DNA of 44,273 bases from Candidatus Rifleibacteriota bacterium (GTDB taxonomy: Bacteria; Muiribacteriota; Ozemobacteria; Ozemobacterales; Ozemobacteraceae), in assembly GCA_012520995.1 (NCBI GenBank), contig JAAYNI010000080.1, forward strand, positions 89,823-134,095. The letters are read 5' to 3'. Numbering within the stretch: the first letter of the stretch is position 1; each line of letters begins with the position of its first letter. This document shows positions 1 to 44,273 of the stretch, in pieces. Below the pieces are notes generated by a model. It was not told the DNA's origin. It saw nothing but the letters and a program-made list of their open reading frames with translations, and made no database searches. Made by a program: the position numbers and the translations under genes.

Positions 1-1370
1 AAACCTGTCCTTGCCAAGGCAGAAATCAAAGATGCCAAAACAACAAAATCTTTCTCCATCGCAAGAGACAAAAGCAGAATTTCTCTTGCGGGCTTTCCTA
101 GATCTCCCGCTATCATAGCAGCCAGATTACGTTTTGATGAATCTTTTATTTCCAGCATGCGTTTGAGCTTTGGCAATAAAAGCTCCGCTGTTTTGTTCTT
201 ATCTTCCTCCTTTTTGACAATGCCTCTGATAGAAATCCATATTTCTCTGTCAACATCCTTATCAAGCTCATTTTCAGCCTGTTCCAGCAACAAAGACAAA
301 ACTTTTCTTCCGCCAGCTTTGCCCATTGCAGCGGCAGCTAGCAGCCTTTCTTCTGATGAAGAGGAAGACAAGAGAGAAGAAAGTTTCAGCAAAGCTTCGG
401 GGACTCCGAGTTTGTGAGCAAAAACTGCTCCCACGGCAGATATTTCAGGCCGGTCGTTATCCATGGCAGCCAAGAATACCTCAGCCTTTTCTTTGTTGCT
501 CAAAGACGAAGAATAAAGGCATTTTAAGCCTGAAATAGCTAAAAGCGGATATTCCGAAAGAGCCGCTTCTTTGATTATGCCATTAACTTCCTCGCGACCA
601 CTCTCCGCTAAGACAGGCAACATTTCAGCCTTTTTGGCAAGATCCAGCTCATCCTTATATAGAGAGAGCATTAACAGCTCAACTTTTGAACCTGCACAAT
701 TCACGGCGGCTCTCATTGCCTCTGAAGCAATTTTCCAATTTTCATGCCTGCAGAGGTATACAAGCTGATCAGTCAGAGTTTCGTCAGGATTCAGCTGTAA
801 AGCTATTAAAGCCGGTAAAATACGATCAGTCGAATCCTGAGACAGCTCATTTCTTAAAAGAGCCGTCCTTTCCGATTTTAAAGGCAACATAGAGAGAATT
901 AAAGCAAAACCGTCAGGCAAAGAAAAACGCCTCTTGCCTGAAGAAACAGAAGCATATACTTCTGCCTCCTCAGCAGAAGAAGGGTCCGAGGAAAAGGTTC
1001 TGGCTGAGCTTAATATCCTCTCAGCAAAAGTTGCAGGAGGCTCAACGGGAGCAAAAGCCAAGGCTTTTAAGGCAGAAATCCGCAAGGTCAGATTCGCAGT
1101 AGAAGCTATACGAGCCAAAATATCTGCTGTTTCGGCGAAGAGCTCTCTCCATGTTTTTTCTAAAGCAGGCGCAGATGAAAAAAGTTTTTTTAGGCCAAGA
1201 AAAGCCAGCATAGAGGTTTTCGGATCTTCCGAATCCAAAAATTCCTCATAAATAGCTCTATCAGACATCAGCGGATTTCTCAACAGCTGAAGCAAAGCAG
1301 AATTTCTTACCCAAGAATCTTGACTGCGCACAGTTTCACGGGGATTTTTTAAAATATCTTCAAAAGGCAT
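1..1370 (-). CDS. HEAT-repeat-like protein, 3' end outside window
   Basis: An open minus-strand frame runs without a stop from the ATG at 1368-1370 to the window edge (about 456 codons), so the C-terminus is missing. The translation begins MPFEDILKNPRETVRSQ and is almost entirely short amphipathic helices rich in Leu, Ala, Glu and Ser, with units such as RNSALLQLLRNP, LRISALKALAF and RLLAAAAMGKAGG that resemble HEAT/armadillo repeats. There is no signal peptide, membrane segment or catalytic motif. The start lies 8 bases after the stop of the upstream M48-like gene, so the two are probably cotranscribed. No strong Shine-Dalgarno is seen, which suits translational coupling. HEAT-like solenoids usually act as protein-binding scaffolds; the partner here is unknown. 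Confidence 0.72.
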   Translation of the reverse strand, partial: MPFEDILKNPRETVRSQDSWVRNSALLQLLRNPLMSDRAIYEEFLDSEDPKTSMLAFLGLKKLFSSAPALEKTWRELFAETADILARIASTANLTLRISALKALAFAPVEPPATFAERILSSARTFSSDPSSAEEAEVYASVSSGKRRFSLPDGFALILSMLPLKSERTALLRNELSQDSTDRILPALIALQLNPDETLTDQLVYLCRHENWKIASEAMRAAVNCAGSKVELLMLSLYKDELDLAKKAEMLPVLAESGREEVNGIIKEAALSEYPLLAISGLKCLYSSSLSNKEKAEVFLAAMDNDRPEISAVGAVFAHKLGVPEALLKLSSLLSSSSSEERLLAAAAMGKAGGRKVLSLLLEQAENELDKDVDREIWISIRGIVKKEEDKNKTAELLLPKLKRMLEIKDSSKRNLAAMIAGDLGKPAREILLLSLAMEKDFVVLASLISALARTG

Positions 1371-1378
1371 TGAACTGA

Positions 1379-2107
1379 CTAATGTTTAGTTGAAAGTTTC
1401 AAATGTCTCAAGGCTTGCAAACGAGGCAAAAAGCTTCTCGGATAAGGAGGAGAAGGAGGCCAAACAAGGCTTTGATACTGACTCATAAGTCTAATTGCGG
1501 CTGATTTGGAAGCTTCCGGATCAGGAGTAAGCTTAATGCCTTGAGAGTCTGCTTTTTGTTGATCAATAGTAGAAAGCGAGTGGAGATAACTTCCAAGAAA
1601 GGCTGTAGGCAAAACCGCCTGTTTGTTTCTCTTAACAACTTTTATCCAATTCAGAAGCTTAGGATACAAGCCTTCTCGCTTTATAAGTTTCATGGGGTAG
1701 TTCATTGAAGAAATAGCCACATTCCTGGCAAGTATAAAATCTACCAGATGCGCGTTATCAAGCATATCCATCAAACCTCGTGTAAGCAGCACGATGCCGC
1801 CAGGAAAGAAAACTTCATCGCAGATAGGTGTCTCAGCAATAAAAACACGCAAATTGACACCTTTTCTGACGTTTTTACCTGCCAACTCTCTTATACGAGC
1901 CGTTAATTCCAGAGATTCCGAAATCTTAATATTTTGGGGAACATTTAACTTAAAGCTCTCAAACAGCATCTCAGAAATAACTGATTCTGCCTCGCTTTCA
2001 TCTAAAAACTTGGCAAAATACTGACCGACACGCCCACCACGCGGAAGAGCATAAACAGCCGACAACTGCAAAAGACATATAATAAAAATTGTTACAATCT
2101 TTTTCAT
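1379..2107 (-). CDS. Secreted M48-like protein lacking the zinc-binding motif
   Basis: A 242-residue protein starting MKKIVTIFIICLLQ with a cleavable-looking signal peptide ending near residue 20 (AVYA). Residues about 98-135 resemble the M48 peptidase core: FFPGGIVLLTRGLMDMLDN matches the strand and helix that precede HExxH in Ste24/HtpX-like enzymes. At the expected HExxH the sequence reads ARNVAI (about residues 127-132), with Arg and Asn in place of His and Glu and Ile in place of the second His. The downstream ExxAD motif reads QQKAD (183-187), so the third ligand is lost too while AD and the following glycine remain. I read it as a pseudopeptidase exported to the periplasm or cell surface. 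It is cotranscribed with the downstream HEAT-like gene. Family assignment is by eye. Confidence 0.7.
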   Translation of the reverse strand: MKKIVTIFIICLLQLSAVYALPRGGRVGQYFAKFLDESEAESVISEMLFESFKLNVPQNIKISESLELTARIRELAGKNVRKGVNLRVFIAETPICDEVFFPGGIVLLTRGLMDMLDNAHLVDFILARNVAISSMNYPMKLIKREGLYPKLLNWIKVVKRNKQAVLPTAFLGSYLHSLSTIDQQKADSQGIKLTPDPEASKSAAIRLMSQYQSLVWPPSPPYPRSFLPRLQALRHLKLSTKH

Positions 2108-2580
2108 AATAGCTGTTTTTAAATATACTCTCTATTAAGCCCTCAAGCAAGCATAAAACTAGTAGTTTGTAACATCTAAAACATTCTATCCACAGATTAC
2201 ACAGATGACACAGATTTTTATTTGATAGATAAATTTGCAAAGATTTATGCCATCGTTATCAAGATTCGTTTTTTTTATCAGAGTTTCACTTGTTTATCGG
2301 TAGGCAAAGCAATTGAGTCTCCCCTCTTGCATCGTTCATCAGCAGCTGTCCCTAATCAGAGTCTAGGGCAAAAATTGTGATTATGCAGTAGCAAATAAAT
2401 TAGAAATTATAAAGTAAAAATTAGAAATAAATCTTTTAGTCTTTTCTGCAGTTTCTGCCTGTGTCTTGGGTTTTGCCCTTTCTATCCACCACACCCTACG
2501 CCCTGCTCCCTGATTTTAAGCTATGCTTAAAATCCCATCTGTGTCCATCTGAGGATAATTTCTCAAATGTTCTAAAATAA
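2108..2580. repeat. Intergenic repeat region
   Basis: No convincing gene. It holds a CACAGATTACACAGATGACA-type repeat at 2185-2225, one arm of a 39-base inverted repeat at 2348-2386 (partner at 18665-18703), and a hairpin GATTTTAAGC-tat-GCTTAAAATC type at 2512-2534 that recurs at 39428-39450 together with its left flank (CTACGCCCT.CTCCCT). The rest is AT-rich sequence with partial copies of the same motifs. Confidence 0.7.
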
Positions 2581-2625
2581 AAAAGCGCAAATCGCAGAGG
2601 CTTCATTTTGCGATTCGCGCCTTTT
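2581..2625 (-). terminator. Rho-independent terminator of the TPR lipoprotein gene
   Basis: Arms GCGCAAATCGCA (2585-2596) and TGCGATTCGCGC (2609-2620) form a 12-base-pair stem with one mismatch. Read on the minus strand it ends in a T-run (2584-2579), just downstream of the stop at 2658. Confidence 0.8.
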
Positions 2626-2657
2626 ATTGCCAAGCTTAAAACTTGGCCAAAATTAAA

Positions 2658-3305
2658 TTATCTGTTTACGAAAGTCACCATCTTGATTATTTCATTTACA
2701 GGTTTGTTCTCATAACCCGGTTCCAAAGTTTTTGCATATTCGATGTGCTCATTAGCTGCCTCTGTCTCATCAAGCACAGCGTAAGCATAGGCCAATACAG
2801 CATGCAAGTCGGCACATGTTATACTCAATATAGGATTAGGACTGTAGTTGAAATGAGGATTGTTTTTGCCGATTTCCATAGCCAAAATCTGAACTATTTG
2901 TCTCATATCTTCTTTTGAAGCTTGATTCAAATAAACTCCTACCATTCCCACTTTAGCATCATATGACAAGTCCTTGGCTCTGACAAAGTGATCCCTGCCT
3001 GCAGCCATAAGACTGTTTTGTCTTGCCTTAGCCCAGCCCAATCCATTGTGAGCATCAGCTTCTTCTTGGGGACTTGGACTATCAGCCAACACCTTGTTAA
3101 AACTGGCTATAGCCGAAGAGTAATGTCCAGCTTTAATCTCGCTCCAACCTTTGAGATTGAAAGCATTTCCATTCGGCAATGGTGCGCCTGAGTCATAACT
3201 GCCGCCGCCCTCGCCGTTTACACCTCCTCCGCTGCAACCAACCAGAGAAAAAGACAAAATTGCAGCGATAAACGCAAGCAGGAGTTTTTTGTATAGATGA
3301 TTCAT
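2658..3305 (-). CDS. TPR-type lipoprotein
   Basis: The start is placed at the ATG at 3303-3305 because GGAGG lies 9 bases upstream and the product then begins with a clean lipoprotein signal: MNHLYKKLLLAFIAAILSFS followed by lipobox LVGC (Cys24) and a glycine-rich linker. The longer frame up to 3380 would bury this signal. The mature part has TPR-like helix pairs: FNLKGWSEIKAGHYSSAIASFNKVL (about residues 50-75), ADAHNGLGWAKARQ, and DLHAVLAYAYAVLDETEAANEHIEYAKTLEPG near the end, which suggest two or three repeats. It is likely anchored to the outer membrane or periplasmic face and involved in protein-protein contacts. It has its own terminators on both sides, so it is probably monocistronic. 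Specific role unknown. Confidence 0.85.
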   Translation of the reverse strand: MNHLYKKLLLAFIAAILSFSLVGCSGGGVNGEGGGSYDSGAPLPNGNAFNLKGWSEIKAGHYSSAIASFNKVLADSPSPQEEADAHNGLGWAKARQNSLMAAGRDHFVRAKDLSYDAKVGMVGVYLNQASKEDMRQIVQILAMEIGKNNPHFNYSPNPILSITCADLHAVLAYAYAVLDETEAANEHIEYAKTLEPGYENKPVNEIIKMVTFVNR

Positions 3306-3378
3306 GTGATGAAGCCTCCAAATAAGTTGTCTTGAATTATCATCGGCATTGAGGAGGGCTTTCTTTACAATTTCGGAC

Positions 3379-3424
3379 AAAAAAAGACCTTTGCCAAGCT
3401 TTTTATAAACTCGGCAAAGGCCTT
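3379..3424 (-). terminator. Rho-independent terminator of the giant Ig-repeat gene
   Basis: Arms GACCTTTGCCAAG (3386-3398) and its near-perfect complement TCGGCAAAGGCC (3411-3422) form a stem. On the minus strand the T-run follows at 3385-3379, 19 bases beyond the stop of the upstream 1974-codon gene. Confidence 0.85.
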
Positions 3425-3442
3425 TGTTTTCAGAAGTTGAAA

Positions 3443-6400
3443 TTATCTCGCTATGGCTATCTTGCCTTTTTGTTTGGCTGTCACACCGCCGCGAGTGGTT
3501 TCAAGCCTGTAGAAGTAGACACCGTTTGCCACTCTTCTACCGCTGGAGTTTCTGAGATTCCAGCTGGCTTGTCCGGAAGCGCCGCCTATGTTCAGGTCAA
3601 ATTCGTCTAACTTAACAACTAGTTGTCCCGCTGTATCATAAATCTTCAATATGACTCTGTCAGGAACCTGATTGAAGTTATAATTAAAGTTGACTTTGTT
3701 GCCGCCTGTTACGGGATTCGGATAGGCTGCAAACTCTTCCACAGCGAAAGGAGCAAACCTTATACTGTAAGAATTTCTAAGAAGGTTGCCGGCATTATCT
3801 CTGACTTCATAAGCCAAGTCATTCTTGCCTTTCATGAAGGGTGTATCGCTTCTGAAAGAGAATTTTCCATCAGCATCCAAGCTTGCGCCTCTGACTTCTC
3901 TGCCATTCACAGCAAACCTGAAGGAAGCGAGATCAAGTCCGGAACCGCTTTCCGTAATCTGGCCTGTAACCATAGGATTCTTTTCTTCCACATTGTCAAA
4001 AGGCGCAGGAGAAAGAACGTTCATAGCAGGAGGAGTAACGTCAGCCAACAAAGCCAGCCTGCCAAGTCCTGAAACTTCAGCAGTGATCTTTCCGTCAGCA
4101 ATATTTCCGCCTTGGAATATCCAGCTTCCGTCTTGAGCCTGTCTGTAAAGATGAGTCTTTTCAGCAGGATAGGGAAGAGTTTCTTCGTCTATTTCAGCTG
4201 AATATTGCAAACGCTTCCTCAGCGGAATATTTTCAGGGCCAATCTGTTCAAGAGCCAGCACAGGCCTAAGTTCTCCAAGAGTTTCTCTTGAAAAGTTCTG
4301 ACTTATATTGGTTCTAACCATCAAAGGAACTTCAGGGAATGGCGAATCAAGAGTCTCTCTGTCAAACATATATATAGAAGTATTCTGATAAGCGGAACCT
4401 TCCGCTCCCTTAAGGGTAGCACCGTTAGAAAGAGAGATATTCAGTCTTTGAGAAGCGTTCAGATCTGCTATTACAAACTCAAAGTTATTAGTGCCTGATT
4501 TGCCGCCAAGATCCATTCCTGTCAGGGTAATATAAGCCTTTCCTGGATTATCCATATCAAGCCTGTAAGAACCTGAATAGAACATAGCCTTGAGGAACTG
4601 CATTGTCACAGCCTTAGTCGCGCCATTTTGTTTAACGGAGCAATAAGGAGGAGCCTGCAAAGTTTCAGAAGATTTTGCCACTATTATTATCTCGAATCTG
4701 TTCATGGGATTTGAGAAAATTCTTACTTGGAAAGAAGGAGAAGTATTAATGATAATTCTGTTAGTACTGTCAGGAGCCATAACGTTGCCTGCCAAATCGG
4801 CCGCTCCCTCAAACTTCAATATGGCAGAACCGTCATTAAGAGCGCTGTCGTTTTCAGGTATTACTGTAGTGCCTACCCAAGTGTCACCTTCACGAGAAAC
4901 TTCTTCTATTTTCATAGAGCTTCCGCCGGATGTCACAAGAAAAGCCCTGACTTCGGACATATTACTCAAAACTTCGGTGAATCTGACAGTAAAAGTCACT
5001 TGACCGGTCCCCACCATATTTGACGATGCGGGAGAAGGCGATACTGAGATAATCCTGGGTTTTACCGTATCAACTGTGAAACTGCGTGTAAAACTCGGCT
5101 TGCTCGGTATTGAGCCGTCAGTGGTCTTTTTAACAGAGAAAACGCGCCAATAGTAGGTTCCGTCCTTGGGAACAGTAAAGTTGCCAGCCACAGTAGTATC
5201 AGCTGTATCAGAGACTATCGAACCAGGCAAACCATAGAGCTGTTCGCTGTTGGAATCGTTGTTTAACACGTTATTGAAGGCAGGGTCATCAGCAACCTGC
5301 AATACATAAGCAGCTGTATCTGTTGTCTTGGTCCAGAACATTTGAATGACTTTTTTATTAGTCAAGTATTCATTCAAAGGCCAAGTCAGGCTAGTCGTCG
5401 GAGGCGGAGTTCTATCTATTTTATATGAAATCACTGCTTCTTCGGAGACGTTTCCGCCTTTGTCAGTAGCTCTGAACTTAACTTTATGTTCGCCTTCTGA
5501 TTTATTCTGCAATGAAATCATGACTGAGAAGTTGACAGATTTTCCAGCAGCTATAGGAACTTCAACCCAAGAACCGCCATCATTGTCTTTGTATTCAACC
5601 GAAACAATCTGCAATCCATCAAATGAACCGGGATCTTCCGCTGTTCCTGTTATGGTTACTGTATTTCCGCTATAAGTTCCGCTTCCTTTCAACTCGCCAA
5701 TCGCAGGAGGCACATAGTCGAATATGATAGCACCTGTATAGTTTTTTGTATTAGGAACAGTTTCGCCTTCAGTGACTTTGTCGGCTGTAGTCAAGCTTAT
5801 AGGCAGCATAACGGCGCCCGCTGTTTTATCCTCTGGAGGGCTAGGCATTCTCAAGCCCACAACATCGTTTTCCACTCCGAAAGGAGGACAAACCTGATCT
5901 GCTAAGGTCCATGTGAAAACAACTTTGCTTGTATCAACACCAGAACCTTGTCCAGCAGCCCAACCAGGGCTGTTGGAAGAAGCTGCGCCTTGAGCAGCTA
6001 TGTCTGCAGGAGCGTCTGACAAAACAGCGTCGATACTGGGAGTCTGCAAGCCTGCCCAACCAGGAGCCCCAATGCTGAGGAAGTCTGGACTGGCAGTTTT
6101 AACTACAGGAGCCTGAGTGTCATAGATAAAGGTTGTTACTATGTCTTCAGAAGTTTGTCCGTTAACAGTTACAGGCTTCAATGTCACAGTGTATTCACCG
6201 TCATGACTCTGATCTGTCTTAAGACCCTCAGTTCCATAAAGATTCGCAACCAAAGCGTCTGTAACAGCGGAATCTTTGATGCCCACAACAGAGCCTTCAT
6301 AAGTCACTGTTATACCAGATTGAGAATAATCAGGAACAATTCCGCTGGTTTCTTTAATAACGGCTTTAACTTTATTCTGGGCAAGTTCTGTATGAGTTTT

Positions 6401-9367
6401 GTTTGCTACAGAACCGTTAGGAGGCGAAACGTCTGCCTGCTGTGACACACTGCTGTCAAGAACAGTAAATTTTCTGGTATCGACTGCGCCTTCGTTGCCA
6501 GCCTTGTCGACAGGTTTCACTTCGATTGTGTATTCACCGGGAGCAAGCTTGTTGAACTGATAATAAATTGTGTTTTGACCGTTGTTGGTCGCCTCGCCTG
6601 TAACTTCTGTTCCTAAGCTGTTTTTAAGAACAAGAGTTGAAGCTGTCAAATTAATGCCGGAACCTGAAGCATCGTCCATAACCGCGACAATCTTGGTAAC
6701 ATCATAATTGACTGTCACAGGCTCAGTTCCCATATCGGTACCTGAGTTGTTCAAGCTGACTCTGGTTACAGTGGGAACTTCTTTGTCTACTATAACTTTA
6801 CGCTTCGCTTTTCCGGAAGCTGACTCAACGTTGCCTGCAGGCTTAGCCATGTCAGTAGCTATAGTCCAAATTTCATGAGTGCCAGGCGCCAAAGCCGAAG
6901 CGTCCCAGTTATAGGACCAAGGACTCTGAGCCCCTGTCTGCAGAGGTATTCTTATAGTTGTGCTATCAGTACTTCCTTCAGCCTGAATATACAAGTCAAG
7001 ATAGTCTACGCCGGAACCGCCTTCCGAATCGTTAACCGTTCCTTTGAGAGTAACATTGGGATTATTAACATTTACGTAAATGTCCGTTTGCGAATCAAAG
7101 GAGGAAACCGGAGGAAGAGTATCAGCTGTAAATGCGTTTTCATAAGGCGAATCAGGCAAGGAACTGCCAAAGCTGTCTTTTATTCCGGAAACGGTAATTC
7201 TAGCTTTGCCATTGAAACCTGTTTCTATTTTGAAAGTGCCTGAAAAAGAAGTAGGAGACTGCCATGCTCCAGTGGCTTTAGTTGTCTGACCGCCTTCTGT
7301 TTCTATTGTTATTAGAGGCAATGTTGTGGCATCCGAAGCATGATCCAGAATAAATGAAATAGTTTGAGCCGTATTTTTGCCCAAAAAATATGTTTCAGGC
7401 AGAGGAACAGGCATGCCCGCCACCATCATAGAGACTATGGCGCCTGAAGCTTCGCCGCTCATTTCAACTCTTGCTGTCGCCGAAACTGCAGAACTGTTGC
7501 CGGCATTGTCTCTAAGCAAGAAAGTAATATTGTTGATTCCGGGAGTCAAATTCACAGTAACCGGCATAACAGGAGTTTCCATTTTGACTGGAGCCGACTC
7601 AACCCCATTTACACTTGTAACCAGACGCAAAGGTTTGCTAGCTTCTGTATCAAAGCCCGGAGCTGTTACTTGGATAACCAAAGTCGACTGGTTGGTTTTT
7701 GCCGGAACTGATGCCGCATCAAAAGTGGGAGTTTCCGGTTTAGTTAAGTCAACCTGCAAAGGGAACTCTTGTGATGTGGATATAACTGAGTCAGTCGCAT
7801 CATAGCTGGTTGCAGTAAGCATATAAGTGCCTTCAGCCACATCAGGAAGAGAAACGAACCAGCTTGCACCGCCGCTGACCGCCGCAGTTGCTAAAACTGA
7901 CCCGCCTGCTTTCACTTCAACCTTTACGGCTCCCTCTGGACAAGTGCCTCTAACTGTGATCATCTTGACGTTTGTCGGTGAATTAGGGGTAACCTCTGTG
8001 ATGACTGTGCTGCCTGTAACACCTGAACCAACCTGGAAAGTCACTGAAGTCGTGCCTTTGTTGGCCAAAGCCGCAGGCACGGTAGTATCAGTAGCTTCAA
8101 TATTTGCAGTGTGGGTTCCGTCAGCAAAAGTGTTATTGAGCTTCAAATTATAGTTGAAGCTCATGGCAGGAGCAGCTGTACCGGCCAATTCTGCCGTAAC
8201 ACCATTAGAGGTTACGACAGGAGGATTAACAGTTTTATTGGAAAGCACTTGAATCTGAACAGTGCCTGTTTTCGGAAAACCGCCCGTTGCATTGGTAACC
8301 TGTGCGGTCAAGACAGGCACGGCTTTATCAATAGTGAAAGAGCCTTGCGAAGTGCCTTCGGCAGACATACCGTTATTGTCTATAACCTTGGCTTTAACAT
8401 TGAGAGGACCCGTACCAGCTATAGTGGCCGCAGGTATACTGAAAGGAGCATTAGTTTCAGAAAAGGTTCCCAAGCTTACAGGAGTTCCGCCTATAGTACA
8501 GGAGACGTTATAAAAAGGAGTCGTATCCGGATCAGCTTCAGCCGTCCAGCTGACAGTTCCTGTTATTGTAGCTCCCGCGTTAAGAGGGGCTGTTCCAGCT
8601 GCATCGCCTGTGAGTTGAACCTGAACATTTTCAACCTTGGACATAAGAGGAGATTTTGAATAAGCGAAAGTAACATTCGTAATTCCATTATTAGCATGAG
8701 GAACAGGCAGAGAAGTATCAAGAGCGCTTATGTTTACAGCATGCTGACCAGTTGTAAGCACATCATCATTAACTTGCAATGAGAAAACATAATTTCTGGA
8801 AGGCGGAGTTCCTGACTCCTGCTGAAATTCAACAGTTTTTCCAGGCATTATAACGGAGGGAGTATTGACATCCTCATCCGAGGTAATAGTCAGTGTTACT
8901 TTATCGCCGTTTTTATATTCAGACTTGTCAAATATGGCAGTCAGGACAGGATTAGTTCTATCAAAAATAAAAGTTTTATCAGCATTTGCGTTTCCCGCAA
9001 CTCCATCTTTGTCGGTTACACTAACTCTTAGCTGACAAGTAGCACCGTCCGCAAGATTCATACTGTTTACAGCCAAAGAATGAGTCCAGTTATTTTCGGT
9101 AATATCCGAAACCGTGACCAAGTCCTGTCCGCCGTTTATTAACTTTACAGTATAAGGTTGCTCACCGCCCGACCAATTCGCCGAAACAGTCAGATTGGCT
9201 TTGTCATTCAGCTTATCGCCGTTTGCGTTTACGATATCGCCTTCTAGCTGCACAGACACATTAATCTGTGCAAAGGCCGTTTGTGCAATAAAAAGCGCAA
9301 AAAACAGCGTGCATAAAAACACAGCGGAGCGCTTCAATCCATATTTATATGCTTTTGTCTGCCTCAT
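3443..9367 (-). CDS. Giant secreted Ig-like repeat protein with FlgD/T9SS-like C-terminal domain
   Basis: A 1974-residue protein. The N-terminus (KRSAVFLCTLFFALFIAQTAFAQ) is a signal peptide cleaved near residue 33. The start ATG has AGGAGAG about 8 bases upstream. Most of the chain is a string of roughly 90-110-residue beta-sandwich repeats of bacterial Ig type; recurring signatures are P.(V/I)T...D..GN...... and the hinge FT(I/V)DKAVPVL or FTVDTVKP that opens each new domain with DxxxP. A fibronectin-III-like unit follows TPPPTTSLTWPLNE. The last ~100 residues (AAYPNPVTGGNKVNFNY ... LKIYDTAGQLV ... GRRVANGVYFYRLE) match the FlgD Ig-like fold seen at the C-termini of many secreted proteins and type IX sorting domains. 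It is probably a cell-surface or extracellular adhesin-like protein; ligand unknown. No neighbouring secretion genes are visible. Confidence 0.88.
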   Translation of the reverse strand: MRQTKAYKYGLKRSAVFLCTLFFALFIAQTAFAQINVSVQLEGDIVNANGDKLNDKANLTVSANWSGGEQPYTVKLINGGQDLVTVSDITENNWTHSLAVNSMNLADGATCQLRVSVTDKDGVAGNANADKTFIFDRTNPVLTAIFDKSEYKNGDKVTLTITSDEDVNTPSVIMPGKTVEFQQESGTPPSRNYVFSLQVNDDVLTTGQHAVNISALDTSLPVPHANNGITNVTFAYSKSPLMSKVENVQVQLTGDAAGTAPLNAGATITGTVSWTAEADPDTTPFYNVSCTIGGTPVSLGTFSETNAPFSIPAATIAGTGPLNVKAKVIDNNGMSAEGTSQGSFTIDKAVPVLTAQVTNATGGFPKTGTVQIQVLSNKTVNPPVVTSNGVTAELAGTAAPAMSFNYNLKLNNTFADGTHTANIEATDTTVPAALANKGTTSVTFQVGSGVTGSTVITEVTPNSPTNVKMITVRGTCPEGAVKVEVKAGGSVLATAAVSGGASWFVSLPDVAEGTYMLTATSYDATDSVISTSQEFPLQVDLTKPETPTFDAASVPAKTNQSTLVIQVTAPGFDTEASKPLRLVTSVNGVESAPVKMETPVMPVTVNLTPGINNITFLLRDNAGNSSAVSATARVEMSGEASGAIVSMMVAGMPVPLPETYFLGKNTAQTISFILDHASDATTLPLITIETEGGQTTKATGAWQSPTSFSGTFKIETGFNGKARITVSGIKDSFGSSLPDSPYENAFTADTLPPVSSFDSQTDIYVNVNNPNVTLKGTVNDSEGGSGVDYLDLYIQAEGSTDSTTIRIPLQTGAQSPWSYNWDASALAPGTHEIWTIATDMAKPAGNVESASGKAKRKVIVDKEVPTVTRVSLNNSGTDMGTEPVTVNYDVTKIVAVMDDASGSGINLTASTLVLKNSLGTEVTGEATNNGQNTIYYQFNKLAPGEYTIEVKPVDKAGNEGAVDTRKFTVLDSSVSQQADVSPPNGSVANKTHTELAQNKVKAVIKETSGIVPDYSQSGITVTYEGSVVGIKDSAVTDALVANLYGTEGLKTDQSHDGEYTVTLKPVTVNGQTSEDIVTTFIYDTQAPVVKTASPDFLSIGAPGWAGLQTPSIDAVLSDAPADIAAQGAASSNSPGWAAGQGSGVDTSKVVFTWTLADQVCPPFGVENDVVGLRMPSPPEDKTAGAVMLPISLTTADKVTEGETVPNTKNYTGAIIFDYVPPAIGELKGSGTYSGNTVTITGTAEDPGSFDGLQIVSVEYKDNDGGSWVEVPIAAGKSVNFSVMISLQNKSEGEHKVKFRATDKGGNVSEEAVISYKIDRTPPPTTSLTWPLNEYLTNKKVIQMFWTKTTDTAAYVLQVADDPAFNNVLNNDSNSEQLYGLPGSIVSDTADTTVAGNFTVPKDGTYYWRVFSVKKTTDGSIPSKPSFTRSFTVDTVKPRIISVSPSPASSNMVGTGQVTFTVRFTEVLSNMSEVRAFLVTSGGSSMKIEEVSREGDTWVGTTVIPENDSALNDGSAILKFEGAADLAGNVMAPDSTNRIIINTSPSFQVRIFSNPMNRFEIIIVAKSSETLQAPPYCSVKQNGATKAVTMQFLKAMFYSGSYRLDMDNPGKAYITLTGMDLGGKSGTNNFEFVIADLNASQRLNISLSNGATLKGAEGSAYQNTSIYMFDRETLDSPFPEVPLMVRTNISQNFSRETLGELRPVLALEQIGPENIPLRKRLQYSAEIDEETLPYPAEKTHLYRQAQDGSWIFQGGNIADGKITAEVSGLGRLALLADVTPPAMNVLSPAPFDNVEEKNPMVTGQITESGSGLDLASFRFAVNGREVRGASLDADGKFSFRSDTPFMKGKNDLAYEVRDNAGNLLRNSYSIRFAPFAVEEFAAYPNPVTGGNKVNFNYNFNQVPDRVILKIYDTAGQLVVKLDEFDLNIGGASGQASWNLRNSSGRRVANGVYFYRLETTRGGVTAKQKGKIAIAR

Positions 9368-9769
9368 AGCTTGTCTCTCCTGTTCATAAAGAACTTTTTA
9401 TCTATATATCTCCTTGTTTCGGCAGGTTCGCTTCTAAACATGAGAAAAAAATGAGTTTCCATTATGCACGCACTTGCCTCTCGCAACAAAAATACACAAA
9501 AAATACACAAAAAACAATCCCAGAGTCTATATTTATTTCAAAGTTTATTATCCAGTGCACCCGCTTATTTTTATCAGATAGATTTATTATTTATCAGTAT
9601 TCCATTTCTATTATACATTTCAGCAATTGAGTTCTAAGGTGTTCCACTCTTCACTAATCAGTGATACAGTATAATTTTAAAAGGTGTAAGAAAAGTTTTA
9701 TGTGCTACACAGCACAAGTGTATGTGTTTTTTTTTGATTCTTCAACAGCTAAATGATAATATCTTTATT
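9368..9769. other. Divergent intergenic region with repeats
   Basis: This AT-rich stretch separates the divergent giant-protein and TIG-lipoprotein genes and must hold both promoters. Visible: an A-rich tandem (aaaatacacaa repeated at about 9489-9512), a copy of the AATTGAGTTCTAA repeat near 9625, and TATAAT at 9670-9675 followed by AT-rich DNA, a plausible -10 for the rightward gene, but without a good -35. No coding frame convinces me. Confidence 0.5.
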
Positions 9770-12433
9770 ATGTCAGAAACAAAATCCCGCTCAATTATTT
9801 TAAAAGTTCAAACAGCACTGCTTTTGCTCTTCACTGCAATCATGATTGCAGGCTGCGGAGGCGGTAGCAAAGAAAAAAACTTAGAGTCACCCTCAAGCGC
9901 GGGAAGCATTTTTTTGCACGGAACCCTCAAGGGCACCGTGCAAACAGAAAATAATGAACCTATACCTGGAGTTTTAGTAGAAGCTGGAGATAAGCAAGCA
10001 TCCACAGATGAATCTGGTATCTACACTATAGCTTCAATTCAAGCCGGCACATATGATGTCACTGCAAAAAAAGGCGGATACATTGAAGGCATCAAAGAAA
10101 GAGTGAACATAACTCCAGGTGCCCTGACAGAAAACATAGATTTTATATTACAAAAAGGAACCCAAGCGGTCACCGACTTCTTTGTTTCTCACCTAAGTCC
10201 CCCTTATGGAACTGACAAAGAAACAATAACAGTAAGCTGCCCAGGTTGCGGTTCTGTTCCTGGCAGAGTCATAATAGGTTCTCTTGAAGCAGAAGTGTTA
10301 TCTTGGGGAAACGGCTCTGACGAAATCAGAATAAGACTGCCTTCAGCCGTTGAATCAGGTCCAGTCAAAGTTATAATAAACAATATCCCGTCCAGCGAAG
10401 TCTCTCCTGTAATGTTTTTCGCAAGGCCTATTATTGACGGCGTAGTTCCAGATATTGCAGAAGGCGGACAAACATTAAGTGTCACAGGAAGAAATTTCTT
10501 TCCGCTTTACGATAAAAATATATTTTATATAAATGGACAGAAATGCCTTACCCAGCCTCAAGAAGGAACCATCAGAGACAATCTCATGGTAACCCTGCCT
10601 TTGGACGCTAAAAGCGGTCTTCTCAACATTGAGGTGGTTACGGATCACTTCCGCTTTGAAGGCATTTCTGACAAACTTGTCAGAATAAAACCCAAACTCA
10701 CGCATATTTCTCCGGCACGGGCTATACCTGGCTCTCATGTCACGCTGCATGGCGACAATTTCGGCAACATCGCCGCATATGCCCGAATAAAAATCGGAGA
10801 CAAGGATCTTCCGAGCACCTCTATTATAACCTACACGGATAAAAAAATAGTTTTCATTGCGCCAAACTATGACATTTTGCCGGCAGGAAGAACCGCAAAA
10901 ATTCACGTCATAGTTAACGGAGCCGAAACGGAACAGCTTGAATTCACCTCTTACGACGCTGCTCAAGCTACTTTGCGAGACTACGGCATATACAAATTCG
11001 AAAATGTCTCTTCGGCTGGAATTCTTCGTTTAGCACAACTCAAGCCGGATGAATCTATTGCCTTTTTATCAGTGCTTGCCTCAGATTTTCATCTCAACCC
11101 GCAAAACAATTATTCCTATTCTTATGAAGCCTATTTGGGAGGAAACAGACAACAAACCCAAATACTTCCTTCTGCAAGCATAAGAACATCCTCTATTTTT
11201 CCACCCAAATCCTCATACAGGAGAAAAAATTTAAAGCCTCTTCCCGCTTCCCCGCGCTTTATGCAAGCTGCTCCCCCGGAAGAGCTTGAACTCTGGGTCA
11301 GAGACTTTTCAAAGCCTGAACCTTGGGAAGATCAAAATGACCGCCAAATCACCCTGAAACGTCTGAAAATAGCCGACAAGTTCTTGCTTTATGGCGAAAA
11401 CTTCCAAGGCCTGACTGACAGCAACCTTAACGAAATAATAGAGAATGCCGGCAAAATTTACGACCGAATGCTGAATATTTTCAGAACCCAAAACCCGCCA
11501 GAAGGAAACGTAGATGAACAAACCAGAATAGTCCTGGCTTTGTATGAGTATCAATCAGGAGCTGAGGCAGAAACAGACCCGGCTTTTTTTGATTTCAGAG
11601 ACAAGCACAATACTTCAAATTCAGCCAAAACTGAGATTATATACGCTGATCCGAGAGCTTATATCGCTGATAAAAAAGACTTCTTCGCTTCAATAGCTAC
11701 AGCTCTTCATCAAATGTTTTATTACAATCAGCGTCTTAACCAAACGGCTCCCCCGCCCCCTGAGGAACTGTGGATTTGTACCGGAATGGGCATGTTCGCC
11801 AGAGAAAAGGCCGGTCTTTACGGTTTTCTCTCGCGAAACCCTAAAGATAAAGCTATGGTAGAAGCCTTCTTAAAGAAACCGGCAGAGCACGGTCTTAACT
11901 ATTGGTCACAAAGACCTTCGCCTGGATTTTTCGGCCTGCAATATCTCTTCGCTTCCTACATGCACCAAAGATCTGAGACAGCCGTTGCTCCAAAGATCGG
12001 GAAACAGATTTTTTATGCTCTACACGATAAAAGCGTTACATCAAACGGCATAAATGAGCTGGCCGATGTAGCGATGCCTCTTATGAGACCTGCTCCTGCA
12101 GGCTTTTCAGGATTTTTCAATGATTTTTGCTTGGCTCTCTATTTAGATGACATGAGCTTTTCTCCTCTATTTCAAAATCATTTCCCGGGACGCTACTCTT
12201 TCACTGAGATTCCTTTAAAGAGGTTGGCAGGGGGTCTTCAAGGGCGACGTTTGAGCGAAACTCCCGTTCCTGGAGAAACAAGAAATATGAAAGCATTTTC
12301 CTGCGATCTCATCGAATATACCAGCGGAAATTGGGGCGATGTGCTTTTTACTCTCAGAACCAAACCTGACGCTGGCAATTTTCAGACTTGGGTTATATAC
12401 TATTCAGGTGAATTACTTCAACAGGACAATTAA
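9770..12433 (+). CDS. TIG-domain lipoprotein with degenerate M30-like peptidase C-terminus
   Basis: The start is set at the ATG at 9770 because MSETKSRSIILKVQT then leads straight into a lipobox, MIAGC (Cys29), followed by GGGS; the upstream in-frame ATG at 9722 would give a non-typical leader. Domains in order: a carboxypeptidase-regulatory-like beta domain (about 45-125, GTVQTENNEPIPGVLVEAGD), three IPT/TIG-like domains (about 130-415; ISPARAIPGSHVTLHGDNFG is typical), then a helical C-terminal region. That region resembles hyicolysin-type (M30) peptidases: an Asn-Gln after the active helix and EELWICTGMGMFARE (665-679) for the usual E.WLNEGLS.YAE. Where HEFQH is expected it reads TALHQ (644-648), so zinc binding appears lost. 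Probably a surface-anchored binding protein. It is translationally coupled to the next gene. Confidence 0.8.
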   Translation: MSETKSRSIILKVQTALLLLFTAIMIAGCGGGSKEKNLESPSSAGSIFLHGTLKGTVQTENNEPIPGVLVEAGDKQASTDESGIYTIASIQAGTYDVTAKKGGYIEGIKERVNITPGALTENIDFILQKGTQAVTDFFVSHLSPPYGTDKETITVSCPGCGSVPGRVIIGSLEAEVLSWGNGSDEIRIRLPSAVESGPVKVIINNIPSSEVSPVMFFARPIIDGVVPDIAEGGQTLSVTGRNFFPLYDKNIFYINGQKCLTQPQEGTIRDNLMVTLPLDAKSGLLNIEVVTDHFRFEGISDKLVRIKPKLTHISPARAIPGSHVTLHGDNFGNIAAYARIKIGDKDLPSTSIITYTDKKIVFIAPNYDILPAGRTAKIHVIVNGAETEQLEFTSYDAAQATLRDYGIYKFENVSSAGILRLAQLKPDESIAFLSVLASDFHLNPQNNYSYSYEAYLGGNRQQTQILPSASIRTSSIFPPKSSYRRKNLKPLPASPRFMQAAPPEELELWVRDFSKPEPWEDQNDRQITLKRLKIADKFLLYGENFQGLTDSNLNEIIENAGKIYDRMLNIFRTQNPPEGNVDEQTRIVLALYEYQSGAEAETDPAFFDFRDKHNTSNSAKTEIIYADPRAYIADKKDFFASIATALHQMFYYNQRLNQTAPPPPEELWICTGMGMFAREKAGLYGFLSRNPKDKAMVEAFLKKPAEHGLNYWSQRPSPGFFGLQYLFASYMHQRSETAVAPKIGKQIFYALHDKSVTSNGINELADVAMPLMRPAPAGFSGFFNDFCLALYLDDMSFSPLFQNHFPGRYSFTEIPLKRLAGGLQGRRLSETPVPGETRNMKAFSCDLIEYTSGNWGDVLFTLRTKPDAGNFQTWVIYYSGELLQQDN

Positions 12434-12436
12434 ACT

Positions 12437-12805
12437 ATGATGAACTTACTTGCAGCCTTTGTCTTTTTGACAATTGTGGCAATAATAGTCTTTTTTACAA
12501 TATTTTCAGGCTCCAACTTTATCAGAGCCAAATACAACGGCCTACATATCACACTGAAACACTATCTGGATGTCTGCATGAAAAACGCCAAACCTAAAGA
12601 CGTTATAGATGCTCTTATACTCCTTAAAACCAATGAAAGATCTCTCAGCCTGACACAACTTGTAGATCACTCCAGAAAAGGCGGAAACCTTATTGCCGTT
12701 GTTACTGCCTATGTAACAGCATTAAGAAACGGGAAAAGCGCAAATTTCGATGAGCTTTCAAAAATTCAGCTCGGCGGCGGCGACCCGTTTAAAGCCATAA
12801 AGTAA
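12437..12805 (+). CDS. Short FloA-like membrane protein (N-terminal part only)
   Basis: A 122-residue protein with one hydrophobic segment (NLLAAFVFLTIVAIIVFFTIF) followed by a region that aligns by eye with the N-terminal third of FloA (UPF0365): FIRAKYNGLHITLKHYLDV for [35 protein letters not shown] for [32 protein letters not shown] for [15 protein letters not shown], and the end IQLGGGDPFKAIK for [14 protein letters not shown]. It stops at that point and lacks the PHB-like and coiled-coil regions. ATG-ATG starts 3 bases after the stop of the TIG lipoprotein, so it is probably translated by coupling. It is one of four FloA relatives in this window, the others being at 21846-23815. Role unknown; a membrane scaffold partner is a guess. 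Confidence 0.78.
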   Translation: MMNLLAAFVFLTIVAIIVFFTIFSGSNFIRAKYNGLHITLKHYLDVCMKNAKPKDVIDALILLKTNERSLSLTQLVDHSRKGGNLIAVVTAYVTALRNGKSANFDELSKIQLGGGDPFKAIK

Positions 12806-12848
12806 AAAAACAATAGACAGTGATTAGTATCGGCAAACAGTGGGTTTG

Positions 12849-13970
12849 TTACAGAAAGAGCTCAGCTATAGCCTGATCAACGAAAGTCAGCCCCTTATCC
12901 GTAAGTCTGACTCGCTCTGCATTCTCAACAAGAAGCCCTTGATTAAGATTCTTTTCAAGGCCATTGTAAAACTCTTGAGGGATCTCTCCGAACCTATGCT
13001 TCAGCTCTGTTATATCCAAGCCTCTTATCAGCCTTAGAGCCAGCATAACAAATTCATTAAATTTATCTTTTTCAGAAAGCTCTTCTATTTCTTCTTCGCC
13101 TTTCAGCCAGGTTTCAAAATCATCAGGAAAAGACCTTCTTATATTGCCCTTAGTAGATACAGCTGCAGGCCCAAGCCCCAAATAATCGCCGCATAGCCAA
13201 TAATTTAAATTGTGAAGACTTTCAAAGCCGTTTTTCGCAAAATTCGAAATTTCATAATGAGTATAACCTTCTGAAATCAACAAATCTCTAACTTGAAAAT
13301 ATTCTTCTGTCCCGACTGTGGAATCATGCGGAAACTCCCCTGTTCTGACCTTTTCGCAAAGAGGTGTTCCTTCTTCAACCGAAAGCATATAGGCAGAAAT
13401 ATGGTTAGGATTGAATTCCCCGATAAACATTTTCAGAGAATCAGCTATTGAAGCACAAAAAGGTACTCCCAGAATAAAGTCGCAAGAAAAGTTTATTTTC
13501 TTCTCGCTTAGCATTTCAGCTGCTTTTAAAACGTTCTTCATTCTGGCTTTTCTGTCTAAAATAGTCAGTTCGTCATCTGAAAGCCGCTGAATTCCCATGC
13601 TTATACGAAGTTTTTTTAAACTGCAAAGAATATTCAAAACTTCTTCACTCAGAGTCTCTGGATTGCTTTCAAAAGTGATTTCGGCCGTTTCACTTAAATC
13701 AAGTCTTTGAAACAACTCAACAAACTTTGCAGCTCCCTTCTCTCCTAATGCCGTTGGATTTCCGCCACCAACAAATATTGTTTTAAAACTTCCGAGTTTT
13801 TCGGCTTCATTCTCAAAATCAGCCGCGAGTTTTTCGAAATATTTATTTTTCAAGTCTTGAGAAGGAACTATAGAGTAAAAGGCGCAATAGCCGCATTTGC
13901 TCAAGCAAAAGGGCACATGCAGGTATAGTGATGAGTGGCGAGTGATGAGTGGCGAGTAAAGATTTTTCAT
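12849..13970 (-). CDS. hemW: HemW-like radical SAM protein
   Basis: Starting at the ATG at 13968-13970 gives 373 residues with GGAAGAG a few bases upstream; a GTG start further out (14003) lies inside an intergenic repeat and is less likely. The radical SAM cluster motif CLSKCGYC is at Cys22, Cys26 and Cys29 after LYLHVPF, as in HemW/HemN-type proteins. GGGNPTAL, the ESNPET motif, the GIQRLSD stretch and a C-terminal HemN-C-like winged domain (ITELKHRFG ... VRLTDKGLTFVDQAIAELF) all follow in family order. HemW is known as a heme chaperone rather than a coproporphyrinogen oxidase, and the CxxxCxxC-only N-terminus fits that type. Residues 5-16 (YSPLITRHSSLY) are encoded by a perfect tandem 14-mer at 13927-13954 that belongs to the intergenic repeat family. 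Confidence 0.87.
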   Translation of the reverse strand: MKNLYSPLITRHSSLYLHVPFCLSKCGYCAFYSIVPSQDLKNKYFEKLAADFENEAEKLGSFKTIFVGGGNPTALGEKGAAKFVELFQRLDLSETAEITFESNPETLSEEVLNILCSLKKLRISMGIQRLSDDELTILDRKARMKNVLKAAEMLSEKKINFSCDFILGVPFCASIADSLKMFIGEFNPNHISAYMLSVEEGTPLCEKVRTGEFPHDSTVGTEEYFQVRDLLISEGYTHYEISNFAKNGFESLHNLNYWLCGDYLGLGPAAVSTKGNIRRSFPDDFETWLKGEEEIEELSEKDKFNEFVMLALRLIRGLDITELKHRFGEIPQEFYNGLEKNLNQGLLVENAERVRLTDKGLTFVDQAIAELFL

Positions 13971-14196
13971 AATCTCTTCCTTATACATATCCACAGATGA
14001 CACAGATGGGATTTTTAAGCTTTACTTAAAAATCAGTGGCAAGTGGCGTGTGGCGAGTTGAATTGTTTTAGATATAAACATTCATAAATTTATTCTCAAT
14101 TTTTCAAAGCTATATTTAACAGAATCTCAAAGCAGTTGTTGCTATAAGATTGAGTCCTAAACAATTATTTCTAATTTATACTTTATAATTTCTAAT
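13971..14196. repeat. Repeat-filled gap with hairpin
   Basis: It contains CCACAGATGACACAGATGGG (13991-14010) running into the hairpin GATTTTTAAGC-ttt-ACTTAAAAATC at 14010-14034, then GTGGCAAGTGGCGTGTGGCG repeats and a stretch of poor AT-rich sequence. No gene seen. Confidence 0.6.
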
Positions 14197-15153
14197 TTAA
14201 TTAAGCTCGCCACAAGCCACCCACCACCCGTCACCACAGAATGGTGCGAGCACCTTAAGGCCTCTTGCCTTGTACTCTTTGGCTTTTATAGGATCCACTC
14301 CCTTTATAAGAGGCATATCCTTAAAAGGCACTAACCCCACATGACAAGAGTCGCAAAGATGAGCCAAATCACTTTGAGAAAGCCTGCCATGCCAGACAAC
14401 TCCAGGCATCTTAATCAGAGACTCAAAGTCTTTACCTCTTCCGCTGCCCGCAATATGCAGCACTGAGTTTGGCCTTTGGGCTATCATTTTTAGCCAATCA
14501 AAATCGATCCATTCAAAATGAGCTCCAGTGCTGAGAAAATGTGTTTTACCGTCATCAGGCGGCGATGTGGTCACAGGCGTGTTCAAAAACTCCCTTGATG
14601 GCCTGTTAGGCACAAGTTCTATCTTGTTTTTGTATCTCTCTGGCATAGAAGAGCCTATAAACGGATGAGAAACGATAATCCTGTCAGACAGCAAAAACAA
14701 AGTTTCGTCATATAGTTTAAAAGCCTCGCGATTCTGACCTGGAAAAAGACCATGCAAATCGCACTTGTCATAAATTTGAGCCTTCCATTTATATTCAGCT
14801 GAACCCAGAGAAAAAACCGGATTGGCTGTCCAAAGAACTAAATCTTCAGAATGCTCTCCTATCTTCTTTAAAAGAAGCTTAAAATAAAGCCTCGAAGCAA
14901 ATTTCTGCAAAACAGGAAAATTTGAAGCTTTAAAAGGAATTGAAGTTTTCAGAGCAATCAAACGCTCGGCCACTATTTTACGTTTCATTCCAAAAAAAGC
15001 TGATTCAGGCGGTTCAGCAAAAAAAACAGTTCGGCCGGACTCAGCCAGCAATGAAGCAAAGAGCTGATGCCTTTGCTCCAGCTGTTCAAACTTCACCGGC
15101 GATATGTAGAGTATTTTTTCCAAACTTATCTTGTCCAACTTCTTTAAAACCAC
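14197..15153 (-). CDS. Glycosyltransferase-like protein, C-terminus ending in a repeat
   Basis: A 318-residue cytoplasmic protein. The N-terminal half (ILYISPVKFEQLEQRHQLFASLLAESGRTVFFAEPP) resembles the first Rossmann domain of GT-B enzymes of the TuaH type. The C-terminal half carries the usual pattern: RIIVSHPFI, KIELVPNRPSREFL, HFLSTGAHFEWIDFDWLKMIA, SVLHIAGSGRG, VVWHGRLSQSDLAHLCDSCHVGLVPFKDMPL, and VDPIKAKEYKARGLKVLAP, where EYKARGLKV replaces the common EYLAAGKPVV. The product probably transfers a sugar to a surface polysaccharide or lipid; donor and acceptor unknown. The last 12 residues (GDGWWVACGELN, bases 14197-14235) are encoded by a copy of the intergenic GTGGTGGGTGGC repeat that also supplies the stop, so the normal end of the protein seems to have been lost. 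Confidence 0.75.
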   Translation of the reverse strand: MVLKKLDKISLEKILYISPVKFEQLEQRHQLFASLLAESGRTVFFAEPPESAFFGMKRKIVAERLIALKTSIPFKASNFPVLQKFASRLYFKLLLKKIGEHSEDLVLWTANPVFSLGSAEYKWKAQIYDKCDLHGLFPGQNREAFKLYDETLFLLSDRIIVSHPFIGSSMPERYKNKIELVPNRPSREFLNTPVTTSPPDDGKTHFLSTGAHFEWIDFDWLKMIAQRPNSVLHIAGSGRGKDFESLIKMPGVVWHGRLSQSDLAHLCDSCHVGLVPFKDMPLIKGVDPIKAKEYKARGLKVLAPFCGDGWWVACGELN

Positions 15154-15270
15154 AGAAGATCTATTTTAATGTTAAAAGATCAACAGCTCAAAACAGTTTT
15201 TAATTCTAGCAATTGAGTCTAAACAATTCCACCGTCCACTAAGCACTGTGCACTGATTTGCATCCGTCGC

Positions 15271-15304
15271 AAGAAACGTTTCATGAAACGCCAAGAAACG
15301 TTCT
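15271..15304. promoter_or_regulatory. Candidate upstream activator sites for the Hsp20 operon
   Basis: A perfect 14-base palindrome CGTTTCATGAAACG (15277-15290) is flanked by two direct copies of AAGAAACGTT (15271-15280 and 15293-15302). They lie about 80-110 bases upstream of the predicted transcription start, the usual position for sigma-54 activator binding sites. The binding protein is not known. Confidence 0.55.
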
Positions 15305-15366
15305 ATAAAATTATAGCAAAGTAGCATTGTTTTCTCAAACCCTTTCACAGAGCACATTTCAAAAGT

Positions 15367-15381
15367 TGGCACGTCATTTGC
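15367..15381 (+). promoter_or_regulatory. Sigma-54 (-24/-12) promoter for the Hsp20 operon
   Basis: TGGCAC-GTCAT-TTGC matches the RpoN consensus TGGCAC-N5-TTGC, with the GG (15368-15369) and GC (15380-15381) doublets 12 bases apart. Transcription would start near 15393, leaving a leader of about 40 bases before the AGGAGG of the first Hsp20 gene. Confidence 0.8.
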
Positions 15382-15433
15382 GTTATATATTGGTGAAAAT
15401 TAATTGAAGGATTTACAGCTAGGAGGAAATACT

Positions 15434-15883
15434 ATGACAATATGGAACTTTTTAAAAGAAATGGAAGATTTACAAACTGAGCTTGGCAAACTCGCCAATG
15501 CGAGCAGTTTTTACGGACTGCCACGGACATCCTTCTTGCCAGGTCTCTCCCCCAGGATGTTCCCAATGATTAACCTGAGCGACGCAGGCGACGACATACT
15601 TCTCGAAGCTATGGCTCCGGGACTGGATCCTGAATCACTCAACGTCACGGCTCTTAAAAACCAGATAACAATTTCAGGACAAAAAGCTGCTCTGGAAACA
15701 GAAAGAGAAAATATTCACAGAAGCGAAAGAGCTGCAGGCAAGTTCACAAGAACTATTGAGCTTCCCCTTCCCGTAGAAACTGACAAAATCGAAGCTTCCT
15801 ACGCGAACGGCATACTCAAAGTGACTCTTCCCAAAGCGGAAGAAGCCAAGCCTCGCCAAATTTCGATTGACGTGAAAAACTGA
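15434..15883 (+). CDS. Hsp20 family small heat-shock protein (first of two)
   Basis: The start is the ATG at 15434, with AGGAGG 7 bases upstream; a TTG 30 bases earlier is in frame but lies before that Shine-Dalgarno. The 149-residue product has an N-terminal arm (MTIWNFLKEMEDLQTELGKL) and an alpha-crystallin domain from about residue 50 (PMINLSDAGDDILLEAMAPGLDPESLNVTALKNQITISG) with the conserved A.G.LKVTLPK motif seen here as YANGILKVTLPKAEEAKPRQI near the C-terminus. These are ATP-independent holdases of the cytoplasm that bind unfolded proteins and form oligomers. The second Hsp20 gene follows after 13 bases in the same operon. Expression is predicted from the sigma-54 promoter at 15367. 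Confidence 0.95.
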   Translation: MTIWNFLKEMEDLQTELGKLANASSFYGLPRTSFLPGLSPRMFPMINLSDAGDDILLEAMAPGLDPESLNVTALKNQITISGQKAALETERENIHRSERAAGKFTRTIELPLPVETDKIEASYANGILKVTLPKAEEAKPRQISIDVKN

Positions 15884-15896
15884 AAGGAGCCCAGCC

Positions 15897-16301
15897 ATGA
15901 CTGAAAAAAATATAACTAATCAAGAAAAAGACTCTAAATTGATCAAACGTGAAATCACTAGACAAGCGGAAAACTATGTAACCCCCGCTACTGATATATA
16001 TGAAGACGACAAAGGCTTAAGAATGCTGGTAGATTTGCCAGGCGTTACCAAAGACGGTTTAAACCTTCATGTAAATGACAATGTTCTCACAATTGAAGCC
16101 AAAGTAGATGTGCCTCAAAAGGACAAGAGCTATATTCTGAGAGAGTTCTCAACTCCTTCATACTACAGGCAGTTCGATTTATGCGAACTGGTAGACGAAG
16201 ATGCTATAGAAGCTGAACTTAAAAACGGCGTACTGCATGTCTCGCTGCCAAAAGCCAAAGAAAATATGCCAAAACAGATCCAAGTTAAAGTGGAAGGCTG
16301 A
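15897..16301 (+). CDS. Hsp20 family small heat-shock protein (second of two)
   Basis: A 134-residue protein with AAAGGAG 8 bases before its ATG. The alpha-crystallin domain spans about residues 35-130: PATDIYEDDKGLRMLVDLPGVTKDGLNLHVNDNVLTIEAK and ELKNGVLHVSLPKAKENMPKQIQVKVEG, with the conserved L.GV and A/GVL.V.LPK signatures. It differs clearly in sequence from the preceding Hsp20, so the pair is an old duplication or two subclasses that may form hetero-oligomers. It lies in the same sigma-54-controlled operon. The stop is followed within 20 bases by an intergenic GTGGGTAGTGGCTAGTG repeat; no terminator hairpin with a T-run was recognised directly after it. Confidence 0.95.
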   Translation: MTEKNITNQEKDSKLIKREITRQAENYVTPATDIYEDDKGLRMLVDLPGVTKDGLNLHVNDNVLTIEAKVDVPQKDKSYILREFSTPSYYRQFDLCELVDEDAIEAELKNGVLHVSLPKAKENMPKQIQVKVEG

Positions 16302-16674
16302 TAACAACAGTGTATAGCTGATGGTGGGTAGTGGCTAGTGAAATTGTTTAGATTCAATTGCTAAAACTGACAACTGCTTTAAGAAGCCGATAAATAACCC
16401 TTGTTATCTTTGGCAGCTACCCCCCCCTTTCCGCTCACTGAATACTAAAAGTTATTCCATAAACACAGCTTGTGCTAATGCATAGGCTGTGTTCATTTTT
16501 ACACTTTCTCTATACATTTTACATTATCAAAACCCGTCACCGCTACTGCCTGTCCGTTGTCCTTTCTGCCATTGCCCACCAGTCACAACCCACCGTTTGT
16601 TACAGTCTGAATGAAGGAATTCTCGACTTTAGCAATCTGTTTTTAAAAGAAATTAAGTTAAGCAAAATATTTAA
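16302..16674. repeat. Intergenic repeat region after the Hsp20 operon
   Basis: No gene supported. It carries GGTGGGTAGTGGCTAGTGAA near 16322-16341 running into TTGTTTAGATTCAATTGC, a C7 tract at 16423-16429, and a CACC/CCAC-rich repeat stretch around 16534-16597. A 74-codon frame (16472-16696) crosses these repeats and has neither a Shine-Dalgarno nor recognisable content. Confidence 0.6.
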
Positions 16675-16769
16675 TTTTTGCGAAGTCATTGATTAAGCTG
16701 ACAGAGTAAATTCATTTAATCGGTCAGCTTAATCAGCGACGGGGGAAAAATTCTATCTTATAGAATTTT
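16675..16769 (+). repeat. Modular structured element, copy 1
   Basis: Conserved left flank TTTTTGCGAAGTC (16675-16687), then a perfect 13-base-pair stem TGATTAAGCTGAC (16690-16702) / GTCAGCTTAATCA (16723-16735), then the right flank GCGACGGGGG (16736-16745), where GAC pairs with the GTC of the left flank. A second hairpin AAAATTCTAT/ATAGAATTTT (16747-16769) follows. Copies with different stem sequences are at 29474 and 41062. Confidence 0.6.
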
Positions 16770-16780
16770 CCCATTGATTT

Positions 16781-16822
16781 CTTTATCTGCGTTCATCTGT
16801 GTAATCTGTGGATAAAAATTCC
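16781..16822 (-). repeat. CACAGAT-type interspersed repeat
   Basis: TCTGCGTTCATCTGTGTAAT followed by CTGTGGATA is the reverse complement of the element at 2185-2225, 29275-29320 and 40974-41005. It stands about 35 bases right of the modular element, the same order as at 29598 and 41199. Confidence 0.7.
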
Positions 16823-16839
16823 TGTTTCTTTACTGAGAG

Positions 16840-16893
16840 TTGCTTTTCTGATATATTGCCGAATGTACGGTAAAATCAGAAAAGCAATTTTTT
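16840..16893 (+). promoter_or_regulatory. Terminator-like leader hairpin before the ACT/UPF0210 operon
   Basis: Perfect 13-base arms TTGCTTTTCTGAT (16840-16852) and ATCAGAAAAGCAA (16875-16887) enclose a smaller GCCG/CGGT stem and are followed at once by T6 (16888-16893). The Shine-Dalgarno of the ACT gene (AGAGGT, 16901-16906) lies only 8 bases further on, so this looks like an attenuator rather than the terminator of the distant Hsp20 operon. No known riboswitch aptamer was recognised upstream. Confidence 0.5.
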
Positions 16894-16910
16894 ATATAAA
16901 AGAGGTCGAA

Positions 16911-17195
16911 ATGGAACCAAGGAAAGAGCGAGTTGTCATCACAGTCATGGGAGCCAACAAACCCGGGATTTTAGCAGGAATAGCAACTTCCATAGCTGAA
17001 GCGGGAGCAAGCGTTGAAGACGTTAGCCAAAAGATTTTGCAGGATTATTTCGCGCTTATGATGATAGTAGATATAACCTCAGCCAATTGCAGCTTTGAAG
17101 ATTTCCAAAACAGAGTAACCACTGTAGCGGAAAGACTCAGCAGCAAGGCCTTCATACAGCACGAAGATGTTTTTAAGTTTCAACACAGACTTTGA
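16911..17195 (+). CDS. ACT-domain protein (UPF0237 type)
   Basis: The start is the ATG at 16911 (AGAGGTCGAA upstream); an earlier in-frame ATG at 16863 lies in the loop of the leader hairpin. The 94-residue product is a single ACT domain: VVITVMGANKPGILAGIATSIAEAGASVEDVSQKILQDYFALMMIVDI, with the G.DKPGI-type loop that binds amino acids in this fold. Stand-alone ACT proteins of the UPF0237 group are small cytoplasmic regulators or ligand sensors. It is typically encoded directly before a UPF0210 (PFL-like) gene, as here with a 15-base gap, so the two probably work together. The ligand is unknown. Confidence 0.9.
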   Translation: MEPRKERVVITVMGANKPGILAGIATSIAEAGASVEDVSQKILQDYFALMMIVDITSANCSFEDFQNRVTTVAERLSSKAFIQHEDVFKFQHRL

Positions 17196-17210
17196 GCGGA
17201 GGAGCGAATA

Positions 17211-18575
17211 ATGCTTTACTCTCTTGAAGAAATCATTGAAACCGTTAGCGCGGTAGGTGTTTCCACTTTTGATATACGCACCATAACCTGCGGCATAAAC
17301 ATCCTCAGTTGCGCCGATTCCGATGTAAAGAAATGCGCTCAGAAGGTCTACGACAAAGTCTCAAGAGTCGCAGCGGATTTGGTTCCCACAGCTAACAAAC
17401 TTGCAAAAAAATATGGCGTTCCTATAGTTAACAAGCGAGTTTCAGTAACTCCTGTCGCTCTTTTGGCCTCAAGCTTTGACACTCCAACCGCTCTGCCTAT
17501 AGCTGAAGCCTTGGATAAAGCCGCTAAAGAACTCGGTATCGACTATGTAGCCGGCTTTTCCGCTTTGGTTCAAAAAGGCATATCCAGAGGCGATCAGATT
17601 TTGATGAACTCAATAGCCGATGCGCTCTGCTCAACAGAACGAGTCTGCTCAAGCGTTAACATCGGCTCATCGCAAGCCGGTATCAACATGGACGCTGTCT
17701 ACAGAATGGCTGAAATAATCAAAGAAGCCGCCGAAAGAACAAAAGACACTGGCGGTTCCGCTTGCACCAAACTTGTAGTTTTCTGCAACGCTGTTGAAGA
17801 CAATCCGTTTATAGCTGGTTCATTTTTAGGAACAGGCGAAACGGAAGCTGTTCTCAATATAGGCATTTCCGGTCCGGGAGTTGTCAGAGCCGCTCTCGAA
17901 TCCGCAGGACCAGAACTGGATATGGGCAGCCTTTCTGAGTTAATCAAAAAAATAAGCTTCAAGATTACCAGAACCGGCGAACTGATAGGACGTGAAGCTT
18001 CAAAAATGATGAAACTGCCTTTCGGAATAATAGACCTTTCATTGGCTCCAACTCCAGCACAAGGCGATTCTATATCAGACATTCTGGAACTTATGGGTCT
18101 GGAAAGAACAGGTTGCCATGGCACTACAGCTGCCTTGGCTATGCTTAACGATGCCGTCAAAAAAGGCGGAATCATGGCAGCCACCTATGCAGGCGGCCTT
18201 TCAGGGGCCTTTATTCCTCTGACAGAAGACACAGGCATGTGCAGAGCAGCTGAAGAAGGCGCTCTGAACATACAAAAACTTGAAGCTATGACATGTGTCT
18301 GCTCAGTCGGTCTTGACATGGTCACAATCCCCGGTGACACTTCAGTAGATATAATCGCAGGCATTATTGCCGATGAAGCAGCTATAGGCATGGTTAACCA
18401 CAAGACTACCGCTTGCAGACTTATACCCGTACCTGGCAAAAAACCAGGCGATTATATTGATTTTGGCGGACTCCTGGGCGGCGGCCCAATAATTGAAGTG
18501 GGACGCCATTCACCTGGTGTCTTCGTGAAACGTGGCGGCAGAATTCCTGCTCCTATACACAGCTTTAAAAACTAG
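17211..18575 (+). CDS. UPF0210 / PFL family protein (DUF711)
   Basis: A 454-residue protein with GGAGGAG 8 bases before the ATG. Start and length match the UPF0210 family: EEIIETVSAVGVSTFDIRTITCGINILSCADSD, KRVSVTPVALLA, SALVQKGISRGDQ, LCSSTERVCSSVNIGSS (about 138-155), the glycine-rich FLGTGETEAVLNIGISGPGVV, and the C-terminal PGDTSVDIIAGIIADEAAIGMVNHKTTACRLIPVPGKKPGD ... GGLLGGGPI. The fold is related to pyruvate formate-lyase-like barrels in structural surveys, but no reaction is established and no glycyl radical motif is seen. It forms an operon with the ACT-domain gene, a conserved pairing. Cytoplasmic; function unknown. Confidence 0.92.
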   Translation: MLYSLEEIIETVSAVGVSTFDIRTITCGINILSCADSDVKKCAQKVYDKVSRVAADLVPTANKLAKKYGVPIVNKRVSVTPVALLASSFDTPTALPIAEALDKAAKELGIDYVAGFSALVQKGISRGDQILMNSIADALCSTERVCSSVNIGSSQAGINMDAVYRMAEIIKEAAERTKDTGGSACTKLVVFCNAVEDNPFIAGSFLGTGETEAVLNIGISGPGVVRAALESAGPELDMGSLSELIKKISFKITRTGELIGREASKMMKLPFGIIDLSLAPTPAQGDSISDILELMGLERTGCHGTTAALAMLNDAVKKGGIMAATYAGGLSGAFIPLTEDTGMCRAAEEGALNIQKLEAMTCVCSVGLDMVTIPGDTSVDIIAGIIADEAAIGMVNHKTTACRLIPVPGKKPGDYIDFGGLLGGGPIIEVGRHSPGVFVKRGGRIPAPIHSFKN

Positions 18576-18596
18576 CGCGACATGTAAAACTTTTTT

Positions 18597-18745
18597 CTAT
18601 CTACAGATGGACACAGATTCACACAGATGAGGGCAAAATCGGTCAAAAATTGCATTCTGCTAAAGCATAATCACAATTTTTGGCCTAGCCTCTGATTAAG
18701 GACAGACACCTAAGAACAGTGATGAGTGACGAGTTGAATACCGCA
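18597..18745. repeat. Intergenic repeats, including the second arm of a 39-base inverted repeat
   Basis: CTACAGATGGACACAGATTC with a further CACACAGATG lies at 18601-18630. At 18665-18703 is the reverse complement of 2348-2386 (36 of 39 bases identical, core CAAAAATTGTGATTATGC). A GTGATGAGTGACGAGTTGA repeat lies at 18719-18737. Confidence 0.7.
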
Positions 18746-18749
18746 CTAG

Positions 18750-18790
18750 AAAAAGAGCATTTATGCTTTGCATAATTGCTCTTTTTCTTT
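18750..18790 (+). terminator. Rho-independent terminator
   Basis: AAAAAGAGCA.TTATGC and GCATAA.TGCTCTTTTT form a long stem with a small TTT loop, ending in CTTTTTCTTT. It is placed to end the ACT/UPF0210 transcript and could act in both directions because the arms begin with A-runs. Confidence 0.8.
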
Positions 18791-18809
18791 AAGATCTGTC
18801 ATAATATAG

Positions 18810-19478
18810 ATGAAAGCTTATCGGAAGCTCTTAGACTTCGGTAAAGGCAAAAAAACTTTGAACACCAATTCTAAACAATTTAACTATCCGTTCGCCACAG
18901 GCCGCTCATCACTGGCTGTTAGGCTTTCCCGCCCTCCATTGCCTGCCAAAAGCTTCTTTTCTTTTGGAAGAAAAGCTTTCACAATGGTTGAAGCTGTAGC
19001 CGTGCTGGTTCTGGTAGCCATAGTGGCAACCACCGTTTTGCCTGCAGTAGATTCTTTCAACAGCACTGAATATGCCAAAGCAGACGCTTCCAAATTTATC
19101 AACTTGGTGCGCCTTATGAGATATACGGCTATAGAAGACAAAACTAGCATAAAACTGACACTGACATTCAGCAACAAGAGTTTTCTCAATATAGAACTCT
19201 CTGATCCTAATTCTGAATATAAAATAGAGGATTTTCTAGATGATCCTTATTTTTATGGAGACTTCACTGTAGATGATGCCAGAGATTACGATAAATTTAT
19301 AATTACCTTCTCAAAAAACGGTGAATTAGAGCTAAATCTAGATCTAAATAATACCACACCATATGGTTCTTTACCTTCATCAACTTTGCTTTTTAACTAT
19401 GGCAACTCTACCATAACCGCCCAAATCACTAAATATGGCATACTCTCTTCTGATCTCATATCAGAGCCTTCAAATTAG
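18810..19478 (+). CDS. Pseudopilin (GspH/FimT-like) with unusual long leader
   Basis: The type IV prepilin motif is clear: GRKAFTMVEAVAVLVLVAIVATTVLPAVDSF, with cleavage before Phe and Glu at mature position 5, followed by a single hydrophobic helix and a beta-rich C-terminal domain. The product would be cleaved by prepilin peptidase and assembled as a minor pseudopilin of a type II secretion or type IV pilus machine. The ATG start at 18810 gives a 57-residue leader and lacks a Shine-Dalgarno. A TTG at 18939 would give a normal 13-residue leader (MPAKSFFSFGRKA) but also has no clear ribosome site. Part of the long leader (18868-18917, NSKQFNYPFATGRSSLA) is encoded by intergenic repeat sequence, so the TTG start may be the real one. 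Cotranscribed with the next gene. Confidence 0.75.
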   Translation: MKAYRKLLDFGKGKKTLNTNSKQFNYPFATGRSSLAVRLSRPPLPAKSFFSFGRKAFTMVEAVAVLVLVAIVATTVLPAVDSFNSTEYAKADASKFINLVRLMRYTAIEDKTSIKLTLTFSNKSFLNIELSDPNSEYKIEDFLDDPYFYGDFTVDDARDYDKFIITFSKNGELELNLDLNNTTPYGSLPSSTLLFNYGNSTITAQITKYGILSSDLISEPSN

Positions 19479-19486
19479 GATTAGCT

Positions 19487-20050
19487 ATGAGAACAACAGC
19501 CTTTATAAACAATATGAATAAAAGAAACGCTTCTGCCGCTTTCATATTGATTGTCTTAATTTTTTCCGCTGTAGCAGCCGTCTCTGTTTCATATCTGAAT
19601 ACTTCAAGCACAGAACGAAAAATAACTGCTTCAAACGATAAAGTCACATTAGCCTTGGACACAGCATTATCTGGAGCCAACTTCTATTTAAATCAGCTGC
19701 AGCAAACTATTCCTGGAGGCAACACTGAACTTGCCGCTTTTCTTGGCAATTCACTCAGCTTTTACGATATAACCATAACCGATCCCGCACCTGCAAATAA
19801 ACTTACTACAGAGGGAAAGGGCAAGTTTATTTTAAATAAGCTTACTTCTTGGAAAAGTACAGAGTCAGAGAGCGGCGCTGACACTTTTGACTGGAACGAC
19901 ACACAAGGACGGCTGAATGTTACAGGCAACTGGCATTCTCCTGACGAAACAGAGGAAGCCTCAATAACTATCGAAGCTTATTTCAATGTAGACAGTAGAA
20001 GCCGCAGCTTGCACATAACTAAATGGGAAATCACAGAACCGCCACCTTAA
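19487..20050 (+). CDS. PilX-like pilus assembly protein
   Basis: A 187-residue protein starting 9 bases after the preceding pseudopilin, with AGGA 8 bases before its ATG. The N-terminus KRNASAAFILIVLIFSAVAAVSVSYLNTSSTERKITASN matches the N-terminal region of PilX-type minor pilins: a basic stretch, one hydrophobic helix and a polar S/T-E-K segment, without the Glu5 of classical pilins. The remainder, including NKLTSWKSTESESGADTFDW and a beta-rich end, has no motif I can name. Likely a minor component of the same pilus or secretion pseudopilus. Confidence 0.65.
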   Translation: MRTTAFINNMNKRNASAAFILIVLIFSAVAAVSVSYLNTSSTERKITASNDKVTLALDTALSGANFYLNQLQQTIPGGNTELAAFLGNSLSFYDITITDPAPANKLTTEGKGKFILNKLTSWKSTESESGADTFDWNDTQGRLNVTGNWHSPDETEEASITIEAYFNVDSRSRSLHITKWEITEPPP

Positions 20051-20121
20051 TAAATTAATAAGCATAAAAACATTTACCTTTTCCGTATATTCATCTACTC
20101 AAGGCTTTAAAATTCTTTCGC

Positions 20122-20144
20122 TTTTTTTCGTGTATTTCGTGTTT
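20122..20144 (+). repeat. TTTCGTGTATTTCGTG interspersed repeat
   Basis: TTTTTTCGTGTATTTCGTGT in the gap before the next gene. Related copies occur at about 25414-25447, 29640-29670, 29696-29727, 39478-39512, 39548-39572 and 41244-41270, always reading CGTGT on the plus strand. Confidence 0.7.
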
Positions 20145-20236
20145 CAAAATCATCTGCGGTTTCTCTTTCTTGCGATTTCGCCATTATAGATCTATTATAG
20201 GGTGGTATATCTGTCAGAATAAGGAGATTTCACCGC

Positions 20237-21043
20237 ATGAACGGCAAATCTTGTTTAAAAATAATTGGAATAGGCTGTTTTTCTATAGTTTTCTTGACTG
20301 CCGTAGGTCTTTTTGTTGCTTTCAAAAAAGGAAGCAACTTAACCCGTAATTTGGTCTCAGAACATATGGTTCCTGCTTTTGCAAATGTTGCAAAAGCGAC
20401 TTTCTTAGAACAAAACTCTGAATACGTCCAAAAACTGCAAACTGAGACAGAATCTATTAAATCAAGAATAGCAAAAGGAGAATTCAAGCTCCTAAACCTG
20501 ATGCTGATGAGCGGAATGGCATTCAGCGAAGATCTGCACGCGGACTCCAATGCAATTATTTTACTTTCGAGAGTAAAGAAGGCTATAGTCGAGAATCCCG
20601 CAATTCCTGAATCCGAAAAAAAGGCAAAAACTCTCTTATTGGATATGAGCTTTTTACGAACAGTCAAACTCGGGGCTTCAGACGAAATGAAATCTTTTCT
20701 TGAAGCTTTGGTTATGACTCCAATGTCCACTCCGAAAAAAGTTTCAAATCAAGATTCAGACAAAAAAGATCCTCCCGCAGCTCCAGGCAACACCATCCCA
20801 AATCTGGTTTGCAATAATGAAGTCTTTGCAAAGGCCAATTCTGAAGTAATCTTGAAAACTTTTGAGAAAGCTGAAAAAGACAATTCCCCTGACCTGGAGA
20901 AGGAAGTTTTGGAACTCTATAAATCAGATCCTGACTATTTTGCAAGAAAACTCTACGAAAGCCTTTCTGAGAGGTTAAATCTGCTCACCCAGGAGTTCAA
21001 AAAGGAAGAACACCGCCGAAAAATAGTGATTAGTGGACAGTGA
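20237..21043 (+). CDS. Membrane-anchored protein of unknown function
   Basis: A 268-residue protein with AAGGAG 13 bases before the ATG. One N-terminal transmembrane segment (LKIIGIGCFSIVFLTAVGLFVAF, residues 7-29) would anchor a mainly helical domain outside the cytoplasm. Residues 40-160 are helical and charged; a Pro/Asp/Lys-rich linker (STPKKVSNQDSDKKDPPAAP, about 162-181) separates a second helical region (EVILKTFEKAEKDNSPDLEKEVLELYK). No known motif found. The last residues VISGQ and the stop are encoded by GTGATTAGTGGACAGTGA (21026-21043), a copy of an intergenic repeat, so the natural C-terminus may have been replaced. It leads a cluster of membrane genes to 24970. Confidence 0.7.
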   Translation: MNGKSCLKIIGIGCFSIVFLTAVGLFVAFKKGSNLTRNLVSEHMVPAFANVAKATFLEQNSEYVQKLQTETESIKSRIAKGEFKLLNLMLMSGMAFSEDLHADSNAIILLSRVKKAIVENPAIPESEKKAKTLLLDMSFLRTVKLGASDEMKSFLEALVMTPMSTPKKVSNQDSDKKDPPAAPGNTIPNLVCNNEVFAKANSEVILKTFEKAEKDNSPDLEKEVLELYKSDPDYFARKLYESLSERLNLLTQEFKKEEHRRKIVISGQ

Positions 21044-21137
21044 ACAGACATCACCGACCACTCATCCGCAGCACAAAGTGTCCGTCCTTGCTATAAGAAT
21101 ATAAAAACAAATAAAATAAAAATAGGAAAGAAAAGGA

Positions 21138-21845
21138 ATGTTTAAAATTAATAAATTTACGGTTATCTTATTCTTCTTTACAGCTATGTTAATCAATTCA
21201 GACGAACTTCTTGCACAAGGCTTTGACAATAGCCTAAAAATCAATGTATTTGCCGTAGTTTCCCCCAACCTTGAAAATGCGGCAAAAGACGTTTCAGCCG
21301 ACCTTTATGACCGCGAAAACATAGAAACCTTCTACCTTCGCGGCTATCAGCTTCACTGCACTCTTTATATGACGAGATATCCTGAAGATGCAGCTGAAAA
21401 AGTAGAAAGATTCGTCAAGCTTCTTGCACAGAATAAGACTTCATTCCCAATAGAAACCTCCGGATTGGAAATCACCTCAGGCGACTGGTTCTTTTTGAAC
21501 ATAAAAACAAACCAAGAACTCCAAAGGCTTTGCGATGCGACTGTAAAACTCTTGGCTCACATGCGCCTTCCTTCTGATTATGTTCCAACATGGGCACAAA
21601 ATATGCCTGAAAAAGTAGAATGTATAACCAAATATGGCAGCCCGAATGTCTACAGCCAGTTTAATCCGCACCTGACTCTCTTAGCAAGCACCGATGGAGA
21701 AACTCTTAAAAGATTCTATTCAGCCGTTTCTCACAAATACTACAATCAGCCTCTAGCAGGAGAAGTAGTAGGGATTGGCTACGGAATAGCAGACAAAGAC
21801 GGACAAATGCTCAAACCGGAAAAAATCTTCATGTTCAAGAAATAG
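21138..21845 (+). CDS. Secreted 2H phosphoesterase-like protein
   Basis: A 235-residue protein with GGAAAG upstream of its ATG and a signal peptide (FTVILFFFTAMLINSDELLAQG, cleavage near residue 27). The mature part carries two HxT motifs about 105 residues apart: HCT (73-75 in YQLHCTLYM) and HLT (178-180 in NPHLTLLAS), each on a predicted beta strand. Paired HxT/S motifs with this spacing are the signature of 2H phosphoesterases such as LigT/ThpR (cyclic phosphodiesterase, RNA ligase-like), which open 2',3'-cyclic phosphates. Those enzymes are cytoplasmic as a rule; export is unusual. The stop codon is directly followed by the ATG of a FloA-like gene, linking it to that cluster. Substrate unknown. 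Confidence 0.7.
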   Translation: MFKINKFTVILFFFTAMLINSDELLAQGFDNSLKINVFAVVSPNLENAAKDVSADLYDRENIETFYLRGYQLHCTLYMTRYPEDAAEKVERFVKLLAQNKTSFPIETSGLEITSGDWFFLNIKTNQELQRLCDATVKLLAHMRLPSDYVPTWAQNMPEKVECITKYGSPNVYSQFNPHLTLLASTDGETLKRFYSAVSHKYYNQPLAGEVVGIGYGIADKDGQMLKPEKIFMFKK

Positions 21846-22178
21846 ATGGATCCTCTTGACTTTATATTCATTCTTCTCATCCTTGGGGCGCTTACAATAG
21901 TCATCGCAATTCTCCGATTCCACGGCCTATTGCCGATAGACACATTTGATGCTTGGCTTGCCGCAGCAGACAACCATATTGATATAAGTTTTCTCCAGCT
22001 TTTCTCTTTGAAATGGAATAATATTAATCCAAAAAAGATGGTAAATGCGCTCATAAAGCTTGTAAGAAATGGAAGCCTTATCAGCTATCATCATATTTTT
22101 TTCGATTATCTCTATTGCGGTCTTGCTGCGTTTCTTTCCAATCAGACTCTGGTTTACCGCTCGTCTTTCCGGTCTTAA
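21846..22178 (+). CDS. Truncated FloA-like protein, overlaps next gene
   Basis: A 110-residue frame whose ATG directly follows the stop of the 2H gene. An N-terminal hydrophobic segment (LDFIFILLILGALTIVIAIL) is followed by FDAWLAAADNHIDISFLQL and NNINPKKMVNALIKLVRNGSLIS, which align with LWFTARLSGLKISIVDL and RGINPKDIVMAAIALYKNGNYVS in the next gene. After that the similarity ends: the last 37 codons lie in a different frame over the start of the next FloA paralogue (overlap 22069-22178). This is either a decayed copy with a truncated end or a real short form like the one at 12437. The clean coupling to the 2H stop favours translation. Confidence 0.6.
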   Translation: MDPLDFIFILLILGALTIVIAILRFHGLLPIDTFDAWLAAADNHIDISFLQLFSLKWNNINPKKMVNALIKLVRNGSLISYHHIFFDYLYCGLAAFLSNQTLVYRSSFRS

Positions 22179-22737
22179 GATAAGTATTGTTGACCTCATC
22201 GGAATAAGAATTAGGGGCATCAATCCAAAAGACATTGTAATGGCTGCTATAGCCCTTTACAAAAACGGAAACTATGTATCTATTGATAAACTTGAAGCGC
22301 ACGCTTTGGCAGGCGGCAGCACAATGACAGTTGCCCAAGCTCTTATTGCCGCTCAAAAAGCAGGTATAAAACTCGACTTTAACAAAGCGGTATCTATTGA
22401 CTTGGCAGGAGTAGACGCTATGGACGCTGTCAATTATTGCACAAAGCCCCGCAACATAAAAACACCTCTGATAACAGCATGTTCAAAAAACGGCAAAGAG
22501 ATAAACGTTACAGCAGATATCACTGTGAAAGGCAATATTGACAGACTTATCGGCGGTGCAGACGAAGATACAGTTATTGCCAGAGCCTCAGAAGAGATAG
22601 TTGCGGCTATAGCTTCTACGGAATTACATGGAATTATATCGGTGAACTTCAACGAGGTTACAAAAATAATAGATATTTCAAAGATTGCTGCTGACAGCTG
22701 CGTAGATATCCTTTCTATTAAAATAACCGCGCACTAA
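22069..22737 (+). CDS. FloA paralogue lacking the C-terminal coiled coil
   Basis: A 222-residue protein starting inside the preceding frame with a poor ribosome site, so probably coupled. The N-terminus has a hydrophobic hairpin region (LSAIIIFFSIISIAVLLRFFPIRLWFTARLSGLKI), then the UPF0365 core: GIRIRGINPKDIVMAAIALYKNGNYVSIDKLEAHALAGGS, AAQKAGIKLDFNKAVSIDLAGVDAMDAVNYCTKPRNIKTPLI and ADITVKGNIDRLIGGADEDTVIARASEEIVAAI. It matches the neighbouring FloA throughout but stops after the PHB-like domain (DILSIKITAH), without the [17 protein letters not shown] coiled-coil tail. Likely a membrane-bound partner that could associate with full FloA. Confidence 0.85.
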   Translation: MEALSAIIIFFSIISIAVLLRFFPIRLWFTARLSGLKISIVDLIGIRIRGINPKDIVMAAIALYKNGNYVSIDKLEAHALAGGSTMTVAQALIAAQKAGIKLDFNKAVSIDLAGVDAMDAVNYCTKPRNIKTPLITACSKNGKEINVTADITVKGNIDRLIGGADEDTVIARASEEIVAAIASTELHGIISVNFNEVTKIIDISKIAADSCVDILSIKITAH

Positions 22738-22846
22738 GCCCTAACCCCTACTCCCTTATTTTTATACTTGCTTCTTGTACCGATTGAGTGGTAGACTCTA
22801 GAAGTCTGCTGGATCCAGACCAAATTTATTTGAGGGGTTGGTTTTT

Positions 22847-23815
22847 ATGTTGCAAATATTACTGCCTTTCCTGCTATTTATTGCAGTTGTAGTCGTTGTT
22901 GTATTCATGCGTTTCTTCCCGATCGGACTCTGGCTTTCCGCCAAACTTTCTGGTCTTAAAGTAGGAATTTTTGACCTTTTCGGAATGAGAATCCGAGGCG
23001 TTGCGCCTGAAAAAATCATATTGCCGGCTATAATGCTTTACAAGAGCGGCAACTATGTGAGCATAAATCAACTTGAATCCCACGCTTTGGCAGGCGGCAG
23101 CGTAATGAACGTTGCTCAAGCTCTCATCGCCGCCCAGAAAGCCGGTCTTAAACTGGATTTCCAAAAAGCCACAAGTATCGACTTGGCAGGAAGAGACGTT
23201 CTTGACGCAGTCAGACTCTGTGTTAAACCACGTGTTATACAGACTCCCCTTGTATCCGCTATGGCTAAAAACGGCATTCAAGTTAAAGCCATTGCGCTTG
23301 TAACTGTTAAAGCCAACATCGACAGAATCGTCGGCGGCGCGGGTGAAGACACAATTCTTGCCAGAGTAGGTGAAGGTATTGTTACAACCATAGGTTCAGC
23401 CGAATCTCATGAAGTAATACTTGAAAACCCCGACAGCATTTCCAGAACTATTCAGAGCAAAGGTCTGGACGCAAGTACAGGCTTTGAAATTCTTTCCATA
23501 GATATTGCTGACGTTGACATAGGCGAAAACATAGGCGCAAAACTTCAGATTGACCAAGCAGACGCTGACATGAAAATCGCCAGAGCCAAAGCTTCTGAAA
23601 GACGTGCTATGGCCGAAGCCAAAGAGCAGGAAATGAAAGCTTACGAACAGGAAATGAAAGCCAAACTCGTAGAATCTGAAGCTGAAATTCCACGTGCTAT
23701 TTCAGAAGCCCTTGAATCAGGCAACATGGGTATACTTGACTATTACACCTTGAAGAATATCAACTCCGATACCGAAATGAGACAATCTTTCTCATCAGGA
23801 ATCTCACCTAACTGA
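22847..23815 (+). CDS. floA: Flotillin-like protein FloA
   Basis: The start is the ATG at 22847 with GAGGGG about 8 bases upstream; a TTG 9 bases earlier is in frame. The 322-residue product has the full FloA (UPF0365) layout: a membrane hairpin ([36 protein letters not shown]), the conserved region [11 protein letters not shown] ... [14 protein letters not shown], a PHB-like domain ([37 protein letters not shown]), and a coiled coil rich in Ala, Glu and Lys ([46 protein letters not shown]). FloA forms membrane microdomains that organise signalling and secretion proteins. It follows shorter FloA paralogues in tandem. The 109-base leader contains the palindrome CTGGATCCAG (22809-22818). Confidence 0.93.
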
Positions 23816-23831
23816 GTATAATTTATAAAAA

Positions 23832-23867
23832 CCGATTCGGGCAGACTGAAAAGCCTTGCCCGTTCGG
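23832..23867 (+). promoter_or_regulatory. GC-rich hairpin between floA and the next gene
   Basis: CCGA..CGGGCA (23832-23843) pairs with TGCCCG.TCGG (23857-23867). There is no T-run after it, so it is more likely a processing or stability hairpin, or a weak terminator, than a full intrinsic terminator. Confidence 0.45.
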
Positions 23868-23881
23868 CTAAGGGAAATAAA

Positions 23882-24364
23882 ATGGCAACTATTCAAGAAC
23901 TTCTGGATTTAGGCTTCTCTCCTGAAGAAGCAAAAGATGTCATCGCCCTTATGGGCGGCAATGTTCCCCCCCCTGCAAAACAACCCCAACCCAGACCTTC
24001 ACAGCCAAGACAACAACCCAGGCAGCAACAACAGCCTAGACAGCAGAGTCGTCAGCAACAACCCAGGCAACGCTCCAGACCTACCTCTTTCGGCGAATGG
24101 AGACAAAACTCCGACAGAGAAAGCAAGGAGAAAGCCGAACAGCAACCTAAAGAAGCCAGAGAAAAAGCTATAGCACAACAGCGGGAAGCTCAAGCCAAAA
24201 AGCTGGAAGAACAGAAAAAAGCTTCTCAAGCCAAAAAAGCTTCCTTCCCGATAAAGGGATTCAACCCCGCTCAAGCTTTCCTTTTCAACGAAATAATGCA
24301 AAGATACGACTTGAACAGAATTTACAGCCGTATTCCAAACTTTTCCATAAAGAAAAAGAAATAG
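23882..24364 (+). CDS. Q/P/R-rich protein with UBA-like N-terminus
   Basis: A 160-residue protein with AAGGG about 7 bases upstream. The first 27 residues (TIQELLDLGFSPEEAKDVIALMG) look like a small three-helix UBA/TS-N-type domain, including the LGF turn. Residues 35-70 are a low-complexity Gln/Pro/Arg tract (repeats of PRQQ), then a charged coiled-coil-like stretch (ESKEKAEQQPKEAREKAIAQQREAQAKKLEEQ, 79-110). The C-terminus has a hydrophobic patch (GFNPAQAFLFNEIMQRYDLNRIYSRIP). There is no signal or membrane segment. It follows floA by 66 bases in the same direction, so it may be a cytoplasmic partner of the membrane scaffold. Function unknown; I do not recognise a family. Confidence 0.7.
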   Translation: MATIQELLDLGFSPEEAKDVIALMGGNVPPPAKQPQPRPSQPRQQPRQQQQPRQQSRQQQPRQRSRPTSFGEWRQNSDRESKEKAEQQPKEAREKAIAQQREAQAKKLEEQKKASQAKKASFPIKGFNPAQAFLFNEIMQRYDLNRIYSRIPNFSIKKKK

Positions 24365-24379
24365 TCCCTTAATTTATAA

Positions 24380-24970
24380 ATGAGTAAGTTTCCCGACAAG
24401 GTCAGATTTCTGTATAGATTTCCGGCCGTTTTTTTTATAGGCCTGTTCTTTCCTCTCTTAAAAATACTTGGAGAATCAGATTTTTCTGAAAACGGTCTGC
24501 CTATTTGTGTAGCAAGAGACAAAGGTTTTTTCTCTCTGCTCCTCTACTTTAAAGCCTACAAAAAACCGCCCGTTGCGGTTTTCGCATCCAAAGAAAGCAA
24601 ACTATTTAAAGCTCTCTCAAAGAGAAATCTGCCAGCTATTTCTCTGGATTTTTCTAATACTGCAGAAGCAGAAACACATCTCAGAGAAATCATAGACAGC
24701 GGCGAAGAAATATTGATCCTTCTCCCTGAATCCGCACCTGAAACAGAATCAGATCTTTTCTCTCTTCTAGAAGAATATTTTACTGGCGACTATATTTGTT
24801 CTGCTATGGAAATACCGCAAAAGCTTCTTTCCTGCCGAATACCTAAAGTAATGCCTCTTTACATTCTGATACTCACGCCTTTTGCAAGAGACGATTCAAT
24901 GCTTTTTCTCTCCCTAACGGAGGATATACTAGCAGCTGCTGCTGACAAGACTCACCCGCGGATATTCTAG
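24380..24970 (+). CDS. Acyltransferase-like protein lacking the HX4D motif
   Basis: A 196-residue protein, 15 bases after the previous stop, without a visible Shine-Dalgarno. A hydrophobic N-terminal segment (LYRFPAVFFIGLFFPLLKIL) is followed by a layout like PlsC/LPLAT enzymes: LPICVARDKGFFSLLLYFKAYKKPPVAVFASKESKLFKAL corresponds to the N-H-x-S-x-x-D block and the following basic stretch, and SGEEILILLPESAPE matches the G..V.IFPEGTRS block. The catalytic His and Asp of HX4D are absent (ARDKGFF), so it would be inactive as an acyltransferase. The resemblance is weak and by eye. It closes the membrane-gene cluster that starts at 20237. Alternative: an unrelated small membrane protein. Confidence 0.5.
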   Translation: MSKFPDKVRFLYRFPAVFFIGLFFPLLKILGESDFSENGLPICVARDKGFFSLLLYFKAYKKPPVAVFASKESKLFKALSKRNLPAISLDFSNTAEAETHLREIIDSGEEILILLPESAPETESDLFSLLEEYFTGDYICSAMEIPQKLLSCRIPKVMPLYILILTPFARDDSMLFLSLTEDILAAAADKTHPRIF

Positions 24971-25514
24971 TGCGGCATAACATTTAAAAGTTGTCTTTTT
25001 TATGACAATCAAAATAACGAAATCTTTATGCTTATCTGGTGCTGATATCGCATTAGAGTGAGTAGTGGTTGGTGGGTCGTGGGTAGTGAAATTCTTTTGA
25101 TTCAATGTTACAACTGGTTTAAGATATTGATAAATAACCAATATTCTCTATGCTTTAAGAAGGCAATGCGATACAAAAAGGATTTTAGTTTTTGCAAAGT
25201 CTCAGTTTAAAAGAGATATCCAGCAATTATGATGATTAATGCGGAGTTAAAGGTTTTCACAAGCCAAATGTAGTGAGCAAAAACTTTTATATTTTTGCGA
25301 AGAGTTGTGAGAAAAAGTCAGATATAAAAAAAGTTATTTGTTAAATATCGAAGTTTTACTCAGGCCCAGAAAAACATTACATTCAATAGAAGCGATGTTT
25401 TGGCAGTTTGGCTTGTTTTTCGTGCCTTTCGTGTTTTTCGTGGTTTAAATATTTTTTTTGTCCTTTCTACCCACTATCCACTACCCGCTACCCGCTACCT
25501 ACTGTTTTATTGTC
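24971..25514. repeat. Long intergenic repeat region upstream of PFOR
   Basis: No gene supported. It contains GTGGTTGGTGGGTCGTGGGT (about 25064-25083) followed by GTGAAATTCTTTTGATTCA, a partial modular element with left flank TTTTTGCAAAGTCTCA (about 25190-25205), a CGTGCCTTTCGTGTTTTTCG repeat near 25419-25438, and CACTATCCACTACCCGCTAC (about 25472-25491). These match the families found elsewhere in the window. Confidence 0.6.
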
Positions 25515-25543
25515 TTGACTTGTTTCTGGCTTTGCACTAAAAT
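25515..25543 (+). promoter_or_regulatory. Sigma-70-type promoter for PFOR
   Basis: TTGACT (25515-25520) and TAAAAT (25538-25543) are separated by exactly 17 bases and lie 70 bases before the gene. A weak hairpin (GCGGAGATTG ... CAATCTCGC, 25553-25586) sits in the predicted leader. Confidence 0.65.
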
Positions 25544-25612
25544 AATCGCCAAGCGGAGATTGAGATTTTTTTAACAATCTCGCAAGTAATTAAATAATTA
25601 TAGGAGCATACT

Positions 25613-28600
25613 GTGGCAAACAAGAATTATGCTATGATGGATGGCAACGAAGCTACCGCCCGTATCGCACACAAGGTTAATGAAGTAATAGCTATTTATC
25701 CTATTACCCCTTCAAGCACCATGGGCGAACATGCTGACGCTTATTCTGCAGCTGGTGAAAAAAATATCTGGGGAACAGTCCCGAGCGTTTACGAAATGCA
25801 ATCGGAAGGCGGCGCTGCAGGCGCGGTTCACGGAGCCCTGATGAGCGGAGCTCTCTCAACCACTTTTACAGCCTCACAGGGCCTTTTACTCATGATCCCC
25901 AACATGTATAAAATAGCCGGGGAATTGACTCCGACTGTTTTCCACGTAACAGCCAGATCCTTGGCTTGTCAGGCTCTCTCAATATTCGGTGATCACTCTG
26001 ACGTAATGGCTTGCAGACAAACCGGCTTTGCTATGTTTGCATCCAACTCGCCTCAAGAAGCTCAAGACTTTGCTCTTATAGCTCAAGAGGCTACTCTTGA
26101 AACCAGAATTCCTTTCCTTCACTTCTTCGACGGTTTCAGAACCTCACACGAAATAAATAAAATTGAACTTATTTCTGACGAAGTTATAAGAAAAATGATT
26201 GACGACAAATTCGTCAATGAACACAAAGCCAGAGGTCTCTCTCCAAATAACCCCATGATTCATGGCACAGCCCAGAACCCTGACGTTTATTTCCAAGGCA
26301 GAGAAACCGTAAATAAATTCTACGCAAAAGTTCCGGAAACTTTACAGAACATTATGAATAAGTTCGCCAAGCTTACCGGCAGACAATACAAACTTTATGA
26401 ATATGTCGGCGCTCCCGATGCTGAAAGAGTCATAGTCGCAATGGGCAGCGGCGCTGAAACTATTCATGAAGTCGTAGAATACCTCAACGCTCAAGGCGAA
26501 AAAGTAGGTTTGGTAAAAGTAAGACTTTACAGACCCTTCTGCGTCAAATCCTTCGTTCAGGCTTTCCCATCCACAGTCAAAAAAGTCGCTGTTCTTGACA
26601 GAACCAAAGAACCCGGCTCAAACGGCGAACCTCTCTACAAAGATGCCAGAAACGCTATAGGCGAAGGTCTCGAAGCCGGCTTTGCTCCATTCAAAGCTTG
26701 GCCCAAAGTAGTCGGCGGCAGATATGGACTCGGCTCCAAAGACTTCACTCCGACTCAGGTTATCGCAGTATTCGAAAACCTCAAATCAGATACGCCGAAA
26801 AACCACTTTTCAGTAGGTATTGAAGATGACGTTACTTTTGCAAGTCTTCCCTTGTCCGAACAAATCGACACATCAGACCCTGAAACCTTCTCAGCCATGT
26901 TCTATGGTATGGGTTCTGACGGCACAGTCGGAGCCAACAAAGACAGCATCAAAGTCATAGGCAACAACACTGAAAACAACGCTCAAGGCTATTTCGTTTA
27001 TGACTCCAAAAAGTCCGGCAGCATGACAACTTCTCATCTGCGCTTCGGCAAAAAACCTCTTAGATGCCCTTACCTTGTAACCAATGCAAACTTCATTGCA
27101 TGTCACAAATTCAGCTTTGTAGACAAATACGACATGCTCTCTTCCCTCAAAAAGGGCGGCACATTCCTTCTGGAAACCGAATACAACAAAGATGAAGTCT
27201 GGGAAAAACTCCCCTATGAAACTCAAAAAGCTCTCATAGACAAAAAAGCCAAGTTCTACGTCATAGACGCTAACAAACTCACAAGAGAAATCGGTCTTGG
27301 CAACAGAATTAACATAGTCATGCAGACCTGCTTCTTTGAAATCTCAAAGATTATGCCTCGTGACGTTTATGTTCCTCTGCTGAAAGAAGCTGTTCAAAAC
27401 ACCTATGGCAGCAAAGGCCAAGAAGTTGTTAACATGAACTGCAAGGCCATCGATCTTGCCCTCGAAAATCTTTTCGAAGTAAAGATCCCTGCGGAAGTCA
27501 ACCCAGAATACAAAATACAACCTTCAATGGTTACAGAAGGCGCTCCTGCGATAGTCGAAGACCTTCTTGAACCCATACTCGCTGGCAAAGGCGATAACAT
27601 TAAAGTCAGCCAGATGCCAGTTGACGGCGCATTCCCCACAGGAACAAGCCAATACGAAAAGAGAAACGTCGGAACAGATTTCCCCGAATGGAATCCCGAA
27701 ACATGTATTCAGTGTGCTATCTGCTCAGCAGTCTGTCCTCACGCTGCAATCAGACCCAAAATCTATGATGGCGAACTCCTGAAAGACGCTCCTGAAGGCT
27801 TTAAGCATGCTCCCGCTAAAGGCGTTAAAGGTGAAAACCTTAACTTTACGCTTCAGTGCGCAGTTGAAGACTGCACAGGTTGCGGACTTTGCGTAAGCGC
27901 TTGCCCCATGAAAGCAAAAGAAGCTATCAAACTTACCCACAAAACCGAAGAACTCAGAAAAACTGAAAGCGCAAACTGGTATTTCTTCGAACAGAAGCTC
28001 CCCGAAACAGCAGCAGAACATATCAATCCTGCTACAATCAAGGGTGTCCAGCTTGTGAAGCCTCTGATAGAATTCTCCGGCGCCTGCGCAGGCTGCGGCG
28101 AAACACCTTACATCAAGATGCTCACTCAGATCTGCGGCGACAGACTTATGATTGCCAACGCAACAGGCTGCTCTTCGATTTACGGCGCCAACCTCCCCAC
28201 AACTCCTTATACAAAGAGAGCTGACGGCAGAGGTCCAGCATGGGCAAACAGCCTTTTCGAAGACAACGCTGAATTCGGACTTGGCATGAGACTCGCAGTA
28301 GACAAGTTCCAGGAAGAAGCTAAAGAACTCCTCGCCAAGCTCGCTGAAGGCGACTGCGAAGGAAAAGCTGCTCTCAAAGCGTTAGCTGACAAAATTCTTG
28401 GCAACAAACAGTCCAATGAAGCTGAAATCGAAGAACAGCGCGCAAACGTTGACGAACTGGTAGCCAAACTGGGCACATGCACAGCTAATGGCAGCAAACC
28501 CGAATGCGAAAGACTCAAAGTCCTGGCTCCTTACCTTGTAAAACACTCTGTGTGGGTTCTCGGCGGAGACGGCTGGGCCTATGACATTGGCTACGGCGGA

Positions 28601-29206
28601 CTTGACCACGTCCTCGCTTCAGGCAAAAACATAAAAGTTCTTGTCATGGACACCGAAGTATACTCAAATACTGGCGGCCAAATGAGTAAAGCTACTCCTA
28701 TAGGCGCAGTTGCCAAATTCGCCGAAAGCGGAAAGAGCATGGGTAAAAAAGACCTCGGTCTGATGGCAATGACATATGAACACATCTATGTCGGAAAAAT
28801 CAGCATAGGCGCAAACCTTAACCACGCTCTCAAAGTTATGCGCGAAGCAGAAGCCTATGACGGACCTGCCCTTGTTATAGCTTATGCTCACTGCATCAAC
28901 CACGGCATCAAGATGCCCAAGGGTCTTGAAGCTCAGAAGAAAGCCGTTGAAACCGGTCACTGGCCACTCTACAGGTTCAATCCTGACATGCTCAAAGAAG
29001 GCAAAAACCCCTTCCAGCTTGACTCCAAGGAACCCGCCGTAGCGGCTTACAGCGAATTCGCCAACAGTGAAAACCGCTTCAAACAGCTTCTCAGAAAAGA
29101 TCCTGAAAGAGGAAACACTCTCATGGATCAGGCTCAGAAAGATATCAAGGCCAAGTATGAACTTTACAAACAGCTTACTGAACTGAAAGTTCCCGCAGCT
29201 GAATAA
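25613..29206 (+). CDS. nifJ: Pyruvate:ferredoxin (flavodoxin) oxidoreductase, single-chain
   Basis: A 1197-residue protein, the normal length for the homodimeric enzyme, starting at GTG 25613 with AGGAG 7 bases upstream. Domain order is complete: the domain I start YPITPSSTMGEHADA, the gamma-type domain, the ferredoxin-like domain with two [4Fe-4S] sets CIQCAICSAVCP (Cys698, 701, 704, 708) and CTGCGLCVSACP (754, 757, 760, 764), then the TPP domain with CAGC (825, 828), GGDGWAYDIGYGGLDHVLA, DTEVYSNTGGQMSKATPIGA and the late cysteine in AYAHCINHG. The enzyme oxidises pyruvate with CoA to acetyl-CoA, CO2 and reduced ferredoxin in the cytoplasm, central to anaerobic energy metabolism. A strong promoter and terminator bracket it, so it is monocistronic. 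Codon use is rich in C-ending codons compared with its neighbours, suggesting high expression. Confidence 0.98.
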   Translation: MANKNYAMMDGNEATARIAHKVNEVIAIYPITPSSTMGEHADAYSAAGEKNIWGTVPSVYEMQSEGGAAGAVHGALMSGALSTTFTASQGLLLMIPNMYKIAGELTPTVFHVTARSLACQALSIFGDHSDVMACRQTGFAMFASNSPQEAQDFALIAQEATLETRIPFLHFFDGFRTSHEINKIELISDEVIRKMIDDKFVNEHKARGLSPNNPMIHGTAQNPDVYFQGRETVNKFYAKVPETLQNIMNKFAKLTGRQYKLYEYVGAPDAERVIVAMGSGAETIHEVVEYLNAQGEKVGLVKVRLYRPFCVKSFVQAFPSTVKKVAVLDRTKEPGSNGEPLYKDARNAIGEGLEAGFAPFKAWPKVVGGRYGLGSKDFTPTQVIAVFENLKSDTPKNHFSVGIEDDVTFASLPLSEQIDTSDPETFSAMFYGMGSDGTVGANKDSIKVIGNNTENNAQGYFVYDSKKSGSMTTSHLRFGKKPLRCPYLVTNANFIACHKFSFVDKYDMLSSLKKGGTFLLETEYNKDEVWEKLPYETQKALIDKKAKFYVIDANKLTREIGLGNRINIVMQTCFFEISKIMPRDVYVPLLKEAVQNTYGSKGQEVVNMNCKAIDLALENLFEVKIPAEVNPEYKIQPSMVTEGAPAIVEDLLEPILAGKGDNIKVSQMPVDGAFPTGTSQYEKRNVGTDFPEWNPETCIQCAICSAVCPHAAIRPKIYDGELLKDAPEGFKHAPAKGVKGENLNFTLQCAVEDCTGCGLCVSACPMKAKEAIKLTHKTEELRKTESANWYFFEQKLPETAAEHINPATIKGVQLVKPLIEFSGACAGCGETPYIKMLTQICGDRLMIANATGCSSIYGANLPTTPYTKRADGRGPAWANSLFEDNAEFGLGMRLAVDKFQEEAKELLAKLAEGDCEGKAALKALADKILGNKQSNEAEIEEQRANVDELVAKLGTCTANGSKPECERLKVLAPYLVKHSVWVLGGDGWAYDIGYGGLDHVLASGKNIKVLVMDTEVYSNTGGQMSKATPIGAVAKFAESGKSMGKKDLGLMAMTYEHIYVGKISIGANLNHALKVMREAEAYDGPALVIAYAHCINHGIKMPKGLEAQKKAVETGHWPLYRFNPDMLKEGKNPFQLDSKEPAVAAYSEFANSENRFKQLLRKDPERGNTLMDQAQKDIKAKYELYKQLTELKVPAAE

Positions 29207-29227
29207 GAAAGCTTATAATCTTTAAAA

Positions 29228-29258
29228 AAGAGCTTCCTCCAAACGGAGGAAGCTTTTG
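29228..29258 (+). terminator. Rho-independent terminator of the PFOR gene
   Basis: GCTTCCTCC (29232-29240) and GGAGGAAGC (29244-29252) form a perfect 9-base-pair stem followed by TTTTGTTTT, 25 bases after the stop. Confidence 0.9.
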
Positions 29259-29730
29259 TTTTAGGAGAATTTATAATCCACAGATTACACAGATGACACA
29301 GATTTTTATTTGAATATAAAAATTACAATATTTTCTATTGATTTATGCTATCCAAATATTATCAGGATTTTTTTATATCAAAGCTTCAGCTGTTTATCAG
29401 ATGCTTTACCATTAGTTATGTGTTTTTTAAGGGTAAAAATCGAGTAGTAAAAAAATTCTTTAAAGAGAATTCATTTGCGGGAAGTCACAGGTTAAGAACA
29501 GAGAGTTGCAAGTTTAGTTGTGAAATCTCTGGCTTAAGCTGAGACGAAGCAAAAGCAGTGATGCCTTTGCAGCAAGATTTTTTGCCTTATTTGCCATTAA
29601 TCTGCGTTCATCTGCGTTATCTGCGGATAGAAAGGTCTTTTGGAGTTTTTCCGTGTATTCTGTGTGTTCTGTGGTTCAGAAAAGTTCTTGGTCTTTTTTC
29701 GTGCTTTTCGTGTGTTTCGTGGTTACTAAA
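29259..29730. repeat. Composite repeat island between PFOR and trkH
   Basis: No gene. In order: a CACAGATTACACAGATGACA repeat (29275-29320), the modular structured element copy 2 (29474-29570), a reversed ATCTGCGTTCATCTGCGTTA repeat (29598-29634), and two CGTGT-type repeats (about 29640-29670 and 29696-29727). The last one ends directly at the trkH stop codon (29731). A similar order is seen at 40974-41270. Confidence 0.7.
29474..29570 (+). repeat. Modular structured element, copy 2
   Basis: Left flank TTTGCGGGAAGTC (29474-29486) and right flank GAGACGAAG (29541-29549) close through GTC/GAC. Inside are nested arms TTAAG (29492-29496)/CTTAA (29533-29537) and AGAGA (29500-29504)/TCTCT (29526-29530). 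A second hairpin GCAAA.GC/GC.TTTGC spans 29549-29570. The stem sequences differ from copies 1 and 3. Confidence 0.55.
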
Positions 29731-31209
29731 TTATTCTATGGTTTTACGGACTTCCGGACGGAGAAAAATCAGCAAAGCTGTTATCTCAAGCCTGCCTGCC
29801 CACATCAAAATCGAGCATAAGATCTTGCTTAGAGGCTGAAGAGTTCCAAAGCTGCCTAAGGGGCCTATTGCACCAAAACCTGGCCCCACATTGCCTAAAC
29901 AGGCAATTGAGCCTGAAAAAGCTACGATCATATCATTTTCAAGCAGAAGCAAGAGCAAAGCGCCTATGAAGAATGTTATAAAATAGGTCAAAATGAAGGT
30001 CAATATGGGGTTTAACTCTTCCAAAGTAAAAATGCGCTTGCCATATTTAACATTTAGAGCCGCTTTTTCATGAATGTTTTTCAAAAGCATTTTCCAAAGA
30101 TATTTGAATAAAAGCACCAGTCTGCCAACTTTCAAGCCACCTGATGTAGAACCTGTGCAGCCGCCTATGAACATCATAAGAATAATTGTGACTTTAGCCA
30201 TATCAGGCCAGAGATTAAAATCCTGAGTAGCAGCGCCTGTAGTAGTCATCACACTTATATTCTGAAACAGTGCCGTTCTCAGAGAATCCAAAATGGTTTC
30301 AAAACCTGATAGATGGGTTCCTTGAGGAGTTTTCCAATAAAAACCTATAAGAGCCAAAAGCAAACTTGTGCTTAAAACGATGAAAGCATAGGCTTTGATT
30401 TCAGGATCATTAAAAAAAGCTTTTCTGTCTTGACCTGTTATAAACTTTAGCTGCAAAATCAGATTTGAACCGGCAACGAACATGAAAAAAATTAAAATCC
30501 ATTCTGCCGCTTTGCTGTTATAGCCCATTATACTCTGCGGATTCGGCGAAAGACCGCCTGTTCCTAGTGTTGCAAAACTGTTAGCTATAGCGTGATTAGG
30601 AGACATGCCTGTCCACATAAGCAATAAAAAACATAAAAGAGTAAGCAATATATACCAGCCTAAAAGCCCTCTTGCTGTATCTTTAATCCTTGGAGTAAGT
30701 TTATCTTGAGCGGAACTTTCGGCAAAAAAAAGTTGCCTTCCTGAAAGAGCGAGTCTCGGAAAAATTGCCACAAAAAGCACCAATATGCCTATTCCGCCAA
30801 CAAAATGTGTGTAACCTCTGAAGAAAAACATAGAGTCATTCAAAACTGAAAAATCTATGAGTATCGTAGAACCGGTAGTAGTAAAGCCGCTCATAGACTC
30901 AAAAAAAGCATCATCGGGAGATAAACCGAAGCAAATATAAGGAATTGAGCCGAATGCCGCAATGAAAAGCCAAGAAAGCACAGCAACAGAAATTCCTTCC
31001 ATTCTGCTCAAATGTTCTAAACTTCCTTCTCGCCTGGCTCTATAAGCAAAAGTGCCTGTCAGCCAAGACAAAAGCACCGTGATAGCAAAAGCTTTGAAGG
31101 AATCCCATTCTCCATAAAGAATTGAAATTCCCAAAGGCAATAACATCAAAAGAGCGAGCCCTTGAAGAGTAAGTCCTATAATAGAAATGACAGTTCTTCG
31201 TCTGATCAT
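29731..31209 (-). CDS. trkH: Trk-type potassium uptake channel subunit TrkH
   Basis: A 492-residue multi-span membrane protein. The four selectivity-loop regions of the Trk/Ktr/HKT family are visible: SMSGFTTTGSTIL, SFATLGTGGLSPN, SVMTTTGAATQDF and SIACLGNVGPGFGAIGP, with the GGCTGSTSGGLKVGRLVLL stretch before the last segments and the typical end WAGRLEITALLIFLRPE. It forms the ion pathway for K+ entry across the cytoplasmic membrane and needs the TrkA regulatory ring encoded directly upstream (2-base gap). Translation is probably coupled. The stop codon directly abuts an intergenic CGTGT repeat. No separate promoter is seen between trkA and trkH. Confidence 0.95.
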   Translation of the reverse strand: MIRRRTVISIIGLTLQGLALLMLLPLGISILYGEWDSFKAFAITVLLSWLTGTFAYRARREGSLEHLSRMEGISVAVLSWLFIAAFGSIPYICFGLSPDDAFFESMSGFTTTGSTILIDFSVLNDSMFFFRGYTHFVGGIGILVLFVAIFPRLALSGRQLFFAESSAQDKLTPRIKDTARGLLGWYILLTLLCFLLLMWTGMSPNHAIANSFATLGTGGLSPNPQSIMGYNSKAAEWILIFFMFVAGSNLILQLKFITGQDRKAFFNDPEIKAYAFIVLSTSLLLALIGFYWKTPQGTHLSGFETILDSLRTALFQNISVMTTTGAATQDFNLWPDMAKVTIILMMFIGGCTGSTSGGLKVGRLVLLFKYLWKMLLKNIHEKAALNVKYGKRIFTLEELNPILTFILTYFITFFIGALLLLLLENDMIVAFSGSIACLGNVGPGFGAIGPLGSFGTLQPLSKILCSILMWAGRLEITALLIFLRPEVRKTIE

Positions 31210-31211
31210 TT

Positions 31212-32585
31212 TTAACTCTTGTTTTGTTTTTCCTGCTTCAGCTTTTCCGCTTTATCCTGCAGAAATTCTGCGAAACTTTCACTATGTTCGCTGGTTGAAA
31301 AGACTCTGAGTCTATCACCGGGCTTAATATGATCGCGTCCGGATGGAACTATAGTAGCTGCTCCTCTTTTGATTGCAGCTATAATAAAACCTCTTGGAGT
31401 ATGCAGATCCATGATCTTGGTGGGAGGCATTATATCGGGAACAGCCACATCTATAATTTGAGCTTGACTGCCTTCAAAATAGGTAAGCACATCTATTCCC
31501 TTATCTTCAAGCCCCTGAATTATCTTTCTGACCGAGCTTCTTTCTGAAGAAATAGAAACATCTATGCCCATTTTTTCATAAAAAACCAAGTTTGCAGGAT
31601 CATGAACTCTTGTAACAGTCTTTCGAGCCTTCAAAAATTTAGCTTTCATAGCTACAAAGAAATTCATCTGCTCGTTTCCTGTCAAAGAAACAACACAATC
31701 CGCGTTTGCAATATAGCTTTCCAAAAAGTCTTCTTCCAAAGCGTTTGCATTAAGCACTAACACATTGTCAGAAAGGTTTTGAGAAAGATAAATGCTTCTC
31801 TCTTCAGAAGCTTCTATTATCCTTATTTTCAGATGTCTCGCCTCTTCATCAAGAATTTTAGCCAAGTTGAAACCGGTAGTTCCGCCGCCCACAATGGTTA
31901 TATTCACACTCTTGACGGCATCAGGATTCATTATATGTTCAACTTTTCTTATTGAAGGCTCGGTTCCCATCATGACTATCTTGTCTTCCGCCTTCAATTC
32001 CGTATAACCGCCAGGTATAAGAATACCTTCATTTCTGAAAATTGCTACAGCTAAAGCTCCCTGCGGCAACTTAAGGTCTTTCAGCAAAACTCCTACAAGA
32101 GGAGTTTCGGCTTTAATTCTAAATTCACTCAACTTAAGATTTTCATTCTCAAAAACCTTCACATCTATAGCGGCAGGTGTCGCTATAATTCTAGCAATCT
32201 GCTGAGAAAGCAGATATTCAGGCCAAATAATTTCATCTATTGAAAGCCTTTTTGCCATATCATGAGTTTCAAAACTGTCAAAATAATGGGCTTCATTTAT
32301 AAGACAAAAGGTTTTAGGTTTGCCCAACTCAGTTGCAGCAAGACATGCAAGCAAGTTCACTTCGTCATAATCAGTAGCTGCTATAAAAACATCTGCCTTA
32401 TCTATATTGGCTTCTTTCAAAGTATCCAGGCTTGCATATTTGCCTTCAACAACTGAAAGATCCAACTCGGATATGCTTTTTGCAGCATCTCTATCATGTT
32501 CTATGACTATTACATCGTGTGAAGTTGCCAGCTCTTCCGCCAGAAGACTTCCAAGAACTGTAGCTCCAGCTATGACTATTTTCAT
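31212..32585 (-). CDS. trkA: Trk potassium uptake regulator TrkA
   Basis: A 457-residue soluble protein with two RCK units, the usual TrkA layout: RCK_N-RCK_C-RCK_N-RCK_C. The second Rossmann motif (IVGGGTTGFNLA, near 232) is intact. The first reads IAGATVLGSLLA (7-12 G-A-T-V-L-G), with Thr instead of the central Gly of GxGxxG, so nucleotide binding in the first unit may be altered; the acidic residue at the end of strand 2 (VIVIEHD) is present. RCK_C segments include LSEFRIKAETPLVGVLLKDL and QIIDVAVPDIMPPTKIMDL. TrkA binds NAD(H)/ATP and gates TrkH at the cytoplasmic side. It precedes trkH in a two-gene operon; a 103-base repeat-containing gap separates it from the chorismate mutase gene upstream. 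Confidence 0.95.
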   Translation of the reverse strand: MKIVIAGATVLGSLLAEELATSHDVIVIEHDRDAAKSISELDLSVVEGKYASLDTLKEANIDKADVFIAATDYDEVNLLACLAATELGKPKTFCLINEAHYFDSFETHDMAKRLSIDEIIWPEYLLSQQIARIIATPAAIDVKVFENENLKLSEFRIKAETPLVGVLLKDLKLPQGALAVAIFRNEGILIPGGYTELKAEDKIVMMGTEPSIRKVEHIMNPDAVKSVNITIVGGGTTGFNLAKILDEEARHLKIRIIEASEERSIYLSQNLSDNVLVLNANALEEDFLESYIANADCVVSLTGNEQMNFFVAMKAKFLKARKTVTRVHDPANLVFYEKMGIDVSISSERSSVRKIIQGLEDKGIDVLTYFEGSQAQIIDVAVPDIMPPTKIMDLHTPRGFIIAAIKRGAATIVPSGRDHIKPGDRLRVFSTSEHSESFAEFLQDKAEKLKQEKQNKS

Positions 32586-32688
32586 GACTCTTTCAACTCT
32601 TTATTTTTTTCACTTTTTTCTGTTGTTAAGCTTAGAACTCCAAGTAACCAGCAACAAGTCAAGGATTATTGGTTTCAGTAATTTAATT

Positions 32689-33024
32689 CTAAACAATTTC
32701 ACTACTCACTAGTATTTGTATTTGCCTTGAAGTTTCCAATATTTTCTTGAAAATCTCAGCCAGCAATTTATTTTGTTCTTGACTTAAATCAGGATCTTCA
32801 AGATTTTTGAGTATTTCAGTCTCTCTTACAGGATCACGCAGCGGCAAGTTTTTATTTTTGGCTTTAACAGAAGCAACTTCTTCAGAAAGTTTAAAACGTC
32901 TTTTAAGAAGGTTTGCTATTTCCTTGTCTAATTCATCAATAGAATCACGAAGTTTTAGAAGAGGCTTTGAATCAGAGTTATTTGTTTTTTTCGACAAATC
33001 TGTAGTTTGGACAGCTTGGGTCAT
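32689..33024 (-). CDS. Chorismate mutase (AroQ type)
   Basis: The most economical start is the ATG at 33022-33024 (MTQAVQTTDLSKK), giving 111 residues; it overlaps the end of thyX by 47 bases. An earlier ATG at 33084 is also in frame and no start has a clear Shine-Dalgarno. From residue 22 the sequence is a typical AroQ helical domain: LLKLRDSIDELDKEIANLLKRRFKLSEEVASVKAKN, then LRDPVRETEILKNL, keeping the Arg, Arg, Lys and DxxRE pattern that binds chorismate. It converts chorismate to prephenate for Phe/Tyr synthesis. No other aromatic gene is adjacent. The final residues LVSSEIV and the stop come from a CTAGTGAGTAGTGAAATTG repeat (32689-32711), which may have replaced the true end. Confidence 0.8.
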   Translation of the reverse strand: MTQAVQTTDLSKKTNNSDSKPLLKLRDSIDELDKEIANLLKRRFKLSEEVASVKAKNKNLPLRDPVRETEILKNLEDPDLSQEQNKLLAEIFKKILETSRQIQILVSSEIV

Positions 33025-33673
33025 TTTCACGGCAATATGGATGACTTGCGGACAAGCATGGAGCTCCCGCAAACTTGAAGGCAAGAGGTGCCGCTTGTTT
33101 GCACTCTTTAAGCATGAGAGCAGCCAAATGCCTTATTTCCCATTGAGCTTTCATACAGCATCTCTGTTCAAAAAAATTAAAAAGGCTTCTGGCATTCATG
33201 GTAAAGACAATCTTTGTCTCAATTGCGTTTGGCAATACATATCTGGCATCTTCGGGCGGAATTCCTTCTTTTACCAGAAGATTATAAGTATTTACAGCGG
33301 ATTTAACGGCTTCTGAAAATATTTCATATGCTTTGGAATCAGCTTTGACAGTCGGCGGAATTATAGGAGGAACAAAACCTGGTTTGGAATAGTCCACATA
33401 GCGTTGACTCTCCTGAGAATAGGAGGCTATACGATGTCGCACAAGCTGATGCGACAAAGATCTGGAAAGCCCGTCCGCTGCAAACGTAAAAACCGCATGC
33501 TCAAAAGGTGAGAGATGATTTCTTTCTCTCAGCTTCATGATGAGTTTTTCCACTTTCTCTGCGGAAAGGCTTTCCTCAATTTCTGTCGAGGGCTTTGACG
33601 AATAACAGCGCCTTGCGGCTAAAGCTATAGTCAAATCCGGACTTTCCGTGTGTCTGATCAGAGTCAGTTTCAC
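32978..33673 (-). CDS. thyX: Flavin-dependent thymidylate synthase ThyX
   Basis: A 231-residue protein with the ThyX motif RHRIASYSQESQRY (79-92; consensus RHRxxSxNExSxRY, with Gln for Asn and a preserved ESxRY). FEHAVFTFAADGLSR and the C-terminal SLFNFFEQRCCMKAQWEIRHLAALML, which carries the FxxxR and HP-type dUMP-binding region, also fit. It makes dTMP from dUMP using methylene-tetrahydrofolate, FAD and NADPH; such enzymes replace ThyA in many anaerobes. It starts 8 bases after rpmE and overlaps the chorismate mutase gene, so it sits inside an operon. The start ATG is directly preceded by the rpmE stop region and TGATTGTTACAGTG. Confidence 0.96.
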   Translation of the reverse strand: MKLTLIRHTESPDLTIALAARRCYSSKPSTEIEESLSAEKVEKLIMKLRERNHLSPFEHAVFTFAADGLSRSLSHQLVRHRIASYSQESQRYVDYSKPGFVPPIIPPTVKADSKAYEIFSEAVKSAVNTYNLLVKEGIPPEDARYVLPNAIETKIVFTMNARSLFNFFEQRCCMKAQWEIRHLAALMLKECKQAAPLAFKFAGAPCLSASHPYCRENDPSCPNYRFVEKNK

Positions 33674-33681
33674 TGTAACAA

Positions 33682-33987
33682 TCAGGCTTCTTCTGCTTTA
33701 GTCAGTTTGCCCTTTTCGGATTCAGTTTTTTTGGCGGCTTTAGTCTTTTTAGCAGCTTTTTTAGCTTTTGCTTCTTCAACTGCTGACTTTTGAGCTTCCA
33801 ATTTGGCTTTGAAGCGTTCAACTCTTCCAGCTGTGTCCACAAAGCGCTGAGTGCCTGTGAAGAAAGGATGGCAAGAAGAGCAAACTTCAACTTTAATTTC
33901 TTTTGATGTAGAAAGGGTTTCGAAAGTGTTGCCGCAAGCACAGCTTATCTCTATAAGGTGTGTTTTAGGATGAATATTTTTTTGCAT
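33682..33987 (-). CDS. rpmE: 50S ribosomal protein L31 with Lys/Ala-rich tail
   Basis: A 101-residue protein with AGGAG about 10 bases before its ATG. The first ~68 residues are L31: [27 protein letters not shown] and [26 protein letters not shown]. Four cysteines (16, 18, 36, 39) give the zinc-binding type. Bacterial L31 is usually about 70 residues; here 33 residues of Lys, Ala and Glu ([16 protein letters not shown]) extend the C-terminus, a low-complexity tail of the kind seen in some phyla. The gene lies between the STAS gene and thyX with gaps of 14 and 8 bases. Confidence 0.97.
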
Positions 33988-34001
33988 TTTAAAAACTCCT
34001 G

Positions 34002-34355
34002 TTAAAAATCTTTGGACGCTTCTTCAAGGCTGTCGTAGGTTTTGATTATATGCTGCAATTGAATGAGTTGGAAAATTCCGTAAATGTAGGCGTTCAGGTT
34101 GATAAGCATCAGCTCGCCGCCGGCATTTTTTAACTTTTTCAGAGTGCCGATAAAAAAGCCCAAACCCGCTGAATCTATGTAATTGGTTCTCTCAAGATCC
34201 AGTACGACTTTGACTTTGCCGTTGTCTATAAGTTTTTGCATTTCCTGCTTTGCCAGGTGCAAAGACCACATATCCAAATCGCCAATCAGCGAAAGGACAA
34301 CGTAACCCTTTTCGGCATCTTTCAGTTCAAATGTCAGTTTGGTTTCTTTTTCCAC
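34002..34355 (-). CDS. STAS-domain protein, anti-sigma factor antagonist type
   Basis: A 117-residue protein starting at GTG 34353-34355 with AAGGAG 9 bases upstream. It is a single STAS domain: [66 protein letters not shown]. The DSAGLG motif (61-66) keeps the Ser62 that kinases of the RsbW/SpoIIAB type phosphorylate in anti-sigma antagonists. No kinase or phosphatase partner is encoded in the window. It lies 86 bases after the stand-alone sigma-54 activator and directly before rpmE; its partner switch is probably elsewhere. Confidence 0.92.
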
Positions 34356-34441
34356 CGGACTTCTCCTTAAGAAGGTTCATTTATATTCTTGAAAATATGT
34401 ACAGAGCAATATTGTAAACGTCTTTTTGACTTATGTCAAAC

Positions 34442-35395
34442 TTAATCAGCCAATTTTGATCTTAAGGTTTTAGGATCTATTTTCAGGAGTTTGGCCGCTC
34501 TAAGTTTGTTGCCGCCTGTATATTCCAAAACCTGCCTCACATATATTTTTTCCATCTCCGCCAAGGTCAAAATCTTGCCTTCTTCAGGAAAATCAGCAGG
34601 CATAGCAGATGGCTTCGATATTTTCTCAGGCAAATCTTCTGGCTTTATAATCTCGTCTCTTACCAAGACAGCCGCTCTTTCTATCACATTTCTGAGTTCG
34701 CGCACATTGCCTGGCCAAGAATAGTTCAGTAAAGTGTACATTGCCTCTTGACTTACCTTAAGACCCATTTTGCCATATTTCTGCTTAAATTCCTGAATAA
34801 AAGAATCTACCAGTTGAGGCAAATCCTCCATTCTTTCACGCAAAGGCGGCATGTGGATTTCAACCACATTTAACCTATAATAAAGATCCTCGCGGAAATT
34901 GCCTCGGCTTATCTCATCTGCAAGCTCTTTGTTGGTAGCAGAAATAATTCTCACATCTGTTCTTATAGACTCGCTGCCGCCTATTCGTTCGAACTTCTGA
35001 TCCTGCAGAACGCGCAATAGCTTAGCTTGAGTTATCAGAGACATGTCGCCTATTTCATCGAAAAAGAGAGTTCCGCCGTCAGCTCTTTCAAAGCAGCCTT
35101 CTTGCCGCGCTATGGCGCCTGTAAAAGCGCCCTTTTCGTGTCCGAACATCTGACTTTCAAGAAGTTCTGTCGGAATAGCCGCACAGTTCATCTTAAGATA
35201 TGGCTTCTTTTTTCGCCTGCTCTTTTCGTGAATGGCATTTGCGGCCATTTCCTTACCGGTTCCTGATTCGCCTGTAATAAGCACAGTGACATTGCTGTCA
35301 GCTACTTGGTCTATAAGGCTTATAGCTTCCTGAATTGCGCTTCCTGAACCTAAAATGTCCTGAGTCAAACTATTCTCCTGAGTCTCCTGAAACAA
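34442..35395 (-). CDS. Stand-alone sigma-54 activator (AAA+ and Fis-type HTH)
   Basis: A 317-residue protein with the full AAA+ module: Walker A GESGTGKE (42-49), the sigma-54 contact loop GAFTGA (89-94), Walker B GGTLFFDEIG (107-116), the arginine-finger region GNFREDLYYRLNVVEIHMPPLRERMEDLP and the SWPGNVRELRNVIERAAVL sensor II segment. A Fis-type helix-turn-helix closes it (GGNKLRAAKLLKIDPKTLRSKL). There is no receiver, PAS or GAF domain before the AAA+ module, as in PspF, so activity must be set by another protein or by amount. The start could be ATG 35395 or a TTG 27 bases later that has CAGGAG just upstream. It is the only sigma-54 activator in the window and a candidate, not proven, for the Hsp20 promoter at 15367. 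Confidence 0.95.
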   Translation of the reverse strand: MFQETQENSLTQDILGSGSAIQEAISLIDQVADSNVTVLITGESGTGKEMAANAIHEKSRRKKKPYLKMNCAAIPTELLESQMFGHEKGAFTGAIARQEGCFERADGGTLFFDEIGDMSLITQAKLLRVLQDQKFERIGGSESIRTDVRIISATNKELADEISRGNFREDLYYRLNVVEIHMPPLRERMEDLPQLVDSFIQEFKQKYGKMGLKVSQEAMYTLLNYSWPGNVRELRNVIERAAVLVRDEIIKPEDLPEKISKPSAMPADFPEEGKILTLAEMEKIYVRQVLEYTGGNKLRAAKLLKIDPKTLRSKLAD

Positions 35396-35522
35396 TGGCT
35401 AATTCTACCACTTGGAGCTTGAAAGAGCAAGCCGGCCTTTGTTGCTTTTCTTTCTCTATAGTGCTATATTTCAGCGAGTTAGCGTTAACAGCTATCATAT
35501 ACAGGAAAGGAAATTTTATAAT

Positions 35523-36503
35523 ATGGCAGTAAATCTTTTGGGAAGAAGCTTTTTAACACTTCTTGACTTCACACCTGAGGAAATAACCTATTTGCTCGAC
35601 TTGGCTGATGACCTCAAACGCCTTAAAAGAGCCGGAATCAAACCCCGAAATCTTGAAGGCAAAAGCATAGCATTGATATTCGAAAAATCCTCGACAAGAA
35701 CAAGATGTTCTTTTGTTGTAGCAGCAGTTGATGAAGGAGCGCATCCGGAATATCTCGGAAAAGGCGATATACAGCTTGGCAAAAAAGAAACAGTAAAAGA
35801 TACTGCCAGAGTCTTGGGACGCATATTTGACGGCATAGAATTCAGAGGTTTCGAGCACTCTACTGTAGAAGACTTGGCCAAATATGCTAGCGTGCCCGTA
35901 TGGAACGGTCTTACAGACAAGTTCCACCCGACACAGCTTTTGGCTGACTTGATGACAATCAGAGAACACTTCGGAAAACTTAAGGGAATCAGCTTCGCAT
36001 ACGCAGGAGACGGCAGAAACAATATGGCAAACTCTATCATGGTCGCCTGCGCCAAAATGGGCATGGACTGCAGAATAGTTGCTCCTGAAAGCCTCCAGCC
36101 TGAAGCAGATTTAGTTAAAACCTGCAATAAAATAGCCGAAGAAACAGGCGGAAACATTACTATCACCAGCAATGTTAAAGAAGGCGTAAAAGGCGCACAG
36201 GTTCTATATACCGACGTTTGGGCCAGCATGGGTGAAGAAGACAAAATGCAGGAAAGAATAAACCTGCTTAAAGATTACCAAGTCAATATGGAAATGGTTA
36301 AAGCTACAGGCGTAAAAGACCTTATCTTCCTGCACTGCCTGCCGGCTTTCCACAACTATGACACAGAACTCTCCGCAAAAGTCGGTCCTATGGAAGTAAC
36401 AGATGAAGTGTTTGAAAGTGACTTCTCAAAGGTCTTTGACGAAGCCGAAAACCGATTGCACACTATTAAAGCTGTTATGGTAGCCACACTCGGAACTAAA
36501 TAG
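35523..36503 (+). CDS. argF: Ornithine carbamoyltransferase
   Basis: The start is the ATG at 35523, with AAAGGAAA upstream and the normal N-terminus [20 protein letters not shown]; earlier frame sequence is untranslated leader. The 326-residue product has the carbamoyl-phosphate motif STRTR (57-61), the second-domain motifs [12 protein letters not shown] and VWASMGEE, and FLHCLPAFH near the C-terminus with the Cys that contacts ornithine. It joins carbamoyl phosphate and ornithine to citrulline in the cytoplasm, either for arginine synthesis or, run in reverse, for arginine degradation. It is followed at 42 bases by the FTCD gene, which fits an amino-acid use operon, so a catabolic arcB-type role cannot be excluded from sequence alone. 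Confidence 0.96.
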
Positions 36504-36545
36504 TTTTTTAAGCTTCGCACGAATCACCAAAGAGAGGATTATTAA

Positions 36546-38177
36546 ATGAAAAACAAAATAGTTGAATGTGTTCCAAACTTTTCTGAAGGACGTGATGACA
36601 GCATAATACAAGCTATTGCCGATGCTATCAGAAATGTGCCCGGAGTTACTCTTTTAGACGTAGATCCGGGAAAATCTACAAACAGAACCGTTTACAGTTT
36701 TGTCGGATCTCCAGAAGGCGTTATAGAAGCTGCTCTTGCTTCTGCAGCCAAAGCTTATGAGCTCATAGACATGAGCGTTCATGAAGGCGAACACCCCAGA
36801 ATGGGCGCAATGGACGTTTGTCCGTTTGTTCCTGTTTCAAATGTTACAATGGATGAATGCGTGGAAATCTCCAAAATCTTTGCCAAGAGAGCTTCTGAAG
36901 AACTCGGTTTGCCCATGTATCTCTATGAATTCTCTCAAGACAAAGAATACAGAAAAAAACTGCCTCAAATCAGAAAAGGCGAATATGAAGCTCTGCCTGA
37001 AAAACTCAAAGATCCAAAATGGAAACCTGACTTCGGGCCTGATAAATTCAATTCCAGATGGGGAGCAACTGTCACAGGCGCCAGAAACTTCCTGATAGCC
37101 TTCAATGTCAATATATTGGGTACCTACAACCAAGCTCACAGAATAGCCCTAAACCTGAGAGAAGCCGGCAGAGGTCCAAACGAACCGGGCAGATTCAAAG
37201 AACTTAAAGGCCTAGGATGGTATGTTGATGAATACAATACAGCTCAATGCAGCTTTAACCTCAACAACTACCACGTTACTGCAATACACGAAGTTTTTGA
37301 GGCAACCAAAGAAGAAGCCGCAAAAATCAACGTTGCTGCAGCAGGCTCAGAAATCGTCGGTCTGATCCCGCTAGAAGCCATGCTCATGGCAGCTGACTAC
37401 TATATAGAAAAAGAAAATCTCTTCATTCTTGATGAAGACCAGAAAATCAATCTGGTAATAGACAGACTCGGCTTGAATTCTATTACTCAATTCATACCTG
37501 AAGAGCGAATAATAGACTACATAGTCAAAGAAGACCCTGAAGAGCCAATTTCCGGTCTTTCCGTTAAAGAATTCATCAAAGCTGTTGACGCAAGAACCTC
37601 TGCTCCTGGCGGCGGAAGCGTCTCGGCAGCTGTCGCAGCTTTGGGCGTAGCTTTGCAGAACATGGTCGCCAAACTTACTTACGGTGTAAGAAAGTTCGAA
37701 CAGCACGATGCGGTTTTACGACAAAATATTCCCGCTATCCAAAAAACTGTCAGAGCTTTAATACCTATGATAGATGCTGACACAGCTGCTTTTACTGGCT
37801 ATATGGAAGCTTTGCGCCTGCCGAAAAACACCGATGAAGAAAAACGCATAAGACACGAAGCTATGCAAAACGGTCTTAAAGACGCAGTCATGATACCTCT
37901 CAAAACAATGAGAATCGCCAACTCCGTCTGGAAAGAAGCCGAAGAAATAGCCAAAGTCGGAAATATGGCCTCCGCTTCTGACGTGACTGTCGGAGCCAGA
38001 TGTATAGAAGCCGGTATTTGGGGCGCTTGGCAAAATGTGCTGATAAACCTCAAAAATATCGAAGATAAAGAATTCTGCTCTAAAATCAAAGCAGAAGCAG
38101 ATTCTATAAAAGACAACGCCAAAGTTGAATCCGACAAACTTTTGGCAATAATAGAACAACGAGCGAAAAGTGAGTAA
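36546..38177 (+). CDS. ftcD: Bifunctional glutamate formiminotransferase / formiminotetrahydrofolate cyclodeaminase
   Basis: A 543-residue fusion with GAGAGG 8 bases before its ATG. The N-terminal ~300 residues are the formiminotransferase: KIVECVPNFSEGRD, the catalytic-region motif VHEGEHPRMGAMDVCPFVPV, and GARNFLIAFNVNIL. The C-terminal part from about residue 340 is the cyclodeaminase: FIKAVDARTSAPGGGSVSAAVAALGVALQNMVAKLTYG and a helical bundle ending VMIPLKTMRIANSVW ... VTVGARCIEAGIWGAW. Both act in the last steps of histidine degradation: the formimino group of formiminoglutamate is passed to tetrahydrofolate, then ammonia is released to give methenyl-THF. Fusion is the mammalian arrangement and occurs in some bacteria; many others have separate genes. 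It lies between argF and kdsD. Confidence 0.96.
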   Translation: MKNKIVECVPNFSEGRDDSIIQAIADAIRNVPGVTLLDVDPGKSTNRTVYSFVGSPEGVIEAALASAAKAYELIDMSVHEGEHPRMGAMDVCPFVPVSNVTMDECVEISKIFAKRASEELGLPMYLYEFSQDKEYRKKLPQIRKGEYEALPEKLKDPKWKPDFGPDKFNSRWGATVTGARNFLIAFNVNILGTYNQAHRIALNLREAGRGPNEPGRFKELKGLGWYVDEYNTAQCSFNLNNYHVTAIHEVFEATKEEAAKINVAAAGSEIVGLIPLEAMLMAADYYIEKENLFILDEDQKINLVIDRLGLNSITQFIPEERIIDYIVKEDPEEPISGLSVKEFIKAVDARTSAPGGGSVSAAVAALGVALQNMVAKLTYGVRKFEQHDAVLRQNIPAIQKTVRALIPMIDADTAAFTGYMEALRLPKNTDEEKRIRHEAMQNGLKDAVMIPLKTMRIANSVWKEAEEIAKVGNMASASDVTVGARCIEAGIWGAWQNVLINLKNIEDKEFCSKIKAEADSIKDNAKVESDKLLAIIEQRAKSE

Positions 38178-38183
38178 AAAAAG

Positions 38184-39164
38184 ATGACAAACCTCGACCA
38201 AACCTTCATTCTGAATGCAGCCTTTAAGGCTATGGATTACGAGATTGCGGCTATGGAAAGAGCTAAAAGCCGCCTCTCTGATGGAATGGTTGAGGCTGTT
38301 CGTCTGATAGTTTCATCTTCGGGAAGAGTAGTCTTCTCGGGGATGGGAAAATCCGGTTTGATTGGCAAGAAAATTTCTTCAACCCTTTCAAGCACAGGCA
38401 CACCCTCAGTCTTCATGCACCCTGCCGAAGCTTTGCACGGTGATCTGGGCATGTTGACTGAGCAGGATGTGGCCGTTGTTCTTTCCAATTCCGGCGAAAC
38501 TGGCGAAATAGTCACGCTTTTTCCCTATTTAAGGCGTGTCGGCGTTAAAGTAATAGCCATGACAGGCAATACTCAATCCAGCCTTGCCAAAATGTCAGAC
38601 GTGGTCTTGGATACCTCTGTTGAAAGAGAAGCTTGTCCCCTGAACTTGGCTCCCACAAGCTCTACTACTGTAACTCTCGCAATCGGAGACGCCTTGGCTT
38701 GCGCACTGATCGAGGCCAAAGGCTTTAAAGAAAAAGACTTTGCAAAACTGCATCCATCAGGCAGCTTGGGCAGACGCTTTATATCAGTTAAAGACCTGAT
38801 GCACAAAGGCAGTGAAATGCCGGTAATCAAACCATCAAAGCTTTTGAGAGAAGCTGTAGTGAATATGTCTACTTTCGGTTTCGGCACTTTGCTGGTATGC
38901 GATGAAAATCAAAAACTCTTAGGTATTTTTACAGACGGCGATTTAAGACGATATTTTCAAAAGTCTCAATCCCCCGCTTTGGATATACCTATAAGCTCTG
39001 TCATGGTAGCTAATCCCATGAGAATAAAACCTGAGCAGCTCGCCATGGAAGCTCTCAAACTCATGGAAGAAAAATCTGTAACCGCTTTGCCCGTAACTCA
39101 ACCTGACGGCACTGTTTGCGGCTTTTTGCACCTGCATGATATTCTCCGCTCTAGGCTTGTATAA
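38184..39164 (+). CDS. kdsD: D-arabinose 5-phosphate isomerase, KdsD/KpsF family
   Basis: A 326-residue protein beginning 6 bases after the ftcD stop, without a separate Shine-Dalgarno. The N-terminal SIS domain has VVFSGMGKSGLIGKKISSTLSSTGTPSVFMHPAEALHGDLGML and VVLSNSGETGEI; two CBS domains follow (about 205-326: VKDLMHKGSEMPVIKPSKLLREAVVNMSTFGFGTLLV and ISSVMVANPMRIKPEQLAMEALKLMEEKSVTALPV). It interconverts ribulose 5-phosphate and arabinose 5-phosphate, the first step toward Kdo for lipopolysaccharide or capsule, and is a sign of a diderm envelope. It is the last gene of the argF-ftcD-kdsD run; no other Kdo gene is nearby. Confidence 0.96.
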   Translation: MTNLDQTFILNAAFKAMDYEIAAMERAKSRLSDGMVEAVRLIVSSSGRVVFSGMGKSGLIGKKISSTLSSTGTPSVFMHPAEALHGDLGMLTEQDVAVVLSNSGETGEIVTLFPYLRRVGVKVIAMTGNTQSSLAKMSDVVLDTSVEREACPLNLAPTSSTTVTLAIGDALACALIEAKGFKEKDFAKLHPSGSLGRRFISVKDLMHKGSEMPVIKPSKLLREAVVNMSTFGFGTLLVCDENQKLLGIFTDGDLRRYFQKSQSPALDIPISSVMVANPMRIKPEQLAMEALKLMEEKSVTALPVTQPDGTVCGFLHLHDILRSRLV

Positions 39165-39688
39165 CAGGCTAGTGCTGCATTTTTATTAAAACTTTCATGT
39201 TTGATTTTCAAACTTCACAAGACAACAGCTGATAATACTTATACCACCGCACTAGTAGCTTGTTGCATCTAATTGTTCGTTATCGGGTACATTTATTTTA
39301 GGCTTTGGTTCTCTGTTTTTCAAATCTTAAAGTTTCAACCATTTAATAATATCTTAAAGCAGTCGTTGGCTGTAATACTGAGTTGAAAAGTATTTTACTA
39401 CCCTCTATCTCCTACGCCCTACTCCCTGATTTTAAGCTGTGCTTAAAATCCAGTCTGTTCCAGATGTTTTAGCAGCTTTTCCGTGTATTCTGTGTGTTCT
39501 GTGGTTTAAAAAAAGGTCCTTGTTCTGGAGTTCTTCTGTGGTTTTGCCTTTTTTCGTGTATTTCGTGGTTCCAAGTTTTTTGTCCACGACCCACTGTTTG
39601 TTAGTTCCGGGATTGAAGTTTTCTCTCCCTAAGATTAAAATATTTATAGGATCTTTTAATTTATATAGATAAAAACAGGAGAGGAAAC
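39165..39688. repeat. Intergenic repeat region before the GAPDH-like gene
   Basis: It contains CTACGCCCTACTCCCT followed by the hairpin GATTTTAAGC-tgt-GCTTAAAATC type (39428-39450), a near copy of 2494-2534, then two CGTGT-type repeats (39478-39512 and 39548-39572) and GTCCACGACCCACTG. No gene supported; a 77-codon frame at 39439-39672 is made of the repeats. Confidence 0.65.
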
Positions 39689-40963
39689 ATGAGTGTTAAT
39701 TTGTTCGAAAAGACAACGAATAAGAAAGTTTTAGGAATCAACAGCCTCGGCCGAATAGGCAAACTGACTTTATGGCATCACATCGGCAGAAAATATTTTG
39801 ATGAAATAATTATCAATCAAGGACGAGAAATAGGCAGAAGCCTCGCTGACACTGCCCAATTCATAGAAAAAGACTCCACTTACGGCAGCATGCACAGATT
39901 TCTCTATGGCGTTTATGCAAAACCATGTATAAAAATCATCGACGAAGTTGAAGGCAAACTGATGATAGACGGAATACCCGTAACTATTCTCAGAAAAAAC
40001 AGAAATCCAAAAGACATAGGCTGGCGAAATTATGGCGTTGAAGTTGTAGCTGAATGTACAGGAGCATTTATAGACCCGACAGTTCCCGAAGATGATGCCA
40101 AAGGCTCTATCAGAGGCCATCTGCTCAGCGGAGCGAAGGCTGTGATAAATTCTTCTGCTTTTAAAATCAAAGATAAAGCAAAAACCGCTCCAGAAGATTC
40201 AATTACACTGATTTACGGCATAAACCACGGCTCTTTCGATCCTGAAAAACACAAATTGATTTCTGCCGCTTCTTGCACTACCACCGGCCTTGCCCACATG
40301 ATTAAACCACTTCTGGAAGACAGGCTCACCGCAAACATGCTTACGGCTTCAATGTCTACCATCCATGCCGCCACTAATACCCAAACCGTTATGGATTCTG
40401 TTCCTCAAGCCGGCGAAAAAGACCTGCGAAAAGGCAGAAGCGTTCTGAACAACATAATACTTACATCGACCAATGCCGCTCAAGCCTTGGCACAAGTTAT
40501 ACCTGAGATATCGGCTACCGGCTTCATGGCTGACTCTATCCGTATCCCGACCCCGACAGAATCATTGATTATACTTAACGCGACCTTCCAGGTTCCAAAA
40601 GATGCTCTTAATGAAAAAACCGAGCTGACACGCGAATATATAAACAATCTTTACAAAAAAACGGCTGCTTCCAGCCCGTTATTGGTTTTCTCTGAAGAGC
40701 AAAACGTATCATGCGATATGGCTGGCTTGGATGCCGCAGTAGTAATTGAAGGACAATTCAACCACACCAGAACCGCATTCCTCAAAATGAAACTGGAAGG
40801 CTTTGCCGATTTGCCTCAGGAAGTATTAAAACATATTCCTGGCGGAGTTCTTGAACTGCCTGTTGTCCACGCCAAACTCTTCGGATGGTATGACAACGAA
40901 TTCGGCAGCTATACCAACAGACTCGGCGACCTGACAGTCCACATCCATAAATCTCTTTCTTAA
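39689..40963 (+). CDS. Glyceraldehyde-3-phosphate dehydrogenase-like enzyme, long form
   Basis: A 424-residue protein with AGGAGAGG 5 bases before its ATG. The N-terminal nucleotide motif INSLGRIGKLTLW matches INGFGRIGR; the active-site block is SAASCTTTGLAHMIKPL (Cys196), with TG in place of the usual NC after SCTT; the catalytic His is in TIHAATNTQTVMD (His226), and the C-terminal signature LFGWYDNEFGSYTNRLGDL is close to WYDNE.GYS.RV.DL. Usual GAPDH has about 335 residues; the excess here lies in insertions such as AQFIEKDSTYGSMHRFLYGV and the PEDDAKGSIRGHLLSGAK region. It keeps catalytic Cys and His and so is probably an active dehydrogenase of the GAPDH superfamily. Substrate and cofactor choice cannot be settled from the sequence. 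It has its own repeat-filled flanks and appears monocistronic. Confidence 0.85.
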   Translation: MSVNLFEKTTNKKVLGINSLGRIGKLTLWHHIGRKYFDEIIINQGREIGRSLADTAQFIEKDSTYGSMHRFLYGVYAKPCIKIIDEVEGKLMIDGIPVTILRKNRNPKDIGWRNYGVEVVAECTGAFIDPTVPEDDAKGSIRGHLLSGAKAVINSSAFKIKDKAKTAPEDSITLIYGINHGSFDPEKHKLISAASCTTTGLAHMIKPLLEDRLTANMLTASMSTIHAATNTQTVMDSVPQAGEKDLRKGRSVLNNIILTSTNAAQALAQVIPEISATGFMADSIRIPTPTESLIILNATFQVPKDALNEKTELTREYINNLYKKTAASSPLLVFSEEQNVSCDMAGLDAAVVIEGQFNHTRTAFLKMKLEGFADLPQEVLKHIPGGVLELPVVHAKLFGWYDNEFGSYTNRLGDLTVHIHKSLS

Positions 40964-41272
40964 AACCGTTCTATCCACAGATTACACAGATTTTTATTTG
41001 AATAAAAAAATTTAATTGTTCGTGGTTTTAAAGCAAGCATAAGAGTAAAAACGATTTATTGTTTTTGCAAAGTCTCTGAGTAAATCTCGAATATTTAGAA
41101 AGTTTACTTCCTAAATATTCGGGGTTAAGCAGAGACGAAGGCTACAATTTGATTCGATAGAATCAAGTGTGCCAATGTGCTTTCTTTGTTATTTACCCTT
41201 CATCTGTGTTAATCTGTGTAATCTGTGGATGAAAAATATTTTGTCCTTTTCGTATATTTCGTGGTTTGAAAA
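40964..41272. repeat. Composite repeat island with structured element copy 3
   Basis: In order: CACAGATTACACAGATTTTTATTTGAATA-type repeat (40974-41005), modular element copy 3 with flanks TTTTTGCAAAGTC (41062-41074) and AGAGACGAAG (41131-41140), where GTCTCTG/CAGAGAC (41072-41078/41130-41136) and the perfect inner stem CGAATATTTAG/CTAAATATTCG (41088-41098/41111-41121) pair, then the hairpin TTGATTC-gata-GAATCAA (41149-41166), a reversed CATCTGTGTTAATCTGTGTA repeat (41199-41236) and a TTTTCGTATATTTCGTGGTT repeat (41246-41265). The next gene begins directly after. Confidence 0.7.
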
Positions 41273-42931
41273 ATGATCGATTCGCTTCTGCCGCTTTTGC
41301 TCTTATACTACGGAACAGCCTACTTCTCAGGCTGCTTTGTCTGTTTTGAGCCTTTAAGAGGCCTGCTCCTTTGGCTGGTAATAAATGCTCTCCTTTTGAC
41401 TCTCTATAAGCTTTTTCTCAAAAAAGCATCTAAAAGAGGCTATTTCAATAAAGCTGTAAAAATAAGCGGCAAAGCAGAATTGCTTGCCGCTGTTTCTGTG
41501 GTTCTGCTCTTTGTTTTCACAAAACCTTCTGAACTTTTTGCCGTAAAAGCTTCAAACTGGGCAGAATTTACAGACATAACTTTATCTTTGATTCTATACA
41601 GCATACTGATTTATGCTGTTTATTCGATTGATTATGCTTTTCGAAGACGCTTTTTTCCTTTAACTCCCGACAATAAAGCTGTATTTTTCAGAGAAAAAGC
41701 TTCAGGTCTCATTATTGGCTTGCCGCTTATTATTCTATGGCAACTGTTTGATTCTGTTACAGCCAGCAATTCAGGATTTTACGGCGAGATCTGTTCAATC
41801 CTTCTTTCTCCTCTGTTTTTTGCAGCTGTGCTGATTTTTGTGCCCAAACTTCTCAATATGGCTTGGCAAACAGAAGATCTGGATAATGGCAAGCTGGTCT
41901 CGGACCTAAAAGACTTGGCAGAGAAAGCAAAAGCGCCTGTAAGAGGAGTAAAAGTCTGCAAAGCCTTCGGAGAAGGTGTCGCCAACGCTGCCGTTTCAGG
42001 CGGACACAGAAAATTGAGATATATTTATTTGAGCTCTTCATTAATAAAGCTTCTCACAGATGAAGAACTAAAAGCTGTGATAGCTCATGAACTTGGGCAT
42101 ATAAGACTGAAACATCTGCAAAGCTATCTGTTTTACTCTGTTTGTCTTACATTCTTTTCATTGCTTCTGAAAATTTATCTTTATATAAATTTTTACGGCG
42201 ACTATATGGAAACTCTCGCCTTTTCACTGACAACCGGAATCATCTTTCTTATAGTTTTTATCTTAAGCTTTTCTTATCTTTCAAGGCAAGCAGAGCGAAA
42301 AGCCGATGAATTTGCTTTTATAATAACTGACGGCAAAGATTTCGCTTCAGCTTTAAACAAAATCTCCAGTGATTACCACTACAATTGGAAATATCCGCCT
42401 TGGATTCATCTTCATCCGCTTACTCAAGATCGGAAAAAAGCAGGAAATAATTATGAAAACAAAGAAGGAGCCTTAAAAAAACTGGAATATAAATCCTATT
42501 TTGTTTTTTGTAGTTTTATTTTCTTCTCGCTTATTTCAGGATTATTACTTTTTCATCCTATTAAAGATATAAAGGCTTTTTCTGACTGTTTAAAACATGT
42601 TGAAAACTGTGATTTGGAAGCTTTTAAAACAAGATTTGCCTCTTTGCCTCCAAAGCTTCAGAAGCATAAAGTCCTTTATAAAGAGATCCTCAAAACCTCT
42701 CTAAAAGAAAACAGGGCTTCAGCCGCTCTTGCCGCTATGCTTGAGCTGGAACTGAAGCCCGAGGTTTTCTCCGCTTCAGAGATACTTCATCATGCGTGTT
42801 CTCCAGTAGTTGCTTTTGACTTCAAGGTCATGCAGCTTGCTCTGGATCTTTTTAACTTCGGCGGAATTCATGGCGTACCCCTGTTGAATGAGTTTCTCAA
42901 TCATATCGAGGCTCCTCTCCGTCAACTCTGA
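41273..42931 (+). CDS. M48 family membrane zinc metallopeptidase
   Basis: A 552-residue membrane protein. About four hydrophobic segments precede the catalytic part, and the peptidase motif HELGH (His272, Glu273, His276) is followed by the third ligand in ERKADEF (Glu341), the full M48 set, with the preceding KAFGEGVANAAVSGGHRKLRYIYLSSSLI typical for Ste24/HtpX-like enzymes. Further membrane segments flank it (SVCLTFFSLLLKIYLYINF and LTTGIIFLIVFILSFSYL). The product likely degrades misfolded membrane proteins or matures membrane peptides. The ATG follows an intergenic CGTATATTTCGTGG repeat and no Shine-Dalgarno is seen. The last ~52 codons overlap a convergent small gene (42776-43000), so the C-terminal end may be antisense run-on. 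Confidence 0.88.
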   Translation: MIDSLLPLLLLYYGTAYFSGCFVCFEPLRGLLLWLVINALLLTLYKLFLKKASKRGYFNKAVKISGKAELLAAVSVVLLFVFTKPSELFAVKASNWAEFTDITLSLILYSILIYAVYSIDYAFRRRFFPLTPDNKAVFFREKASGLIIGLPLIILWQLFDSVTASNSGFYGEICSILLSPLFFAAVLIFVPKLLNMAWQTEDLDNGKLVSDLKDLAEKAKAPVRGVKVCKAFGEGVANAAVSGGHRKLRYIYLSSSLIKLLTDEELKAVIAHELGHIRLKHLQSYLFYSVCLTFFSLLLKIYLYINFYGDYMETLAFSLTTGIIFLIVFILSFSYLSRQAERKADEFAFIITDGKDFASALNKISSDYHYNWKYPPWIHLHPLTQDRKKAGNNYENKEGALKKLEYKSYFVFCSFIFFSLISGLLLFHPIKDIKAFSDCLKHVENCDLEAFKTRFASLPPKLQKHKVLYKEILKTSLKENRASAALAAMLELELKPEVFSASEILHHACSPVVAFDFKVMQLALDLFNFGGIHGVPLLNEFLNHIEAPLRQL

Positions 42932-43000
42932 GTAGAGCCTGATCTGCGCCATGACGTTTTGTTCGTTTTCCGGAACGTTCATGTTGACAGTTTCAGACAT
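42776..43000 (-). CDS. Small coiled-coil protein, convergent overlap
   Basis: A 74-residue minus-strand frame with GGGAG 8 bases before its ATG: MSETVNMNVPENEQNVMAQI, then a long helix with heptad-like spacing (LYSELTERSLDMIEKLIQQG ... EVKKIQSKLHDLEVKSNYWRTRMMKYL). It shares 156 bases with the end of the convergent M48 gene. The good ribosome site and helical composition make it a likely real gene. Compared with neighbours it uses more G/C-ending codons. No family recognised. Confidence 0.55.
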   Translation of the reverse strand: MSETVNMNVPENEQNVMAQIRLYSELTERSLDMIEKLIQQGYAMNSAEVKKIQSKLHDLEVKSNYWRTRMMKYL

Positions 43001-43245
43001 ATATATTCTCCCGATAGCTTATTTGCTATAGGCCTTATCGGCAGAATTTAAACTTCTCTTAACCATTTAACGGCAAATGCGTTCAACTATGAAACACACA
43101 GGCACAAACCTGCAGGGAGTAGGGGTTAGGGATTAGTTGTTAGATCACTGTCCACTGTTTTTCAGCATGAAAAAAACAGCAGCCTTGACGTTAAAAAAAA
43201 ATCGTCTATATTGTAAGCGAATAGACTTGAGCGAGGTAAAAGCAA

Positions 43246-43890
43246 ATGAAAATAAAAACATCCGGTTTTACTCTGATGGAAATCATGGTTGTTATTATAG
43301 TTGTGGCAGTTTTAGCTTCAGTCGCAGGTCCCATGATCGGTTCTGTAACAGACCAAGGCAGAGAATCCGCCACAAAATCTAAGATGTCTTCTCTAAAAAG
43401 CGCGATCATAGCTTATAAAAATGATATAGGAAGATATCCAAGTTGTGGGGATCCCAAGCAAGCAGCCTCTTATGATGCTTCAAAAATTCTTCAAGATACT
43501 GAAGAAGGAAATGTTCTTGCAACCGATGAATGGGACACTATGTTTAGTACCGCTGAAGCTGGAGACAAAGTTCCTAAAGCCACTTATAGCAAAAAATGGA
43601 CCGGTCCTTACATGGACAGCCTCCCAGCAGATTTTATGTTTGACTCTTGGGGCAATAGAATCCAATATCTAGTCCATGATAAAAACCTTTATCTTTGGTC
43701 TCCTGGAGCAGACAATATTTATAACGTTACTAACTTCCCCAACGGCGGAACAGATGATAATGATGACATTATAGTTTCGATAGCCAGATTTCGAACAAGC
43801 TTTCAGAAAAAATCACAAGTTATAGATTTAAATGGTAATTCAGCTGTCCTTGATTTTAGCTCTGCTACTAGTTTTCCTGGAACAATATAA
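43246..43890 (+). CDS. Type II secretion pseudopilin, GspG-like
   Basis: A 214-residue protein with GAGGT about 10 bases before its ATG. The short leader MKIKTSG is followed by the class III motif FTLMEIMVVIIVVAVLASVAGPMI, with Phe+1 and Glu+5 of the mature protein. The globular part has the GspG pattern: KMSSLKSAIIAYKNDIGRYPS, KWTGPYMDSLPADFMFDSWGNRIQYL, LYLWSPGADNIYN, and the calcium-site-like GGTDDNDDIIVSI. It is processed by prepilin peptidase and is the major subunit of the type II secretion pseudopilus or a related pilin. No other secretion genes follow; the pseudopilins at 18810 and 19487 are 24 kb away. A terminator follows, so it is a single-gene unit. Confidence 0.92.
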   Translation: MKIKTSGFTLMEIMVVIIVVAVLASVAGPMIGSVTDQGRESATKSKMSSLKSAIIAYKNDIGRYPSCGDPKQAASYDASKILQDTEEGNVLATDEWDTMFSTAEAGDKVPKATYSKKWTGPYMDSLPADFMFDSWGNRIQYLVHDKNLYLWSPGADNIYNVTNFPNGGTDDNDDIIVSIARFRTSFQKKSQVIDLNGNSAVLDFSSATSFPGTI

Positions 43891-43945
43891 TCACAGAGAA
43901 ATAACTTAATAGGCAATATTAACTATATTTCTCTGATAACCAACT

Positions 43946-43981
43946 ACTTCCGAGGGCATAAAAAACCTCGGAGTTTTTTTT
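43946..43981 (+). terminator. Rho-independent terminator of the GspG-like gene
   Basis: TCCGAGG (43949-43955) pairs with CCTCGGA (43966-43972), followed by GTTTTTTTT. It is 59 bases after the stop. Confidence 0.85.
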
Positions 43982-44005
43982 ATTAGAGCTTCATATCTTT
44001 CGCAA

Positions 44006-44034
44006 TTGACAAATATTGCCCTTTAGAATATATT
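44006..44034 (+). promoter_or_regulatory. Sigma-70-type promoter for the ferredoxin-like gene
   Basis: TTGACA (44006-44011) and TATATT (44029-44034) are spaced by exactly 17 bases, close to the vegetative consensus. The predicted start of transcription, near 44041, leaves a 167-base leader that contains repeat sequence (TTAGTTCTAAACTATTTCGC). Confidence 0.7.
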
Positions 44035-44050
44035 AGTAATTACTAATATA
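44029..44050. promoter_or_regulatory. Perfect 22-base palindromic operator over the -10 and start site
   Basis: TATATTAGTAA is followed directly by its exact reverse complement TTACTAATATA. It covers the -10 and reaches past the predicted +1, the classic position for a repressor of the MarR, TetR or similar type. The regulator is not identified. Confidence 0.65.
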
Positions 44051-44207
44051 CTAATCTAAAAAAAACAAATAAAACTCTTTCGAATCATCAACTAATTAAA
44101 ATGTTTTTGCTTGATTATTTAGTTCTAAACTATTTCGCCACCCACTAACTATAAAAGAGTTCTATAGACATAAATCTTTTCAAACTTAAAATTACGGAGC
44201 GTCAAAT

Positions 44208-44273
44208 ATGTCAAAAGCCAAGAAGAAAGCTGTAGTAGCAGACCATTGCGTATCCTGCGGGACATGTGTAAAA
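44208..44273 (+). CDS. 4Fe-4S ferredoxin-like protein, 5' end only
   Basis: Twenty-two codons are present before the window ends: MSKAKKKAVVADHCVSCGTC and VK, with GGAG about 9 bases before the ATG. CVSCGTCVK is the start of a ferredoxin-type CxxCxxC cluster motif. A small electron carrier or an iron-sulfur subunit is likely, possibly a partner of PFOR. The rest of the protein lies outside. Confidence 0.75.
   Translation, partial: MSKAKKKAVVADHCVSCGTCVK

Follow-up and report, generated by a model that had tools for sequence, protein, structure and literature searches.

The stretch of DNA analysed here (hereafter the window) comprises 44,273 nucleotides of contig JAAYNI010000080.1 from a Candidatus Rifleibacteriota genome, for which the nearest named genomes are Riflebacteria-type MAGs (Ca. 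Rifleibacterium, HGW-Riflebacteria-1, and Ca. Ozemobacter). It encodes two small heat-shock proteins on the plus strand, the first at 15434..15883 (149 aa; PF00011, 1.4e-20) and the second, after a gap of 13 bp, at 15897..16301 (134 aa; PF00011, 7.7e-21). A ribosome binding site (AGGAGG, 15421..15426, +) can be recognized by eye, and 67 bp before the ATG of the first gene is an RpoN (-24/-12) promoter, TGGCACGTCATTTGC (15367..15381, +), which matches TGGCAY-N5-TTGC with GG and GC in register. The window contains a single TGGCAC-N5-TTGC, at precisely this position (9 of 100 shuffled versions contain a copy), and RpoN is encoded in the same genome (PF04552, 3.8e-58). Given the usual spacing to the -12 element, transcription would be expected to start at 15392..15394 (+). 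A terminator-like hairpin 3′ of the operon (16462..16493, +) comes from a consensus scan only, which returned two such hairpins in the scanned stretch when 1.7 were expected by chance.

Upstream of the promoter there are two putative activator sites at enhancer distance. Site 1, the palindrome GAAACGTTTC (15273..15282), is 94 bp upstream of the -24 element and is the counterpart of GCRACGTYGC, the usual palindrome in relatives, where it is typically found 70–74 bp upstream of the -24 element. Site 2, the imperfect palindrome GAAACGTTCT (15295..15304), is 72 bp upstream and sits where the relatives have GCRACGTYGC (mostly -70 to -74). The distance from site 1 to site 2 is 22 bp, or about two helical turns. 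Site 1 is overlapped by another palindrome, CGTTTCATGAAACG (15277..15290, the sole exact copy in the window), and the overlapping form is kept in a related locus (L048) as CGTTGCATGCAACG. An earlier sequence-only reading of this DNA had placed palindromes 80–110 bases upstream of the start. The palindromes are indeed there, but the distance was approximate at best, as AAGAAACGTT has two perfect copies in the window, one (15271-15280) beginning 96 bp before the -24 element and 163 bp before the ATG, and the other (15293-15302) beginning 74 and 141 bp before them. One-mismatch copies of AAGAAACGTT elsewhere in the window are at chance level (nine in all vs. 5.78 expected). Similarly, a two-box pattern, GAAACGTT-N14-GAAACGTT with up to two mismatches, matched the genome that carries the window 11 times, compared with 20 for the reversed pattern, and is thus attributable to chance apart from the two of the 11 that fall at the hsp20 site.

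To evaluate conservation, the first Hsp20 protein was used as a query on 56 genomes, 24 of which (the window's own included) belong to the same family. Strong matches were found in 20 family genomes besides its own, with none in G012, G018, and G022, and motifs were counted in the 300 bp upstream of hsp20 in these 20 relatives plus the window. All 20 relatives have TGGCAY-N5-(T/A)TGC 64–104 bp before the hsp20 ATG, so that, with the window, all 21 upstream regions have the RpoN promoter (mean 0.04, maximum 1, in 500 shuffle sets). The palindrome class G[CA][GA]ACGT[CT][GT]C occurs in 16 of the 21, window included (shuffle mean 0.11, maximum 2, also 500 sets); of the remaining five, L044, L054, L060, and L062 have half-sites only, and L051 has none. 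The combination of promoter and sites is thereby confirmed as real and conserved, and looks functional, and the earlier recognition of an RpoN promoter in front of two hsp20 genes is borne out.

The same arrangement appears once more in the genome. As had been suggested, we scanned it for the palindrome near RpoN promoters, and the pattern AACGTT-N66-96-TGGCAY-N5-WTGC has exactly two matches, one upstream of hsp20 and the other upstream of clpB (none for the reversed pattern). The clpB promoter is TGGCATAAAATTTGC, with GAAACGTTGC-GCATCGTAGC 103 bp upstream; the site, GAAACGTTGC, is only half changed. The other seven exact TGGCAC-N5-TTGC sites of this genome have no G-NN-ACGT-NN-C palindrome in the 250 bp upstream. 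Incidentally, with up to one mismatch TGGCAC-N5-TTGC has 202 matches in the genome, vs. 46 for the reversed pattern, making many further RpoN targets probable.

Of the 24 genomes used to collect ClpB, 15 belong to the family; G007 (64% complete) and G009 (67%) lack a full ClpB match, and the other 13 family genomes contribute 14 loci. Upstream of clpB, TGGCAY-N5-(T/A)TGN is found in 13 of these 14 loci, seven with a perfect final TGC and six with a deviating -12 element. The exact palindrome is present in seven loci and half-sites in five more; the exceptions are L260, where the sequence ends 77 bp upstream, and L278, which has neither palindrome nor half-sites. Outside the family, the palindrome was found upstream of none of the four clpB loci parsed. 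Overall, on motif evidence, hsp20 and clpB appear to share one switch consisting of an RpoN promoter and a palindromic activator site.

A gapped pattern (ACGTYKC, 56–86 bases, TGGCAY-N5-TTGC) applied to the 56 genomes gave 31 places, 24 of them in 13 of the 24 family genomes and seven in the 32 other genomes; the reversed control gave two in the family and one outside. The hsp20 promoter is among the matches in all 13 family genomes that have any, and one match outside the family is also at an hsp20 gene (G037). Other family matches are upstream of clpB (G008 and G016) and dnaK (G002), and there are further places at G021:C216 and G023:C291, an ambiguous one at G004:C246, and one at G016:C8 that looks intragenic. 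In G010 and G021 (L235 and L251), a 59-residue hydrophobic protein (MLAIYISLVVVGVMMAVVG...) with no Pfam match is preceded by the same combination of palindrome and RpoN promoter, the latter about 40 bp away.

In this genome, groEL, hrcA, grpE, dnaK, and dnaJ are clustered on contig C31, and groEL is preceded by a CIRCE element (TTAGCACTC-N9-GAGTGCTAA). On this contig (L346), two different groEL genes precede hrcA-grpE-dnaK-dnaJ under the one CIRCE element. The clpB promoter has no CIRCE. RpoN-like sites at dnaK were seen among the family loci only in G001, G002, and G004, and are absent from the window's own genome. Given CIRCE on the groEL cluster and RpoN plus palindrome on hsp20 and clpB, control by HrcA seems to fall on the folding chaperones and control by RpoN on the disaggregation chaperones; in other words, the latter look like a small RpoN regulon beside the HrcA regulon.

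Seven sigma-54 activators score strongly in the genome. One of these, a 368 aa protein encoded on contig C69 (G000:C69:76463-77566; PF00158, 227.2 bits; PF02954, 30 bits), has the AAA+ sigma-54 interaction domain, GAFTGA loop, and Fis-type HTH of bacterial enhancer-binding proteins. We searched the flanks of 110 hsp20 loci (L043-L072 and L084-L163) for activator genes and found one in two loci, L101 and L115. In L101, from a MAG named Deltaproteobacteria that the tree tool places in Myxococcota, the activator gene immediately precedes an hsp20 pair in the same orientation, and the intervening DNA contains GCGACGTTGC and GCAACGTCGC. The best full-length counterpart of the L101 activator in the window's genome, HTH included, is the C69 protein. 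It should be noted that in another locus, L098, only the C-terminal HTH part of an activator is encoded upstream of hsp20 (2600-2790), beside unrelated coding sequence, and that an activator gene is cut off by the end of another contig from that genome; an assembly join may be the cause.

Orthologs of the C69 protein were found in 22 of the 24 family genomes, its own included (E 1.2e-106 or better). The other two, G002 and G020 (79% and 69% complete), have hsp20 and the promoter and no clear ortholog (best E 1.1e-74 and 3.4e-69), and the activator occurs without an hsp20 match in G018 (95% complete), G012, and G022. The C69-type gene and hsp20 are on one contig in eight of the 19 genomes having both, with the activator always upstream, on the same strand, and 4–80 kb away. 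Outside the family, an ortholog was found in three of the 29 hsp20-bearing genomes searched, those with loci L091, L098, and L101 (E 1.3e-120 or better; the next match has 5.4e-85). Among the 74 non-family hsp20 loci, the same three, and no others, have an upstream palindrome. The Fisher value for this coincidence (2.7e-4) overstates the case because the 31 genomes of the ortholog survey were hand-picked out of 80 when the motif had already been seen in L098 and L101, and L101, as the source of the query protein, matches itself. In a quick tree, all 25 C69-group proteins form one branch (SH-aLRT 99). As none of the NCBIfam equivalogs scores above its cut-off with the C69 protein, this orthologous group is unnamed in NCBIfam. 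The sigma-54-contacting loop reads GSFTGA in 21 of the 22 family orthologs, and GAFTGA in the window genome's own protein and in L101.

The sequence-only reading had named a different candidate, encoded within the window at 34442..35395 (-), and described it as a PspF-like activator without a sensing domain. The lack of a sensor is correct (the protein consists of PF00158, lid, and Fis-type HTH only), and with the PspF family TIGR02974 it scores 273.9, under the cut-off of 443.55. A STAS-domain protein encoded just downstream on the same strand (34002-34355) is a possible partner of this activator. That the 34442 protein drives the hsp20 promoter has some appeal, given that it is sensor-less, is encoded 19 kb from hsp20 on the same contig, and has an ortholog in 17 of the 21 hsp20-bearing family genomes. 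However, G005 (93% complete) has no ortholog (best E 3.7e-81, whereas all accepted family orthologs have at least 9.6e-120) yet keeps the hsp20 operon, promoter, and half-sites; the recognition helix, IDPKTLR, is invariant in all 19 members of this type, the window's included, though the window's upstream site has drifted; and linkage is weak (on the hsp20 contig in three of 17 genomes, on the opposite strand, 19–160 kb apart). Furthermore, the hsp20-adjacent activator of L101 groups with C69 and not with the 34442 type. We therefore regard this assignment as improbable, and judge that the earlier reading, correct on the promoter and sites, probably picked the wrong activator. We consider it similarly doubtful that one of the remaining activators of this genome (C27a, C39, C41b, C62, or C27b) binds the palindromes. 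There are seven clear candidates in all and the ortholog survey in relatives covered two of them, but none of these five groups with the L101 hsp20-adjacent protein in the tree, and it is C69 that gives the best full-length match to it. The C69 protein thus fits better than the 34442 protein and, judged from these sequence comparisons, is the most likely activator.

Alternatives to the arrangement itself carry very little weight. The palindromes could in principle be the operator of a divergent gene (14197-15153, -) and unrelated to hsp20. This gene has a strong sigma-70-like promoter match at 15338-15310 (-) (TTGAGA, 17, TATAAT; 11 of 12 matches, with TG before the second hexamer) that overlaps or adjoins the palindromes, and a protein bound there might for this reason repress the divergent gene too. 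Nevertheless, a scan of 38 related hsp20 loci turned up no homolog of the gene, whereas the palindrome is retained with hsp20, and the motif also precedes clpB, so we think it highly unlikely that the divergent gene accounts for the sites. It is just as hard to credit that the operon is mainly under a heat-shock sigma factor, HrcA/CIRCE, or an RNA thermometer, with an incidental RpoN match. HrcA and CIRCE do exist in this genome, but no CIRCE match was found in the window, and the RpoN promoter is present at every one of the 21 family hsp20 loci. An RNA thermometer is unsupported, as there was no Rfam match to ROSE or any other known thermometer at 15100-16500 (E 0.1) and the hsp20 leader folds no better than its shuffles (z 0.90).

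Returning to the C69 group, the recognition helix reads H(K/R)AT(F/L)YR in 19 of 22 family orthologs, HKSTFYR in the window's genome, and HKTTFYR in G005 and G012; it contains HRAT in L101, L348, and the L098 fragment. The Ala to Ser change in the window's genome accompanies a site with GAAACG instead of GCRACG, and the joint change of site (GC to GA) and helix is suggestive. The covariation of helix Ala vs. Ser with sites GCAACGTTGC vs. GAAACGTTTC is weak, because Ala to Ser is one event, G005 and G012 have Thr although G005 retains half-sites of the GC type, and half of the clpB site in the window's genome is unchanged.

About 130 extra N-terminal residues are present in 16 of the 22 family orthologs, and also in L101 and L348. 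This extension has no Pfam name. The VIA alignment of the full-length model covered the AAA+ part only, and the N-terminal domain was hence modelled separately. The resulting AlphaFold model (mean pLDDT 80.6) resembles PAS and LOV domains both by Foldseek (best E 1.9e-4) and by VIA (Z 10–12). Six orthologs are sensor-less (those of the window's own genome, G005, G012, G014, G018, and G019), and they group together with a support of 97; a short LLLP-type N-terminus is left in the window genome's protein and the G014 group. By this model, the extension present in most family orthologs is a PAS-fold domain that the lineage of the window has lost, with one loss the simplest account, since the six sensor-less proteins group together.

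Taken together, we consider it likely that the hsp20-hsp20 operon is transcribed by RpoN RNA polymerase and activated by a dedicated C69-type protein at the tandem palindromes, which would also activate clpB, with groEL/dnaK left to HrcA/CIRCE. In this model, the 368-aa protein would bind as dimers about 72–94 bp upstream of the -24 element, form an AAA+ ring, loop the DNA, and remodel the closed complex. Holdases and disaggregase would then be induced together, as they would have a common activator. The elements of the model that can be read from the genomes themselves are the promoter, the sites, their conservation, the two-gene set, CIRCE on groEL, RpoN, and the activator orthologs; binding, the choice of activator, the signal (heat or misfolded proteins), and the control of the sensor-less form are inferences. 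Heat induction of the operon would be expected from the identity of its genes. Having lost the sensor domain, the protein in the lineage of the window must be controlled through its AAA+ domain, its abundance, or a partner (e.g., by release of the activator from a chaperone).

A broader proposal, for which we see the case as evenly balanced, is that this unnamed group of sigma-54 activators is a dedicated proteotoxic-stress regulator recognizing GCRACGTYGC. Small heat-shock proteins and ClpB (and, in a few species, DnaK) would be under RpoN, and the response would be split into an RpoN disaggregation arm and an HrcA/CIRCE folding arm. In the window's lineage, where the PAS-fold sensor has been lost, the signal would have to pass directly to the AAA+ ring, e.g., by chaperone titration. 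An RpoN regulon of this kind, conserved and devoted to disaggregation chaperones, would bring a further mode of control with little basal leak and a strict requirement for ATP-driven activation. Moreover, a natural pair of activators with and without a PAS-fold domain offers a way to ask how protein damage is sensed, and the GCRACGTYGC motif together with the activator group provides a handle for finding the system elsewhere.

Heat-shock control is usually described in terms of RpoH, HrcA, HspR, or RNA thermometers. Of these, HrcA/CIRCE is shared by the genome described here, on the groEL cluster, but is not at its hsp20 or clpB promoters. PspF is a sensor-less activator of the phage-shock operon. 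The C69 protein resembles it in having AAA+ and Fis-type HTH domains without a sensory domain, and its AAA+ fold matches that of PspF (Z about 27), but it scores 288.3 bits with the PspF family TIGR02974, below the cut-off of 443.55, its relatives mostly keep a PAS-fold domain, and the target genes are different. Literature searches with the exact motif strings returned no bacterial heat-shock promoter among the matches listed, and no Riflebacteria paper was among the matches listed from the open-licence literature. Wordings for sigma-54-dependent heat shock had no match there; as only open-licence papers were covered, absence from them proves little. Among the matches listed, no title or start of an abstract joins the motif, clpB, hsp20, and the activator, and a study of sigma-54 in Desulfovibrio (PMC4641369) mentions heat shock, in the available portions, only among its references.

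Three further reported systems are comparable. Escherichia coli ibpB is likewise a small heat-shock gene with a sigma-54 promoter, in combination with sigma-32 according to the title of the report (Kuczynska-Wisnik et al. 2001, cited in PMC8155344 and PMC3252397), but in our case there is a family-wide regulon that includes clpB, a common palindrome, and a candidate dedicated activator. In Myxococcus xanthus, HsfBA drives lonD, described in excerpts of that work as an NtrC-type activator directly driving a heat-shock gene (PMC9109919). HsfA, in the same excerpts, is a response regulator in a phosphorelay (PMC9109919). The C69 protein has no Pfam match to a receiver family, its type is PAS-bearing or sensor-less, and its target genes are different. 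Finally, a 2025 comparative study (PMC12316311) assigned predicted sigma-54 promoters to heat-shock COGs of Planctomycetota and Bacteroidota. It shares with our case the predicted sigma-54 control of heat-shock genes outside Pseudomonadota, there of the IbpA, GroEL, and DnaK types, but its predictions are at the COG level, its excerpts give neither an activator nor an upstream site for these genes, and Riflebacteria are absent from its main text. As far as the open-licence literature shows, RpoN control of small heat-shock genes is therefore known in kind, and the novelty here consists of a conserved motif, its occurrence at clpB together with hsp20, and the group of activators.
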